Origin: a virus
Direction: 5' to 3' (one strand)
IMG/VR virus record: IMGVR_UViG_3300025168_009255
Coordinates: 1-44,383 of that record
DNA: 44,383 nt
Shown here: positions 1 to 44,383 of the stretch, piece by piece
How positions within the stretch are numbered: position 1 is the stretch's first letter
Layout: every line of letters starts with the position of its first letter
The notes under the pieces: model-generated
The model's input: only the letters and a program-made list of their open reading frames with translations
Databases searched by the model: none
Told to the model about the DNA's origin: nothing
Position numbers and translations under genes: made by a program

Positions 1-332
1 CAGCAGATGTAGAAGCTGGAACTGGTTTAGGTTTTACAAGTAGAATAGCTGGAGGAGCAACGTTTAAAGTTATGGAAGATAATTCATTAACATCTGAAGA
101 TTCAACTCATACTGATCAAGTTAGGTTGGGCTCACAAGGACAAATACAGACTGGTACTTCAGATCGTTGGAGATATGTAACTGCTGATTTATCTGCTGCT
201 GCAGGACAATCAGAAGTATATATATGGTTAACTTATTTTACTGCAATAGGTTGCGGAGCTAATAATTCATCAACACCATTATTTAAACAAGATGTTGCTG
301 TAGATAATTTTCACATAAGAGGAACTAAATAA
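1..332 (+). CDS. C-terminal part of a probable tail/adhesin protein (5' end outside window)
   Basis: The reading frame is open from base 3 to the TAA at 330-332, giving about 109 residues with no start in sight. The first internal ATG (72) is therefore not taken as the true start. The visible part is Ser/Thr/Gly-rich, and it ends in VAVDNFHIRG, a pattern like the last strand of jelly-roll carbohydrate-binding or MAM-type domains. That supports a surface or tail-fibre role but does not prove it. It shares TAATG with the next gene, so they are probably co-transcribed. The family is not recognised from this fragment alone. Confidence 0.6.
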   Translation, partial: ADVEAGTGLGFTSRIAGGATFKVMEDNSLTSEDSTHTDQVRLGSQGQIQTGTSDRWRYVTADLSAAAGQSEVYIWLTYFTAIGCGANNSSTPLFKQDVAVDNFHIRGTK

Positions 333-550
333 TGAAAGGTATACTAAATAGATGTACAGATTGCGAAAATTCTTTTGATGGTAAAATGCTATTAAGAGAA
401 AATGATATTGTAATTATTGATTCAAATAATAATGTAGTTACTATATTACAAGAAAATAAAAATTCAGAAGGTACTTCATTATACGGACCAGAAGAATATG
501 GAACATATGATAAAATTAAATATTGTGATACAAATTACTGGCGTGAATAA
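332..550 (+). CDS. Small hypothetical protein (72 aa)
   Basis: The start overlaps the previous stop by one base (TAATG), and the end overlaps the start of the secreted protein downstream, so it is translationally linked to both. The protein has an N-terminal CTDCENSF segment with a CxxC pair, a middle stretch of alternating hydrophobic residues (DIVIIDSNNNVVTIL) suggesting beta strands, and an acidic/Tyr-rich C-terminus. No signal peptide or membrane segment is visible. I do not recognise the family. Position suggests a virion or tail-associated accessory. Confidence 0.55.
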   Translation: MKGILNRCTDCENSFDGKMLLRENDIVIIDSNNNVVTILQENKNSEGTSLYGPEEYGTYDKIKYCDTNYWRE

Positions 551-2375
551 TTTTACAAAATTTCTATACGCATTTATAATGCTACTTGTTTTTACTCTGT
601 CTACAGCGTTTGCACAATGTCCTAATGGAACATATGTAAACATAGTAATTAATCCTGATCAGTTTCCACAAGAAACATCTTGGGCTGTTATTGGTACTTA
701 TGAAGATACTATTGTTACAGGTGGTCCTTATGACAATATAATAGGGTATCAACCACAAGTAACTCAAGTATGTATACCTAATGGAGATTACTTATTTAAC
801 ATATCTGACCTATATGGTGACGGTGTTGCAGGTAGTCTATGGGGTGGACAAGATGGATCTTACTATGTAATGCATTGTGGAGATACTTTAGTTCAACCAG
901 ACTCTGCTAATTTTGGTTTTAGCGCTTTTCATGGTTTTGTATTAGAAGATTGTGCTCCGCCTCCACCAGTATATGGATGTATGGATAACAGCTTTGTAGA
1001 GTTTTTACCCGTAGCAACTGTTGATACAGGAATGTGTGTAATACCTAAAGTATTTGGGTGTACAGAAGAAGACGCATTTAACTACGAGGAAGAAGCTAAT
1101 ACAGATATACTAACAGATAGCTGTGCACATACATTAGAACTTACAGATTTAGCTGGTAACGGCTGGGCTGGAGCTTACTTACAAGTAGTACAAGGCGATA
1201 ATTTTATAGGTGAGTTTACGTTACAAGATGGTTTTGACACTACGTTCACGTTTGGTCTAAGCACGTCAGAACCTGTAGAGGTTAAGTTTTTTACAACAAA
1301 CCAATCACAGTTTACTTCGGTGCAGTGTGGTTACGCCTTGTATTCAGAAGAGCATACAGCTATTGATGCTCCAGGAGGATTTGCTAATCCGCTTGTGCCT
1401 TTCGTATTTGTTTACGGTATGCCTTACTGTGGCAGTAGTTGCATAGATAAAATATATGGTTGTACAGATTATACAGCTTTAAATTATAACGAGAGTGTTA
1501 ATACAGATGACGAGAGTTGTTACTACGTTGCTGGGTGTACTAATCCAATATACCTGGAATATAACGCAGATGCTGACTTTGATAACGGAACCTGTGAGAC
1601 TCTTGTGATTCTAGGTTGCATGGATGAAGCGGCCTTGAATTATAACCCTGAAGCGAACACAGAAATAGAAGGCTCTTGTGTTGATGTAGTTTTAGGATGT
1701 ATGAGTGAGTTAGCATTTAATTTTAACTCTAACGCTAACGTAGATGACGGATCATGTATAGCGTATACTTATGGTTGTACTGATCCGTTTGCACTAAACT
1801 ATGATACAATTGCTAACACAGATGATGGTAGTTGCATAGAAGTAATTAATGGCTGTACTGATACTACGGCAATAAACTATAATATAATTGCAAACACTAA
1901 TAATGGTTCTTGTATTTATCCATTGTCTGGTTGTACTGACCAGACCGCTGAGAATTATAATATATCAGCTAACGTGCCAGACTCTAGTTGCTATTATTCT
2001 GCTGGTTGTTACTCTGGTGATATATATTTTATTCCTAATGAGTGTTTTGAATGGGTAATAGACGTAGATCAATTTTGTTGTAATAATGAATGGGATAATA
2101 GTTGTGATTATTTATATAACTACTGTTTAGATGGTTGGTCAGGTCCTGTAGATGTACAAAATTTTGAAAGATTAAATATACAAGTATATCCAAATCCTGC
2201 AAAAGAAAGAATATATTTTACTAAATTTGTAAACGTACAAGTGTACAATTCAAGGGGAGCATTAGTTGGTGAGTATAATAATATTAATTCACTTAATTTA
2301 AATTCTGGTATTTATCATTTATTAATAAAATATGATAATATTAGATTGCAAAAAACTATTATTAAGTTAGACTAA
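543..2375 (+). CDS. Secreted Cys-repeat protein with T9SS C-terminal sorting domain
   Basis: I start it at GTG 543 because this gives a clean signal peptide (MNNFTKFLYAF, hydrophobic core, STAFA^QC). An upstream ATG at 498 would add 15 residues before it. Two domains with (Y/A)GDG/(A)GNGW motifs follow (nt about 620-950 and 1130-1430). Then comes a tandem array of 25-27-residue units of the form GCTDxxAxNYNxxANTDDGSC, starting near 1458, 1533, 1614, 1695, 1773, 1851 and 1929, with two degenerate units before the second domain. The last ~70 residues (from about 2170) contain VYPNPAKERIYF, VQVYNSRGALV and LNSGIYHLLI, the layout of a type A T9SS sorting domain (TIGR04183/Por_Secre_tail). Predicted fate: Sec export, then T9SS transport to the outer surface of a Bacteroidetes host. 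Finding it in a phage is unusual. Alternatives are a virion adhesin or a superinfection-exclusion factor. Confidence 0.85.
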   Translation: MNNFTKFLYAFIMLLVFTLSTAFAQCPNGTYVNIVINPDQFPQETSWAVIGTYEDTIVTGGPYDNIIGYQPQVTQVCIPNGDYLFNISDLYGDGVAGSLWGGQDGSYYVMHCGDTLVQPDSANFGFSAFHGFVLEDCAPPPPVYGCMDNSFVEFLPVATVDTGMCVIPKVFGCTEEDAFNYEEEANTDILTDSCAHTLELTDLAGNGWAGAYLQVVQGDNFIGEFTLQDGFDTTFTFGLSTSEPVEVKFFTTNQSQFTSVQCGYALYSEEHTAIDAPGGFANPLVPFVFVYGMPYCGSSCIDKIYGCTDYTALNYNESVNTDDESCYYVAGCTNPIYLEYNADADFDNGTCETLVILGCMDEAALNYNPEANTEIEGSCVDVVLGCMSELAFNFNSNANVDDGSCIAYTYGCTDPFALNYDTIANTDDGSCIEVINGCTDTTAINYNIIANTNNGSCIYPLSGCTDQTAENYNISANVPDSSCYYSAGCYSGDIYFIPNECFEWVIDVDQFCCNNEWDNSCDYLYNYCLDGWSGPVDVQNFERLNIQVYPNPAKERIYFTKFVNVQVYNSRGALVGEYNNINSLNLNSGIYHLLIKYDNIRLQKTIIKLD

Positions 2376-2662
2376 TGCCAAGAGCTGCAAAAAAAATGCC
2401 AAAACGTAATAAGAAGAACTTCAGATCTACAAAGTCTGGAGCTGGAATGACGCGTGCTGGTGTTAAAGCTTACAGAAAAGCTAACCCAGGTAGTAAATTA
2501 AAGACTGCTGTTACAGGTAAAGTTAAAAAAGGTAGCAAAGCTGCTAAAAGAAGAAAGTCTTATTGCTCTCGTAGTTTAGGACAAATGAAAATGCATAACA
2601 TCAGTTGTAGCAAAACTCCTAAAAAAAGAATTTGTGCAGCTAGGCGCAGATGGAAGTGTTAA
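2375..2662 (+). CDS. Small very basic viral protein, KRRKSYCSR type
   Basis: 95 residues, starting on the A of the previous stop (TAATG). It is extremely Lys/Arg-rich, with motifs AGVKAYRKANPGSKLKTAVT and KAAKRRKSYCSR, and ends in RRRWKC. From memory, this AGxxxYxxxNPGSxLxxxVT...RRKSFCAR layout occurs in small proteins of marine phages and large eukaryotic DNA viruses (DUF6321-like; number not verified). Function is unknown. Charge suggests nucleic-acid binding or condensation, and the scattered Cys residues could bind metal or crosslink. It is the first of a run of small basic proteins. Confidence 0.75.
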   Translation: MPRAAKKMPKRNKKNFRSTKSGAGMTRAGVKAYRKANPGSKLKTAVTGKVKKGSKAAKRRKSYCSRSLGQMKMHNISCSKTPKKRICAARRRWKC

Positions 2663-2663
2663 T

Positions 2664-2936
2664 ATGGCTATAAGAAAAACAGCAAAAGGTGCATCTCTTA
2701 AACGTTGGTTTAAAGAAGATTGGAAGGATGAAAAAGGTAATGCTTGTGGTTCTTCTAAAAATAAGAAAACCAAAAAGTGTAGACCTAGCAAACGTGTTTC
2801 ATCAAAAACACCAAGAACTTGGGGATCATTGTCTAAGTCGCAAAAGTCAAAAGCTGTTGCAGAAAAGAAAAAAGTTGGGATGGGCAAAAGAACAAGTGCA
2901 TTAAGAAAAAAAACTGTTAAAAAGAAAAAAAAGTAA
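2664..2936 (+). CDS. Small very basic viral protein, RWFKEDW...CRPSKRVSSKTP type
   Basis: 90 residues from ATG 2664, one base after the previous stop. An in-frame ATG at 2634 lies inside the upstream gene and is less likely. The protein has LKRWFKEDWKDEKGNACGSS followed by KCRPSKRVSSKTPRTW, then a Lys-rich tail. I recall this arrangement from conserved small proteins of phycodnaviruses, other large viruses and marine phages (DUF5872-like; number from memory). Function is unknown. The spaced Cys residues and strong positive charge fit a nucleic-acid-binding or virion-packaged protein. Confidence 0.75.
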   Translation: MAIRKTAKGASLKRWFKEDWKDEKGNACGSSKNKKTKKCRPSKRVSSKTPRTWGSLSKSQKSKAVAEKKKVGMGKRTSALRKKTVKKKKK

Positions 2937-3082
2937 TGGCATTAAAAAAAACTAAAAAGTTTAAAGTTCATATGATGTACAGCAAAGCTGGTAAACAAGT
3001 AAAAGCTGGTACGTACAAAAAACATTTGGAGTTAAAGAAAAAAGGATATAATCACGATAAACGTAGACTTAAAAAGAAATGA
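2936..3082 (+). CDS. Tiny basic protein (48 aa)
   Basis: Begins MALKKTKKFKVHMMYSKAGK and ends RRLKKK. It shares TAATG with the previous gene and ATGA with the next. About one third of the residues are Lys/Arg. The middle (VHMMYSKAGKQVKAGTYKKH) has a patterned, non-random look compared with a simple poly-Lys tail. Too short for the usual ORF cut-off, but the tight coupling and shared composition support it. Probably nucleic-acid associated; no family recognised. Confidence 0.6.
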   Translation: MALKKTKKFKVHMMYSKAGKQVKAGTYKKHLELKKKGYNHDKRRLKKK

Positions 3083-3207
3083 AAAAAGTAAAAGGTAAAC
3101 AAAGTAAAATTGCTAGAGCAGCTAAACCATTTAATAAAATTACTGGAGCTGATTTTAAAGCATTAAAGAAAAAGAAAAATGCCAGCAAGAAAAAAAAGAA
3201 AAAGTAG
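3079..3207 (+). CDS. Tiny basic protein (42 aa)
   Basis: Overlaps the previous stop as ATGA. Starts MKKVKGKQSKIARAAKPFNK, has a short non-basic stretch (ITGADFKAL) and ends in a poly-Lys tail. Its last 29 bases overlap the next gene in a different frame. Support rests on coupling and composition shared with the neighbours; no independent family match is known to me. Confidence 0.5.
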   Translation: MKKVKGKQSKIARAAKPFNKITGADFKALKKKKNASKKKKKK

Positions 3208-3340
3208 TACAAAGAAAAAAGGATCACCTAAAGATGCTTGTTACTATAAGGTTAAAAGAAGCTATAAAGTATTTCCTAGTGCATATGCATCAGGTGCTAT
3301 AGCTAAGTGCAGAAAGAAAAAAGCTCGTGGAAAAAAGTAA
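3179..3340 (+). CDS. Tiny basic viral protein with CYYKVKRSYKVFPSAYASGA motif
   Basis: 53 residues, starting inside the end of the previous gene. After a basic N-terminus comes DACYYKVKRSYKVFPSAYA, then SGAIAKCRKKKARGKK. From memory, the pattern CYxKVKxxYKVxPSAYASGAxxKCR is strikingly conserved in small proteins or C-terminal tails of marine phages and giant viruses, often next to the RWFKExW and RRKSFCAR types, as here. Function is not known. The two Cys residues flank the conserved helix-like segment. Confidence 0.7.
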   Translation: MPARKKRKSSTKKKGSPKDACYYKVKRSYKVFPSAYASGAIAKCRKKKARGKK

Positions 3341-3524
3341 ATATTATTACGAATATAAAAGGAATTTGGATTGTCCAAATCCTGAAGAATGTTGCAGATG
3401 CTGTAAGGCATGCTGCTGTTATTGTCAAGAAAAATGCATAGAACTAAAACAAAAACAAAAACTAAAGCCATTACGCGACCAACTAAAAAAATGTGTTGTT
3501 GCGATAAAAGAATGGCTAGGATGA
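3327..3524 (+). CDS. Small Cys-rich protein (65 aa), possible metal-binding
   Basis: Starts at GTG 3327, overlapping the previous gene by 14 bases; no ATG is available in frame near it. Residues 16-37 hold ten Cys in 22 positions, including CC, CC and CCC clusters, followed by a Lys-rich helix and a final Cys. The density resembles metallothionein-like or zinc-cluster proteins, but I recognise no family. A short basic ORF in another frame overlaps its end. The reading frame is plausible but not certain. Confidence 0.45.
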   Translation: MEKSKYYYEYKRNLDCPNPEECCRCCKACCCYCQEKCIELKQKQKLKPLRDQLKKCVVAIKEWLG

Positions 3525-3541
3525 GTACTCAACATAAATAA
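3434..3541 (+). CDS. Possible tiny basic protein (35 aa), alternative frame
   Basis: MHRTKTKTKTKAITRPTKK followed by MCCCDKRMARMSTQHK. It has the same Lys/Arg-rich character as neighbouring tiny genes and ends just before the AT-rich leader of the next gene. It overlaps the 3' half of the Cys-rich ORF in another frame, so at most one of the two may be real, or both as an overlap pair. Low confidence. Confidence 0.3.
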   Translation: MHRTKTKTKTKAITRPTKKMCCCDKRMARMSTQHK

Positions 3542-3565
3542 TTAATAATTTTAATAATAAATATC

Positions 3566-3670
3566 ATGGCATACGGAATGAAAAAAACATCAGGTAAAAT
3601 GGCTAAAATGACTAAGAAAAAAGTTAAACCAGCTAAGAAGAAAATGATGATGAAGAAAAAGAAAAAATAA
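3566..3670 (+). CDS. Tiny Lys/Met-rich protein (34 aa)
   Basis: MAYGMKKTSGKMAKMTKKKV followed by a Lys/Met tail. It is preceded by an AT-rich leader ending in AATAAATATC and ATGGC, the same start context used by the structural genes. Its stop is directly followed by the holin ATG. Extremely basic, and probably the last member of the small-basic-protein run. Function unknown. Confidence 0.55.
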   Translation: MAYGMKKTSGKMAKMTKKKVKPAKKKMMMKKKKK

Positions 3671-4099
3671 ATGTTAAACAATCTATTAGGAGGTATTCTC
3701 GGTAAGGTTGTAGACAATGCTGAGGGCATATTAGATAAGGTTATAACTACGGACAAAGAGCGTGACGCTGCTAAGTTTGAAATTAAAAAACTTTTATTAG
3801 ATGCAGAGAAAGAAGCTTTTGCTCAAGAAGTAGAAGACAGAAAATCTGCACGTGCAATGTATAAAGATGACGCTATTATACAGAAAATATTAGCAACGTT
3901 ATTTACTGTAGCATATTTTGGTATTAGTTTTGTAATGTTTCAACACTTTGTTAATGGTAGTATTGACATGGGTGAGTTTGAAATAAGTTTTATATCTACA
4001 ATATTTGGTGCTATGAGTGCTAAAGTTAACACTATTATTGACTTCTTTTTTGGAGGAAGTAGCAATAAAAATAACGAAAGCAATGGCAGTAATAACTAA
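3671..4099 (+). CDS. Holin (GTA/3TM holin type)
   Basis: 142 residues. An N-terminal amphipathic segment LLGGILGKVVDNAEGILDKV is followed by a charged coiled region (30-68), membrane segments at about 70-92 (ILATLFTVAYFGISFVMF) and 102-128 (ISFISTIFGAMSAKV...IDFFFGG), and a polar Asn/Ser tail. This order matches the holin family of gene transfer agents and many tailed phages (PF11351-like). It would form lesions in the inner membrane and release the endolysin encoded at 5193. It abuts the preceding stop. Confidence 0.8.
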   Translation: MLNNLLGGILGKVVDNAEGILDKVITTDKERDAAKFEIKKLLLDAEKEAFAQEVEDRKSARAMYKDDAIIQKILATLFTVAYFGISFVMFQHFVNGSIDMGEFEISFISTIFGAMSAKVNTIIDFFFGGSSNKNNESNGSNN

Positions 4100-4316
4100 T
4101 ATAGACGGTATACCTTTATATAATACTATACAAGAAGCTATTGATTGGGCTTCTTCTAATGGATATAGTGGTTATCATACGCATACGTATCAAGGAGAAG
4201 TTGGTTATATGGGTGGACAGACACACTCAAATGTAATTGCTGACATTGATACTTTACCACAAAATGTTACTACAATTACCTCTTCTATAGTTAATAATAG
4301 TGGTGGCGGATACTAG
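4083..4316 (+). CDS. Small His/Gly-rich protein, probably virion-associated (77 aa)
   Basis: ATG 4083 gives MAVITNIDGIPLYNTIQEAI; an in-frame ATG at 4017 lies deep inside the holin gene and is less likely. The centre reads GYHTHTYQGEVGYMGGQTH, a cluster of His, Gly and aromatic residues that I recall from small proteins near tail or lysis genes of marine phages. The overlap with the holin end is 17 bases. Function unknown. Confidence 0.6.
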   Translation: MAVITNIDGIPLYNTIQEAIDWASSNGYSGYHTHTYQGEVGYMGGQTHSNVIADIDTLPQNVTTITSSIVNNSGGGY

Positions 4317-4328
4317 AAATATTTTTAG

Positions 4329-4336
4329 TACTTTTG
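4329..4336 (+). promoter_or_regulatory. Candidate Bacteroidetes -7 box TACTTTTG
   Basis: TAnnTTTG match just after the stop of the preceding gene and about 25 bases before ATG 4361. The 16 bases ending here (4321-4336, ATTTTTAGTACTTTTG) are repeated exactly at 23771-23786. No good TTTG lies at the -33 position, so this is supported by the -7 element and the repeat only. Confidence 0.5.
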
Positions 4337-4360
4337 TAAATAGATTAAAATCATAAAAAA

Positions 4361-4750
4361 ATGGCACAAAATTATACGTTTACTGGAAGTCTTACAATGA
4401 CTGCAAGTTCTACAACAGGCTATTCTGCAAGCATGAGTGGTTCTACAACTTTAAATATTACAGGTGTAGATCAAATTGCTTCAGGAAGAATAGATTGCGC
4501 TACAGGTTCTGACGCTACAATTATGGCGGCTCCTGGAGTTGGTAGAATATTGTATGTTAAAAACATGGACGATACTAGTACTTTAGAGATATATGAAGGA
4601 GCTTCAAGTGATAACGACTTAATAGGTGTATTAAAACCAAATGAGTTTTTATTTACTATTATAAGAGGTACTGGAACTACTACAGCTAGAGGAACTAGTA
4701 ATGCAGTAACAGCAGAATATTTTGCGGTAGAAATTGATTCCGCAGCATAA
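4361..4750 (+). CDS. Small beta-rich virion protein, paralogue of the next gene (129 aa)
   Basis: Begins MAQNYTFTGSLTMTASSTTG after an A-rich leader (AAAAAAATGGC context). The Thr/Ser/Gly-rich N-terminus alternates like beta strands. The C-terminal half has YVKNMDDTSTLEIYEG and IGVLKPNEFLFTIIRG, which aligns with FIKNVDGDYPVAV and IADLKPTEFMFAPVHI of the following gene and more weakly with the protein at 35435. Most likely a decoration, fibre-base or tail-tip protein; the sequence does not decide which. Confidence 0.65.
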   Translation: MAQNYTFTGSLTMTASSTTGYSASMSGSTTLNITGVDQIASGRIDCATGSDATIMAAPGVGRILYVKNMDDTSTLEIYEGASSDNDLIGVLKPNEFLFTIIRGTGTTTARGTSNAVTAEYFAVEIDSAA

Positions 4751-4767
4751 TTAATAAATTTTAAAAA

Positions 4768-5193
4768 ATGGCAACACAAACAACAAACGTAACTGTTTCG
4801 GCTAGTTTTACTTTAACTGATTCCACAGGTAATATTGTTTTTAGTTTTTCCCCAAGCTTTTCTTCAGCAACAGATACAACTGGCGCTGCTATTACAACTG
4901 GTGAGATATTAACAAATGGTACAAGTGACACTACAATTAATTTAGCAAGACATCACAAGGATGCTATATTTGCTTTTATTAAAAACGTAGATGGTGACTA
5001 TCCTGTAGCTGTTAAACCAGACGGTGATATAATTGCAGATCTTAAACCTACAGAGTTTATGTTTGCACCTGTACACATTGATGGAGCTGGTGATGCATCT
5101 ACAAATTTAGATATAGACGCTACTACGGCTGCACAGAAAGTACAGTTTTTACTTTGCGATGGACCAAATACTGGAATTAATTCTGACGACTAA
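4768..5193 (+). CDS. Small beta-rich virion protein, paralogue of the previous gene (141 aa)
   Basis: Starts after an ATTTTAAAAA leader. The N-terminal Thr/Ser-rich strands are followed by AIFAFIKNVDGDYPVAVKP and DLKPTEFMFAPV, which match the preceding protein, so the two arose by duplication. Ends with the TAATG overlap into the endolysin gene. A virion location is inferred from composition and the shared domain with the structural-operon gene at 35435. Confidence 0.65.
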   Translation: MATQTTNVTVSASFTLTDSTGNIVFSFSPSFSSATDTTGAAITTGEILTNGTSDTTINLARHHKDAIFAFIKNVDGDYPVAVKPDGDIIADLKPTEFMFAPVHIDGAGDASTNLDIDATTAAQKVQFLLCDGPNTGINSDD

Positions 5194-5672
5194 TGCGTCT
5201 TCAGGTATTAAGATTTAGCTCACAAGCAGATTGTACACACGGTCTGCTTTTCGAGCTTACAGACATTGGTAAAAGATTTTTATGTTATACTTTAGAAGAC
5301 GAGCATAGAGCTTTTAAGGTTAAAGGAGAAACTAGAATACCTAGTGGTACTTATAATATACAATTAAGAAAAGAGGGTGGATTTCATAGTAGATATAATA
5401 AAAAATACCCTAGTATACATCGTGGTATGTTGCATGTTGTTGATGTGCCTAACTTTGAATATATTCTTATACATACTGGAAATACTGACGAACATACTGC
5501 TGGTTGTCTTATCGTTGGAGACAGTCAAGAAAACAATCTTATTCTCCGCGATGGGTTTGTTGGTAAAAGTGTTAATGCGTATAAAAGGATTTATCCTGGT
5601 ATTGTTAAGGCATTAGAAAAAGAAGAAGAGGTTACTATAGAATACATAGATTTCGATGGCATTAAAGACTAA
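5193..5672 (+). CDS. DUF5675-type endolysin (peptidoglycan hydrolase)
   Basis: 159 residues. TRIPSGTYNI (48-57), a His at 65, GMLHVVDVPNFEYILIHTGN (78-97) and HTAGCLIVG (101-109) are the hallmarks of DUF5675, a family with an L,D-transpeptidase-like HxGN...TxGCxxVG core found in phages of Bacteroidetes. Family knowledge plus the holin four genes upstream suggest it cleaves peptidoglycan for lysis; activity is inferred. The putative catalytic His94 and Cys105 are intact. It starts on the previous stop (TAATG). Confidence 0.75.
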   Translation: MRLQVLRFSSQADCTHGLLFELTDIGKRFLCYTLEDEHRAFKVKGETRIPSGTYNIQLRKEGGFHSRYNKKYPSIHRGMLHVVDVPNFEYILIHTGNTDEHTAGCLIVGDSQENNLILRDGFVGKSVNAYKRIYPGIVKALEKEEEVTIEYIDFDGIKD

Positions 5673-6255
5673 AAATGAAGGAGAATTAAAAAGATTAAGT
5701 TATGATAGAGATAGAGATAAAAAATCTACTCCTTCATTAGCAGGTGATACAACACAAAGATTTACAACACCTGAATCTTCTTATGCTGCCGTTCAACAAA
5801 AAAGTGTTGAAGAAGAAGCTAAATATGCATTAACAGATGTAAATGTAATTAAAGATTTAGGTTTTGCAGAAACTACAGGTACTGTACTATATGAAAAAGT
5901 GTTTGATAGTATAATAGATTTAAGACTGCAAGATATTATATTTGTTAATAGTCATAGTTCTCAAACTACATCTTTTAGCGTGTTGTTATCTGAGTTTGAT
6001 ATATCTGAAGATCCAATAACAAAATTTCCTAATCAAGAATTAGAATTAGATAAGAGCACTGTTTTTTTATTACATGATTTTGATTTAAGAGCAAGTACAA
6101 CTTTGGTTTCTGACCAGGCTACATCAAATCAAATTTCATTAAGACAAGCTGCATTTTTAGGGGATACAAATATATCTTCTAAAAAGAAACAAGTATTTAT
6201 TTATGTATCTAAAGCAGTAGCAAACGGAACTATTGATGTTACTATATTTAAATAA
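5656..6255 (+). CDS. Hypothetical protein, probable virion component (199 aa)
   Basis: Overlaps the end of the endolysin gene by 17 bases. The first ~55 residues are charged and low in hydrophobics. The rest alternates hydrophobic and polar residues (IIFVNSHSSQTTSFSVLLSE; KKQVFIYVSKAVANGTIDVT), consistent with a beta-sandwich. It resembles the small beta-rich proteins at 4361-5193 in general style but not clearly in sequence. It is the last plus-strand gene here; its stop is one base from the convergent minus-strand gene. Confidence 0.6.
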   Translation: MALKTKNEGELKRLSYDRDRDKKSTPSLAGDTTQRFTTPESSYAAVQQKSVEEEAKYALTDVNVIKDLGFAETTGTVLYEKVFDSIIDLRLQDIIFVNSHSSQTTSFSVLLSEFDISEDPITKFPNQELELDKSTVFLLHDFDLRASTTLVSDQATSNQISLRQAAFLGDTNISSKKKQVFIYVSKAVANGTIDVTIFK

Positions 6256-7545
6256 TTAACTAGTGTGTACATTATAATTTAGTTTAGCTTGTACACCATT
6301 GTAATATGACCATATAAAAGCAGAAGCCTTTTTAATATTACCAACAAAGCCTTTCATATCATGCCATTCATCAGTTGCAGACATTGATGATAAATTCCTA
6401 ACCGTTAATCCATTTAGTTCTTCAACTGCTTGCATCTTATAAGCTTTGTTAGTGTGATAGTGTCCTCTGTGTACCTCAACATGCCTTACTTCACTCCACA
6501 GCTCTCTATAACGTTGAGAAACTATTCCTGGTAAATCATTTAACTTAGCTCCATCGCCATGATCGTTTACAATTAAACACTTACCATAATGAAAAGCTTT
6601 CATCATAGACATAGAATTATCTACAGTTACATTTTCATTGTTTTCATAATATATTTCTAACGCATCACCTATATGCATCATTGATTCTCTATCGTGGTTA
6701 CCAGGTATTACTGCTATATGCACTGAACTTATATCTATAAGCATATTAACACACTCTATAAGTAGCTTTCTACCTGCACGATACATTTCCATATGTTTAT
6801 TAGTATTAAACTGTGGTGTGCCCTTTGTTGTACTTGGTATAGGCCAGTCACCATCTGAGTTTAAAAAATCATTACCTACTACAAAAAGTATTTTGTCTAT
6901 ATAGAAACCACTAGATCTTTTAATTAAATGTTCTAAAGCATTTAACATTCTGTGTCTTGCTATTTCTAAACTATAATCATCACCAGATATTCCTATCTTA
7001 CCTATATGTAAGTCACAAGCATTTATTTCTAATAAATGTGAGTCATCTTCTATAAAGCTTGAAGGTCTTATTGCTATGCTAGGTACAGAATCAAAAAGAG
7101 GAACCAAGTCTTCAACCAGTTCCTCTCTAATTTTTTCTATATTCATTGTTGGATCAACACGTTTTAACCAAGCCTTTGTTCTATACATTGGTATAGTTAT
7201 TGGTCTTTTAGCTTTATCAAAACCTGTTACTTCATATGTACCTATATCGTATTTATCTACTTCCCAAGTATTTAAATCTACATTACAAGACTTTAATAAA
7301 TCTTTTAACGATTTAACCCTTTTACTATCTTCACAAGTAGCTGTAGCAATATTTTTATCTTCATGAAATGTTGTTTTTTCTTTATCGTGCTGTGGATTAA
7401 TTTTATTTCTTAATCTTCTTGCTATTCCTCTAACAGCCTCGTAGTTACTATTGAAAAGCTCTGCTGTTTGATTGTAATCTTTATTTAATTTTTCAGGATT
7501 TGCAATTAAATAATCTTTCAGTTTATGTAATTCGATCTTTTTCAT
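6256..7545 (-). CDS. Calcineurin-like metallophosphoesterase
   Basis: 429 residues. Metal-binding motifs are in order: DLH (178-180), GND (224-226), GNHD (282-285), HGDG (329-332) and GHYH (361-364). Together they define the binuclear metallophosphoesterase core. The first ~50 residues (TAELFNSNYEAVRGIARRLR) look like a helix-turn-helix, followed by a linker, as in other phage proteins that join an HTH to a phosphoesterase. Likely a nuclease or nucleotidase in DNA metabolism; the substrate cannot be read from sequence. It lies at the 3' end of the minus operon and overlaps the upstream gene by 23 bases. Confidence 0.85.
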   Translation of the reverse strand: MKKIELHKLKDYLIANPEKLNKDYNQTAELFNSNYEAVRGIARRLRNKINPQHDKEKTTFHEDKNIATATCEDSKRVKSLKDLLKSCNVDLNTWEVDKYDIGTYEVTGFDKAKRPITIPMYRTKAWLKRVDPTMNIEKIREELVEDLVPLFDSVPSIAIRPSSFIEDDSHLLEINACDLHIGKIGISGDDYSLEIARHRMLNALEHLIKRSSGFYIDKILFVVGNDFLNSDGDWPIPSTTKGTPQFNTNKHMEMYRAGRKLLIECVNMLIDISSVHIAVIPGNHDRESMMHIGDALEIYYENNENVTVDNSMSMMKAFHYGKCLIVNDHGDGAKLNDLPGIVSQRYRELWSEVRHVEVHRGHYHTNKAYKMQAVEELNGLTVRNLSSMSATDEWHDMKGFVGNIKKASAFIWSYYNGVQAKLNYNVHTS

Positions 7546-7777
7546 ATGGTGGTCCGAAGTCGTGTTGTGATTTTACAACGACCTTAACAGGCTTGAAAGT
7601 ATGATTTTTTCTCCAAGTTTTTCGTTTGCTCATAGCAATATTTACTAACAATGGATTGTTCATAACGTCAGCACCTTTATAAAATTTAATTAATACATCC
7701 CTAATAACAACCTTAGATTTGTTTTTATCTTGTAAATGCCAGTCCGTCATCCAAATTGGAACCTTTTCTTTATTCAT
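7523..7777 (-). CDS. Hypothetical protein (84 aa)
   Basis: MNKEKVPIWMTDWHLQDKNK, then helical and basic regions (SKRKTWRKNHTFKPVKVVVK). Its end overlaps the start of the phosphoesterase gene by 23 bases, so the two are co-expressed. No motif recognised; the basic centre could bind nucleic acid. Confidence 0.6.
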   Translation of the reverse strand: MNKEKVPIWMTDWHLQDKNKSKVVIRDVLIKFYKGADVMNNPLLVNIAMSKRKTWRKNHTFKPVKVVVKSQHDFGPPYEKDRIT

Positions 7778-7785
7778 TATTTTGT

Positions 7786-7905
7786 TTACTTTTTTGGCAG
7801 CTTGTAAGGTGGCTTATTGTATTCTGCAATTAATGCTGAATCTATTTGTTTTATAAGAGCCACATAATATCTTCTTAATTTTTGCAATCTATCTTTTCTT
7901 GTCAT
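7786..7905 (-). CDS. Tiny hypothetical protein (39 aa)
   Basis: Reads MTRKDRLQKLRRYYVALIKQ then IDSALIAEYNKPPYKLPKK, stop at 7786-7788. Its start lies inside the 3' end of the upstream gene (17-base overlap) and its stop is 8 bases before the next ATG, filling an otherwise empty gap. Helical, basic N-terminal half. Short but consistent with operon packing. Confidence 0.5.
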   Translation of the reverse strand: MTRKDRLQKLRRYYVALIKQIDSALIAEYNKPPYKLPKK

Positions 7906-8077
7906 TGTTATTAATTTGTTTTAATAATTTTTTAGCTTTTGCTCCATACCTATCTCTAACTCTATTTTTTTCATAAGTGTTTAAAGTGTCAGATTTAAAT
8001 CCAAAATACATTTCAAACATATCATAGGGTTTAAAGTTTGTATTGTCTTTAATTATTTTATCTTTTGGATGATTCAT
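7889..8077 (-). CDS. Hypothetical protein (62 aa)
   Basis: MNHPKDKIIKDNTNFKPYDM leads into an aromatic segment (FEMYFGFKSDTLNTYEKNRV) and a basic C-terminus. It is the first gene after the 184-base structured intergenic region and is preceded by a leader hairpin at 8106-8125, 28 bases before its ATG. Function not recognised. Confidence 0.55.
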   Translation of the reverse strand: MNHPKDKIIKDNTNFKPYDMFEMYFGFKSDTLNTYEKNRVRDRYGAKAKKLLKQINNNDKKR

Positions 8078-8105
8078 ATTGTTTTTAAAGTATGCATAGT
8101 TATTA

Positions 8106-8125
8106 CCCAGGGATTACTCCCCAGG
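8106..8125 (-). promoter_or_regulatory. Leader hairpin with GUAA tetraloop before gene 8077
   Basis: On the minus strand CCTGGGGA-GTAA-TCCCTGGG folds into an 8-bp stem with two G-U pairs. Read as plus-strand RNA the same positions would be A-C mismatches, so the element is probably transcribed from the minus strand. It is followed by TAATAAC, like the hairpin at 10115-10142, which is also just upstream of a minus-strand start. A regulatory or mRNA-processing role is inferred. Confidence 0.5.
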
Positions 8126-8261
8126 CTTTAACTCCCAAATTGAACTAATTTTAAAAACGATAACTGAAAAAAAGTTACTCATAATAAAATATGTTCATGC
8201 TATCAAACCGATGATAACATTAAGAACTTCTGAAGTTAAAGTGATTCAGTCACTTTTTTTA
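8126..8261. other. Structured non-coding gap with small hairpins
   Basis: No coding frame on either strand. Besides the terminator-like hairpin at 8238-8260 it holds two more inverted repeats: TATCA-(6)-TGATA near 8199-8214 and AACTT-CTG-AAGTT near 8225-8237. They lie in a row in an otherwise fully packed operon. This could be a small RNA or a long structured leader for the gene at 8077; no promoter consensus was seen. Confidence 0.35.
8238..8260 (+). terminator. Intrinsic terminator-like hairpin, plus orientation
   Basis: AAAGTGA-TTCAG-TCACTTT followed by a T run (8254-8260). The U-tract is on the plus strand, although all flanking genes are on the minus strand. It may stop stray or antisense plus-strand transcription, end a small plus-strand RNA, or act weakly in both directions at the end of gene 8262-8453. 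Confidence 0.5.
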
Positions 8262-8453
8262 TTATTTTAATTCTTGAGGAGTTTTATATTCTTTCATGAT
8301 TGTTCTTCCTTTAAACACATCTTTAGGTGGGTTCATACCAAATTGTATTTGAAAGCCTATGTCTGTATTTATAATTTTTGGCAGTACAATTTTTTTACTA
8401 TCCAAATCTCCTGACCTGTTATAAGAAATTACTTTTTGTATTTCTACACCCAT
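8262..8453 (-). CDS. Hypothetical protein (63 aa)
   Basis: MGVEIQKVISYNRSGDLDSK, then alternating strands and an FGMNPPKDVFKG segment. It overlaps the upstream gene by one base (TAATG) and precedes the non-coding gap. No recognised family. Confidence 0.5.
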   Translation of the reverse strand: MGVEIQKVISYNRSGDLDSKKIVLPKIINTDIGFQIQFGMNPPKDVFKGRTIMKEYKTPQELK

Positions 8454-8665
8454 TAGTTTAAATTGTTTTTCTTGTTATATAAATTATATAATTCTGATTC
8501 TAAATCATCGTATTCATCATCATCGTATACAAAAATTAACTTTGGTATTTCATCACCATTCAACCAATCATTACAAGTGTTATACATTTTTTGAACTAAT
8601 ACTGATTCTGGATCAGAAGATTTTTTCTCCTTTGACGTTAGCTCTACTTCTAGAATTAATTTCAT
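8453..8665 (-). CDS. Hypothetical acidic protein (70 aa)
   Basis: Starts MKLILEVELTSKEKKSSDPE; the centre PKLIFVYDDDEYDDLESELY is highly acidic. The start overlaps the upstream gene by 53 bases; a later Met at residue 27 is an alternative start that would remove the overlap. Function unknown. Confidence 0.5.
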   Translation of the reverse strand: MKLILEVELTSKEKKSSDPESVLVQKMYNTCNDWLNGDEIPKLIFVYDDDEYDDLESELYNLYNKKNNLN

Positions 8666-8969
8666 AATTTTCTTTTTTAATCGCTACTTTCAAAAGTACT
8701 AAATATCCAATTAAGTCATCAACAGTATCATAAGTATTTATGTTCAAACCTTTGTTAGCAACTCGCATAAGCTTGTCATCTATTCTAGCGCAAAGGTTTT
8801 CTGTGGCTGTTCCTTTAGCAAAAATATTTGCAGGATTTAATGCACTATCTCCATAATCTAAGTTTTTATTAATTAATAATTCCTTAATAGAATCACAAGC
8901 TTTTCTTATTTCCAACCTCATGTCGGCAGATTCTTGATTTTTATTTATTTCTTGTCCCATATTATACAT
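8613..8969 (-). CDS. DUF1599/Nmad1-like protein
   Basis: 118 residues. The core reads ELLINKNLDYGDSALNPANI, FAKGTATENLCARIDDKLMR and DTVDDLIGYLVLLKVAI. This matches the layout of the small 'nucleotide modification associated domain 1' family (PF07659, name and number from memory) common in phages: KNxDYGdS, a RiDDKlxR helix and a DLIGYLvLL helix. The family is linked by context to nucleotide or base modification; its reaction is not established here. The start shares TAATG with the upstream gene. Confidence 0.7.
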   Translation of the reverse strand: MYNMGQEINKNQESADMRLEIRKACDSIKELLINKNLDYGDSALNPANIFAKGTATENLCARIDDKLMRVANKGLNINTYDTVDDLIGYLVLLKVAIKKENYEINSRSRANVKGEKIF

Positions 8970-9358
8970 TAGTCTAATTTAGATTTTAAATGATTTATTA
9001 TTTCATTCATTTTTCTTTTGTAAAACAACTCAAACTCTACGTATTCTAAGTTGCCATTTTCATTTGTTTGTTTAGGAGATTGTTGCTCCCATAATCTATA
9101 CATTACTGCACGCATTCTTTGTGCTGGTGTTTTAGTTTCAAACTCCATGTCAATACTAGCAGACTCTACTGCTTCTATCTGCTGCTCTGTAATGGGAGCA
9201 GAAGACAAAACTACAAATCCTGGTTGTTTCAGTACGCTGTATAAATTACCTACTGTTTCTGGTGCTAATTCTGGAGTTCCTAATGAAACTCTTAAACTGT
9301 TGTCTGCTAATGTGCGAATGTTATCAACTCCGCCTTCAAATACTATTGTCTTTCTCAT
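8969..9358 (-). CDS. Conserved phage protein of unknown function (129 aa)
   Basis: Features: LRVSLGTPELAPETVGNLYS, GFVVLSSAPITEQQIEAVES, then TPAQRMRAVMYRLWEQ and FELFYKRKMNEIINHLK. I recall this SQRLRAVxYxxWE...fxxfYxxxmexii pattern from early operons of many Bacteroidetes phages, without assigned function. Two-part build: beta-rich N-terminus, helical C-terminus. It overlaps both neighbours, so it belongs to the same transcript. Confidence 0.65.
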   Translation of the reverse strand: MRKTIVFEGGVDNIRTLADNSLRVSLGTPELAPETVGNLYSVLKQPGFVVLSSAPITEQQIEAVESASIDMEFETKTPAQRMRAVMYRLWEQQSPKQTNENGNLEYVEFELFYKRKMNEIINHLKSKLD

Positions 9359-9629
9359 ATTCTTGTATAATTAATTGTTTTAATTCTATTATTATATCCA
9401 TTATCTTGTCATAAATAACATCTACATCATCTTCATGGTTACCATTATTTATAATTTCATCATCATAAATTTTGGCTATTCTAATAAGTCTATTAAATTT
9501 TTGTTTTGCTCGTTTAGAATTTTTGCCTTTTAAATTATATAGTTGTTCATTAAAACACCTGAACATAGCTATACACAAAACTAAATCTATGTCTTCTTCT
9601 TTGTGTAAAAGCTTATCTACTTTTTTCAT
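9336..9629 (-). CDS. Hypothetical helical protein (97 aa)
   Basis: Largely alpha-helical, with a basic centre (LKGKNSKRAKQKFNRLIRIA) and an acidic second half (NHEDDVDVIYDKIMDIIIEL). It overlaps the downstream gene by 23 bases and the upstream one by 4 (ATGA). No family recognised. Confidence 0.5.
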   Translation of the reverse strand: MKKVDKLLHKEEDIDLVLCIAMFRCFNEQLYNLKGKNSKRAKQKFNRLIRIAKIYDDEIINNGNHEDDVDVIYDKIMDIIIELKQLIIQEYEKDNSI

Positions 9630-9847
9630 AATGTTTTACTTTTCATATACTCTATATTTTTTCTTATATCCTCATAATCCTCATTAGTTGTTTTTAACAC
9701 ATCAATTATATTATCTTTATGTTTACTATTTAATAGTAAATCTATTAACCATTTAAGTTCTCCATATTCGTCAGAGTTTTCTTCTTTAAACCATTTTATA
9801 TAATTGTCTATTTCTATTTCATAATTGTTGTTTTCTGTTGTGTTCAT
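9626..9847 (-). CDS. Hypothetical acidic protein (73 aa)
   Basis: MNTTENNNYEIEIDNYIKWF followed by acidic helical sequence. Coupled to both neighbours by 4-base overlaps. No motif recognised. Confidence 0.5.
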   Translation of the reverse strand: MNTTENNNYEIEIDNYIKWFKEENSDEYGELKWLIDLLLNSKHKDNIIDVLKTTNEDYEDIRKNIEYMKSKTL

Positions 9848-10095
9848 AATGTTTGTAATTTAATTCTTTTCATAAATTGATCTCTAGGATCACGTGGGAC
9901 ATGATCAAACCATAACCTACCTATAAGCTCTTGTGCTTCTTGTCTAGTTTCTGGTAGGTTTCTAATTATCCATTCACTAACGTGTGGATCATAAGGACAT
10001 AACTGTAATAATGATTCTATTTTATCTTCTTGCCACCATTGTATTGAGTCTACAATTGGTTCTTTTTGATTATTAAATATTTCGTCTAATTCCAT
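9844..10095 (-). CDS. Hypothetical protein (83 aa)
   Basis: MELDEIFNNQKEPIVDSIQW then a Trp-rich, helical body (LLQLCPYDPHVSEWIIRNLP) and a basic end. First gene after a 115-base leader containing two hairpins and a -7 box, so it likely heads a transcription unit running to 8262. Function unknown. Confidence 0.55.
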   Translation of the reverse strand: MELDEIFNNQKEPIVDSIQWWQEDKIESLLQLCPYDPHVSEWIIRNLPETRQEAQELIGRLWFDHVPRDPRDQFMKRIKLQTL

Positions 10096-10114
10096 TTTAT
10101 TAATATATGTTATA

Positions 10115-10188
10115 CCCAGAGTTAGGATTAACTAACCCTGGGAACAACCAATCAAATAAAACAATGAAAACCTGGACAGGAAGTCCAG
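10115..10188 (-). promoter_or_regulatory. Two-hairpin leader before gene 10095
   Basis: Hairpin 1 (10115-10142): an 11-bp stem CCCAGGGTTAG/CTAACTCTGGG with a 6-base loop; its one non-Watson-Crick pair is G-U on the minus strand and A-C on the plus strand. Hairpin 2 (10172-10188): CTGGAC/GTCCAG with a 5-base loop. Hairpin 1 ends in CTGGG-TATAAC, 19 bases before the ATG, resembling the element at 8106-8125. Suggests a structured 5' leader or processing site; ligand or protein partner unknown. Confidence 0.5.
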
Positions 10189-10202
10189 TAAGAAAGATAT
10201 TG

Positions 10203-10210
10203 CAAAGTTA
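10203..10210 (-). promoter_or_regulatory. Candidate -7 box TAACTTTG (minus strand)
   Basis: TAnnTTTG directly behind the stop of gene 10211 and oriented to transcribe the two-hairpin leader. No good TTTG at -33. If real, the leader RNA would be about 100 nt long. Confidence 0.35.
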
Positions 10211-10525
10211 CTAATTAACTTCGCTATTCTCCAAGTTTTCTTTGTCGTGTTTTTTAAAGTCTTCCATTCTTTCGTCAAACTTCTGTACATTTTCTTTTAT
10301 CCATCTAGCAAACTCTTTTGAAAAGTCAGTAGCCGTGTCTTCATTGTATTCTTTAAAATACCATAATGACAGTAAATGTTCAAAGTATTGTACAGATGAT
10401 CGCTGGTCGTCTAAAAGTCTTTTTACCAGTACAGGTATATTTACTTTTGCTCCATCAATTTGTATTTCAACATTACCTGTTTCTAATTGAGGTTTTTCTA
10501 CTTTTGGTGTTTTTCTTTTTGCCAT
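10211..10525 (-). CDS. Hypothetical protein (104 aa)
   Basis: Basic start (MAKRKTPKVEKPQLETGNVE), a short beta segment (IQIDGAKVNIPVLVKRLLDD), then helical, charged sequence. One base separates it from the DnaA-like gene upstream, so it is probably co-translated in the replication block. No family recognised. Confidence 0.55.
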   Translation of the reverse strand: MAKRKTPKVEKPQLETGNVEIQIDGAKVNIPVLVKRLLDDQRSSVQYFEHLLSLWYFKEYNEDTATDFSKEFARWIKENVQKFDERMEDFKKHDKENLENSEVN

Positions 10526-10526
10526 G

Positions 10527-11033
10527 TTATTCGTTAATTAAGTGTTCTAGTTTGTTAATTTTGTTTTTAAGTTCGTTGTTTTCCGCCCTTAACTTATCGA
10601 TTATTAATATGCTAGTTTTTCTGTCCATGTATTCTTGGACATGTTCTTCTTGCATTTCTTCAATTACTTCTAAATCTATTACAGCACTAAAGCTTACCTC
10701 TAATAAATCATACATATTTTTATAGTCTTGATAGTATGCATAATCTCCATCATGATGTTTCATATAATAAAGACAAGATGTTCTGTCTCTATTTATAAAA
10801 TTAGCTATGGTTTCAGGATGCATACCATACTTACCCCAAAATATATTACATATTGATTTTCTTAAAAGTACAAGATCTGCTGTTTTCTTTTTAGATAAAA
10901 TTACTTTTTTATTTATACCAAGCAAAGCATTACATATATCAAATATTTTATCTGCATATATGTCAATTACCCTTTGGCTCCATGTTTTGTTATTCCTTAT
11001 AAAAGGAAATGTATGGACAGGTGGTTGTATCAT
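10527..11033 (-). CDS. DnaA domain IV-like replication/DNA-binding protein
   Basis: 168 residues. Residues ~45-110 (LVLLRKSICNIFWGKYGMHP, ETIANFINRDRTSCLYYMKH) resemble the HTH of DnaA domain IV, in which an arginine and an RDHST-like motif contact DnaA boxes; here the signature is RDRTS. No AAA+ domain is present, so it is not a full initiator. The C-terminus (RAENNELKNKINKLEHLINE) is a coiled coil that could dimerise or recruit helicase. Gene order with RusA, SSB, Rad52 and DnaB supports a replication-initiation or loading role (inferred). It overlaps the resolvase gene by 4 bases. Confidence 0.65.
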   Translation of the reverse strand: MIQPPVHTFPFIRNNKTWSQRVIDIYADKIFDICNALLGINKKVILSKKKTADLVLLRKSICNIFWGKYGMHPETIANFINRDRTSCLYYMKHHDGDYAYYQDYKNMYDLLEVSFSAVIDLEVIEEMQEEHVQEYMDRKTSILIIDKLRAENNELKNKINKLEHLINE

Positions 11034-11392
11034 ATAATTGTAATATATACTCCTGGCTTTTCTTTATCATATTCATATTGTTCAAATACTGGTATTATAA
11101 ACTCAGCATTATCATCTTCTATCCATCCATTTTTTACCATAAGGTCTTGCACTGTTTGTGCTGGATTTATATAGTCGAACTTGTGTTTTGACTTTCTTAT
11201 AAATTTGAATGATATTTTCACAGGAAATTCATGTTGTTTTAATTCTTTTTTAAATTGATTTTTATACTCAAGGTAATACCCCTTAGACTCTTTAATGTAA
11301 TTCATTACTGTCTTACTATTAATAAGCATTTTTCCAGTCCATCTTTTAGAATTTTTGGAACTTGGGACATTACCTGGTATAAAAATTTTCAT
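11030..11392 (-). CDS. RusA-like Holliday-junction resolvase
   Basis: 120 residues, the usual RusA size. An N-terminal IPGNVPSSKNSKRW strand-turn is followed by FDYINPAQTVQDLM (72-85) and WIEDDNAEF (90-98), giving acidic residues D73, D83, D93 and D94 at positions typical of the RusA metal site. It would cut Holliday junctions and branched DNA before packaging. Starts next to a -7 box at 11397-11404. Confidence 0.75.
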   Translation of the reverse strand: MKIFIPGNVPSSKNSKRWTGKMLINSKTVMNYIKESKGYYLEYKNQFKKELKQHEFPVKISFKFIRKSKHKFDYINPAQTVQDLMVKNGWIEDDNAEFIIPVFEQYEYDKEKPGVYITII

Positions 11393-11396
11393 GCAT

Positions 11397-11404
11397 CAAA
11401 TATA
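11397..11404 (-). promoter_or_regulatory. Candidate -7 box TATATTTG (minus strand)
   Basis: Minus-strand TATATTTG ends four bases before the ATG of the RusA-like gene, so a transcript from it would have almost no leader. No TTTG at the -33 position. Confidence 0.35.
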
Positions 11405-11411
11405 CAATTTT

Positions 11412-12032
11412 TTAGAATGGTAAATCTTCTCCATCATTTGTTTCATAAACCACACCATTGTCATTAGTAGATTTATTAGACGCTTCACTCCAAACTTTAT
11501 GCAACTCTAGAAAGTCTTTATGTTGATCAGGTGTAAGCTGTTTGTTATATTTAGCATCGTACTTTATAGTCTGTCCCATCTTTTTACTAAACTTATATTT
11601 TAGCGATGTTCTAACCATAGGCTCATTAGTCTCTCTATCTGTTCCTATATACTCTTCTGTACAGAATACACATTGCAATCTTTTACCTGTTGATTCCTTC
11701 ATAGAATCTTCTATATTAGAAAAATCAGTTACACCAGCATTAACTAAAAACTCTTTTAATAATTTACGTTTAAAATCAGCAGACTCAGGCTTATCACTAT
11801 CTTTTGGTTGATAAAATCTAGGTGTAATTTTTCTACCATCTTCTGTAAATACAGAAAACTCTATGTATGGTGTACCACCTTTCCAATTAGGATTATCATG
11901 TTCTGTTTGTATACCATTAATTGTACAAATGTAAGAACCAGGTGTTTTTAACCACTCTACTTTTTTGTATTCTTTTTTGTTATTATTGTTTTTACCGTTT
12001 GAAGTTTCTACTTCGTTTAAATTCCAATTCAT
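11412..12032 (-). CDS. Probable single-stranded DNA-binding protein
   Basis: 206 residues. A beta-rich core (GSYICTINGIQTEHDNPNWK, PYIEFSVFTEDGRKITPRFY, RLQCVFCTEEYIGTD) fits an OB-fold-type phage SSB. The protein ends in a flexible Asn/Ser/Asp region with the exact tip DGEDLPF, like the acidic D(D)LPF tail by which SSBs recruit partners. Neighbouring RusA- and Rad52-like genes support the role. Sequence beyond the tail is too diverged for a firm family name. Confidence 0.65.
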   Translation of the reverse strand: MNWNLNEVETSNGKNNNNKKEYKKVEWLKTPGSYICTINGIQTEHDNPNWKGGTPYIEFSVFTEDGRKITPRFYQPKDSDKPESADFKRKLLKEFLVNAGVTDFSNIEDSMKESTGKRLQCVFCTEEYIGTDRETNEPMVRTSLKYKFSKKMGQTIKYDAKYNKQLTPDQHKDFLELHKVWSEASNKSTNDNGVVYETNDGEDLPF

Positions 12033-12035
12033 AAT

Positions 12036-12257
12036 TTATTTATTTAAGTTTGATTTGATTCTGTGATTGTGTATTGATATTGTAAACCATATTTGACTGT
12101 ATATAATATCGTCTATATCTGATTGTGAGTTTATAGATAGTTTATCTCTTAGATAATCCATTATCTTGTTTGTAAGCTCATCAGTATACTCAGTGTTAGT
12201 GAAGTTATAGGTAGCTTCTAAAGCTACTAAGTCTTCTTGAATTTCTTTATTTGTCAT
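12036..12257 (-). CDS. Hypothetical protein (73 aa)
   Basis: MTNKEIQEDLVALEATYNFT followed by helical segments. Three bases separate it from the SSB gene and it overlaps the Rad52-like gene by 11 bases, so it belongs to the recombination block. No motif recognised. Confidence 0.5.
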   Translation of the reverse strand: MTNKEIQEDLVALEATYNFTNTEYTDELTNKIMDYLRDKLSINSQSDIDDIIYSQIWFTISIHNHRIKSNLNK

Positions 12258-12723
12258 TTTTTACCTTCCAGTTTATGTAGTTAGTTAGAACTGTTCCATC
12301 AAAGATTATTTTATCTTTTTCTTTAGCATAAGGATATTCTTTACCCTTGTATTCTTTAGTTGGTATTTGTTGTATATCTAATCTGTATAAGAATCTACCT
12401 ATACCCCAAGACACACATGCACGTTTAAATGCGTCAGATGCATGTCCTTTGTTTTTTTCTACATTAGATTCAGATCCTGTGTCTGATTTCCATACCCAAT
12501 GTCCATCTACAAATATTCCAACTTTACACATAAGCAATCCACAAGCTTCATAATACTCAGTTGCCCAGTTGCCTGGACCTATTACATCATCTAATAAATC
12601 TTGTGCATCACGTGCATCTATATATGCTACGCAACTTGCTTTACCATAACGTGCAGATTGTACACGCCATTTGTATGGTAATTCTTTTTGTAAATCTTTT
12701 AAATTAACCTTCTCTTGTTTCAT
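12247..12723 (-). CDS. Rad52-family single-strand annealing protein
   Basis: 158 residues. AYIDARDAQDLLDDVIGPGN and W, GHWVWKSDTGSESNVEKNKG and HASDAFKRACVSWGIGRFLY are the conserved Rad52/Rad22 core features: DARxxxDxLDxVxGPxNW and KGxxSDAxKRAxxxxGigRyLY. Phage members anneal complementary ssDNA. With SSB, RusA and DnaB nearby it forms the phage recombination module. It overlaps the HU-like gene by 20 bases. Confidence 0.85.
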   Translation of the reverse strand: MKQEKVNLKDLQKELPYKWRVQSARYGKASCVAYIDARDAQDLLDDVIGPGNWATEYYEACGLLMCKVGIFVDGHWVWKSDTGSESNVEKNKGHASDAFKRACVSWGIGRFLYRLDIQQIPTKEYKGKEYPYAKEKDKIIFDGTVLTNYINWKVKNDK

Positions 12724-12937
12724 AATCTTTATAATCTTTTTTGATTGATTTTGATGCTCTTGTGGCTACTACTATTTTTATAAAGCCACGTATCATTACA
12801 GGAGCATTTTTTGTAATAAGATGTACACCTATTTGAATAAATAGTTCTTTAATAGCATCTTTAACGACAGATGGTTTCTCACCTGTGTCATACGCTACCT
12901 CTTCGTAAATTTGTTGTAGTTTAGTTTTAGTTTTCAT
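12704..12937 (-). CDS. HU/IHF-like DNA-binding protein (77 aa)
   Basis: An N-terminal helix pair (QIYEEVAYDTGEKPSVVKDA, IKELFIQIGVHLI) followed by a turn and strand (APVMIRGFIKIVVATRASKS) mirrors the first half of HU-family proteins, ending in a Lys-rich segment. The DNA-clasping arm seems short. A role in DNA bending or as a helper of recombination and replication is inferred. It is preceded by the best minus-strand promoter in the window. Confidence 0.5.
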   Translation of the reverse strand: MKTKTKLQQIYEEVAYDTGEKPSVVKDAIKELFIQIGVHLITKNAPVMIRGFIKIVVATRASKSIKKDYKDYETREG

Positions 12938-12955
12938 TGTTTTCTAAACGATGTA

Positions 12956-12986
12956 CAAATATAGTTAATAATTGTTAATTATCAAA
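12956..12986 (-). promoter_or_regulatory. Bacteroidetes-type promoter (minus strand)
   Basis: Minus-strand TTTG (12986-12983), 19 bases, then TATATTTG (12963-12956): an exact -33/-7 match with correct spacing. The start codon of the HU-like gene lies 18 bases downstream. The -33 region overlaps the 3' end of the small membrane protein gene, so this is an internal promoter for the recombination block. Confidence 0.75.
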
Positions 12987-13124
12987 AGTATTTAACAATT
13001 TAATTGTTAAGTAACCAATGACACCTATAATTGTAATAGGCAATATTATTAACTTTATAAACAGTGCAATAAAGAGTGCAAGCACTGTAAATATACCGTA
13101 TTTAAAACCCTTCGCTTGACTCAT
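12975..13124 (-). CDS. Small two-helix membrane protein (49 aa)
   Basis: MSQAKGFKYG is followed by two hydrophobic stretches broken by one Lys (IFTVLALFIALFI-K-LIILPITIIGVIGYL) and a polar tail. Its start overlaps the helicase 3' end by 23 bases, fitting operon coupling. Probably in the inner membrane; could be an antiholin-like, anchoring or exclusion protein, but this is not shown. Confidence 0.6.
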   Translation of the reverse strand: MSQAKGFKYGIFTVLALFIALFIKLIILPITIIGVIGYLTIKLLNTFDN

Positions 13125-14394
13125 AGTCTTCGAATTTAGTAAGATTAGCTATAAACTTTAGGTTGATTTCACCAACACCAATGTTCCTACCTTTTGCAAA
13201 TATAATTTTAGCTAATCCACTTGTAGGATTACCGCTTTCATCTTCATGCAAACCATAATATTCGGGCCTGTATATAAGAGCAACTATATCTGCTGCTTGT
13301 TCTATTTCGCCTGACTCACGCAGGTCGGCCATAGTAGGCTTTGAGTTATGTCGCATACCAACACCACGATTAAGCTGTGATAAAGCTATTATTGCAACAT
13401 TAAGTTCTTTTGCTATGTTCTTTAAAGCTCTTGCAACTTTACTTACCTCTTGTTCTCTAGAACCACCAGAAGCAGACACTAATTGTAAGTAGTCAACAAG
13501 TATAAGCTCTACTTTATTTGTAATAGCGTATTGTTTAATTTTAGATAATAGGTATGATAGACTTGTTTGATTACAGTCGTCAATGATAATAGGAAGATTT
13601 TCTATTTTAGTTACTGATTTATTAATCTTCTTCATTTCTTCTTCGTCAAGAGCTCCTTTGCGTATCCAATGACTATGTACGCCAGAATCTAAACTTACCA
13701 TTCTTTGTATAAGCTGTAGACTTGACATCTCGTAACTAAATATTGCAATACCTTTATTTGCTAACGCAGAATTAAACGCTGTTGTTACTGCAAAACTTGT
13801 TTTACCCATTGATGATGCGCCACCAATTATAACTAAATCTGTTTTTTGCCATCCATTAGTAAAATCATCTAACGATTTGAAACCTGTAGTAATACCAGAT
13901 ATGCCATCTATACTACGTCTTTTTGCTAAATCATCTGTAAAATCTATTAACTGTGTAAGTAATGATTGTTGTTTGTCATCGTTAGGATTATTAATTTTAT
14001 TTTGAAGAGCATCAACCTTGTCTTTAATCTTATCAATCGAATCACTATTTTGTAAACTATTATTAATTTCTATTATACTACTTGCTAAAAGTTTTCTTTG
14101 AGATGTTTCGTATAATTGCATTATCCCTGTTTGGAACTCATTGTGCATTAACAGTGGTTGATTGACAAGACTAACAAGACTTTGGTTGAGTTGTTTCTTA
14201 TTACCTATTTCTTTGTTAAGAGATAAAATATCTGGATTAATACCTTTATCTACTAGCTTAACAAAAGCTTTGTATATGAATACATTATTAATGTCTTCAA
14301 ACATTAATGAATTGAACGTTTGTGCATGTTCAAAATACCTTTTTGAATCTTGGACAATATTTCCAAGTATCATATTTTCTACTTCATAAAACAT
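13102..14394 (-). CDS. dnaB: Replicative DnaB-type DNA helicase
   Basis: 430 residues, close to the family length. N-terminal helical domain (1-105), linker, then a RecA-type ATPase: Walker A GGASSMGKTS (191-200), catalytic Glu in SYEMSS (E222), Walker B LILVDYLQL (298-306), and motifs RALKNIAKELNVAIIALSQL and LRESGEIEQAADIVALIYRP with the C-terminal finger region. It unwinds DNA at the fork as a hexamer. No primase is fused or nearby, so a host primase is probably used. Lies between the small membrane protein and a large unknown gene. Confidence 0.92.
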   Translation of the reverse strand: MFYEVENMILGNIVQDSKRYFEHAQTFNSLMFEDINNVFIYKAFVKLVDKGINPDILSLNKEIGNKKQLNQSLVSLVNQPLLMHNEFQTGIMQLYETSQRKLLASSIIEINNSLQNSDSIDKIKDKVDALQNKINNPNDDKQQSLLTQLIDFTDDLAKRRSIDGISGITTGFKSLDDFTNGWQKTDLVIIGGASSMGKTSFAVTTAFNSALANKGIAIFSYEMSSLQLIQRMVSLDSGVHSHWIRKGALDEEEMKKINKSVTKIENLPIIIDDCNQTSLSYLLSKIKQYAITNKVELILVDYLQLVSASGGSREQEVSKVARALKNIAKELNVAIIALSQLNRGVGMRHNSKPTMADLRESGEIEQAADIVALIYRPEYYGLHEDESGNPTSGLAKIIFAKGRNIGVGEINLKFIANLTKFEDYESSEGF

Positions 14395-14417
14395 ATTTAT
14401 TTAATTGGTTTGCTAAT

Positions 14418-15866
14418 TTATGAATTTATTCTTTTTGATCTCATTAATTCTTGTAAATCATAAGATTTTGATTCATTATTTCTATCACGCTGTAAGTGTC
14501 CTGTAGTGCTTTGACATTTAAAATGTCCACCCATTGTTTTGTGCGTAACAAAACTTCCTGCTATATGGTCATAAAATTTGAATGTGTCAAGCCATGGTAG
14601 ATATTGATACTCTTCTTCAGGTATTTCTATCCTATCATTATAATTATTAGTAAGATTTTGTACTACCATATTGAGTCTTTGTTTTATATCTTTAGGAGTT
14701 TCAATATAACACGCACCAATACCACCTTTACCGTTAGGCTGTATAAGTGTATTATTAGTGTATGAATTAAGTTTTTTCCTAATTACATGATTATCTACGG
14801 CCCACCTGTGAAACAATATCTCATAACTATTTCTAACAGTATAAACTCTGTCCATTACTTTAAAGGAATCTTTACGCCTACGATTGTAGCATTTTTGCCA
14901 TAGTATTGCTCTACCTAAAACAAGATTGTCAGAATTAAGTAAAACTAATATTTTTACAGAGTCGCCCATTTGTGCATAAAATTCTACTTTCTTTTTGTCA
15001 GACTCACTACGCATACATGAATGTCCAAGTGTACCACAGTCTTCAGCATAGCTTGACCAATGATATGCTTTAGGTATGTCTTTTGCATCCCACACCTCAA
15101 ACCTATTAGCATGAGGCCCATTGAACAATAAGCTATCTTCGAACATATTACGTTCACTAGTACTCCAGGGATGATAATATCCTGATCTAATTAACTTTTC
15201 TAATGCTCTACCAAAAGTAGCAATTACACCTTTTGATTCACGTAAACTTTCAGATTTCATATTTTCTGAAATAGAAATACTTTTGTCAAAATGTTCAGAA
15301 TAACCATTAGCTTGTTGTTTTAACATCTCATACAATTTATTAACTGTAAAAAATCCAACTCTAGTAGGGTCGGTTATACCTGTTGATAATGATACTGGCC
15401 ATTCTAAAACATCTTCACTAAAAGCTTGGCCATCAAGTATACCATTATGATAATTACGTAAAAATGTATGTAAATTACATTGTGGTAATGAATCAAACAA
15501 TTGACTTAGTTTTGGATCAATCCTAAATAAACTTTTTACATTGTGTAATTCTAAAAAACCGTATGGTATTTCATAATCTTTCATTGTTCTTAAGTCGAAC
15601 ATATCACAAGGTAGATACTCATTTTCTCTTGTATACCATCGATGCCAATCTGAGTTGATTCTTTGTCTCATGTCAGTTAGTTCCCAACATGGAGAAACTC
15701 TATAACCATCAAACATATGTTCTTGAATAATTGCAAATTCTTGGTTAAGATCTGCATACGACCATATTAAAGTTGCTAAACTTTTACTTTTGTGTTTTCC
15801 ATTTGCTTCGAGATATTCAAATACCTCTTCTTCAGTATTAAACTTTTTAAATTTTATCTTTTGCAT
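14418..15866 (-). CDS. Large conserved hypothetical protein (482 aa)
   Basis: Not recognised with confidence. Visible: YAEDCGTLGHSCMRSESDKK, DSVKILVLLNSDNLVLGRAI then LWQKC, and VMDRVYTVRNSYEILFHRWA. I recall similar SCMR...GRAxLW...DRxY signatures in large uncharacterised proteins of marine phages. No Walker motif, polymerase motif or signal peptide is seen. It sits between helicase and metallopeptidase with gaps of only 2-23 bases. It could act in DNA metabolism or host takeover. Confidence 0.7.
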   Translation of the reverse strand: MQKIKFKKFNTEEEVFEYLEANGKHKSKSLATLIWSYADLNQEFAIIQEHMFDGYRVSPCWELTDMRQRINSDWHRWYTRENEYLPCDMFDLRTMKDYEIPYGFLELHNVKSLFRIDPKLSQLFDSLPQCNLHTFLRNYHNGILDGQAFSEDVLEWPVSLSTGITDPTRVGFFTVNKLYEMLKQQANGYSEHFDKSISISENMKSESLRESKGVIATFGRALEKLIRSGYYHPWSTSERNMFEDSLLFNGPHANRFEVWDAKDIPKAYHWSSYAEDCGTLGHSCMRSESDKKKVEFYAQMGDSVKILVLLNSDNLVLGRAILWQKCYNRRRKDSFKVMDRVYTVRNSYEILFHRWAVDNHVIRKKLNSYTNNTLIQPNGKGGIGACYIETPKDIKQRLNMVVQNLTNNYNDRIEIPEEEYQYLPWLDTFKFYDHIAGSFVTHKTMGGHFKCQSTTGHLQRDRNNESKSYDLQELMRSKRINS

Positions 15867-15868
15867 AA

Positions 15869-17191
15869 TTAAAATGGTATATTAACTTGTTTCGGATTTT
15901 GATATGGAATCTCTAAAGGCTTGTAATACATCTTGTCTTCTCCAGGACTATAATATGCTATTAGCTCTGCAAACTCTGTGTCATACACGGGATATATGGC
16001 GTCAGGATCTACGTAACCCATACCTGCATAACCATAGTTATCTAAAAAATCTATTCCATATTCTACATTGCATCGATTGCAATTTGGATTAACACAAACT
16101 TTATGTGAATTTATTATTTTTAAGTCATCTACACATTCTTTGCATTCATTAACATCTAATAGGTTAGCCTCTGCTTCGTTGTAAATTTTATCACCATAAT
16201 AATCTACTCCATAGCTTCTATTCCAATCTGCTTCTTCTTGTTCCTGTTCCCATTCTTTTGCATAGTCTGTATATGGTTTAGTTTGGACATCAACAAATTT
16301 TCTTTTATGTATTTTTGTGTCAACCACACCTTGGTAAACTTGATATTTTTCTTCAGGTTTATGATATTGTTTTTCTAAGCCAAGTCGGCTGGATATATCA
16401 AACATAAGTCCAAGAGTATTTTCTGCTTCTTTGACTATTACATATTCTTCATCTTGATGTGCATTGTAATAACCTGAGCTAATATTTGACATACAAACAT
16501 TGATACCGTCTTTTTTAAGCTGTCCAACATCTGTAGTAAATGTTTTTGAAAACTTAAATCCTCTGTTTTTTACTAAATCTTTAATTTTTGTACGAAACTT
16601 TTCATCATTCATTTCTGTACCATTAATATCCATAGAGAAATCTTCGTTACCTTTTCTGTCTGTTTGTAATGCATAGCCTACGTCTGCAAAGAATAATTTG
16701 TCAGCTTTGCTTGAGCCAACGCATCCAACTTCTTCTGCAGCAAAGAATGCTAACTTACACACATCTAAGTTTGCAATAAGATTAAGACAGGCCCATATAC
16801 CAACTTTATCATCTGCACCACAACCCGCTGGAATTGTAAACTTGCCACCGTATTGTTTTTGTATAGCATTTGTATAGCCAAATAAAGTGTCAAGACCTTC
16901 TTTAGTTTTACCTTGTCCAATATGTAGATGATCTATTATACTATGAACTGTGTCTGTGTGTGATACAAAACATGGATAGTGTTCATTACCACTAACGCTA
17001 CCCTTGGTAACATATATGTTTTGTATTTCTTGAGATAAAAGTTTAATTGTTTCTACATGATAGTTAATATCATGATTTTGTTTTTTTAACAATTCCAATT
17101 GTTGTATTATGTACTCTATCATTGACGATTCTTGATAAGAAGCGCTTTGTACTTTTAATATTTCTGCTAATTCGAACTGTATTTTCATCAT
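15869..17191 (-). CDS. M20-type zinc metallopeptidase with C-terminal Cys cluster
   Basis: 440 residues. Metal ligands of the PepT/M20-like fold are in order: SHTDTVH (H78, D80), GADDKVG (D127/D128), AAEEVGCVGS (E153/E154), QTDR (D178) and NAHQDEE (H245). All are intact, so it is probably an active aminopeptidase or related hydrolase acting in the host cytoplasm (no signal peptide). After the catalytic part (~1-275) is a 165-residue extension with CxxC-12-C-4-CxxC at 350-374, a likely zinc knuckle. A peptidase amid replication genes is unusual; the target is unknown. Its start overlaps the upstream gene by 4 bases. Confidence 0.8.
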   Translation of the reverse strand: MMKIQFELAEILKVQSASYQESSMIEYIIQQLELLKKQNHDINYHVETIKLLSQEIQNIYVTKGSVSGNEHYPCFVSHTDTVHSIIDHLHIGQGKTKEGLDTLFGYTNAIQKQYGGKFTIPAGCGADDKVGIWACLNLIANLDVCKLAFFAAEEVGCVGSSKADKLFFADVGYALQTDRKGNEDFSMDINGTEMNDEKFRTKIKDLVKNRGFKFSKTFTTDVGQLKKDGINVCMSNISSGYYNAHQDEEYVIVKEAENTLGLMFDISSRLGLEKQYHKPEEKYQVYQGVVDTKIHKRKFVDVQTKPYTDYAKEWEQEQEEADWNRSYGVDYYGDKIYNEAEANLLDVNECKECVDDLKIINSHKVCVNPNCNRCNVEYGIDFLDNYGYAGMGYVDPDAIYPVYDTEFAELIAYYSPGEDKMYYKPLEIPYQNPKQVNIPF

Positions 17192-17490
17192 ATTAATCTT
17201 TTGTTTATATTGTTTTTAGCTTGTTCTGATTTTTTCTGTCTTTGTACCCAGTTTTTACCTCGTAGTCCTGGATATTTTTCTTGCAATAATCTACTACATC
17301 TTTCTATAGATTTTGGTTTAGGATATTTTTTATATATAAACATATTTTGTAATAATTCTTTTGCGCTTATATCATGATTATTCATAGAGTCCCATATTAT
17401 TCGAGCTACTAATCTTTGGTCGTCATCTGCATAAGCAATATCTTCTTGTAAGATATTTGATACTTTTGTTTTAAGACTGTTTACTTTCAT
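17188..17490 (-). CDS. Conserved hypothetical phage protein (100 aa)
   Basis: Helical, basic at the end: DDDQRLVARIIWDSMNNHDI, SIERCSRLLQEKYPGLRGKN, WVQRQKKSEQAKNN. The ERxxRxxQExxPxLRG pattern is one I associate with small early proteins of Bacteroidetes phages with unknown function; it may be an HTH-like nucleic-acid binder. ATGA overlaps at both ends. Confidence 0.6.
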   Translation of the reverse strand: MKVNSLKTKVSNILQEDIAYADDDQRLVARIIWDSMNNHDISAKELLQNMFIYKKYPKPKSIERCSRLLQEKYPGLRGKNWVQRQKKSEQAKNNINKRLI

Positions 17491-17585
17491 TGTTCTAAAA
17501 TTTGTTTAATTCTTTTTACTAATGTATATGCACTTATACTTCCCATTTCAAATTCTTCAATTTGATACAATATTCTATCTTTCAT
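17487..17585 (-). CDS. Tiny hypothetical protein (32 aa)
   Basis: MKDRILYQIEEFEMGSISAY TLVKRIKQILEQ, in two amphipathic helices. Its stop overlaps the next start as ATGA and its start overlaps the previous gene's end by 11 bases, leaving no gap. Below the usual length cut-off, but placement favours a real gene. Confidence 0.5.
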   Translation of the reverse strand: MKDRILYQIEEFEMGSISAYTLVKRIKQILEQ

Positions 17586-17958
17586 TTTTAAAAAACATTT
17601 CAGATACATATATAGAATCATGTATGTATGGAGTAAAGTTTAATATGAGCATATCATTGTTTCTGTTTGTTTGTGATACACTCATGTTTGATGTACCATC
17701 TTTACAAAAAGCTTCTACTACTCTGTAAGTTTTGACTGTATCTCCATATTCTTTATAGTCGCCTATAACTAATACCGTCAATACTGTATCAGGTATTGTA
17801 TATTCTAAATACATTTCATCAAACGGATAATTATTACCATCTTTAACTATTGCAAATTCTTTTTTACCAACGACAACAATATAATTTTTTGACATTTGTG
17901 CGTATGATGCTAACGAGAATGTTAGTATGCATAATAAACTACTTAATTTTTTCAGCAT
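17575..17958 (-). CDS. Exported protein with signal peptide (127 aa)
   Basis: MLKKLSSLLCILTFSLASYA^Q is a textbook Bacteroidetes Sec signal peptide with a Gln at +1. The mature part (~106 residues) is beta-rich with one Cys (VEAFCKDG) and no membrane anchor, so it should end up in the periplasm. No homology recognised. A phage protein exported early in infection suggests exclusion of competing phages or envelope modification (inference). Confidence 0.6.
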   Translation of the reverse strand: MLKKLSSLLCILTFSLASYAQMSKNYIVVVGKKEFAIVKDGNNYPFDEMYLEYTIPDTVLTVLVIGDYKEYGDTVKTYRVVEAFCKDGTSNMSVSQTNRNNDMLILNFTPYIHDSIYVSEMFFKNER

Positions 17959-18238
17959 GTTTTCTATTTTCTAATTCGTAATCTTCTTGTAACAAGTCAA
18001 CTTTTTTGACTATATTCTTTTTACTTGGTAATGAACTAAAGATTTTACTTTTAGTCTTTGTTATAGCTTTAAGTTTTTGTGCATATGTATGCACGTCTTT
18101 AGCTAAATGACTGCGTATATCTTCATAGTTCTCACCATCTTGTAGTTCAGCCACTTGTGTGACATTCCATTTTTCTGATTCGAAGTTACCAGTGTTAATT
18201 GCCACAGAGTAACTAATACTAATCTCTTTAATCTTCAT
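17939..18238 (-). CDS. Conserved hypothetical phage protein (99 aa)
   Basis: I start at ATG 18238 (MKIKEISISYSVAINTGNFE), which overlaps the previous stop by 11 bases; an in-frame Met at 18292 lies deep in the upstream gene. Beta-strand N-terminus, then VTQVAEL and ENYEDIRSHLAKDVHTYAQK, a layout I recall in many phage accessory proteins (GNxES...). The C-terminal third is Lys-rich coil. Function unknown. Confidence 0.55.
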   Translation of the reverse strand: MKIKEISISYSVAINTGNFESEKWNVTQVAELQDGENYEDIRSHLAKDVHTYAQKLKAITKTKSKIFSSLPSKKNIVKKVDLLQEDYELENRKHAEKIK

Positions 18239-18518
18239 CTCTATTATGTTCTTGTGCATCCTCTCGTCTGCGCTCATTATATTCGTATTCACTAATAATA
18301 GTATATTGTGAATCGTCTTCTTCGCATTCTGAACATCTCATATATTCTTCAGCGTGTTCTTTGCAAGAGTTACATATGTCGGTTTCTGCAAAAAATTGAG
18401 AATCACAACAATTACTTGCTCGGCTTCCTTCTTCATCCACGCCACAACAGCTGGTAACCTCATCAGAGGTAAAGCCATCGTCTTGTGGATTAGACAGTTT
18501 ATATTTATCATAATTCAT
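18228..18518 (-). CDS. Small zinc-ribbon-like protein (96 aa)
   Basis: Start placed at 18518 because it forms TAATG with the upstream stop (in-frame Met at 18527 is an alternative). The protein has CC, CC, CxxC and CxxC pairs (TSCCG, NCCD, CNSCKEH, RCSECEED) followed by a very acidic/Arg C-terminus. Probably binds one or two zinc ions; could act as a transcription or DNA/RNA adaptor. Family not recognised. Confidence 0.6.
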   Translation of the reverse strand: MNYDKYKLSNPQDDGFTSDEVTSCCGVDEEGSRASNCCDSQFFAETDICNSCKEHAEEYMRCSECEEDDSQYTIISEYEYNERRREDAQEHNRDED

Positions 18519-18910
18519 TACCACCATGCCCAGTATAGAATTTTGTAACCTTTTTTAATGTAGTCCATAGATTTATCTATAGACTCTAAGTCTTGTTCTT
18601 TGTAGTGGTCACAAGCATCGTCTCCCCAAAAGAATCCAGCTCTTTCTTGTAGTGTGCCTGTTAGTATTTTGGTTTGAAGTTCAAGTAAATCTTGATGCGT
18701 AACTTGTAATTTATGCTGTGCATTAAATCCACCCATTGAACTAGTATAAGCGTCACCACCTTTATCTGCATACAAATTATCAAACCAACCATGAAGATAT
18801 GGATGTTTACGCCAAGTTGTTATGTCTACTTCTACAGATGGTTTGTATTTAAAATCTATATGTTTTCTGTTTCTGCCTTTGTAAGCAATTAATCCATGAT
18901 CTAATCCCAT
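18518..18910 (-). CDS. Conserved phage protein (130 aa)
   Basis: MGLDHGLIAYKGRNRKHIDF opening and ITTWRKHPYLHGWFDNLYAD are features of a small-protein family widespread in phages (MGLD...WRKxxxxHxWF...). Aromatic C-terminus (YKILYWAWW). I do not know its function. Two bases from the HTH gene at one end, TAATG at the other. Confidence 0.6.
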   Translation of the reverse strand: MGLDHGLIAYKGRNRKHIDFKYKPSVEVDITTWRKHPYLHGWFDNLYADKGGDAYTSSMGGFNAQHKLQVTHQDLLELQTKILTGTLQERAGFFWGDDACDHYKEQDLESIDKSMDYIKKGYKILYWAWW

Positions 18911-18912
18911 AA

Positions 18913-19080
18913 TTATTTTTTTAAATATTGATAAACTCTAGCTTGTGTTAAGTCTAGTTTTTTTGCTATGTCACTTACTTTGTAACCAAAGAATCGTAAC
19001 ATTTTTGCGTAATACGCTTTTCTTTTAGTGCTAAACTTTTTAAGTTTTCTCCACTCTTTTAATTTACTGTTGTAATTCAT
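18913..19080 (-). CDS. Small helix-turn-helix protein (55 aa)
   Basis: Basic N-terminus (MNYNSKLKEWRKLKKFSTKR) followed by a clear HTH, GYKVSDIAKKLDLTQARVYQ (32-51), ending YLKK. Candidate transcriptional regulator of phage genes. Two bases separate it from the neighbouring genes on each side. Too short for common ORF cut-offs, but well supported by motif and packing. Confidence 0.65.
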   Translation of the reverse strand: MNYNSKLKEWRKLKKFSTKRKAYYAKMLRFFGYKVSDIAKKLDLTQARVYQYLKK

Positions 19081-19082
19081 AA

Positions 19083-19244
19083 TTATTTTGTTATTGTTAC
19101 TTGTGTTTCTAAAAATTCTAATAAATATTTTGCGTAACTAGTTGCAAACACTTCACCCTGAAAGGTGAACTCTTCTTTTTTAGATGCAACGGCTATGTCG
19201 TAAGCCTTTTTTAATAATGCTACATTTTTTGATGTTATCATCAT
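19083..19244 (-). CDS. Small hypothetical protein (53 aa)
   Basis: MMITSKNVALLKKAYDIAVA, then KKEEFTFQGEVFATSYAKYL. The phrase FxFxGxxFxTxYAKYLxEyL is one I recall from tiny phage proteins. Two possible adjacent ATGs (19244, 19241). Packed with 1-2-base gaps. Function unknown. Confidence 0.55.
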   Translation of the reverse strand: MMITSKNVALLKKAYDIAVASKKEEFTFQGEVFATSYAKYLLEFLETQVTITK

Positions 19245-19245
19245 A

Positions 19246-19569
19246 TTATTTACCGTAATATTCGTCTAGTGCACGCTGTTTACGTGTCTTTGCTTTTTTC
19301 TTTATAGGTTTACTTTTTTGTTTTTTAGTTAAACCTCTTTTGTTAAGTACCTTGCGTCTGTATACAGAGAATATAAATCCACCAACAAAACTCGAACCTG
19401 TTAACACAGTCGAACCTGTTAGTATCATTGGCAATACTAATGTTAGGCATATGTCCCAGTAAGGACCATACTTTTTAATCTTATTGTAATTATTCTTGTA
19501 TACATCTAGCAGTGTAAAGGTATATACACCAGCTGCACAGCTACCTAACAGTAACCATGTAAAAAACAT
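19246..19569 (-). CDS. Membrane protein with basic tail (107 aa)
   Basis: Hydrophobic segments at 1-21 (MFFTWLLLGSCAAGVYTFTL) and ~40-70 (LTLVLPMILTGSTVLTGSSF VGGFIFSVY), then a strongly basic cytoplasmic tail (RRKVLNKRGLTKKQKSKPIK...). TAATG with the upstream gene. May anchor DNA or protein to the inner membrane; function unknown. Confidence 0.6.
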   Translation of the reverse strand: MFFTWLLLGSCAAGVYTFTLLDVYKNNYNKIKKYGPYWDICLTLVLPMILTGSTVLTGSSFVGGFIFSVYRRKVLNKRGLTKKQKSKPIKKKAKTRKQRALDEYYGK

Positions 19570-19745
19570 TATTGTTCTTTGTCCAGGTCTTTTTGTTTTT
19601 CGAGCTCTTGTTCACGAGCTGCGACTTGTTCTGCTGTTTTTAAATCTTGTTGTCTTAACATATCGACATCATATAACAGTTCTTTTAAAGTTCTTCTTTT
19701 TATTTCTCTTCTTAATTCTCTTAACGATTCTTTATTTCTACCCAT
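19569..19745 (-). CDS. Small charged helical protein (58 aa)
   Basis: MGRNKESLRELRREIKRRTL followed by a continuous charged helix (VAAREQELEKQKDLDKEQ), probably a coiled coil. Shares TAATG with the next gene and overlaps the upstream one by 8 bases. Function unknown. Confidence 0.55.
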   Translation of the reverse strand: MGRNKESLRELRREIKRRTLKELLYDVDMLRQQDLKTAEQVAAREQELEKQKDLDKEQ

Positions 19746-19836
19746 TTTTTATTAAATTATAAATTATTAATGTAGTCATTGTAAGAAGCACAGCATATAT
19801 AATGAGTGCTTCAACGATTGGCTGATGTTCTTTCAT
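19738..19836 (-). CDS. Single-span micro-membrane protein (32 aa)
   Basis: MKEHQPIVEA followed by LIIYAVLLTMTTLIIYNLI and a Lys/Asn/Gly end. It starts as ATGA on the previous stop, with AGGAG seven bases upstream, one of very few Shine-Dalgarno-like sites in the window. Likely inner-membrane. Confidence 0.55.
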   Translation of the reverse strand: MKEHQPIVEALIIYAVLLTMTTLIIYNLIKNG

Positions 19837-19925
19837 AGTTTATCTCCTAGTATTTTAAATATAATAAGTAGGTTAGTAACTAATGTGATGGTGTTCATCC
19901 ATTTTTCTTTAGTTATCTTAGACAT
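19833..19925 (-). CDS. Single-span micro-membrane protein (30 aa)
   Basis: MSKITKEKWMNTI then TLVTNLLIIFKILGDKL. A longer frame begins at 20042 but would run through the upstream gene, so the Met at 19925 is preferred (8-base overlap with the upstream stop). Short membrane segment with positive N-terminus. Confidence 0.5.
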   Translation of the reverse strand: MSKITKEKWMNTITLVTNLLIIFKILGDKL

Positions 19926-20178
19926 CTTGCTTCTCTTTTGAGAAAATGTCTGCAAAATTAGCAAATACTTCATCCATTTGTTTATTAGGTTCATCTTTAG
20001 TTTCAGGTTCTTCTTTATTATCAATGTTTGATAACTTAACAACCGTGTCTATAACATCTTTAAGTGAGCTATGCATTTGTACCATTTCTTCAAGAGTGTA
20101 TTGCACCTCTATCTTGCCTAGTTCAAACTGTACCTCTTCGCTGATGTTCATTTTGATATTCTCTAATTTAAATTTCAT
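19918..20178 (-). CDS. Hypothetical acidic protein (86 aa)
   Basis: MKFKLENIKMNISEEVQFEL, then helical sequence (YTLEEMVQMHSSLKDVIDTV) and an acidic linker (NKEEPETKDEPNKQMDEVF). One base from the upstream gene. Helical bundle or adaptor likely; no family recognised. Confidence 0.55.
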   Translation of the reverse strand: MKFKLENIKMNISEEVQFELGKIEVQYTLEEMVQMHSSLKDVIDTVVKLSNIDNKEEPETKDEPNKQMDEVFANFADIFSKEKQDV

Positions 20179-20179
20179 A

Positions 20180-20587
20180 TTATTTAAGTTTTGTGATTCT
20201 AAAGTTATTGTTTATTGGTTTTCTGGAAGCTGATAAGTATTTACCTATCTCGCCCTTTACGTTAGCAAACGCATCGCGATATTTTTTTATACTTCCAAAT
20301 GTATATTCTGTGTGAGTATCCCACAATTGTAATTCCTGTTCTAGTTGTAGCTCAGAGCTGTAATACTTCTCGAGTATAATGCATGAGCGATGTTCTTTAA
20401 GATACTTGTACTTAACCTTCTTGACTTGATAGCCATCAGGATAACTTTGTACACGCATATTGTTAGGAACGACAATAACAATACTAGTGTCCTTATCAGT
20501 TCTGTAATAAGGGATACACTTGTTTGTTTGCTCCGCAAGGATTGCATTTGCTACGAAGTCTTTGTTTGAAATTTGAATAGTTGCCAT
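20180..20587 (-). CDS. Hypothetical protein (135 aa)
   Basis: MATIQISNKDFVANAILAEQ, a beta segment (TSIVIVVPNNMRVQSYPDGY), a basic stretch (QVKKVKYKYLKEHRSCIILE) and helical C-terminus. Preceded by an 86-base gap that starts with an AT-rich leader. No motif recognised. Confidence 0.55.
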   Translation of the reverse strand: MATIQISNKDFVANAILAEQTNKCIPYYRTDKDTSIVIVVPNNMRVQSYPDGYQVKKVKYKYLKEHRSCIILEKYYSSELQLEQELQLWDTHTEYTFGSIKKYRDAFANVKGEIGKYLSASRKPINNNFRITKLK

Positions 20588-20673
20588 AGTATATATTTAA
20601 TTGGCAGTTCGGTAAATGAATACCTAACGAAATCAGTCGCTAGCTGTTGCTTTATAGTGTGTGCTCACTGTTA

Positions 20674-21021
20674 TTAATACTTGATGATTGCATAATTAGA
20701 CATTAGTGACATGTTACTATCTACGTCAAAGAACATAGACCTAACATTAGGCTTAAAGCTTTTTACTGCTTCGATTGCAGATGGAAAGTTATCCATACCT
20801 GCATGTATTACACGTTTGATTAACCAAGTAGTTCTCTCTACTTTATTACCACGTGTTTCAATAACAACTAACTTGTAATTGCTATCTTTTACTTTACTTA
20901 TCAACCTATCATATTTACTAATCTCAGGAGTACATGCTTTTTGCACAGATCCTGTGTAGTAATTACTGCTTGATAAATCTTTTGATGATGCATAGTTTGC
21001 ATCGAAATTGTAATCTCTCAT
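20674..21021 (-). CDS. Hypothetical protein (115 aa)
   Basis: Polar N-terminus (MRDYNFDANYASSKDLSSSN), then KYDRLISKVKDSNYKLVVIE and a helical/strand C-terminus. First gene downstream (on the minus strand) of the candidate origin, with an AT-rich leader ATATATATTAAG. Function unknown; position makes an early or replication role possible. Confidence 0.55.
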   Translation of the reverse strand: MRDYNFDANYASSKDLSSSNYYTGSVQKACTPEISKYDRLISKVKDSNYKLVVIETRGNKVERTTWLIKRVIHAGMDNFPSAIEAVKSFKPNVRSMFFDVDSNMSLMSNYAIIKY

Positions 21022-21480
21022 CTTAATATATATTGAGAGTTATGCGACAATATTGTCTACGTTTGGAATGCGTTACCATTATTACTTATTCTTAATTATT
21101 AACTTAACTTGAAAATGTCTTTTTTTTTGTATAACTTTGAAGTCATTATCAAACACTTAAATAAATCAACTCTTATAAAACAATACTTAAACTATATAAT
21201 TATACATAACTTACTGATACACAGTTACTTAAGTATTTATAGTACTTAAAATAGTATTAAAACTAGTGTTATTGTATAGAGGTATATTATATAACTCTTG
21301 TATTATTACATATAAAATCAATACGCCATAGTTATTTTTTGTATCTATCTTACTACTTATTAGTGTTAAAACAACTAGCCTTGTAGTAAAACCCACCCAC
21401 CCACCTATAAATTATACATAACTGTACCATTTATCTAACAAAAATTGTATAACGCAATGATTATTGCAACATGTTTTATA
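21022..21480. other. Non-coding repeat-rich region, candidate replication origin
   Basis: 459 bases without a supported gene. Contents: (T/C)ACTTAA repeats at 21154, 21184, 21226, 21243 and again at 21490; an exact 12-bp repeat AGTTACTTAAGT (21223-21234 and 21486-21497); a 14-bp repeat AATTATACATAACT (21198-21211 and 21410-21423); a palindrome GACAATATTGTC (21046-21057); an inverted repeat GCAAT-GATT-ATTGC near 21456-21469; and a C-run array ACCCACCCACCCACC (21391-21405) that could form a G-quadruplex on the minus strand. Very AT-rich otherwise. Iterons, AT-rich DNA and nearby replication genes suggest an origin or a control region; no DnaA-box consensus was found. Confidence 0.5.
21198..21423. 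repeat. 14-bp direct repeat pair AATTATACATAACT
   Basis: Two exact copies, 21198-21211 and 21410-21423, 212 bases apart inside the non-coding region. Related TATAACT words also occur between and around them. Probably protein-binding sites. Confidence 0.55.
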
Positions 21481-22038
21481 TTATAAGTTACTTAAGTTTT
21501 TCATATCATTCTCTCTTGCTTGTATAGCATCTAAGGCAGCAGTGTATGAGATCCATACATTACTCTTTACCCACTTGCCATCAGTAAAATTACTTTTGGA
21601 CACAGCAATATTAGAGTCAGCAAACGCAGCACCATCTACAATCTTGTAGTATGTACCATTGTCTGTTGTCTTCTCAATCTTGTGAAGTCCTAACTTCTTG
21701 AGCTTGTTAAACACAGTAGACATCTTAGCCTCAGCATGTTCAAGCATCTCTTTTAGTTCAGCACCAGAGTATATTTCCATAAACAGGTTGGACTGAATGT
21801 AGTAGTCTGTAGTAAACCACTCACCATCCTTCTCAGTTGGTACACCAAGTATGATAGTACTGATGTCGTTAATCTTAGTATAGCCAGCTGAATAGCTTGA
21901 CTTAAACTTAGTACGAGCAGATACAGAAATCTTACCTTCTTCGTGTAACTTAGTAACTGGAGTTGCAACTACTTGATTAGTGTTACGAACTCTGTTGTTA
22001 AAGTTCTCTCTGATTTGTTTTGCTGTCATATTTGACAT
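21481..22038 (-). CDS. Hypothetical protein next to origin candidate (185 aa)
   Basis: Start chosen at 22038 (MSNMTAKQIRENFNNRVRNT); an in-frame ATG at 22074 would add twelve residues that look less protein-like. The body has YTKINDISTIILGVP, then TTDYYIQSNLFMEIYSGAEL, KEMLEHAEAKMSTVFNKLKK, LGLHKIEKTTDNGTYYKIVD, and a helical end. The central VFNKLKKLGLHKIEKT...TYYKIV segment resembles a winged-helix turn, so DNA binding is possible. Its 3' end carries one of the AGTTACTTAAGT repeats. Not a family I recognise. Confidence 0.6.
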   Translation of the reverse strand: MSNMTAKQIRENFNNRVRNTNQVVATPVTKLHEEGKISVSARTKFKSSYSAGYTKINDISTIILGVPTEKDGEWFTTDYYIQSNLFMEIYSGAELKEMLEHAEAKMSTVFNKLKKLGLHKIEKTTDNGTYYKIVDGAAFADSNIAVSKSNFTDGKWVKSNVWISYTAALDAIQARENDMKNLSNL

Positions 22039-22106
22039 ATTGGTTCTCGCCTCATAACATAATAATGCGGACATCTAACGAGTGTGGTCCTGGTTAATTT
22101 TAAGTG

Positions 22107-22150
22107 AACCCTGAAGAGGAGTCGAACCTCTCCATGTTCCAAACAGGGTT
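22107..22150 (-). ncRNA. tRNA-like minihelix (acceptor stem plus T-arm only)
   Basis: On the minus strand: AACCCTG, 12 bases, AGAGG-TTCGACT-CCTCT, one T, CAGGGTT. The 7-bp outer stem pairs perfectly, and the 5-bp inner stem carries a canonical T-loop (TTCGACT). D- and anticodon arms are replaced by TTTGGAACATGG. Not a functional tRNA. Such a stacked acceptor/T-stem is the minimal RNase P/RNase Z-type substrate, so it may mark an mRNA processing site between genes 22381 and 22038; a tRNA remnant is the alternative. Confidence 0.6.
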
Positions 22151-22156
22151 AGCAGA

Positions 22157-22381
22157 CTATATTAAATCTAATACGTCTGTTGCTTCAAGAGCTAAGAGTG
22201 CCATACCAGCTACTCTTGTATCCTTACGTAGGTTAGTTACACCTTTGTTACCAGCGTATCTCTTTGCTAGTGTAGAGTGTGCTACTGCTATAGGGTCTTG
22301 GATAAGACTTACCTTTTTAGCTGTAGCCTTTGCTACTTTAGATACTCTTTTTGAAACTGTTGATTTAGGCGACTTTGCCAT
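22157..22381 (-). CDS. Small basic protein, first gene of early operon (74 aa)
   Basis: Basic N-terminus (MAKSPKSTVSKRVSKVAKAT, AKKVSL) and a more hydrophobic C-terminus (GMALLALEATDVLDLI). Histone H1-like composition at the N-terminus suggests DNA binding. It begins at the divergent control region and ends seven bases before the tRNA-like element. A plus-strand frame opposite it is a shadow. Confidence 0.5.
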   Translation of the reverse strand: MAKSPKSTVSKRVSKVAKATAKKVSLIQDPIAVAHSTLAKRYAGNKGVTNLRKDTRVAGMALLALEATDVLDLI

Positions 22382-22547
22382 AATAATAACGTGCCAATAA
22401 ACATACTTAGATGACAGCTACACACGTTCAGCTGTAGTTAGTAATTAAAATATACCACGGGTGTATAAAAAAATCTGCATACACAGGGCGTAGTATGTAA
22501 TATGTATGAGTGCCTCTCAAATGAAAAATTTTTTTTATTTTTGTAAC
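22382..22547. promoter_or_regulatory. Divergent early/late control region
   Basis: 166 bases between the minus and plus operons. Contains ACAGCT-(10)-AGCTGT near 22415-22436, the imperfect palindrome ATACCACGGGTGTAT near 22453-22467, and a following ATACAC/GTAGTATG segment, which together look like operator sites. The late -7 box is at its right end (22536-22543). No clear minus-strand promoter consensus is seen. Confidence 0.5.
22536..22543 (+). promoter_or_regulatory. Candidate late promoter -7 box TATTTTTG
   Basis: TAnnTTTG four bases before ATG 22548. This supports 22548, not the upstream in-frame ATG at 22506, as the start of the first late gene, and implies a leaderless or nearly leaderless mRNA. 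No matching TTTG at -33. Confidence 0.5.
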
Positions 22548-23537
22548 ATGGATGAAGAACAAATCACACAAATGGCAAAAGAGACTGGAATAGATGTCAA
22601 AGTGCTAAAACAATACATAAATAAACTTATTACAGAAGAGGGGTATGATGCTCGTAGTATTAAGAAAAAAACACAAAGCGTAAGTAGAGGTAGCAACACA
22701 GGTGTGGATGCGATTTATTATAATCAAAAATTAAATAATGAACCAGTATCTAAATATGTAGGTGATGATATATTTTATCCTTTTCCAACAAATGATAAAG
22801 GCGATAAGACAGGTATAGACTTTGGTTTTGGTTTAAAGTTAAAAGATAAGAATGGTAAGTTTTTATATCCAGAAATTGCAAATAGCGATGAAGATATAGC
22901 TAGACTTACAAAAGATGGGATGGACGAAAAAGAATACATGGGACATTTTTACAATGTGGTTAAAGGTAAAATAAAAGGAGCTGAAACAAAATATAACGAT
23001 CATATTTTAAAAGGTGATTTTGATGCTAGTAGAACATTTAATAAACTTAATGATTACGAAAAACTTTTAATGGCTGATACAAATTACAATGTTGGATTAA
23101 AGGAATTTCCTATGATGATGGGTCATATAAATGCAAACAACTTACAAGGAATTGGACAAGAATATAAGCATTTTTCAAACGGACAAGCATTAGGAAGTAG
23201 AAACGAAATGAGAAAATCTTTTTTAATTAAGAATTTAGTTATGGAAAAAGGTTATTCTGGTAAAGAATTAGAAACTTATATGAGTAATGTTGCTGATACA
23301 GGTAAAGGTATTTTTAGTCAAATAGGAGATTACTTCGATAAAAATGTAAAACAACCATTGTATGCAAGCGATTTACCACAAGTAACTTTAGATATTCCGT
23401 TTAAAGATAGATCTGTTACATTAGGTGGGCAACCAGCTATGGAAGTTCCTACTCCCCGTGAAGATTTAAATGAATATAATGATAGTCGTATTAACCAATT
23501 ATCTAAAGAGGAAATAGATCCTTACGGCATTAATTAA
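22548..23537 (+). CDS. Lysozyme-like (GH24-type) probable virion protein
   Basis: Starts MDEEQITQMAKETGIDVKVL (ATG 22548, see promoter). The middle follows T4-type lysozyme layout: TGIDFGFGLKL (TxGxGhxL-like), LLMADTNYNVGLKEFPMMMG (YNvG..F helix), QEYKHFSNGQALGSRNEMRK (W..G..l.GlxxRRxxE-like). The usual N-terminal catalytic Glu is not obvious, so activity is uncertain. The C-terminus is polar with proline-rich segments. Placement at the head of the late operon suggests an internal or tail-associated murein hydrolase, not the lysis enzyme. Confidence 0.55.
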   Translation: MDEEQITQMAKETGIDVKVLKQYINKLITEEGYDARSIKKKTQSVSRGSNTGVDAIYYNQKLNNEPVSKYVGDDIFYPFPTNDKGDKTGIDFGFGLKLKDKNGKFLYPEIANSDEDIARLTKDGMDEKEYMGHFYNVVKGKIKGAETKYNDHILKGDFDASRTFNKLNDYEKLLMADTNYNVGLKEFPMMMGHINANNLQGIGQEYKHFSNGQALGSRNEMRKSFLIKNLVMEKGYSGKELETYMSNVADTGKGIFSQIGDYFDKNVKQPLYASDLPQVTLDIPFKDRSVTLGGQPAMEVPTPREDLNEYNDSRINQLSKEEIDPYGIN

Positions 23538-23550
23538 ACATAAATAACAT

Positions 23551-23778
23551 ATGAATTTTTTTGAAAGTGCAGATGAAGGTACAGTTATTAAGCATTATGA
23601 TAATGATACCTATGATGTTATATTGTCTTACGAAAGGTTAGACTCTTTAATTAACCACGAAACACGTGTTATATATGAATTATGTAAAAGTAAGTTTGTT
23701 ATTAAAGATATAAAAACTACTGTAGACGATAACAATGTATGGAGAAATACATTTAATGTAGTTCCTAACAATTTTTAG
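23551..23778 (+). CDS. Hypothetical protein (75 aa)
   Basis: MNFFESADEGTVIKHYDNDT, then IYELCKSKFVIKDIKTTVDD and NNVWRNTFNVVPNNF. Mixed alpha/beta, one Cys. Its stop lies inside the promoter repeat that precedes the next gene. Function unknown. Confidence 0.5.
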   Translation: MNFFESADEGTVIKHYDNDTYDVILSYERLDSLINHETRVIYELCKSKFVIKDIKTTVDDNNVWRNTFNVVPNNF

Positions 23779-23786
23779 TACTTTTG
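23779..23786 (+). promoter_or_regulatory. Candidate -7 box TACTTTTG before packaging genes
   Basis: Part of the 16-base sequence shared exactly with 4321-4336. It ends five bases before ATG 23792, so the mRNA would be leaderless. The stop codon of the preceding gene is embedded in the repeat. No TTTG at -33. Confidence 0.55.
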
Positions 23787-23791
23787 CATAA

Positions 23792-24337
23792 ATGTATTTA
23801 GTTAATATAAATAGAGCAGGGGATATTTATAAGGACGATGACGGAGTGATGTTAGTTCTTGAGTTCCAAGAAGTGCTAAAGGCAGAAGGTTTAGGCCAGA
23901 CAGCCATGAAGTGGGTGGCATTAGTTTGTGACTATGAAAGTCCATATAGACACTTTATTGAAGTTGAGAGAAAAAAAGCAGTTAGTAAAGACCTTTATGG
24001 TATTTACAAGTGGGAGGGTGAAACTAAACCAAAGGTACTAGCAGCTGTTGATAAATACAAAGAGTTGCAGTTTGATCCTTTAGACGAACAGCTAATAGCT
24101 TTTAATAAAAAGATAACGCAGTTTACTACCTATATGAACAATATGCATATAGATGAAGATACTGCTGAAGGTTTGCAGAAGATAATGATTGGTATCGAAA
24201 AGATATACAAGACTCGTCAGACGCTAGTAGACTCTATAGAGCGTAGGGGTGAAAGACAAAAGATTGCTGGTAATAAGCAATTATCTTTCTTAGAAAGAAG
24301 AAAAGAAATACAAGAGCAAAGTAAGGATAGTGCGTAA
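23792..24337 (+). CDS. Possible terminase small subunit or packaging accessory (181 aa)
   Basis: N-terminal part: EFQEVLKAEGLGQTAMKWVA, LVCDYESPYRHFIEVERKKA; C-terminal part is helical and charged (MIGIEKIYKTRQTLVDSIER, LERRKEIQEQSKD). Sits two genes before the large terminase, the usual place of the small subunit. I see no clear HTH, so the assignment is positional only. It overlaps the next gene by 8 bases. Confidence 0.5.
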   Translation: MYLVNINRAGDIYKDDDGVMLVLEFQEVLKAEGLGQTAMKWVALVCDYESPYRHFIEVERKKAVSKDLYGIYKWEGETKPKVLAAVDKYKELQFDPLDEQLIAFNKKITQFTTYMNNMHIDEDTAEGLQKIMIGIEKIYKTRQTLVDSIERRGERQKIAGNKQLSFLERRKEIQEQSKDSA

Positions 24338-24566
24338 TAGAAAAAAAGGATATACAAAAAAGAAACAGGACATAACTGTAGACTATTTACGTTATCGATT
24401 CAACTATTTTTACAAGCGAGGGGAGTGGGAGGATGCAAAAAAAGTGAGCGACAGGGCTAACGCCCTGTTTGGTAGGAATCTAGACCAGGAGTTTCATGCG
24501 AAGACACAAGATGATCCGCGTGATCCATTTGGAATAGGTAAGGCAAAAAAAATTAAATATGGGTAA
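24330..24566 (+). CDS. Small basic protein upstream of terminase (78 aa)
   Basis: GTG start inside the end of the previous gene. Arg/Lys-rich start (MRNRKKGYTKKKQDITVDYL), aromatic helix (RYRFNYFYKRGEWEDAKKVS), and a basic tail. Overlaps terminase by 8 bases. May bind DNA as a packaging accessory; no family recognised. Confidence 0.5.
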   Translation: MRNRKKGYTKKKQDITVDYLRYRFNYFYKRGEWEDAKKVSDRANALFGRNLDQEFHAKTQDDPRDPFGIGKAKKIKYG

Positions 24567-26412
24567 AATTAAGGTAGATCCACAAAGGTACAGACCTGTA
24601 GCTAATAATGGACACCCTGACACTAATCCTGATTCTGTTGAACATCAAGAGTATTGGGACCAAGAAATGGACAGGTGTATTAATGGTTACAAGCCAAAAG
24701 GTATGAAGAAAATATCTGGCAAGTACTACTTCTATCTTAACTACTATAAAATATTAGGTAATGATGGCGAGAAAAATTCTCGTAAGACTTTAATTAGTCC
24801 TTGGTACAGGGAAATGGATCATGAGTATTTTGATTTATTTGAAACTTGTAAAAAAGAAGAGAAGGGAATGATTGTCATCAAAGCCAGGGATAAAGGGTTT
24901 AGTTATATGAACTCTGGACTGATTGCACACGAGTATACGTTCTTTCCTTATAATGATGTAGGTATAGCAGCTGGTCTACAAGCTACTGCTGATGCGTTCT
25001 TTGACAAAACTAAAAAAGGGTTAAATGCAATCCATGGAAACTTTAAACATTCTGTTTTAAAAGATACTGATGGTATGTTACGTTCTGGTTATAAGCAAAA
25101 GAACAAGAATGGTAAATGGGAAGTTGGAGGTTTTCAGTCTACAGTAATATGTAGAACTATGGATAATCCAGAGGTTTTTAAGGGTGAGCGTGTTTCGTTA
25201 ATGGTATTTGAGGAAGCAGGAGAGTTCAAACATCTTAAAAATGCTTATATGTCTTCTAAGGCTTGCTTTATGGATGGTAATGTACAATTTGGCGTACCAG
25301 TCGTAGGAGGTACTGGTGGTGACATTAGCAAAGCCTCAAAAGATTTTATGGATATGTACTATGAGCATGAAGCTTATAATCTTATTCCTATGTTTATACC
25401 AGCGTCAAGAGCTTACTATGGATACTTTAATGTTGAAACTGGTAAAGAAGACGAGCCTGGTGCAAGAAAAGTTTTACTTGAGGAAAGAGAAAACATAGCT
25501 CAGTCTGGAGATAGAGAAGCATTTAACCTACATATACAAAACTACCCATTAGAAGTACAAGAAGCTTTCTTAAATACTAAGACAGCAAGGTTTGACAACT
25601 CTAGACTTAACGCACAGCGTTCAAGAATATTGTCTAGCAAGGATTATAGAAGTCAAATACAAAGTGGTTATTTAGATTGGGACTTTGATGGCGAAGATGA
25701 GTTTATAGTTAAGTGGCGACCAAATCCTGATGGGCCATATAAAATTTTACACCATCCTAATCCTGATTATAAAGATTTAGATATAGGTGGTATTGACTCA
25801 TACGATCAAGATAAAGCTGGATCAACTACATCTTTAGGTTCTGCTATTATATACAGAAGATTTTTAAATACAGAAACACCTGGAGATATGGTAATAGCAG
25901 ACTATACAGAAAGACCAGATAAAAAAGAAGACTTTTGGGATGGTTGTTTAAAGCTAGCTGTATACTATAATGCAAAGATGTTAGTTGAATACACTAAGAT
26001 TGGTATATTAGATTACTTTAAAAGAATGAATGCATTAAAGTATCTAAAAGAAAAACCACAATCAGCACACTCACCTAATACTAAAACTAGAAATAGATAT
26101 GGTGTGCATATGAATAAACAAGTTAAGTCTTTAATGGAAGATTTAATGGATGACTATATAAGAGAAAGTGTAGATGATATATGGTTTTTAGATTTGATAG
26201 AAGAACTTACATCATATGGTACAAAAAATACTGACCGTGCTATGGCGTTTGGATGTTGTTTAATTCACAATATTGACAACTACAAAAGACAGGCAAAAGC
26301 AAAAGAAGAAATAATAGAAGATATTGGCTTTAGCAAATATACAAGAGGCGCTAATGGAATGCCAATAAAAGTTGACATTAATAAAAGAACAGAAGAAACA
26401 TATAAATTTTAA
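24559..26412 (+). CDS. terL: Terminase large subunit (packaging ATPase/nuclease)
   Basis: 617 residues. Walker A-like VIKARDKGFSY (107-117) is atypical: R-D-K-G-F-S replaces GxxGKT/S, as in some other phage terminases. Walker B is LMVFEEAGE (214-222), followed by the VVGGTGGD loop (248-255) typical of ATPase coupling. C-terminal RNase H-like nuclease starts DIGGIDSYDQDKAG (408-421, catalytic D413) with further acids in VEYTKIG and DRAMAFGCCL. It packages DNA into the prohead. Followed two bases later by portal. Confidence 0.88.
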   Translation: MGKIKVDPQRYRPVANNGHPDTNPDSVEHQEYWDQEMDRCINGYKPKGMKKISGKYYFYLNYYKILGNDGEKNSRKTLISPWYREMDHEYFDLFETCKKEEKGMIVIKARDKGFSYMNSGLIAHEYTFFPYNDVGIAAGLQATADAFFDKTKKGLNAIHGNFKHSVLKDTDGMLRSGYKQKNKNGKWEVGGFQSTVICRTMDNPEVFKGERVSLMVFEEAGEFKHLKNAYMSSKACFMDGNVQFGVPVVGGTGGDISKASKDFMDMYYEHEAYNLIPMFIPASRAYYGYFNVETGKEDEPGARKVLLEERENIAQSGDREAFNLHIQNYPLEVQEAFLNTKTARFDNSRLNAQRSRILSSKDYRSQIQSGYLDWDFDGEDEFIVKWRPNPDGPYKILHHPNPDYKDLDIGGIDSYDQDKAGSTTSLGSAIIYRRFLNTETPGDMVIADYTERPDKKEDFWDGCLKLAVYYNAKMLVEYTKIGILDYFKRMNALKYLKEKPQSAHSPNTKTRNRYGVHMNKQVKSLMEDLMDDYIRESVDDIWFLDLIEELTSYGTKNTDRAMAFGCCLIHNIDNYKRQAKAKEEIIEDIGFSKYTRGANGMPIKVDINKRTEETYKF

Positions 26413-26414
26413 TT

Positions 26415-28664
26415 ATGGACACAAGCTCATACCAATTCCCACCTCAACTCCTACCTGACTCAGAAAAAGATCAGGATTGGTGCGAACAAATGATAGACGC
26501 AGTAGCTGGACACATCTACGAAGACAATAGTGTATTTGAAAATAGTGTGTATGAAGACATACAAAATTACTCTATATACAACGGAGATTTTGAACTTACT
26601 GACTATCAATATCTTACAGAGCAATATGGTTTTTCACAGCCAGCTAGATTAGTTAACTATCCAATTATACAACCTAAAATAGATTTATTATTAGGAGAAG
26701 AGCTTCGTAGACCTATGGATATGAAAGTGGTAAGTACTAATAAAGATGCTACTATTCGTAAGGAAGATATGAAGATAAAGTTACAGCTTAAGAAGTTTAC
26801 AGAAACTATGAAGCAAGAACTTGTTCAGAAAATAGGTATGGAAGCTAAAACTATGTTAGACGAATTACCTATACCAGATGATATTCAAAAGTATATGGAG
26901 TATACTTACAAAGAAGCAGTAGAAGAAGTTGCACAAGATGGATTAGAATATCTAAATCAAAAGTATGGGTTTAGAGAAATATTTAAAGCAGGTTTTAGAG
27001 ATTTGTTAGTTACTGGTAGTGAGTTCTATAAAATATACAACAAAGGTGGAGATCCATTTATTAGAAGAGTAGATCCAAGAAGTATAGCATATGATACAAA
27101 TACTGATAGTGACTTTATAGATGATTGTCAATGGATAGGTGAAGAAAGATTTTTAACTGTAAACGAAGTACTTGATGAGTTTAGAGATCAGCTTACAGAA
27201 GAAGATGTAACATTTTTAAGTGAGATGGGACAAATATCTAGTCATAGTGACTATGCATCTTACAACACATCTATTGATTGGATTTCTTGGCAAAAAGGAC
27301 AGCAAGCTAGAATTAAAGTAGTGCACTGTGAATGGAAATCTGTAAGAGCTTTGAAGTTTAAAATATCTCCAAACAGATATGATTCCGAAAAACCATTCTA
27401 TAAATTAGTTCCAGACAATTATAAGGAAAAGAAAAAAGATACTATACGTACAAGATATATAGATGATATATGGATTGGTACTAAAATTGGAGGTAAGATA
27501 TTAGTTGATTGCCGTAGAAGACCTAATCAAGTACGTTCTGTAGATGATCCAGGAAGTGCACATTTATCGTATGTAGGTTTAATTAAAAACAATACTACGG
27601 GTAAGAAGTCTTCTATGGTAGGACTACTTAAAAATATACAGATGCTATATAACATTGTTATGTATCATATAGAATTGGCATTAGCTCGTTCTGGTGGTAA
27701 GGCAGTAATATACGATGTATCGCAACTACCTACTAATTTAGGTATGGATATGCAGACTGTACTTTATCATTTAAAAACAGATGGTATTATACCAATTAAC
27801 TCAAAAGATGAGGGTGGTCAGGTAGCCAACTTTAATCAGTTTAGTCAAGTAGATTTTACTCTTAGTCAATCTGTACAGCAAATGATTAATCTTAAAATGA
27901 TGCTTGAAGATACTGCTGGACAAATATCTGGTGTTACAAAACAAAGAGAAGGTGCAGTTGGTCAATATGAGTACGTAGGTAATGTACAGCGTAGTGTTGT
28001 GCAGTCAGCCACTATTACTGAAAGTTGGTTTCACGCACACAAAGAGGTTAAGAAAAAAGTTTATAGTAGAGCTGTAGAGCTTATGAAAATGTGTTGGAGT
28101 GAAGGTAAAAAATCTTCTTTAATACTTGGTGATGGTGCTAGTAAAATATTAAGTGTAATGCCTGAAATAGCACTTAATGACTATGCTATATTTGTAGGTG
28201 ACTCTGGTAAAGATGATGCTATAAGACAATCTGTAACACAACTATCACAGTCTGCATTACAATCAGGACAAGTTAGTTTGTTAGATGTTATTAGAGTTCT
28301 TAAGGCTGATACTGCTACAGAAGCAGAACGTGTACTTGAAATGGGTATGGAGGCTGTTAAAAAAGAACAGGCACAAGCTCAACAACAACAGCAACAAATG
28401 ATGCAAGTTCAACAACAAGCTGAAGCAGCTAAATTTGAAAAAGAAGCACAGCTTAAGAAAATGGATAACGATACTAAAATTCAAGTTGCTAATATTCAAT
28501 CACAAGCTGACATTAAAGTTGCTGAAATAGCTGACATGTCTAAGCGTGATATAGCAGACATGAAAGAAAAGGTAACTTTAGGAAAAGAAGGTAACACAGT
28601 AGAGAACTCTGAAAGTGATGCTGCTAATTCTTTTGAAAAAGTAAAAGATAAGGTTACTGAATAA
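26415..28664 (+). CDS. Portal protein
   Basis: 749 residues, in the range of podovirus portals, directly after terminase. Features: NYPIIQPKIDLLLGEELRRP near the N-terminus, a stem region SGGKAVIYDVSQLPTN, and a C-terminal coiled coil with a poly-Gln run (AQQQQQQMMQVQQQAEAA, about 655-675) and repeated charged helices (QSQADIKVAEIADMSKRDIA). The ring forms the entry for DNA and the tail attachment point. Family call rests on position, length and overall pattern. Confidence 0.75.
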   Translation: MDTSSYQFPPQLLPDSEKDQDWCEQMIDAVAGHIYEDNSVFENSVYEDIQNYSIYNGDFELTDYQYLTEQYGFSQPARLVNYPIIQPKIDLLLGEELRRPMDMKVVSTNKDATIRKEDMKIKLQLKKFTETMKQELVQKIGMEAKTMLDELPIPDDIQKYMEYTYKEAVEEVAQDGLEYLNQKYGFREIFKAGFRDLLVTGSEFYKIYNKGGDPFIRRVDPRSIAYDTNTDSDFIDDCQWIGEERFLTVNEVLDEFRDQLTEEDVTFLSEMGQISSHSDYASYNTSIDWISWQKGQQARIKVVHCEWKSVRALKFKISPNRYDSEKPFYKLVPDNYKEKKKDTIRTRYIDDIWIGTKIGGKILVDCRRRPNQVRSVDDPGSAHLSYVGLIKNNTTGKKSSMVGLLKNIQMLYNIVMYHIELALARSGGKAVIYDVSQLPTNLGMDMQTVLYHLKTDGIIPINSKDEGGQVANFNQFSQVDFTLSQSVQQMINLKMMLEDTAGQISGVTKQREGAVGQYEYVGNVQRSVVQSATITESWFHAHKEVKKKVYSRAVELMKMCWSEGKKSSLILGDGASKILSVMPEIALNDYAIFVGDSGKDDAIRQSVTQLSQSALQSGQVSLLDVIRVLKADTATEAERVLEMGMEAVKKEQAQAQQQQQQMMQVQQQAEAAKFEKEAQLKKMDNDTKIQVANIQSQADIKVAEIADMSKRDIADMKEKVTLGKEGNTVENSESDAANSFEKVKDKVTE

Positions 28665-28669
28665 TTTAT

Positions 28670-28677
28670 TATATTTG
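28670..28677 (+). promoter_or_regulatory. Candidate -7 box TATATTTG before scaffold/capsid genes
   Basis: TAnnTTTG immediately after the portal stop and 29 bases before the scaffold ATG, in the only noticeable gap of this block. No TTTG at -33. May boost capsid-region expression. Confidence 0.45.
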
Positions 28678-28706
28678 CAAATAGTTAGGGACTTAAATAT
28701 TAACAT

Positions 28707-29771
28707 ATGTCAGAAAAAGAAACAAGCTTAGTAAATTCTGTTGATGAACAGACTACTCAGCAAGAAGAAAGTAAAACATTCGATGTCAATGCTTTTTTAG
28801 GAAAAGAAGAAGGTGAACAAGTAGACACCAATACAGATGATCAACCATATACAGAAGCTAAAAAAGACGAAGAGTCTGATGATGACTTTGATGGTTTTTC
28901 TTGGAATGAAATTGAAACAGAATCAGAAGAACAAGAAGAAACAAAAGAAGACGTTGAGCCAGAAGAAGATTGGGATGATGTTGTATTTAATAGAACAAAA
29001 GAAGATACAACTAAAACCGATGTTGATGAAAAAACTGAAGATACTGAAAAATCTAGAGAAATAGATTGGGCTAATGTAACTAAAGCTTTAGGTTTAAATA
29101 TAGACACTAACTATAAAGAAGAGCTAGAAGCAATAGTTAGAAAAATGGATGCACAAGGAATTGATCCTATTGAAAGTGCAAAGCAAAATGAAATCATTGA
29201 TAAAATGCAATCATTTTTAAAATTGACAGATAGAGATTTACTAGCTGAAGAAATGAGAAATGACGGTATGGAGGACGATGATATAGTATCTATATTAGAT
29301 TCTATGGAAGATGCAGGAACTATCAAAAGAGATGCATTTAGAATTAGAAAACAAATCGGTCAGTACTTAGAACAAGCAAAGCTTGAAGATAAACAAACTG
29401 CTGAAAAAACTGCTAGTGAAAAGAAAGAAGCAATAGCAAATAATAAAAAACAATTACAAGATCAATTAAAAGAAATGAAAAGCTTCATGGGAGGCAGAGT
29501 AGGAAAAGAGGATATGCAAGAGGCGTATAAGTATATCGTATCTGGTGATATGCAAAAGGACATTTGGAACAGCCATGGCAATGCCGCGGAGGTTGCAATG
29601 TTTATGCTATACAAAGATAAGTTTGCACAAATCTTGCGTAGCCAAGGTAGAGAAGAGGGTAAAGCTGGAATCTTAAATATGATTTCATCTCCTTCTCGTG
29701 GTGGGAAAAACAAATCTAACTATAGACCAAAGTCTAAAGGATTTGACCCCAACGCTTTTATGAAGGATTAA
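28707..29771 (+). CDS. Probable head scaffolding protein
   Basis: 354 residues. The first ~115 are extremely acidic (EEQEETKEDVEPEEDWDDVV), the middle is helical (DLLAEEMRNDGMEDDDIVSI), followed by a Lys/Glu coiled coil (KKEAIANNKKQLQDQLKEMK) and a basic C-terminus (GGKNKSNYRPKSKGFDPNAF). Acidic, helical, coiled-coil protein with a basic end placed between portal and major capsid is the typical scaffold signature. No protease is visible. Confidence 0.7.
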   Translation: MSEKETSLVNSVDEQTTQQEESKTFDVNAFLGKEEGEQVDTNTDDQPYTEAKKDEESDDDFDGFSWNEIETESEEQEETKEDVEPEEDWDDVVFNRTKEDTTKTDVDEKTEDTEKSREIDWANVTKALGLNIDTNYKEELEAIVRKMDAQGIDPIESAKQNEIIDKMQSFLKLTDRDLLAEEMRNDGMEDDDIVSILDSMEDAGTIKRDAFRIRKQIGQYLEQAKLEDKQTAEKTASEKKEAIANNKKQLQDQLKEMKSFMGGRVGKEDMQEAYKYIVSGDMQKDIWNSHGNAAEVAMFMLYKDKFAQILRSQGREEGKAGILNMISSPSRGGKNKSNYRPKSKGFDPNAFMKD

Positions 29772-29853
29772 TTTAACAAGGGCAATGCCAAATGTAAGAT
29801 TATGACTAAGTAAATAATTTAATTTAGTTTTTAATTTTTAATATTTAGAAAAA

Positions 29854-31296
29854 ATGGCAAAATTGACATTTTCAAATTCACAGTACGGTAATGGTACTAC
29901 TCCAGAAAACGCATTAAACAACGCGTTACTGCAGTATCCTGAGATTGCTAGTACTTTGATTCAACAGTTTCCTAGATACACACTAACATTATTATTAGAA
30001 AAAGTTGGTTTGTACGCTTCCGAAAAAGTTTTAGGCGATAACTCTTTTGAGTGGAAGGTTATGGGACGTTATAACAAAAAACAATTTATCGCATCAACTG
30101 GAGATTCTTCACATGCGGCAGGTCAGAAAGTAGCACTTACTTTCTCTGATACTTCTGGTGGAGCTGCAGTTAATTATTACAACTTATATGACTTGCTTCG
30201 TTTCCAAGATGGATCGACTGGTTTGATTGTAAGTGTTACTGGATCTACTTACCAAGTAGAATGCATTGATGCTGGTTCAAACGCAGCTAACGAAGTAGTT
30301 GGTCGTATTGGTTCTGCATTCCCTTACGGATCTAGTGGAGCAGATGTTGGTGAGAACTGGGCATACCCAGAAACTCATAAGAACTTCTTGACTATTATGC
30401 GTAAGAAATGTACAGTAACTGGTAAAGACGCTACTGATGTAACTTGGATTGAGAATAATGGTTCTCGTTTATGGTACTTCACACGTGAGCAGCAGTTAAT
30501 GGATCAGTTTATGTATGAGCAAGAATTACAGAGATGGTACGGAAAGCGTTCTGTTGCATCACCTACTTCTAACTATACTTCTACTAACGCAGACATTTTC
30601 TCTGAAGATGTATCTGATCAGTCTTTAGCTGATGGTTCTGAAGGTAGAGTAATTATAGGAGATGGTCTTTTAGCACAAATCGACTCTTCAAACCAAGCTA
30701 CTTATACTGCTGGTGCACTTACTGAAGACATCATTACTGAGTTCTTAGCTAAGTTATCACTTAACGCTACTAACTCTGAAGGTAATGAGTACTTAGTGTA
30801 CACAGGTACTGAAGGTCGTTTAGCATTCCATAAAGCTATGAAAGATTTACTTATTGCTCCTTCTGGTAGCTTTACAGGTGGATCATTTGCAGGTGTAAAT
30901 GGAGATGTTGAATTAGGTGCTAACTTTACATCTTACATGGCTTTAGGTAACAAAATTACTGTTGCTTACTGTCCAGTATTTGATGATAATCACATGCACG
31001 GATCTACATCTGGAACTAACGCATTTGGTGACTCAAGATTAAAAGAGTCTGCTAAAATGGTATTCTTAGATATGGGAAGCACAAGTGGTGTAAACAACAT
31101 TGAGTTGATCACTAAAGGTGCTGAAGGTATGAATAGAAGCTTTGTTAAGAAATACGTAACAGGTATGGTAAATCCTTATGACGCTAATTCTATGATGGCT
31201 GCTAACGCTGATGACAAGTTCGAGTGTCACGTATTAGCTGAGTCTGGAATCGTTGTAAGAAATCCATTATCTTGCGGAATCTTATCTGTAGCATAA
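29854..31296 (+). CDS. Major capsid protein
   Basis: 480 residues, after the scaffold gene and followed by a terminator-like hairpin and decoration-type genes. Mixed beta sheet sequence with the long helix-like YTLTLLLEKVGLYASEKVLG early and KFECHVLAESGIVVRNPLSC at the end. Codon use stands out: many CGT Arg and TTC Phe codons, while neighbours prefer AGA and TTT. That is the mark of strong translation, as expected of the most abundant virion protein. HK97-type fold is presumed, not shown. Confidence 0.78.
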   Translation: MAKLTFSNSQYGNGTTPENALNNALLQYPEIASTLIQQFPRYTLTLLLEKVGLYASEKVLGDNSFEWKVMGRYNKKQFIASTGDSSHAAGQKVALTFSDTSGGAAVNYYNLYDLLRFQDGSTGLIVSVTGSTYQVECIDAGSNAANEVVGRIGSAFPYGSSGADVGENWAYPETHKNFLTIMRKKCTVTGKDATDVTWIENNGSRLWYFTREQQLMDQFMYEQELQRWYGKRSVASPTSNYTSTNADIFSEDVSDQSLADGSEGRVIIGDGLLAQIDSSNQATYTAGALTEDIITEFLAKLSLNATNSEGNEYLVYTGTEGRLAFHKAMKDLLIAPSGSFTGGSFAGVNGDVELGANFTSYMALGNKITVAYCPVFDDNHMHGSTSGTNAFGDSRLKESAKMVFLDMGSTSGVNNIELITKGAEGMNRSFVKKYVTGMVNPYDANSMMAANADDKFECHVLAESGIVVRNPLSCGILSVA

Positions 31297-31316
31297 TTAA
31301 CTTAATCGGCTTACAC

Positions 31317-31338
31317 AGGGAGGTTTAGACGCCTCCCT
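31317..31338 (+). terminator. GC-rich hairpin after the major capsid gene
   Basis: AGGGAGG-(8)-CCTCCCT, 7 perfect pairs, followed by CTTTAAGCTTT. The weak U-tract makes it a leaky terminator or mRNA-stabilising hairpin. Its GCCTCC arm can also pair with the GGAGGC at 31379-31384, which overlaps the downstream Shine-Dalgarno. Confidence 0.55.
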
Positions 31339-31377
31339 CTTTAAGCTTTAACTTAATAAAAGTCCTCTGAGTAAAGT

Positions 31378-31383
31378 AGGAGG
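31378..31383 (+). promoter_or_regulatory. Shine-Dalgarno AGGAGG, ten bases before ATG 31394
   Basis: A perfect AGGAGG in a genome whose other structural genes use A-rich leaders without it. TCCTC at 31363-31367 and GCCTCC at 31331-31336 could each pair with it, so its accessibility may be controlled. Confidence 0.5.
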
Positions 31384-31393
31384 CATTACAAAA

Positions 31394-31714
31394 ATGTCTA
31401 AAAAATTTTTATATTTCGATACTGCATCTGATGATGCAACAGCATTTCCAGCGGAAAATATTGCTATGATTGACCAAAATGGTGATGGTACTATTTTAAT
31501 GACGTTTGCTAATGGTGGTGTAACTGATGGTTCAGCAAAAACCGCTACAGTAACACTTAACGTTACAGGAGGATCAGAACTTAATTGCATTAAAGATATA
31601 GCGAGAGCTATAGCTCATGGTCGTGGTCCTGTAGTTATTATTGCTGACGACACTGATGGTGTATATGCTAGTACGCATATTACTACTTGTGGAGCTATTG
31701 CATTAACTGCATAA
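31394..31714 (+). CDS. Small virion protein (106 aa)
   Basis: MSKKFLYFDTASDDATAFPA; beta-rich, with GTILMTFANGGVTDGSAKTA and GPVVIIADDTDGVYASTHIT. Acidic and compact. Position after major capsid suggests a head-decoration or accessory protein. No family recognised. Confidence 0.6.
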   Translation: MSKKFLYFDTASDDATAFPAENIAMIDQNGDGTILMTFANGGVTDGSAKTATVTLNVTGGSELNCIKDIARAIAHGRGPVVIIADDTDGVYASTHITTCGAIALTA

Positions 31715-31751
31715 CTTAACTGAATATTTAATCTTATAATTGTAAAAAAAA

Positions 31752-32219
31752 ATGGCAAATTATATAAATCCCGATAGAAATATCGTAGTACCAGGACTAG
31801 ATCCTGTAGTAAACTTCGCTAGCTTCAAACACAGAGTTGAAGATATTGCTGCTGCTAAAACGTTAAATGTAAAAGACTCAGGTAAAGTCTTTATGATTAA
31901 CCAGGCTAGTGCATACGCAATTACCTTACCAGCCGCTACAGAGGCAGAAGCTGGTTGGTTTGCAACATTTATCCTAGGAACTGTTGCTGCTAACGCTGTA
32001 ACTATTATAGTTCTTGATACTGATGGTAACAACATTCACGGTCATGGTATTGATGGTGAAGATGGCGCTGCACAAACAGTAACAGAAGGTACTGGTGTAG
32101 ATGTAATCACTTTCATTAGTGGTGCTACTAAAGGAGATCGTGTAAGTTTAATATGTGATGGCACAAGCTATTATGTATTCTCACTTGCTGCTGATAAAGC
32201 TCACATAACTTTTAGTTAA
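31752..32219 (+). CDS. Probable head decoration/fibre protein (155 aa)
   Basis: N-terminal arm (INPDRNIVVPGLDPVVNFAS), then a beta-domain with KVFMINQASAYAITLPAATE, GWFATFILGTVAANAVTIIV and GDRVSLICDGTSYYVFSLAA. Repeated strand-turn pattern like trimeric phage surface proteins. An A-rich leader precedes the start. Decoration role inferred from place and composition. Confidence 0.6.
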   Translation: MANYINPDRNIVVPGLDPVVNFASFKHRVEDIAAAKTLNVKDSGKVFMINQASAYAITLPAATEAEAGWFATFILGTVAANAVTIIVLDTDGNNIHGHGIDGEDGAAQTVTEGTGVDVITFISGATKGDRVSLICDGTSYYVFSLAADKAHITFS

Positions 32220-32234
32220 TAATTTTTAATTAGA

Positions 32235-32261
32235 GAGGGGTGAAATTTTGAGTAACCCCTC
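32235..32261 (+). terminator. Hairpin between decoration gene and gene 32278
   Basis: GAGGGGT-(13)-ACCCCTC, 7 pairs, followed by ACTAATTTTTATAAAT. Could terminate part of the transcripts or set the 5' end of the next gene's leader. Confidence 0.45.
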
Positions 32262-32277
32262 ACTAATTTTTATAAAT

Positions 32278-32484
32278 ATGGCAGTATACAAATTAATAGA
32301 TGGAAAGCTTGTGGATGTTAGAGAGATACCACAAGAAGATAAAAAGACACCGCACTTTAATGCGGGAATAAACCTTACTCCAGGGTTAAATTGGGGAAAA
32401 CGTGGTTACCAAAAAAAATACATTTCTACTGACGAAAGTGGAAAGAAAAAAGTATTTTCGGAGAAGCGTAATACAGGAGAGTAA
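32278..32484 (+). CDS. Small basic hypothetical protein (68 aa)
   Basis: Starts at ATG 32278 (MAVYKLIDGKLVDVREIPQE); a TTG-initiated longer frame at 32248 would overlap the hairpin and is not preferred. Basic C-terminus (SGKKKVFSEKRNTGE). Virion or assembly role unclear. Confidence 0.55.
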   Translation: MAVYKLIDGKLVDVREIPQEDKKTPHFNAGINLTPGLNWGKRGYQKKYISTDESGKKKVFSEKRNTGE

Positions 32485-32505
32485 TTAATTTTAAAATCAA
32501 AAAAA

Positions 32506-33180
32506 ATGGCACATTTAGTTTACATTAAAGCAAAGAATTTAAAGAAGTTTAACTATGCATCTTTTGCTGCATATAAAAACAAACAAGGTAAAACAGTAAA
32601 GCTTATTGATCCAGATGGACAACCATTAGATAAATGGGAGCTTACACAATCAATGAGAGCGTTTGATTTAGATAATGAACACGACAACACAGTGTATCAA
32701 TTTTTAAAAGATCATCCATTAATTAAAAGAGGTGGATTTACTTTTGTTGATACTAGAAAGAACGAAGAAGAAAATGCAGCAGCAGCTATTGCATCAGCAG
32801 AAGCAGTTACGCTTGCTACAAGTATGACACCATCAGAGTATGATGATATGGCAAGACTTATTGGTATATCTATACACTTTGATGATATTGTTACTAAAGC
32901 AAAGGTATTGCAATATGCAAACAAGAATCCTGAAAAATTCGTACAAACCTATAATAATAAAGATAAAGACTTTTATGTTTTCTTAAAAAAAGCAGAAGAA
33001 AAGAAACTTATATCTTATATTAATGGAGTTTGGAAATATGGTTCTAATAGTATAGGATTGACTGATGATGCTGCTATAGAGTGGTTAAAAGATAATAAAG
33101 ATGTATATGCTCTTATGAAAAATGAACTAAGGGGTAATGCAACAGATAAAGTAAATAAAAAATCTAAAGTAACTGAATAA
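32506..33180 (+). CDS. Conserved structural-operon protein (224 aa)
   Basis: Short beta start (MAHLVYIKAKNLKKFNYASF), then helical segments including NAAAAIASAEAVTLATSMTP and a C-terminal HTH-like region (LTDDAAIEWLKDNKDVYALM). Starts after an ATTTTAAAATCAAAAAAA leader and shares TAATG with the next gene. Not recognised; may be a head-completion or assembly factor. Confidence 0.55.
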   Translation: MAHLVYIKAKNLKKFNYASFAAYKNKQGKTVKLIDPDGQPLDKWELTQSMRAFDLDNEHDNTVYQFLKDHPLIKRGGFTFVDTRKNEEENAAAAIASAEAVTLATSMTPSEYDDMARLIGISIHFDDIVTKAKVLQYANKNPEKFVQTYNNKDKDFYVFLKKAEEKKLISYINGVWKYGSNSIGLTDDAAIEWLKDNKDVYALMKNELRGNATDKVNKKSKVTE

Positions 33181-34109
33181 TGACATTTGCTGAAGCTCAC
33201 GAACATATGGACTTGCTTTTAGATAAAGCAGACCAACCCTATTTTGTATCTGAAGAAAAGGATAAATTTTTAAATATAGCTCTTTATGACTGGTTTGAAA
33301 AAGCAATGGATCAGTATGATGCTAATCCTGAAATATCTGCAGTAATAGGAAAGTTAGTGAGAGAAGAAACTACAGAGTTTGAGTATACAAATTTAATGTA
33401 TTTTCATAATGCTAGCTATGGAGCACAAACTGTTCCTTATAGAGGGCCTGTAAATCTTGCTGGATCTACAACTTATGGTGTGCCAGTTAATACAGATAGA
33501 AGTTTATCTCGTTTCCCTATAGCACGATTAATACATTTACAAGTTAGATATGTAGATGTAGATGGAAACTATGGAAATTTTGTAGAAGCATCTAAGGCTA
33601 AATCAAATGAGGTGGGAACATTATCTAATGATGTTAATAGAGATCCATTTAATAAAGCTGACGACAATAATGTAAAATATTATTTACAAGGTCCTTTTTT
33701 TAAAGTATTACCTGTTGAACTTGCAGATGGAAAAACATTATTAGGATGGAGGTCTAGTGATGCTGATTATCCTGCAAACATTGGACAATGTAAACTTAGA
33801 GCTATAACGTTTCCTTTAGCTTGTAATGTTACTAATGGTGATATGGATTTTGCAGATATACCTAGTGATCCTGCTTCGTGGGGAACTGCTAATTGTCAAA
33901 TAGGTTCTTTAACTTTTCAACAAAATAGAGATACTACTTCGGATTTAATAACTTATAGTAATAGTCCAGTAGGAGCGCAAGCTTGGGGTTGGCCTATACA
34001 TATATGTCACGAAATAGTACAAAATGCAGTTAGATTGATGACTAGTAATATTGAAAGTGATAATTATCAAAATCAATTTATTGAGGCACAGCAGAGCAAA
34101 TCAACATAA
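33180..34109 (+). CDS. Probable connector/head-tail joining protein (309 aa)
   Basis: N-terminal helices (TFAEAHEHMDLLLDKADQPY, KDKFLNIALYDWFEKAMDQY) followed by a beta domain (FPIARLIHLQVRYVDVDGNY) and a C-terminal helix (CHEIVQNAVRLMTSNIESDN). This helix-beta-helix layout, with a final conserved-looking IxxxAVRLM helix, is like connector proteins downstream of capsid in Bacteroidetes podophages (from memory). Ends before a terminator and promoter. Confidence 0.55.
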   Translation: MTFAEAHEHMDLLLDKADQPYFVSEEKDKFLNIALYDWFEKAMDQYDANPEISAVIGKLVREETTEFEYTNLMYFHNASYGAQTVPYRGPVNLAGSTTYGVPVNTDRSLSRFPIARLIHLQVRYVDVDGNYGNFVEASKAKSNEVGTLSNDVNRDPFNKADDNNVKYYLQGPFFKVLPVELADGKTLLGWRSSDADYPANIGQCKLRAITFPLACNVTNGDMDFADIPSDPASWGTANCQIGSLTFQQNRDTTSDLITYSNSPVGAQAWGWPIHICHEIVQNAVRLMTSNIESDNYQNQFIEAQQSKST

Positions 34110-34133
34110 CGAGCTTTTTGCTCCCTGCGCATT

Positions 34134-34167
34134 GATAGGTCTGATTGTTTATACATGACGGCCTATC
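34134..34167 (+). terminator. Hairpin ending the head-gene transcript
   Basis: GATAGGTC-(18)-GGCCTATC, 8 pairs with one G-U, followed by TTTGTTT. A smaller hairpin GAGC-TTTTT-GCTC (34111-34123) lies just before it. The T-tract doubles as the -33 element of the next promoter. Confidence 0.55.
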
Positions 34168-34198
34168 TTTGTTTATAGAATAATTTATCTTAATTTTG
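34168..34198 (+). promoter_or_regulatory. Bacteroidetes-type promoter before tail genes
   Basis: TTTG (34168-34171), exactly 19 bases, TAATTTTG (34191-34198): full -33/-7 match. It ends four bases before ATG 34203, so the transcript is nearly leaderless. Best plus-strand promoter in the window. Confidence 0.75.
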
Positions 34199-34202
34199 CA
34201 GT

Positions 34203-35105
34203 ATGGCTACATTAAATGAAATAGCATATAATATTAAAAACCTTGCTTATGGAGGTAGTACTACTACTTCAGAAGAATCTGTAGGTATAAGACAAATAAA
34301 ATTTTGGATACACTATTACAGAGCTATGCTTATAAAAGAAGAAAGCATGGGCGGTAGAGGTGTGAATACACATTTTTTTCAAGAAATATTATTAGGATAT
34401 GAAAAAGATTATAATGTGCTTATAAGTAAAACTTGGGCAGATTATGTAACGACACAAGTTGAAGATTCTTTAGAATTTATTATATTTTCAGAAAGAACAA
34501 TAAATTTATCTGGAGCAGATTCTGAGGTAGTATACAATGAAGATTATTATGGTAGAGATTTTAAAAATCAACACACTTATGAAGAAAGTGGTGACTATGG
34601 TATAGCAGTTATAAATCTTCCAAATCTTTTGCATGTAGACGGATACGGTATTAAAAATTTAAGAGTTAGAAGAAATCATAATAGCATTGATTTACCAATT
34701 GTTAGTATTAATGAATGGAGAAATAAAAAGTATAATAGATTTACATCAAAAAGTCCTGCAGCTTCAATATTAATATCTGGAAATGAAGATAAATTAATAG
34801 TTGGCAATTTAAAATCTGTTTATAGAGAAGCTGTTGGAGAAAGTTATGATACTCCAATAAAATATAGATTTTATGCTGACGCTTTATATGCAAATCCAAC
34901 AGACAATGATAGTTGGATTAATGATGATACAAAATATCCAATGCCAGATGTTTTAATAAGTGAGTTAAATAAAAGAATACTTACACAAGAGATGGGCGTT
35001 GTAATGCAGTCAAAAGAAGATACAATTGATGACGAAAGAGATAGCACAAATGTACAGCAGGCGGTACAAGGACAAGTACCTAACCGTCAAAAACGTACAC
35101 GATAG
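34203..35105 (+). CDS. Probable tail/connector ring protein (300 aa)
   Basis: MATLNEIAYNIKNLAYGGST, VGIRQIKFWIHYYRAMLIKE, then a beta-rich middle and C-terminal helix (VLISELNKRILTQEMGVVMQ). The opening LxEIAYxIKN...IRQIKFWIxYYRxxLI is a pattern I recall from ring-type structural proteins of Bacteroidetes podophages and crAss-like phages. Directly behind the full promoter. Its end overlaps the next frame by 80 bases. Confidence 0.6.
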   Translation: MATLNEIAYNIKNLAYGGSTTTSEESVGIRQIKFWIHYYRAMLIKEESMGGRGVNTHFFQEILLGYEKDYNVLISKTWADYVTTQVEDSLEFIIFSERTINLSGADSEVVYNEDYYGRDFKNQHTYEESGDYGIAVINLPNLLHVDGYGIKNLRVRRNHNSIDLPIVSINEWRNKKYNRFTSKSPAASILISGNEDKLIVGNLKSVYREAVGESYDTPIKYRFYADALYANPTDNDSWINDDTKYPMPDVLISELNKRILTQEMGVVMQSKEDTIDDERDSTNVQQAVQGQVPNRQKRTR

Positions 35106-35433
35106 TAGTAGTAAAAAATTACCTTATACTAGGTTTTACAAAATAGTAAAAAGGTTTTTTGAAATATTGTTTAGAGATGTAATACAGAGATTAGACCTGG
35201 TACATTTACCAAATAAAATGGGTTATATATATTTGGATAAAAAAGAGCATAAAAGAGCTTTTCATTATAGAATAGATATAAACAAGTCTAATAAAAAAGG
35301 AGAAAAAGTAATTTATAAGGTTCCAATACTTGATGATTATTATTATAAAATAGTTTGGGTAAGACCACATAAATATAGAAATTGTAAAATAATGCCTTTA
35401 ACAAAAGTTAAAGAAATAATTAAAAACATTTAA
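35026..35433 (+). CDS. Conserved structural-operon protein (135 aa)
   Basis: The frame has no start codon after 35029 until residue 65, so despite an 80-base overlap with the previous gene the start at 35026/35029 (MMTKEIAQMYSRRYKDKYLT) is accepted. Core: YTRFYKIVKRFFEILFRDVI, LDLVHLPNKMGYIYLDKKEH, then a basic beta region (YYYKIVWVRPHKYRNCKIMP). Such a helix plus LPxxxGxxxI basic protein commonly sits near connector genes in Bacteroidetes phages. Function unknown. Confidence 0.55.
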   Translation: MMTKEIAQMYSRRYKDKYLTVKNVHDSSSKKLPYTRFYKIVKRFFEILFRDVIQRLDLVHLPNKMGYIYLDKKEHKRAFHYRIDINKSNKKGEKVIYKVPILDDYYYKIVWVRPHKYRNCKIMPLTKVKEIIKNI

Positions 35434-35434
35434 A

Positions 35435-35896
35435 ATGGCAGATACAGACGTAAACGCAGCCGCACTCACGGTAACTATAACAGAATCTTTAGCAGTTGGA
35501 CATGATGTTACAGCAGATGCAAGAAATTTTGCACAAACAATGACTCATACATTTGCATCAATAGCTAATGTATCAAAACGTGTTCTAAAATTAGAAAACA
35601 CAAATTTAACTGAAGTTGCTACATTTGGAGCAGGAGAGTCTGTAGGTACTTTTAAAAGAGCTTCTGTTAAATATATAAGAGTAACTAATTTAGATGGAAC
35701 AGCAGCTCTGCAAGTAGGTTTAGATGACGAAGACTCTGACGCTGGTTATACATCAGTAGCTGCTGCTACAAGTATTATGTATACTGGAACTACTGTAGAA
35801 GGTGGTAATGGAGGTAGTACTTTAGATAATGCAACAGCTTTGAAAGTAAAAGGAATTGCTGGACATCAATTAGAAGTGTTTATAGCTTCTACATAA
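35435..35896 (+). CDS. Beta-rich virion protein related to those at 4361 and 4768 (153 aa)
   Basis: ADTDVNAAALTVTITESLAV, VLKLENTNLTEVATFGAGES, VKYIRVTNLDGTAALQVGLD and a Gly/Thr-rich turn. The VxNxDGTxxLxV segment aligns with the small proteins at 4361-5193, pointing to a shared fold used in several virion positions. One base after the previous stop. Decoration or tail-surface role inferred. Confidence 0.6.
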   Translation: MADTDVNAAALTVTITESLAVGHDVTADARNFAQTMTHTFASIANVSKRVLKLENTNLTEVATFGAGESVGTFKRASVKYIRVTNLDGTAALQVGLDDEDSDAGYTSVAAATSIMYTGTTVEGGNGGSTLDNATALKVKGIAGHQLEVFIAST

Positions 35897-35907
35897 AATA
35901 ATAAATT

Positions 35908-36903
35908 ATGCACACACCTGTTAATAGAGTATTTAATAATGTTTCTAGAAATCTAGGATTAAATGAATATACAGAACATATAGATACGTGGGCTGAATGG
36001 GCTTTCGAAGCAGAGCAATATATAGGTAGTTTAGATACATTTTTAGAAACAGAAATTACATATCAATTAGATACTCCTGTAGCTGCAACTGCAGAAATAA
36101 AATTTGCAAATAATCCTGTTGAAAAAGATTTTATTGAAATAGGTGGTACAAGATTTTATTTTAGAGATTTAGCGTCTGCAGTAAGTTTAGGAGATCAAGA
36201 CTATATAATACCAGTAGCTGCAACTTTAGATTTAACTATGGCTAATGCTGTAACTAAAGTATCGACATCATTTTTTGAGAATATAAAAGGTGTTAGTCCT
36301 GCATGGGATAGTACTACTAAAATACTTACATTAACATACGGAAGAACTGGAGATGAAGGTAATAATGTAAATTTAAATACTTCTGGAAACGCAGAAATAA
36401 CAAAGTTTTTTACAGGAGGTAAAGAAAGAATACATAATAAGCAGGTAAGACTACCAGACAATATGGTAAAACTTATATCTGTAAGACAAGGAGGAAGCAT
36501 TATATTTCCTACAAGTGCGCAGTTTAAATCTAAAGTTTCTGAGGGTTCAAATAGATACTATGTTAATGGTAATAGATTAAATTTTACTAACATAAGTAAT
36601 ACTGCAGATTTAGTTATAACTTATCTTTCTGTACCAATGTCAGAAGAAGGTTATCCAATGATAAAACAAGGACATGAAGAAGCTATAGCTACATATATTA
36701 TGTGGAAGTTTAAATTGATAGATTACTATTCTGCAAAAGCACCACAATACATTGTTAAAGATTTAGAAAAAAGATGGTATTGGCTATGTGGTCAAGCTAG
36801 AGGTAATGATAATATGCCTAACTCATCAGAGTTGTTAAAAATAGGTAAAGTATTTAATTCTAAAACTAGACCAAGATTATATGATGGTCTTACACAATAC
36901 TAA
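35908..36903 (+). CDS. Tail tube/connector protein with inserted beta domain (331 aa)
   Basis: Outer part: MHTPVNRVFNNVSRNLGLNE, EWAFEAEQYIGSLDTFLETE and C-terminal AIATYIMWKFKLIDYYSAKA, the helix-beta-helix plan of podovirus connector or tail-tube (T7 gp11-like) proteins. Inserted at ~70-155 is a domain with FIEIGGTRFYFRD, ANAVTKVSTSFFENIKGVSP and RTGDEGNNVNL, like the xIxGxxFxF...AxA...G.GN.v.l domains inserted in many phage tail proteins. TAATG into the next gene. Confidence 0.6.
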   Translation: MHTPVNRVFNNVSRNLGLNEYTEHIDTWAEWAFEAEQYIGSLDTFLETEITYQLDTPVAATAEIKFANNPVEKDFIEIGGTRFYFRDLASAVSLGDQDYIIPVAATLDLTMANAVTKVSTSFFENIKGVSPAWDSTTKILTLTYGRTGDEGNNVNLNTSGNAEITKFFTGGKERIHNKQVRLPDNMVKLISVRQGGSIIFPTSAQFKSKVSEGSNRYYVNGNRLNFTNISNTADLVITYLSVPMSEEGYPMIKQGHEEAIATYIMWKFKLIDYYSAKAPQYIVKDLEKRWYWLCGQARGNDNMPNSSELLKIGKVFNSKTRPRLYDGLTQY

Positions 36904-39900
36904 TGGCAAAAAAACAACCTCAAGCAAAAATAAAACAAAGCCAACCTTCTGGTTTTTTTAAAGGTATGGTTTCTGATGTTGATCCTAGATTACAACCTAA
37001 GTCAACATATAGAGACGCGAGAAACATAAAACTTATAAATACAAGTGGTAATTCTCTTACAATAGAAAATGAAGATGGTAATAAATTAGCTGTAGATTTA
37101 GCTGCATTATATCCTAATTATGAATATGACCCAACGGCTATAGAATATTTTAGTGAATCGAAAGACGGTATTACTGATAGTCCTTTAGATTTTGCTGGTA
37201 ATATAGTAGGTCATTATTCATTTAAAAATCAATTACTACTTATTATATGTGGTATATTTAGTGATTCTGTTAACGATAAAGACTTTAGGACACAATTTTT
37301 ATTATTAGAATTTACTCCCAAAGGTAATTTTCGTACATCTACTGATTTACGAGTTTGTTATGATAATGTAGGTGAGGTTCCAAATTTAAAAATGGATCCA
37401 TTAGTAAGTTGTTCTGTAGCTGGTATAGTAGAAAATGAATGCATAACAAGAGTATATTGGACAGACAATATGAACTCTTTAAGGTCTTTTTCTTTAAAAG
37501 CAGATTTACCTAATTTGTTTATTAATGAATTAGACGTAAAACCACAGTCAAGATTTTCTCAACCTATTTTAGATGCACAAATATCAGGCGGATTACTATC
37601 AGGATGTTATTCATATTTTTATAAATATGTTACAGATGAAGGTTCTGTTTCTGGTGTATCTCCATTAAGTAACGTGTATTATGTTTCTGAACACGCAGGT
37701 AGTTACATAGGAACATATGGATCTGCTTCAGGTGTAATTACTGGAACTGGATTACAAATAAAAATAAATGATGTAGATCAAAGATATGATTTTGCAGAAA
37801 TATATGCTGTATATTGGCAAGATTTAGAAATAGCTCCTACAGTTCATGAAGTAGGAACTATACCTATAAGTGGTACAGGAGCGGGAGAAGATATAACATG
37901 CTTTCATTCAGTAACAGGACCTCCAGTATCTAATGGTTTAGCAGAAGTTCTAATACCTTCTAATACTTGGGATGTATGTAAAGATATTGCAATAAAAGAT
38001 AATATATTATTTGCTGCTAATTTAAGAAGTATTACAAATATAGTATCAGATAAAGAATGGAATGTAAAAGTTCGTAGGTCTTCTTTGTTAAATTTTAGTA
38101 ATGCAGATCCAGATTATGGTGTGTTAACTACTATTGATCCTTTAGTAAAAGATTATTATCATGCAGAAGGAACATATGATCCTGATAATGTTATAGAATT
38201 ATTTACAAATGGTTCTTATGAAAAAATGACTTTTAATCATACTTATTTGGCGCATAGAGGTGCACATAGGTATATGCCTTTAATGACAGATGGTCCTGTA
38301 TTGGGAGCAATGTCATATGGATTTAGTGTTTCAGGAACTAGTGGAAACGAGTTAGGTGGATGTAGAGTTTCGTTTAATTTATCAAAAAAATCATCAGATA
38401 CTACAGGTCCTAGAGGTAGAACAACATTAATGTCGTATGGTAGTGGTAGTGGTGGTTATGGAGATTATTACACAGAAGCATATACAGATGTAAATCAAGC
38501 TAATGGTGATGGATTATATAAAGCAGTATTAAGTAATGTAGGTGGCGAAAAAGATCCTGGTGTTGTAGGTAATAATAGGGGGTATCAAAGAGGAGAAACA
38601 TATAGATTTGGTGTATTAGTATATGATAAAGCTGGTAATCCAGGTAATGTATTATATATAGGAGATATACAAATGCCATATCATCACGATACATATTGGC
38701 AAAGAGATTTTGGTAATTATGGTGTAGGTTCTTGGGATACAAGTACAAGAGATGATTTATATAAAATAGATAGTTTCGCAAAAGATTTTAGAGTATCTAT
38801 AGATGCATCTATGCCAATTCCTGGTGTTGCAAATAAATATTGTAAGCCAGATGAAGATATTAATACTGGAAGTTCAAATTATGGGCCTAAAACTAATTTT
38901 TGGTCAACGCCTGGACAATCTCATATTTGGAATTTTGATTTAGGTTTAATCTTTGAATTTAAAATACCAGATCATGTAAGAGAAAAAATATCTGGGTTTC
39001 AAGTAGTAAGAGCACAAAGAAAAGATTCAGACAGAAGTGTATTACAGCAAGGCGTATTAAAACAAACTGTTTATTATGGAAAAACATTAGCTCAAGATGG
39101 ATCTGATCAGTCAACTACAGATGATTCAAGTCATGCCAGTCCTTTTTATAGTATGATACAATTACCATATTCTATTGCTTCAAATCAATCTACAGCATTA
39201 GGAGGTCCTACAGCAGTAACAGGTACTGCAACAGGAACAACAAACGGAGGTAATATGTTTTGGCCTGAATATGATTTATTTGTGGGAGGTCATTTAGGAT
39301 TAAATTATTATACTAATGCTTTGTGGCCTGGAGGTAATGCTCAAAATTATGCTAGTATTGATGATAGTGCTGCATTACAATTACTTGTAATGAAAGATGC
39401 AGATGGTTATTTTTCTCAAGGCGGTAGTGATTATCAAACTAATTCAAGATTTTTTGGACAAGATCAATTTGGAATATATACTAACGGAACTTCAACTTAT
39501 TCTACAAGACACATGTCTTTAACCTGTTGGGTAATGTATTCTCCTGATTCAGCATTTGGATTACGTCCTTATAGATTTACTTCACAAGACCATATAAGCA
39601 TAGTTTCTACAATGAAATTAAGAGATAAAGTAAGAACACAAATTAGTTCTGAAATATTAGGTTTCTACGATTATGGTGGTGTAAGTGGTGCAGTTCGTAC
39701 AGGATATATGATTAATTATGCTACACCAGAAGCTAATATAGATCAAGCATCAGAGTTTTGGCAATATGGTGGTTGGATGGCAACAAATGATAGAGGGGAC
39801 TATTATAGTAGCATTAAAAGACAAGATAATGCAGAAAGAGCTACCGTAGTTTCAGGACAGTGGTCTGTGTATGATACATATTTTCATCATTATATATCAG

Positions 39901-42677
39901 ATTGGGTTACTGGTGGTGATGGTAATAATAGTTATTTTAATGTTGATAAACTTTATGTAACTAGGTCTGACCATAAAACTTTAAATAGTTTTAATATACC
40001 TACAAATTATGGTGTAGATGGTGGTGTTACTCCTTCAGATCAAACTAGTCCTTGGTCACAAGTAATAAATGTAGGTTCTGCAAGCATTCGAAAAATGACA
40101 GCTCAATACTATAATGGTAACTATTTTAGATTAGCTAGTGGTAAACAATTGTATGATGGCGAAATAGTTGATTCATCTTTTTTTGAAACACAAAATAGTG
40201 GAAGTTGGCCTACAGGAGGTAATTCAGGTGGTTTTACTAATCATTCATTAACATTTGCTCATTTATCAGATGGTAGTGCAGCATGGGGTGAAGGACCTGT
40301 TGCACCATATTTAGATGGAGCAAACTTTACTGTAAATCAAAGTGCAAAATCTAGTAATGCTAATACTAATGGTTTAGTAGGCGGATCGGCTTATCGTTTC
40401 ATGGGAGAAAGCAATAGATACTCACAAACATATAGTCAAATAAGTAGAGGAACAAGAGGAATACTTTTAAATATAAGTAAAGCATCAGTCAATCCTCTGT
40501 TTCAGGGTAATTTTAATTATTCAAATAGAGAAACAGAAGATGATCAATTTCAAGGTGCACCTGATTTAGCTAGAGTATTAGTTGATCAAAATTATCATAC
40601 AAGCAATGGTTCGAAAAGCCAAATGGCTAGAAAACATAAAAAAATACCATATTGTGTTTTAGCTAATATAGTAAGAGATAATCCTGCACAATATGGAGGT
40701 AATAGAAAAGATGCTATTGAAAATACAAGGTATATAGCTGCTGGTAATTTTCATCCTATTATAGAAGATAGAGTAGGACATACATCAATAGTTTTTGGAG
40801 GTGATACTTTTGTTACATTGTATTCACATCAAGCTACTACAAGTCCTTATCCAAGATTTTCTAGATCATCATTTGAAATATTTCCTGTAGAGTCATATGT
40901 AAATACTGCACTAAGAAGTGGATTTCATTTAGCTAACAATGATACAGAAGTTGGATTTGATCAACAGTCAGAATACGTAAGTAATGATTGGTTGTATAAT
41001 CCTGTGTATTCACAAGAAAAAAGTTTAAAAAGATTTGTGTCTGTAAGAGAAACAGATTGTGCTTCTTTAGAATTACCATATCAAATATCATACTCTCAAA
41101 CAAAATTAAGAGGTGAACCTTATGATGCTTTTAGAACTTTTCCATATTTAAATTTTCACGATGTTGAAGGTGCTTATGGTGAGATTACAGGTTTAATAAA
41201 TCATAATAATGAAATTTATTTTACACAGGAAAAAGCATTTGGTAAATTATTAATTAATCCTAGAACATTTATTAATGATGCCACTACAAGCACACAGCTA
41301 TTTACGGGTCAAGGTCAAACTTTAGAAACGGAACAATATATATCTAATGTTTATGGGTCAAGACATACAAGAAGTTTAATAAACAGTAATTTAGCTTTAT
41401 ACTTTTTTGATGTAGATAATGAAAAAATTATACAGTTTATAGATAAAAAAGGATTAAGAGTTTTAAGTGATGAAAAAGGTATAAAGTCGAAATTATCAAG
41501 TTATATAAATAAAGGTAGACTAAAAGCTTTTGACAATTATCATGCAGATATTAATGGTAGAGTTAAAAGAAATGATATGCCTTTAAATTTTATTGGTATA
41601 CACGGAACTTTTGATTATAAAACAAGAAGAGTTTTTTATACAATATTAGATGGACTTAGGGTTGATCCCACAGATAGATCAGATTATCCTGATGGAGATG
41701 GAGTTTACACAGGAACTGTTCCTACTTTAGGTATAAATCCTTGGATGCCAACTCATAGTGGTGGATATGCTGATAGATGGAGAATTAACAATACTGTTAT
41801 ATATAATGAAGAATTAGATGTCTTTACATCTTTTTCTGATTTTTGTCCTCCACATTATATAAATCATCAAGGATATATTTATACTACAAAAAATAGATTT
41901 GCTTTTAATATTTGGAATGTTTCTTGTGTAGGCTATCCTGATAGAGTAAATGGTACAAATATTTATTATGTAGGACATCCAGATTACGCTGATGTTAACA
42001 TGACAACAGCTGAAACAGCTGGAGTTTGGAAGTCTAACACAATTAAAATGGGTGCTTTACAATTATGGAAGTATGGAGCAGGTGATATACCAAATTGGTT
42101 TTATGGAGATAGAATGTATACTACAAACACTGGCATAAATAATCCTTCAGAAGAATTACAGTATGATGCTAATGGTAATGATTTAAGAGAAATAAATTCA
42201 AGTTCAAAAATAATACAAACTTCTATTTTAGATTTTGCAATTAATGATTTTTCTACTGTAAATAAAAAGTTTGATAATTTAAAAATTTACGTTACATCTA
42301 AGAAACTAGAAACAGTTGATTTAGGAAACGTATATCACTATCAAAATAGAGTAAGCGTTGATGGTATTGTTGAACAAGATGATTCAAGTTCTTTTGGATC
42401 TTTATTTTATAAAGCTACTTTTACTACAGACAATTCCAAATTAGGTGTTTATGCTTTTGAAACAAGAACAGGTAATAATCATAAATATAGAGAAGGAATA
42501 TTAAGATTTCCATTAAGAACTAACATTCCAGACATAACCAATAGTACTGACACTTTATATGAGTTTGAAAAGTCTAGAATGACAGGAACTTTTCTTACAA
42601 CAAAACTATATTCGGCTATGGAAGAAAAATTTAATATCTTTGCAATAAGCTCAAAATTTAGAAAATCATATAATTAA
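36903..42677 (+). CDS. Giant tail protein, stabilisation/muzzle type (1924 aa)
   Basis: N-terminus GFFKGMVSDVDPRLQPKSTY, RDARNIKLINTSG and TIENEDGNK, then long Gly/Ser/Tyr/Asn-rich beta sequence without coiled coils, ending EEKFNIFAISSKFRKSYN. The opening GGMxxDxDPxLQPxxTYRDAxNIxL...TIENExGN is shared by very large tail proteins of Bacteroidetes podophages; crAss-like relatives are called stabilisation or muzzle proteins (from memory). It probably closes the lower tail tube. No other gene intrudes in 5.8 kb. Confidence 0.7.
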   Translation: MAKKQPQAKIKQSQPSGFFKGMVSDVDPRLQPKSTYRDARNIKLINTSGNSLTIENEDGNKLAVDLAALYPNYEYDPTAIEYFSESKDGITDSPLDFAGNIVGHYSFKNQLLLIICGIFSDSVNDKDFRTQFLLLEFTPKGNFRTSTDLRVCYDNVGEVPNLKMDPLVSCSVAGIVENECITRVYWTDNMNSLRSFSLKADLPNLFINELDVKPQSRFSQPILDAQISGGLLSGCYSYFYKYVTDEGSVSGVSPLSNVYYVSEHAGSYIGTYGSASGVITGTGLQIKINDVDQRYDFAEIYAVYWQDLEIAPTVHEVGTIPISGTGAGEDITCFHSVTGPPVSNGLAEVLIPSNTWDVCKDIAIKDNILFAANLRSITNIVSDKEWNVKVRRSSLLNFSNADPDYGVLTTIDPLVKDYYHAEGTYDPDNVIELFTNGSYEKMTFNHTYLAHRGAHRYMPLMTDGPVLGAMSYGFSVSGTSGNELGGCRVSFNLSKKSSDTTGPRGRTTLMSYGSGSGGYGDYYTEAYTDVNQANGDGLYKAVLSNVGGEKDPGVVGNNRGYQRGETYRFGVLVYDKAGNPGNVLYIGDIQMPYHHDTYWQRDFGNYGVGSWDTSTRDDLYKIDSFAKDFRVSIDASMPIPGVANKYCKPDEDINTGSSNYGPKTNFWSTPGQSHIWNFDLGLIFEFKIPDHVREKISGFQVVRAQRKDSDRSVLQQGVLKQTVYYGKTLAQDGSDQSTTDDSSHASPFYSMIQLPYSIASNQSTALGGPTAVTGTATGTTNGGNMFWPEYDLFVGGHLGLNYYTNALWPGGNAQNYASIDDSAALQLLVMKDADGYFSQGGSDYQTNSRFFGQDQFGIYTNGTSTYSTRHMSLTCWVMYSPDSAFGLRPYRFTSQDHISIVSTMKLRDKVRTQISSEILGFYDYGGVSGAVRTGYMINYATPEANIDQASEFWQYGGWMATNDRGDYYSSIKRQDNAERATVVSGQWSVYDTYFHHYISDWVTGGDGNNSYFNVDKLYVTRSDHKTLNSFNIPTNYGVDGGVTPSDQTSPWSQVINVGSASIRKMTAQYYNGNYFRLASGKQLYDGEIVDSSFFETQNSGSWPTGGNSGGFTNHSLTFAHLSDGSAAWGEGPVAPYLDGANFTVNQSAKSSNANTNGLVGGSAYRFMGESNRYSQTYSQISRGTRGILLNISKASVNPLFQGNFNYSNRETEDDQFQGAPDLARVLVDQNYHTSNGSKSQMARKHKKIPYCVLANIVRDNPAQYGGNRKDAIENTRYIAAGNFHPIIEDRVGHTSIVFGGDTFVTLYSHQATTSPYPRFSRSSFEIFPVESYVNTALRSGFHLANNDTEVGFDQQSEYVSNDWLYNPVYSQEKSLKRFVSVRETDCASLELPYQISYSQTKLRGEPYDAFRTFPYLNFHDVEGAYGEITGLINHNNEIYFTQEKAFGKLLINPRTFINDATTSTQLFTGQGQTLETEQYISNVYGSRHTRSLINSNLALYFFDVDNEKIIQFIDKKGLRVLSDEKGIKSKLSSYINKGRLKAFDNYHADINGRVKRNDMPLNFIGIHGTFDYKTRRVFYTILDGLRVDPTDRSDYPDGDGVYTGTVPTLGINPWMPTHSGGYADRWRINNTVIYNEELDVFTSFSDFCPPHYINHQGYIYTTKNRFAFNIWNVSCVGYPDRVNGTNIYYVGHPDYADVNMTTAETAGVWKSNTIKMGALQLWKYGAGDIPNWFYGDRMYTTNTGINNPSEELQYDANGNDLREINSSSKIIQTSILDFAINDFSTVNKKFDNLKIYVTSKKLETVDLGNVYHYQNRVSVDGIVEQDDSSSFGSLFYKATFTTDNSKLGVYAFETRTGNNHKYREGILRFPLRTNIPDITNSTDTLYEFEKSRMTGTFLTTKLYSAMEEKFNIFAISSKFRKSYN

Positions 42678-42678
42678 A

Positions 42679-43662
42679 ATGGCTATAGATTATAGAAACG
42701 TATATTCAGACTATGTAGATAGTGGTGATGTGAGCATGGATAAAGAGAATCCTAATGTTAGTTCTCCATATACAGGCACATTAAATGAACCTACTAGTGA
42801 TATGATAATGGAGAATATAGATCCTTTGCAAACAGGAATGGATCCATCGTCTGCAATACAAACGGGAATATCTATACAGTCGCAAGGTAAAAAAATATTA
42901 GAAAATTTAGGAATAGAAAACCCTTTTGCTAATCCATATGCAACCGAAGGTACTTCTGGATTTGCACAAACAGAAGTAGGAGGTAGAGTTATGTTTAAAG
43001 AAGTACCTACAGCTGAAGCAACTGCATTTCAGAATCAAACAACAAATCAAATATTTCAGTCTGATCAATTATATACAGAAAGCGGTCAAGCATTTGATTC
43101 TATGACTTCAGCAGCAGAAGCTGGAGTAGATCCTGCAACACTTACACAAGGATCAGAAATGGCTAATACTGTTCCTGTAGCATCAACAAGCACAGGTACC
43201 TTTTTAAATAATCTATCAGGACAAGCTGGTGGTGCGGCAGCAGCAAAGTCTGGTAGCGTTACAGCATTAGCTGGTACTGCGTTAAAAATGATTTCAGATG
43301 ATAAAGATGCTACTACATTAAATGTTGGTGAAACTGTTGGTACAGGATTGCAAGGTGGTGGTACTGGTGTAGCACTTGCTGGTTATGCTGCAAAAGCAGG
43401 TATATTTGGTGCAGCAGGATCAACTGCATTATTATCAGCTATTCCTGTAATAGGTATTGCAGCAGCAGCTTTTACTTTGCTTAGAGCTAAAAAGAAAAGA
43501 GATGAAGCTAGAAAACTTGAAAAAGAAAAAGAAATTCAAAATGAAACATTTAATCAATACAGAGATTCTTTTGATAACTATGCTGCTCGTAGACAAAGAT
43601 TTTTAGCAGATCAAAATAAACAACAACAAGACGCAGGTCTTAAAAATACATACTCAGCATAA
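42679..43662 (+). CDS. Internal virion/tail protein with hydrophobic segment (327 aa)
   Basis: Polar N-terminus, Ala/Gly/Thr-rich middle (SGQAGGAAAAKSGSVTALAG), a strongly hydrophobic stretch at about 230-265 (ALAGYAAKAGIFGAAGSTAL, LSAIPVIGIAAAAFTLL) and a basic coiled-coil tail (RAKKKRDEARKLEKEKEIQN). Resembles podovirus ejection proteins that enter the host envelope. One base after the giant tail gene and TAATG with the lysozyme-like gene, as in T7 internal core gene sets. Confidence 0.6.
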   Translation: MAIDYRNVYSDYVDSGDVSMDKENPNVSSPYTGTLNEPTSDMIMENIDPLQTGMDPSSAIQTGISIQSQGKKILENLGIENPFANPYATEGTSGFAQTEVGGRVMFKEVPTAEATAFQNQTTNQIFQSDQLYTESGQAFDSMTSAAEAGVDPATLTQGSEMANTVPVASTSTGTFLNNLSGQAGGAAAAKSGSVTALAGTALKMISDDKDATTLNVGETVGTGLQGGGTGVALAGYAAKAGIFGAAGSTALLSAIPVIGIAAAAFTLLRAKKKRDEARKLEKEKEIQNETFNQYRDSFDNYAARRQRFLADQNKQQQDAGLKNTYSA

Positions 43663-44383
43663 TGGCAGCAATTGACAGAAAAAAATTAGAAAAAAAAATA
43701 AGAAAAATATATCCAGGTATATCTGATAAAGCGGTTAGGTCTTTAATGATTAACATGCATATAGAAACTGGGTTAAACGATGAATCTCTTAGAGAAGTTG
43801 CTCCTAGTACCGCAGAAAAACTTAAAGCTAAAAAATATGATAGTGCTGGAAAAAAATGGTATTACTCTATAAATAAGAACTTTGATAAATGGAAAAAAGG
43901 ACCGCCTGTAAAAACAGACGCTGATTATAATTCTTTAACAAACGATGAAAGATTAGGAGTAATGTATGCGGCAAATCAAACTGAAAGTTTTGCTGGAGGA
44001 TTTGGATTAATACAGTTAACACCAGGAATAAAAGGTAATGGAAGAACTTTAGGAGCTTTAAATCCAACACAAGCTCGAGAAAGATTTGGAGATATAGCTA
44101 CTGAAATGGGCTATGATAGTGCACAAGATTTATTAGAAGCTGTTCAAACAGACGGTAATGTAGCTGCCGAGTTTAATTTTCAGTATAAAAAAAAGTATGA
44201 TGGATGGTCTTCTAAAAAATTAAATAAATACGAAGATCCAACGAAAATGCGTAAAAAACTTTTTAATCCTGATGAAGGTGATGCTGTAATGGGTCCAAAA
44301 ATTACTGTATCTTCAACTGATTATGATAATGTACTTGCTTCATATCAAACTACTCCTATTACACAAGAACAATATGAAGAATA
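43662..44383 (+). CDS. Virion-associated GH19-like lysozyme, N-terminal part (truncated by window)
   Basis: 240 residues are visible, then the window ends in frame. After basic helices (DRKKLEKKIRKIYPGISDKA; LMINMHIETGL) comes GVMYAANQTESFAGGFGLIQ LTPG, LNPTQARERFGDIATEMGYD and NVAAEFNFQYKKKYDGW. FGLIQLT plus the NP...G and xAAxFxxxYK helices resemble the GH19 chitinase/lysozyme core (GRGxIQLTGRxNY...). Family call is tentative. Following the ejection-type protein, it likely opens peptidoglycan during DNA entry. Confidence 0.5.
   Translation, partial: MAAIDRKKLEKKIRKIYPGISDKAVRSLMINMHIETGLNDESLREVAPSTAEKLKAKKYDSAGKKWYYSINKNFDKWKKGPPVKTDADYNSLTNDERLGVMYAANQTESFAGGFGLIQLTPGIKGNGRTLGALNPTQARERFGDIATEMGYDSAQDLLEAVQTDGNVAAEFNFQYKKKYDGWSSKKLNKYEDPTKMRKKLFNPDEGDAVMGPKITVSSTDYDNVLASYQTTPITQEQYEE

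Follow-up and report, generated by a model that had tools for sequence, protein, structure and literature searches.

A marine crAss-like phage appears to encode a large cysteine-rich protein that is exported through the type IX secretion system (T9SS) of its bacterial host and that belongs to a conserved cassette of cell-envelope genes. We put the probability of this joint reading, which leaves the role of the protein aside, at roughly 75%. It is based on comparisons of the protein, its relatives and its gene neighbours, together with structural models. The window, by which we mean the whole stretch of 44,383 nucleotides that was analysed, is a linear fragment of an IMG/VR record. By its gene content it is a crAss-like phage, with crAss-type markers for the capsid (PF23898), muzzle (PF25731), ring (PF24228), portal (PF16510/phrog_6547) and terminase (phrog_6681). 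The major capsid protein (29854..31296, + strand) matched its profile with 117.7 bits and the muzzle protein (36903..42677, + strand) with 438.8 bits.

The gene of the exported protein (hereafter the cargo, or c2) shares the + strand with the structural genes and stands ahead of DUF5675 genes and of a holin-like gene in the downstream late region (c7, 3671..4099, + strand; weak PHROG holin and Pfam 3TM-holin matches). For this reason we count it among the late genes, which argues against a role early in infection. According to the gene-order comparison, it follows the end of a tail-fibre-like gene, inside which the contig begins (c75, 72..332, + strand). Between them lies a small gene of 72 aa, also present in the ORF list, that overlaps the start of the cargo gene (c76, 332..550, + strand). 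Small Lys/Arg-rich proteins (DUF6321, DUF5872) are encoded directly after the cargo, at 2375-3380, and related clusters occur in many sibling contigs.

The cargo gene (543..2375, + strand) is uninterrupted from a GTG at 543 to the stop codon at 2373-2375 and encodes 610 aa. An alternative in-frame ATG is present at 498. The GTG is the better start since homologues (MNNFTKFLYAF...) have their initiating ATG at precisely this place. The putative Sec signal peptide, called by inspection and conserved in relatives, covers residues 1-24 (543..614, + strand; MNNFTKFLYAFIMLLVFTLSTAFA) and is followed by QC. It has a hydrophobic core and ends in ...STAFA, with Ala at both -3 and -1 and predicted cleavage before Q25, which places Gln at +1.

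The mature part, all on the + strand, begins with a beta domain (residues 25-141, 615..965, including YGDGVAGSLWGGQDGSYY) that was modelled with a pLDDT of ~70-80 over much of its length and resembles a domain of secreted Flavobacteriales proteins (L123/L124). Two blocks of GCxD...C repeats then flank a middle domain that is conserved in alignment A1 (residues 196-304, 1128..1454, starting with ELTDLAGNGWAG). The first block has two repeats (residues 145-195, 975..1127) and the second has seven (residues 306-483, 1458..1991), giving nine units of ~26 aa that start at residues 145, 172, 306, 331, 358, 385, 411, 437 and 463. A Cys-rich segment, likewise conserved in alignment A1 (residues 488-536, 2004..2150), precedes the T9SS type A C-terminal sorting domain (residues 548-610, 2184..2372), which reads VYPNPA...GIYHLLI...KTIIKLD. 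The whole protein contains 31 Cys and has a pI of 4.05. The AF2 model of this whole chain is poor, with a mean pLDDT of 45.4; nothing can be read from it about the repeats, and the body of the cargo offers no function based on fold.

The sorting domain is the best-modelled part of the protein (pLDDT 73-90). Against TIGR04183 (cut-off 23) it scored 27.3 bits, or 31.2 bits when the genome was searched, and against PF18962 (cut-off 27) it reached 30.5 bits. Foldseek relates it to solved CTDs of T9SS cargo (8glk_D, 7pq4, 5ag8 and 5hfs). The match to 8glk_D, a T9SS complex with NucA substrate, had a TMt of 0.69 and a probability of 1.00 at 2.5 Å. A probability of 1.00 was also obtained for 7pq4, which like 5ag8 is RgpB. 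As modelled, the domain has the Ig-like beta-sandwich fold of T9SS cargo. In other cargo, T9SS function depends on a glycine between strands 3 and 4 as well as on the extreme C-terminus (PMC11285876); Gly572, invariant in alignment A1, presumably stands at the position of this functional glycine (Lbeta3beta4).

Both terminal signals had been claimed in an earlier note on this DNA, and both claims hold. The Sec signal peptide is borne out, on inspection, by its A-x-A motif, its hydrophobic core and a Gln at +1 that the family conserves, and the sorting domain by scores above both cut-offs, by its fold and by its retention among relatives. In NCBIfam, TIGR04183 was the only model matched at E<=10; TIGR04131, also named in that note, gave no match, and a type B sorting domain was rejected on that ground. 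The note had also proposed a search of other phage genomes. Of two IMG/VR scans, the first yielded 35 relatives and the second at least 118; signal peptide and sorting signal recur together in the members examined.

TIGR04183 matches each of the 22 family members in the alignment. Among 33 family contigs, 31 exceed the cut-off of this model, each at a single site, and the other two are a sub-threshold match and a truncated contig. A second set of 14 family contigs comprised seven that pass the cut-off, one sub-threshold match and six without a match, five of which carry a short tail in place of the sorting domain. Gln was found at +1 in every full-length relative examined, in line with the Q-rule of Bacteroidetes, by which Gln follows the signal peptide (PMC5837995). 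No relative of the window protein was found among INPHARED phages, where a long repeat-rich relative used as query returned only repeat matches, mostly in cyanophage structural proteins. TIGR04183 cargo was absent from eight cultured Bacteroidota phages (crAss001, crAss002, phi14:2, phi38:1, phi10:1, phi46:3, phi3:1 and FCL-2), so that no laboratory system is at hand yet. Three uncultured phages of 634-642 kb (LR745206, LR756502 and LR756504; loci L180-L182) have ORFs with TIGR04183 domains above the cut-off.

The five members with a short tail (L069, L094, L097, L098 and L113) end in 'TDxLGRP...KNxLLFxYxDGTxxKKFIK'. No NCBIfam model matched this tail at E<=10 in the three of the five members tested. 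Six of seven Flavobacteriales genomes contain 12-26 copies of this tail each, and the seventh has a single copy (hosts G043-G047, G168 and G410). The tail stands at the extreme C-terminus in 14 of the 19 host loci inspected, mostly in proteins with a signal peptide and Gln at +1. Since homologous phage proteins carry it where others have the type A domain, we regard it as a candidate sorting signal, one that is common in marine Flavobacteriales and goes unrecognised by the library models searched.

Comparison of family members indicates that signal peptides and sorting domains are swapped among near-identical bodies, with one of each always kept. In 225 pairs of members the bodies are at least 75% identical while the sorting domains are less than 45% identical; in 95 pairs, bodies at least 80% identical are joined to signal peptides less than 45% identical. 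At 60% identity, 15 types of sorting domain can be told apart, and these types cross the clusters formed by the bodies. One such event can be located in the window DNA. Against L038, identity is 72-88% up to about position 1480 and 94-100% from there on, across the sorting domain and into the gene that follows, which marks a sharp and, by this comparison, recent recombination junction at 1481, inside the second repeat block.

The exchanged domain is itself under purifying selection, as judged by omega, which has a median of 0.20 and a maximum of 0.45 in 140 pairs of sorting domains (limited to pairs at least 60% identical, as different sorting-domain types are not comparable). In 121 of these 140 pairs dS is lower in the sorting domain than in the body, the pattern that recent exchange should leave. 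Sorting domains can be incompatible across species (PMC11285876), and on one reading the phages may therefore swap tails to suit the T9SS of their host. By trading signal peptides and sorting tails, these phages have in effect run a natural experiment on which signals a T9SS will take.

The second part of the main reading concerns the neighbours of the cargo. Over 79 loci the gene order is c4 (~346 aa), c5 (~92 aa), c3 (~114 aa) and then the cargo; c4 was present in 70 of these loci, c5 in 64 and c3 in 71. A search that started from c4 gave at least 592 relatives of that gene. Of 78 loci found in this way, 71 had c3 close to c4 and 68 had c5 there; in 55 a neighbouring ORF had a recognisable sorting domain or short tail at its end, and several of the remaining loci are cut by contig ends. 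Thus, by gene order, the cargo is well supported as the last member of a conserved four-gene cell-envelope cassette in hundreds of phage contigs.

As modelled, c4 is an outer-membrane beta-barrel of ~12 strands (pLDDT 74.7), whose best PDB matches are the NanC/KdgM porins. No relatives of it were found among INPHARED phages. Its assignment as PorV or PorP/SprF is unsupported, as no PorP/SprF match was obtained in Pfam at E<=10 and the fold matches are porins. On inspection, c5 has one predicted TM segment followed by a coiled coil. In c3, a signal peptide with Gln precedes a C-terminal half that is thioredoxin-like and has a cis-Pro, for which Pfam thioredoxin matches stay below cut-off. It has no CxxC: both cysteine positions are invariant Asn (NxxN) in 36 sequences (e.g. 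L038:1645-1965, alignment A3). This exported NxxN thioredoxin-like protein stands beside a cargo with 31 cysteines. A homologue of the CxxC-less protein in a bacterial contig (L168, G255:C183, 110-475) adjoins a 1064-aa exported protein.

The window contig itself has no c3-c5, as its sequence starts within c75. Its sibling, contig L169, shows the genes in the order c4-c5-c3-219 aa-c75-c76-c2, from which we infer that c4-c5-c3 lie upstream of the window start. The idea that this phage has no cassette is unsupported, as the contig begins in a gene that is downstream of the cassette in L169. A different arrangement, c2-c4-c5-c3 followed by an endolysin, was found in a contig binned in a Flavobacteriales genome (G168:C32; L166/L172), which is apparently a myovirus, given its T4-type tail tube and gp32-like SSB. 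A few contigs, such as G410:C16, have c4-c5-c3 with no recognised cargo.

The GCxD repeats had been taken in the earlier note as a further mark of T9SS export, and this did not stand. Virion structural proteins of cyanophages have such repeats too, as does a second long protein encoded in the structural region of the present phages (30 loci, e.g. L048:147-4418). Virion and exported proteins may share one repeat module. Apart from the repeats, the reading of the protein as phage-encoded cargo of the host T9SS is upheld, with signals that are present, consistent in fold, conserved, under purifying selection and swapped without loss.

A repeat-only scan of bacterial genomes returned mainly marine Flavobacteriales and a few other genomes. 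Some Flavobacteriales proteins (L121, L123) combine a signal peptide, a similar N-terminal domain, the repeats and a T9SS domain, and the marine Flavobacteriales genomes with repeats hold dozens of T9SS cargo. From repeats, architecture and cargo content taken together, the window phage probably infects a bacterium of the marine Flavobacteriales. The proposed tie to T9SS-bearing Bacteroidetes thus agrees with both the crAss-like phage type and the nearest bacterial counterparts.

In the mechanism that we propose, the cargo would be made late during infection of a marine Flavobacteriales cell, leave the cytoplasm by Sec and be trimmed before Gln25. It would then cross the outer membrane through the host T9SS by the PorV route, which serves type A domains and leaves cargo statically anchored or released (PMC12618676), and would end up either anchored at the surface or set free. 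The outer-membrane barrel c4, the inner-membrane c5 with its periplasmic coiled coil and the periplasmic c3 would remodel the envelope of the infected cell jointly with the cargo, and c3 may help to fold the disulphide-rich protein. A T9SS-dependent surface is relevant to infection, as T9SS/gliding mutants of Cellulophaga are phage resistant (PMC13288928).

If the receptor were masked or occupied in this way, superinfection would be prevented and released progeny would not be lost on the cell or on debris. Receptor masking or superinfection exclusion is, tentatively, the most likely role of the cargo, although we hold it at odds clearly short of even. We favour it because of the tail-fibre neighbours, the outer-membrane partner and the precedent of T5, in which the gene for Llp adjoins that for pb5 (PMC9586334).

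Other roles fit parts of the same evidence. The cargo might be an adhesin that fastens infected cells to particles, algae or other cells and thereby brings about the release of progeny near new hosts; this would change the behaviour of the cell without blocking phages. Its acidic, Cys-rich repeats and N-terminal domain do match those of secreted marine Flavobacteriales proteins, Laminin-G-like genes adjoin the cargo gene in several contigs, and type A cargo can be surface-anchored (PMC12618676). However, family searches recognised no carbohydrate-binding family in the cargo, and the periplasmic and inner-membrane partners have no obvious place in simple adhesion; we consider this role rather unlikely. 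A device for egress or lysis seems a similarly long shot. Here c5, c3 and c4 would span the envelope in a spanin-like manner, while the cargo weakens or sheds the surface late in infection. The holin-like c7 and DUF5675 genes after the cassette in crAss-like phages, the endolysin after it in the unrelated G168 contig and the layout of c5 (one predicted TM, then a coiled coil) all point that way, but the matches of c5 to spanin and holin families are far below significance and c4 is a porin-like barrel. We know of no described lysis system that includes a T9SS-exported surface protein.

The cassette could also be a display system of the phage, with c4 as a dedicated anchor or shuttle for the cargo in the manner of PorP/SprF for type B cargo, c3 and c5 as periplasmic helpers and tails traded to match the host T9SS. 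We offer this as a quite speculative proposal; if it were true, the short tail 'TDxLGR...YxDGTxxKK' would be an unmodelled sorting signal used by host and phage alike. The idea of a captured host adhesin, raised in the earlier note, understates the case, as the protein belongs to an old phage family in a conserved four-gene cassette rather than to a one-off capture. For a host-derived passenger of generic benefit (nutrient capture, a matrix protein) and no phage-specific role speak the Flavobacteriales T9SS proteins that share its signal peptide, N-terminal domain, repeats and sorting domain (L121, L123). Nevertheless, the patterns used on genome contigs revealed no bacterial locus with a close relative of the whole protein, hits in seven bacterial genomes were mostly to the repeats, and in hundreds of contigs the gene keeps its place in one cassette, all of which makes a passenger very unlikely. 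Because GCxD repeats are found in virion proteins, including the second large repeat protein of these phages, and the cargo gene adjoins tail-fibre genes, we also considered a tail decoration or fibre whose signal-like ends are incidental or serve assembly. Such a virion component is scarcely probable: every member keeps a cleavable signal peptide with Gln at +1 and a sorting tail despite the exchange of both, and a signal peptide is missing from the second repeat protein as examined in L048.

Superinfection exclusion, one form of the role that we favour, has been suggested before for phage cargo. The view of the earlier note that no well-described phage uses the T9SS to display its own protein is outdated, as such cases were published in 2019-2020 (PMC6949934, PMC7468147). 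Cryophages have genes with type A sorting domains that vary among phage variants, and superinfection exclusion was suggested for them; in the parts of that report available to us the cargo are an endoglucanase, a GH39 protein and a PA14 protein, and no conserved cassette of barrel, coiled-coil and thioredoxin-like proteins is described (PMC7468147). Cluster 2 gut crAss-like contigs likewise have a T9SS sorting domain in genes near the head/structural region, but with BACON domains, in contrast to the GCxD repeats, four-gene cassette and marine Flavobacteriales-linked phages found here (PMC6949934). Proteins of Porphyromonas gingivalis phages share Bacteroidetes-type signal peptides that expose Gln, with no T9SS domain mentioned there (PMC10367356).

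Type A cargo of Flavobacteriales (TIGR04183, PF18962) have the same signal peptide, Gln at +1 and C-terminal Ig-like sorting domain, whereas the present cargo is phage-encoded and its signals are swapped among phage variants. Type B cargo with a linked PorP/SprF shuttle resemble it in the linkage of a cargo gene to an outer-membrane barrel gene (PMC12618676); here the domain is type A, and c4 matches porins in fold and not PorP/SprF. T5 Llp and related exclusion lipoproteins are also exported phage proteins encoded beside receptor-binding genes, yet Llp is a small periplasmic lipoprotein (PMC9586334), while here a large T9SS cargo comes with three partner genes and exclusion is only inferred. 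As far as the literature shows, what is new is the conserved cassette, the scale on which it occurs, the trading of export signals and the second kind of tail.

Phage-encoded T9SS cargo, previously noted only in passing, emerges here as a conserved family under selection within a multi-gene envelope cassette. The conservation of such a set of envelope proteins across contigs suggests that these phages probably rebuild the surface of infected cells. Hundreds of marine phage contigs carry the cassette, an apparent myovirus among them, and this would make surface takeover by phages of Bacteroidota a general and testable strategy.
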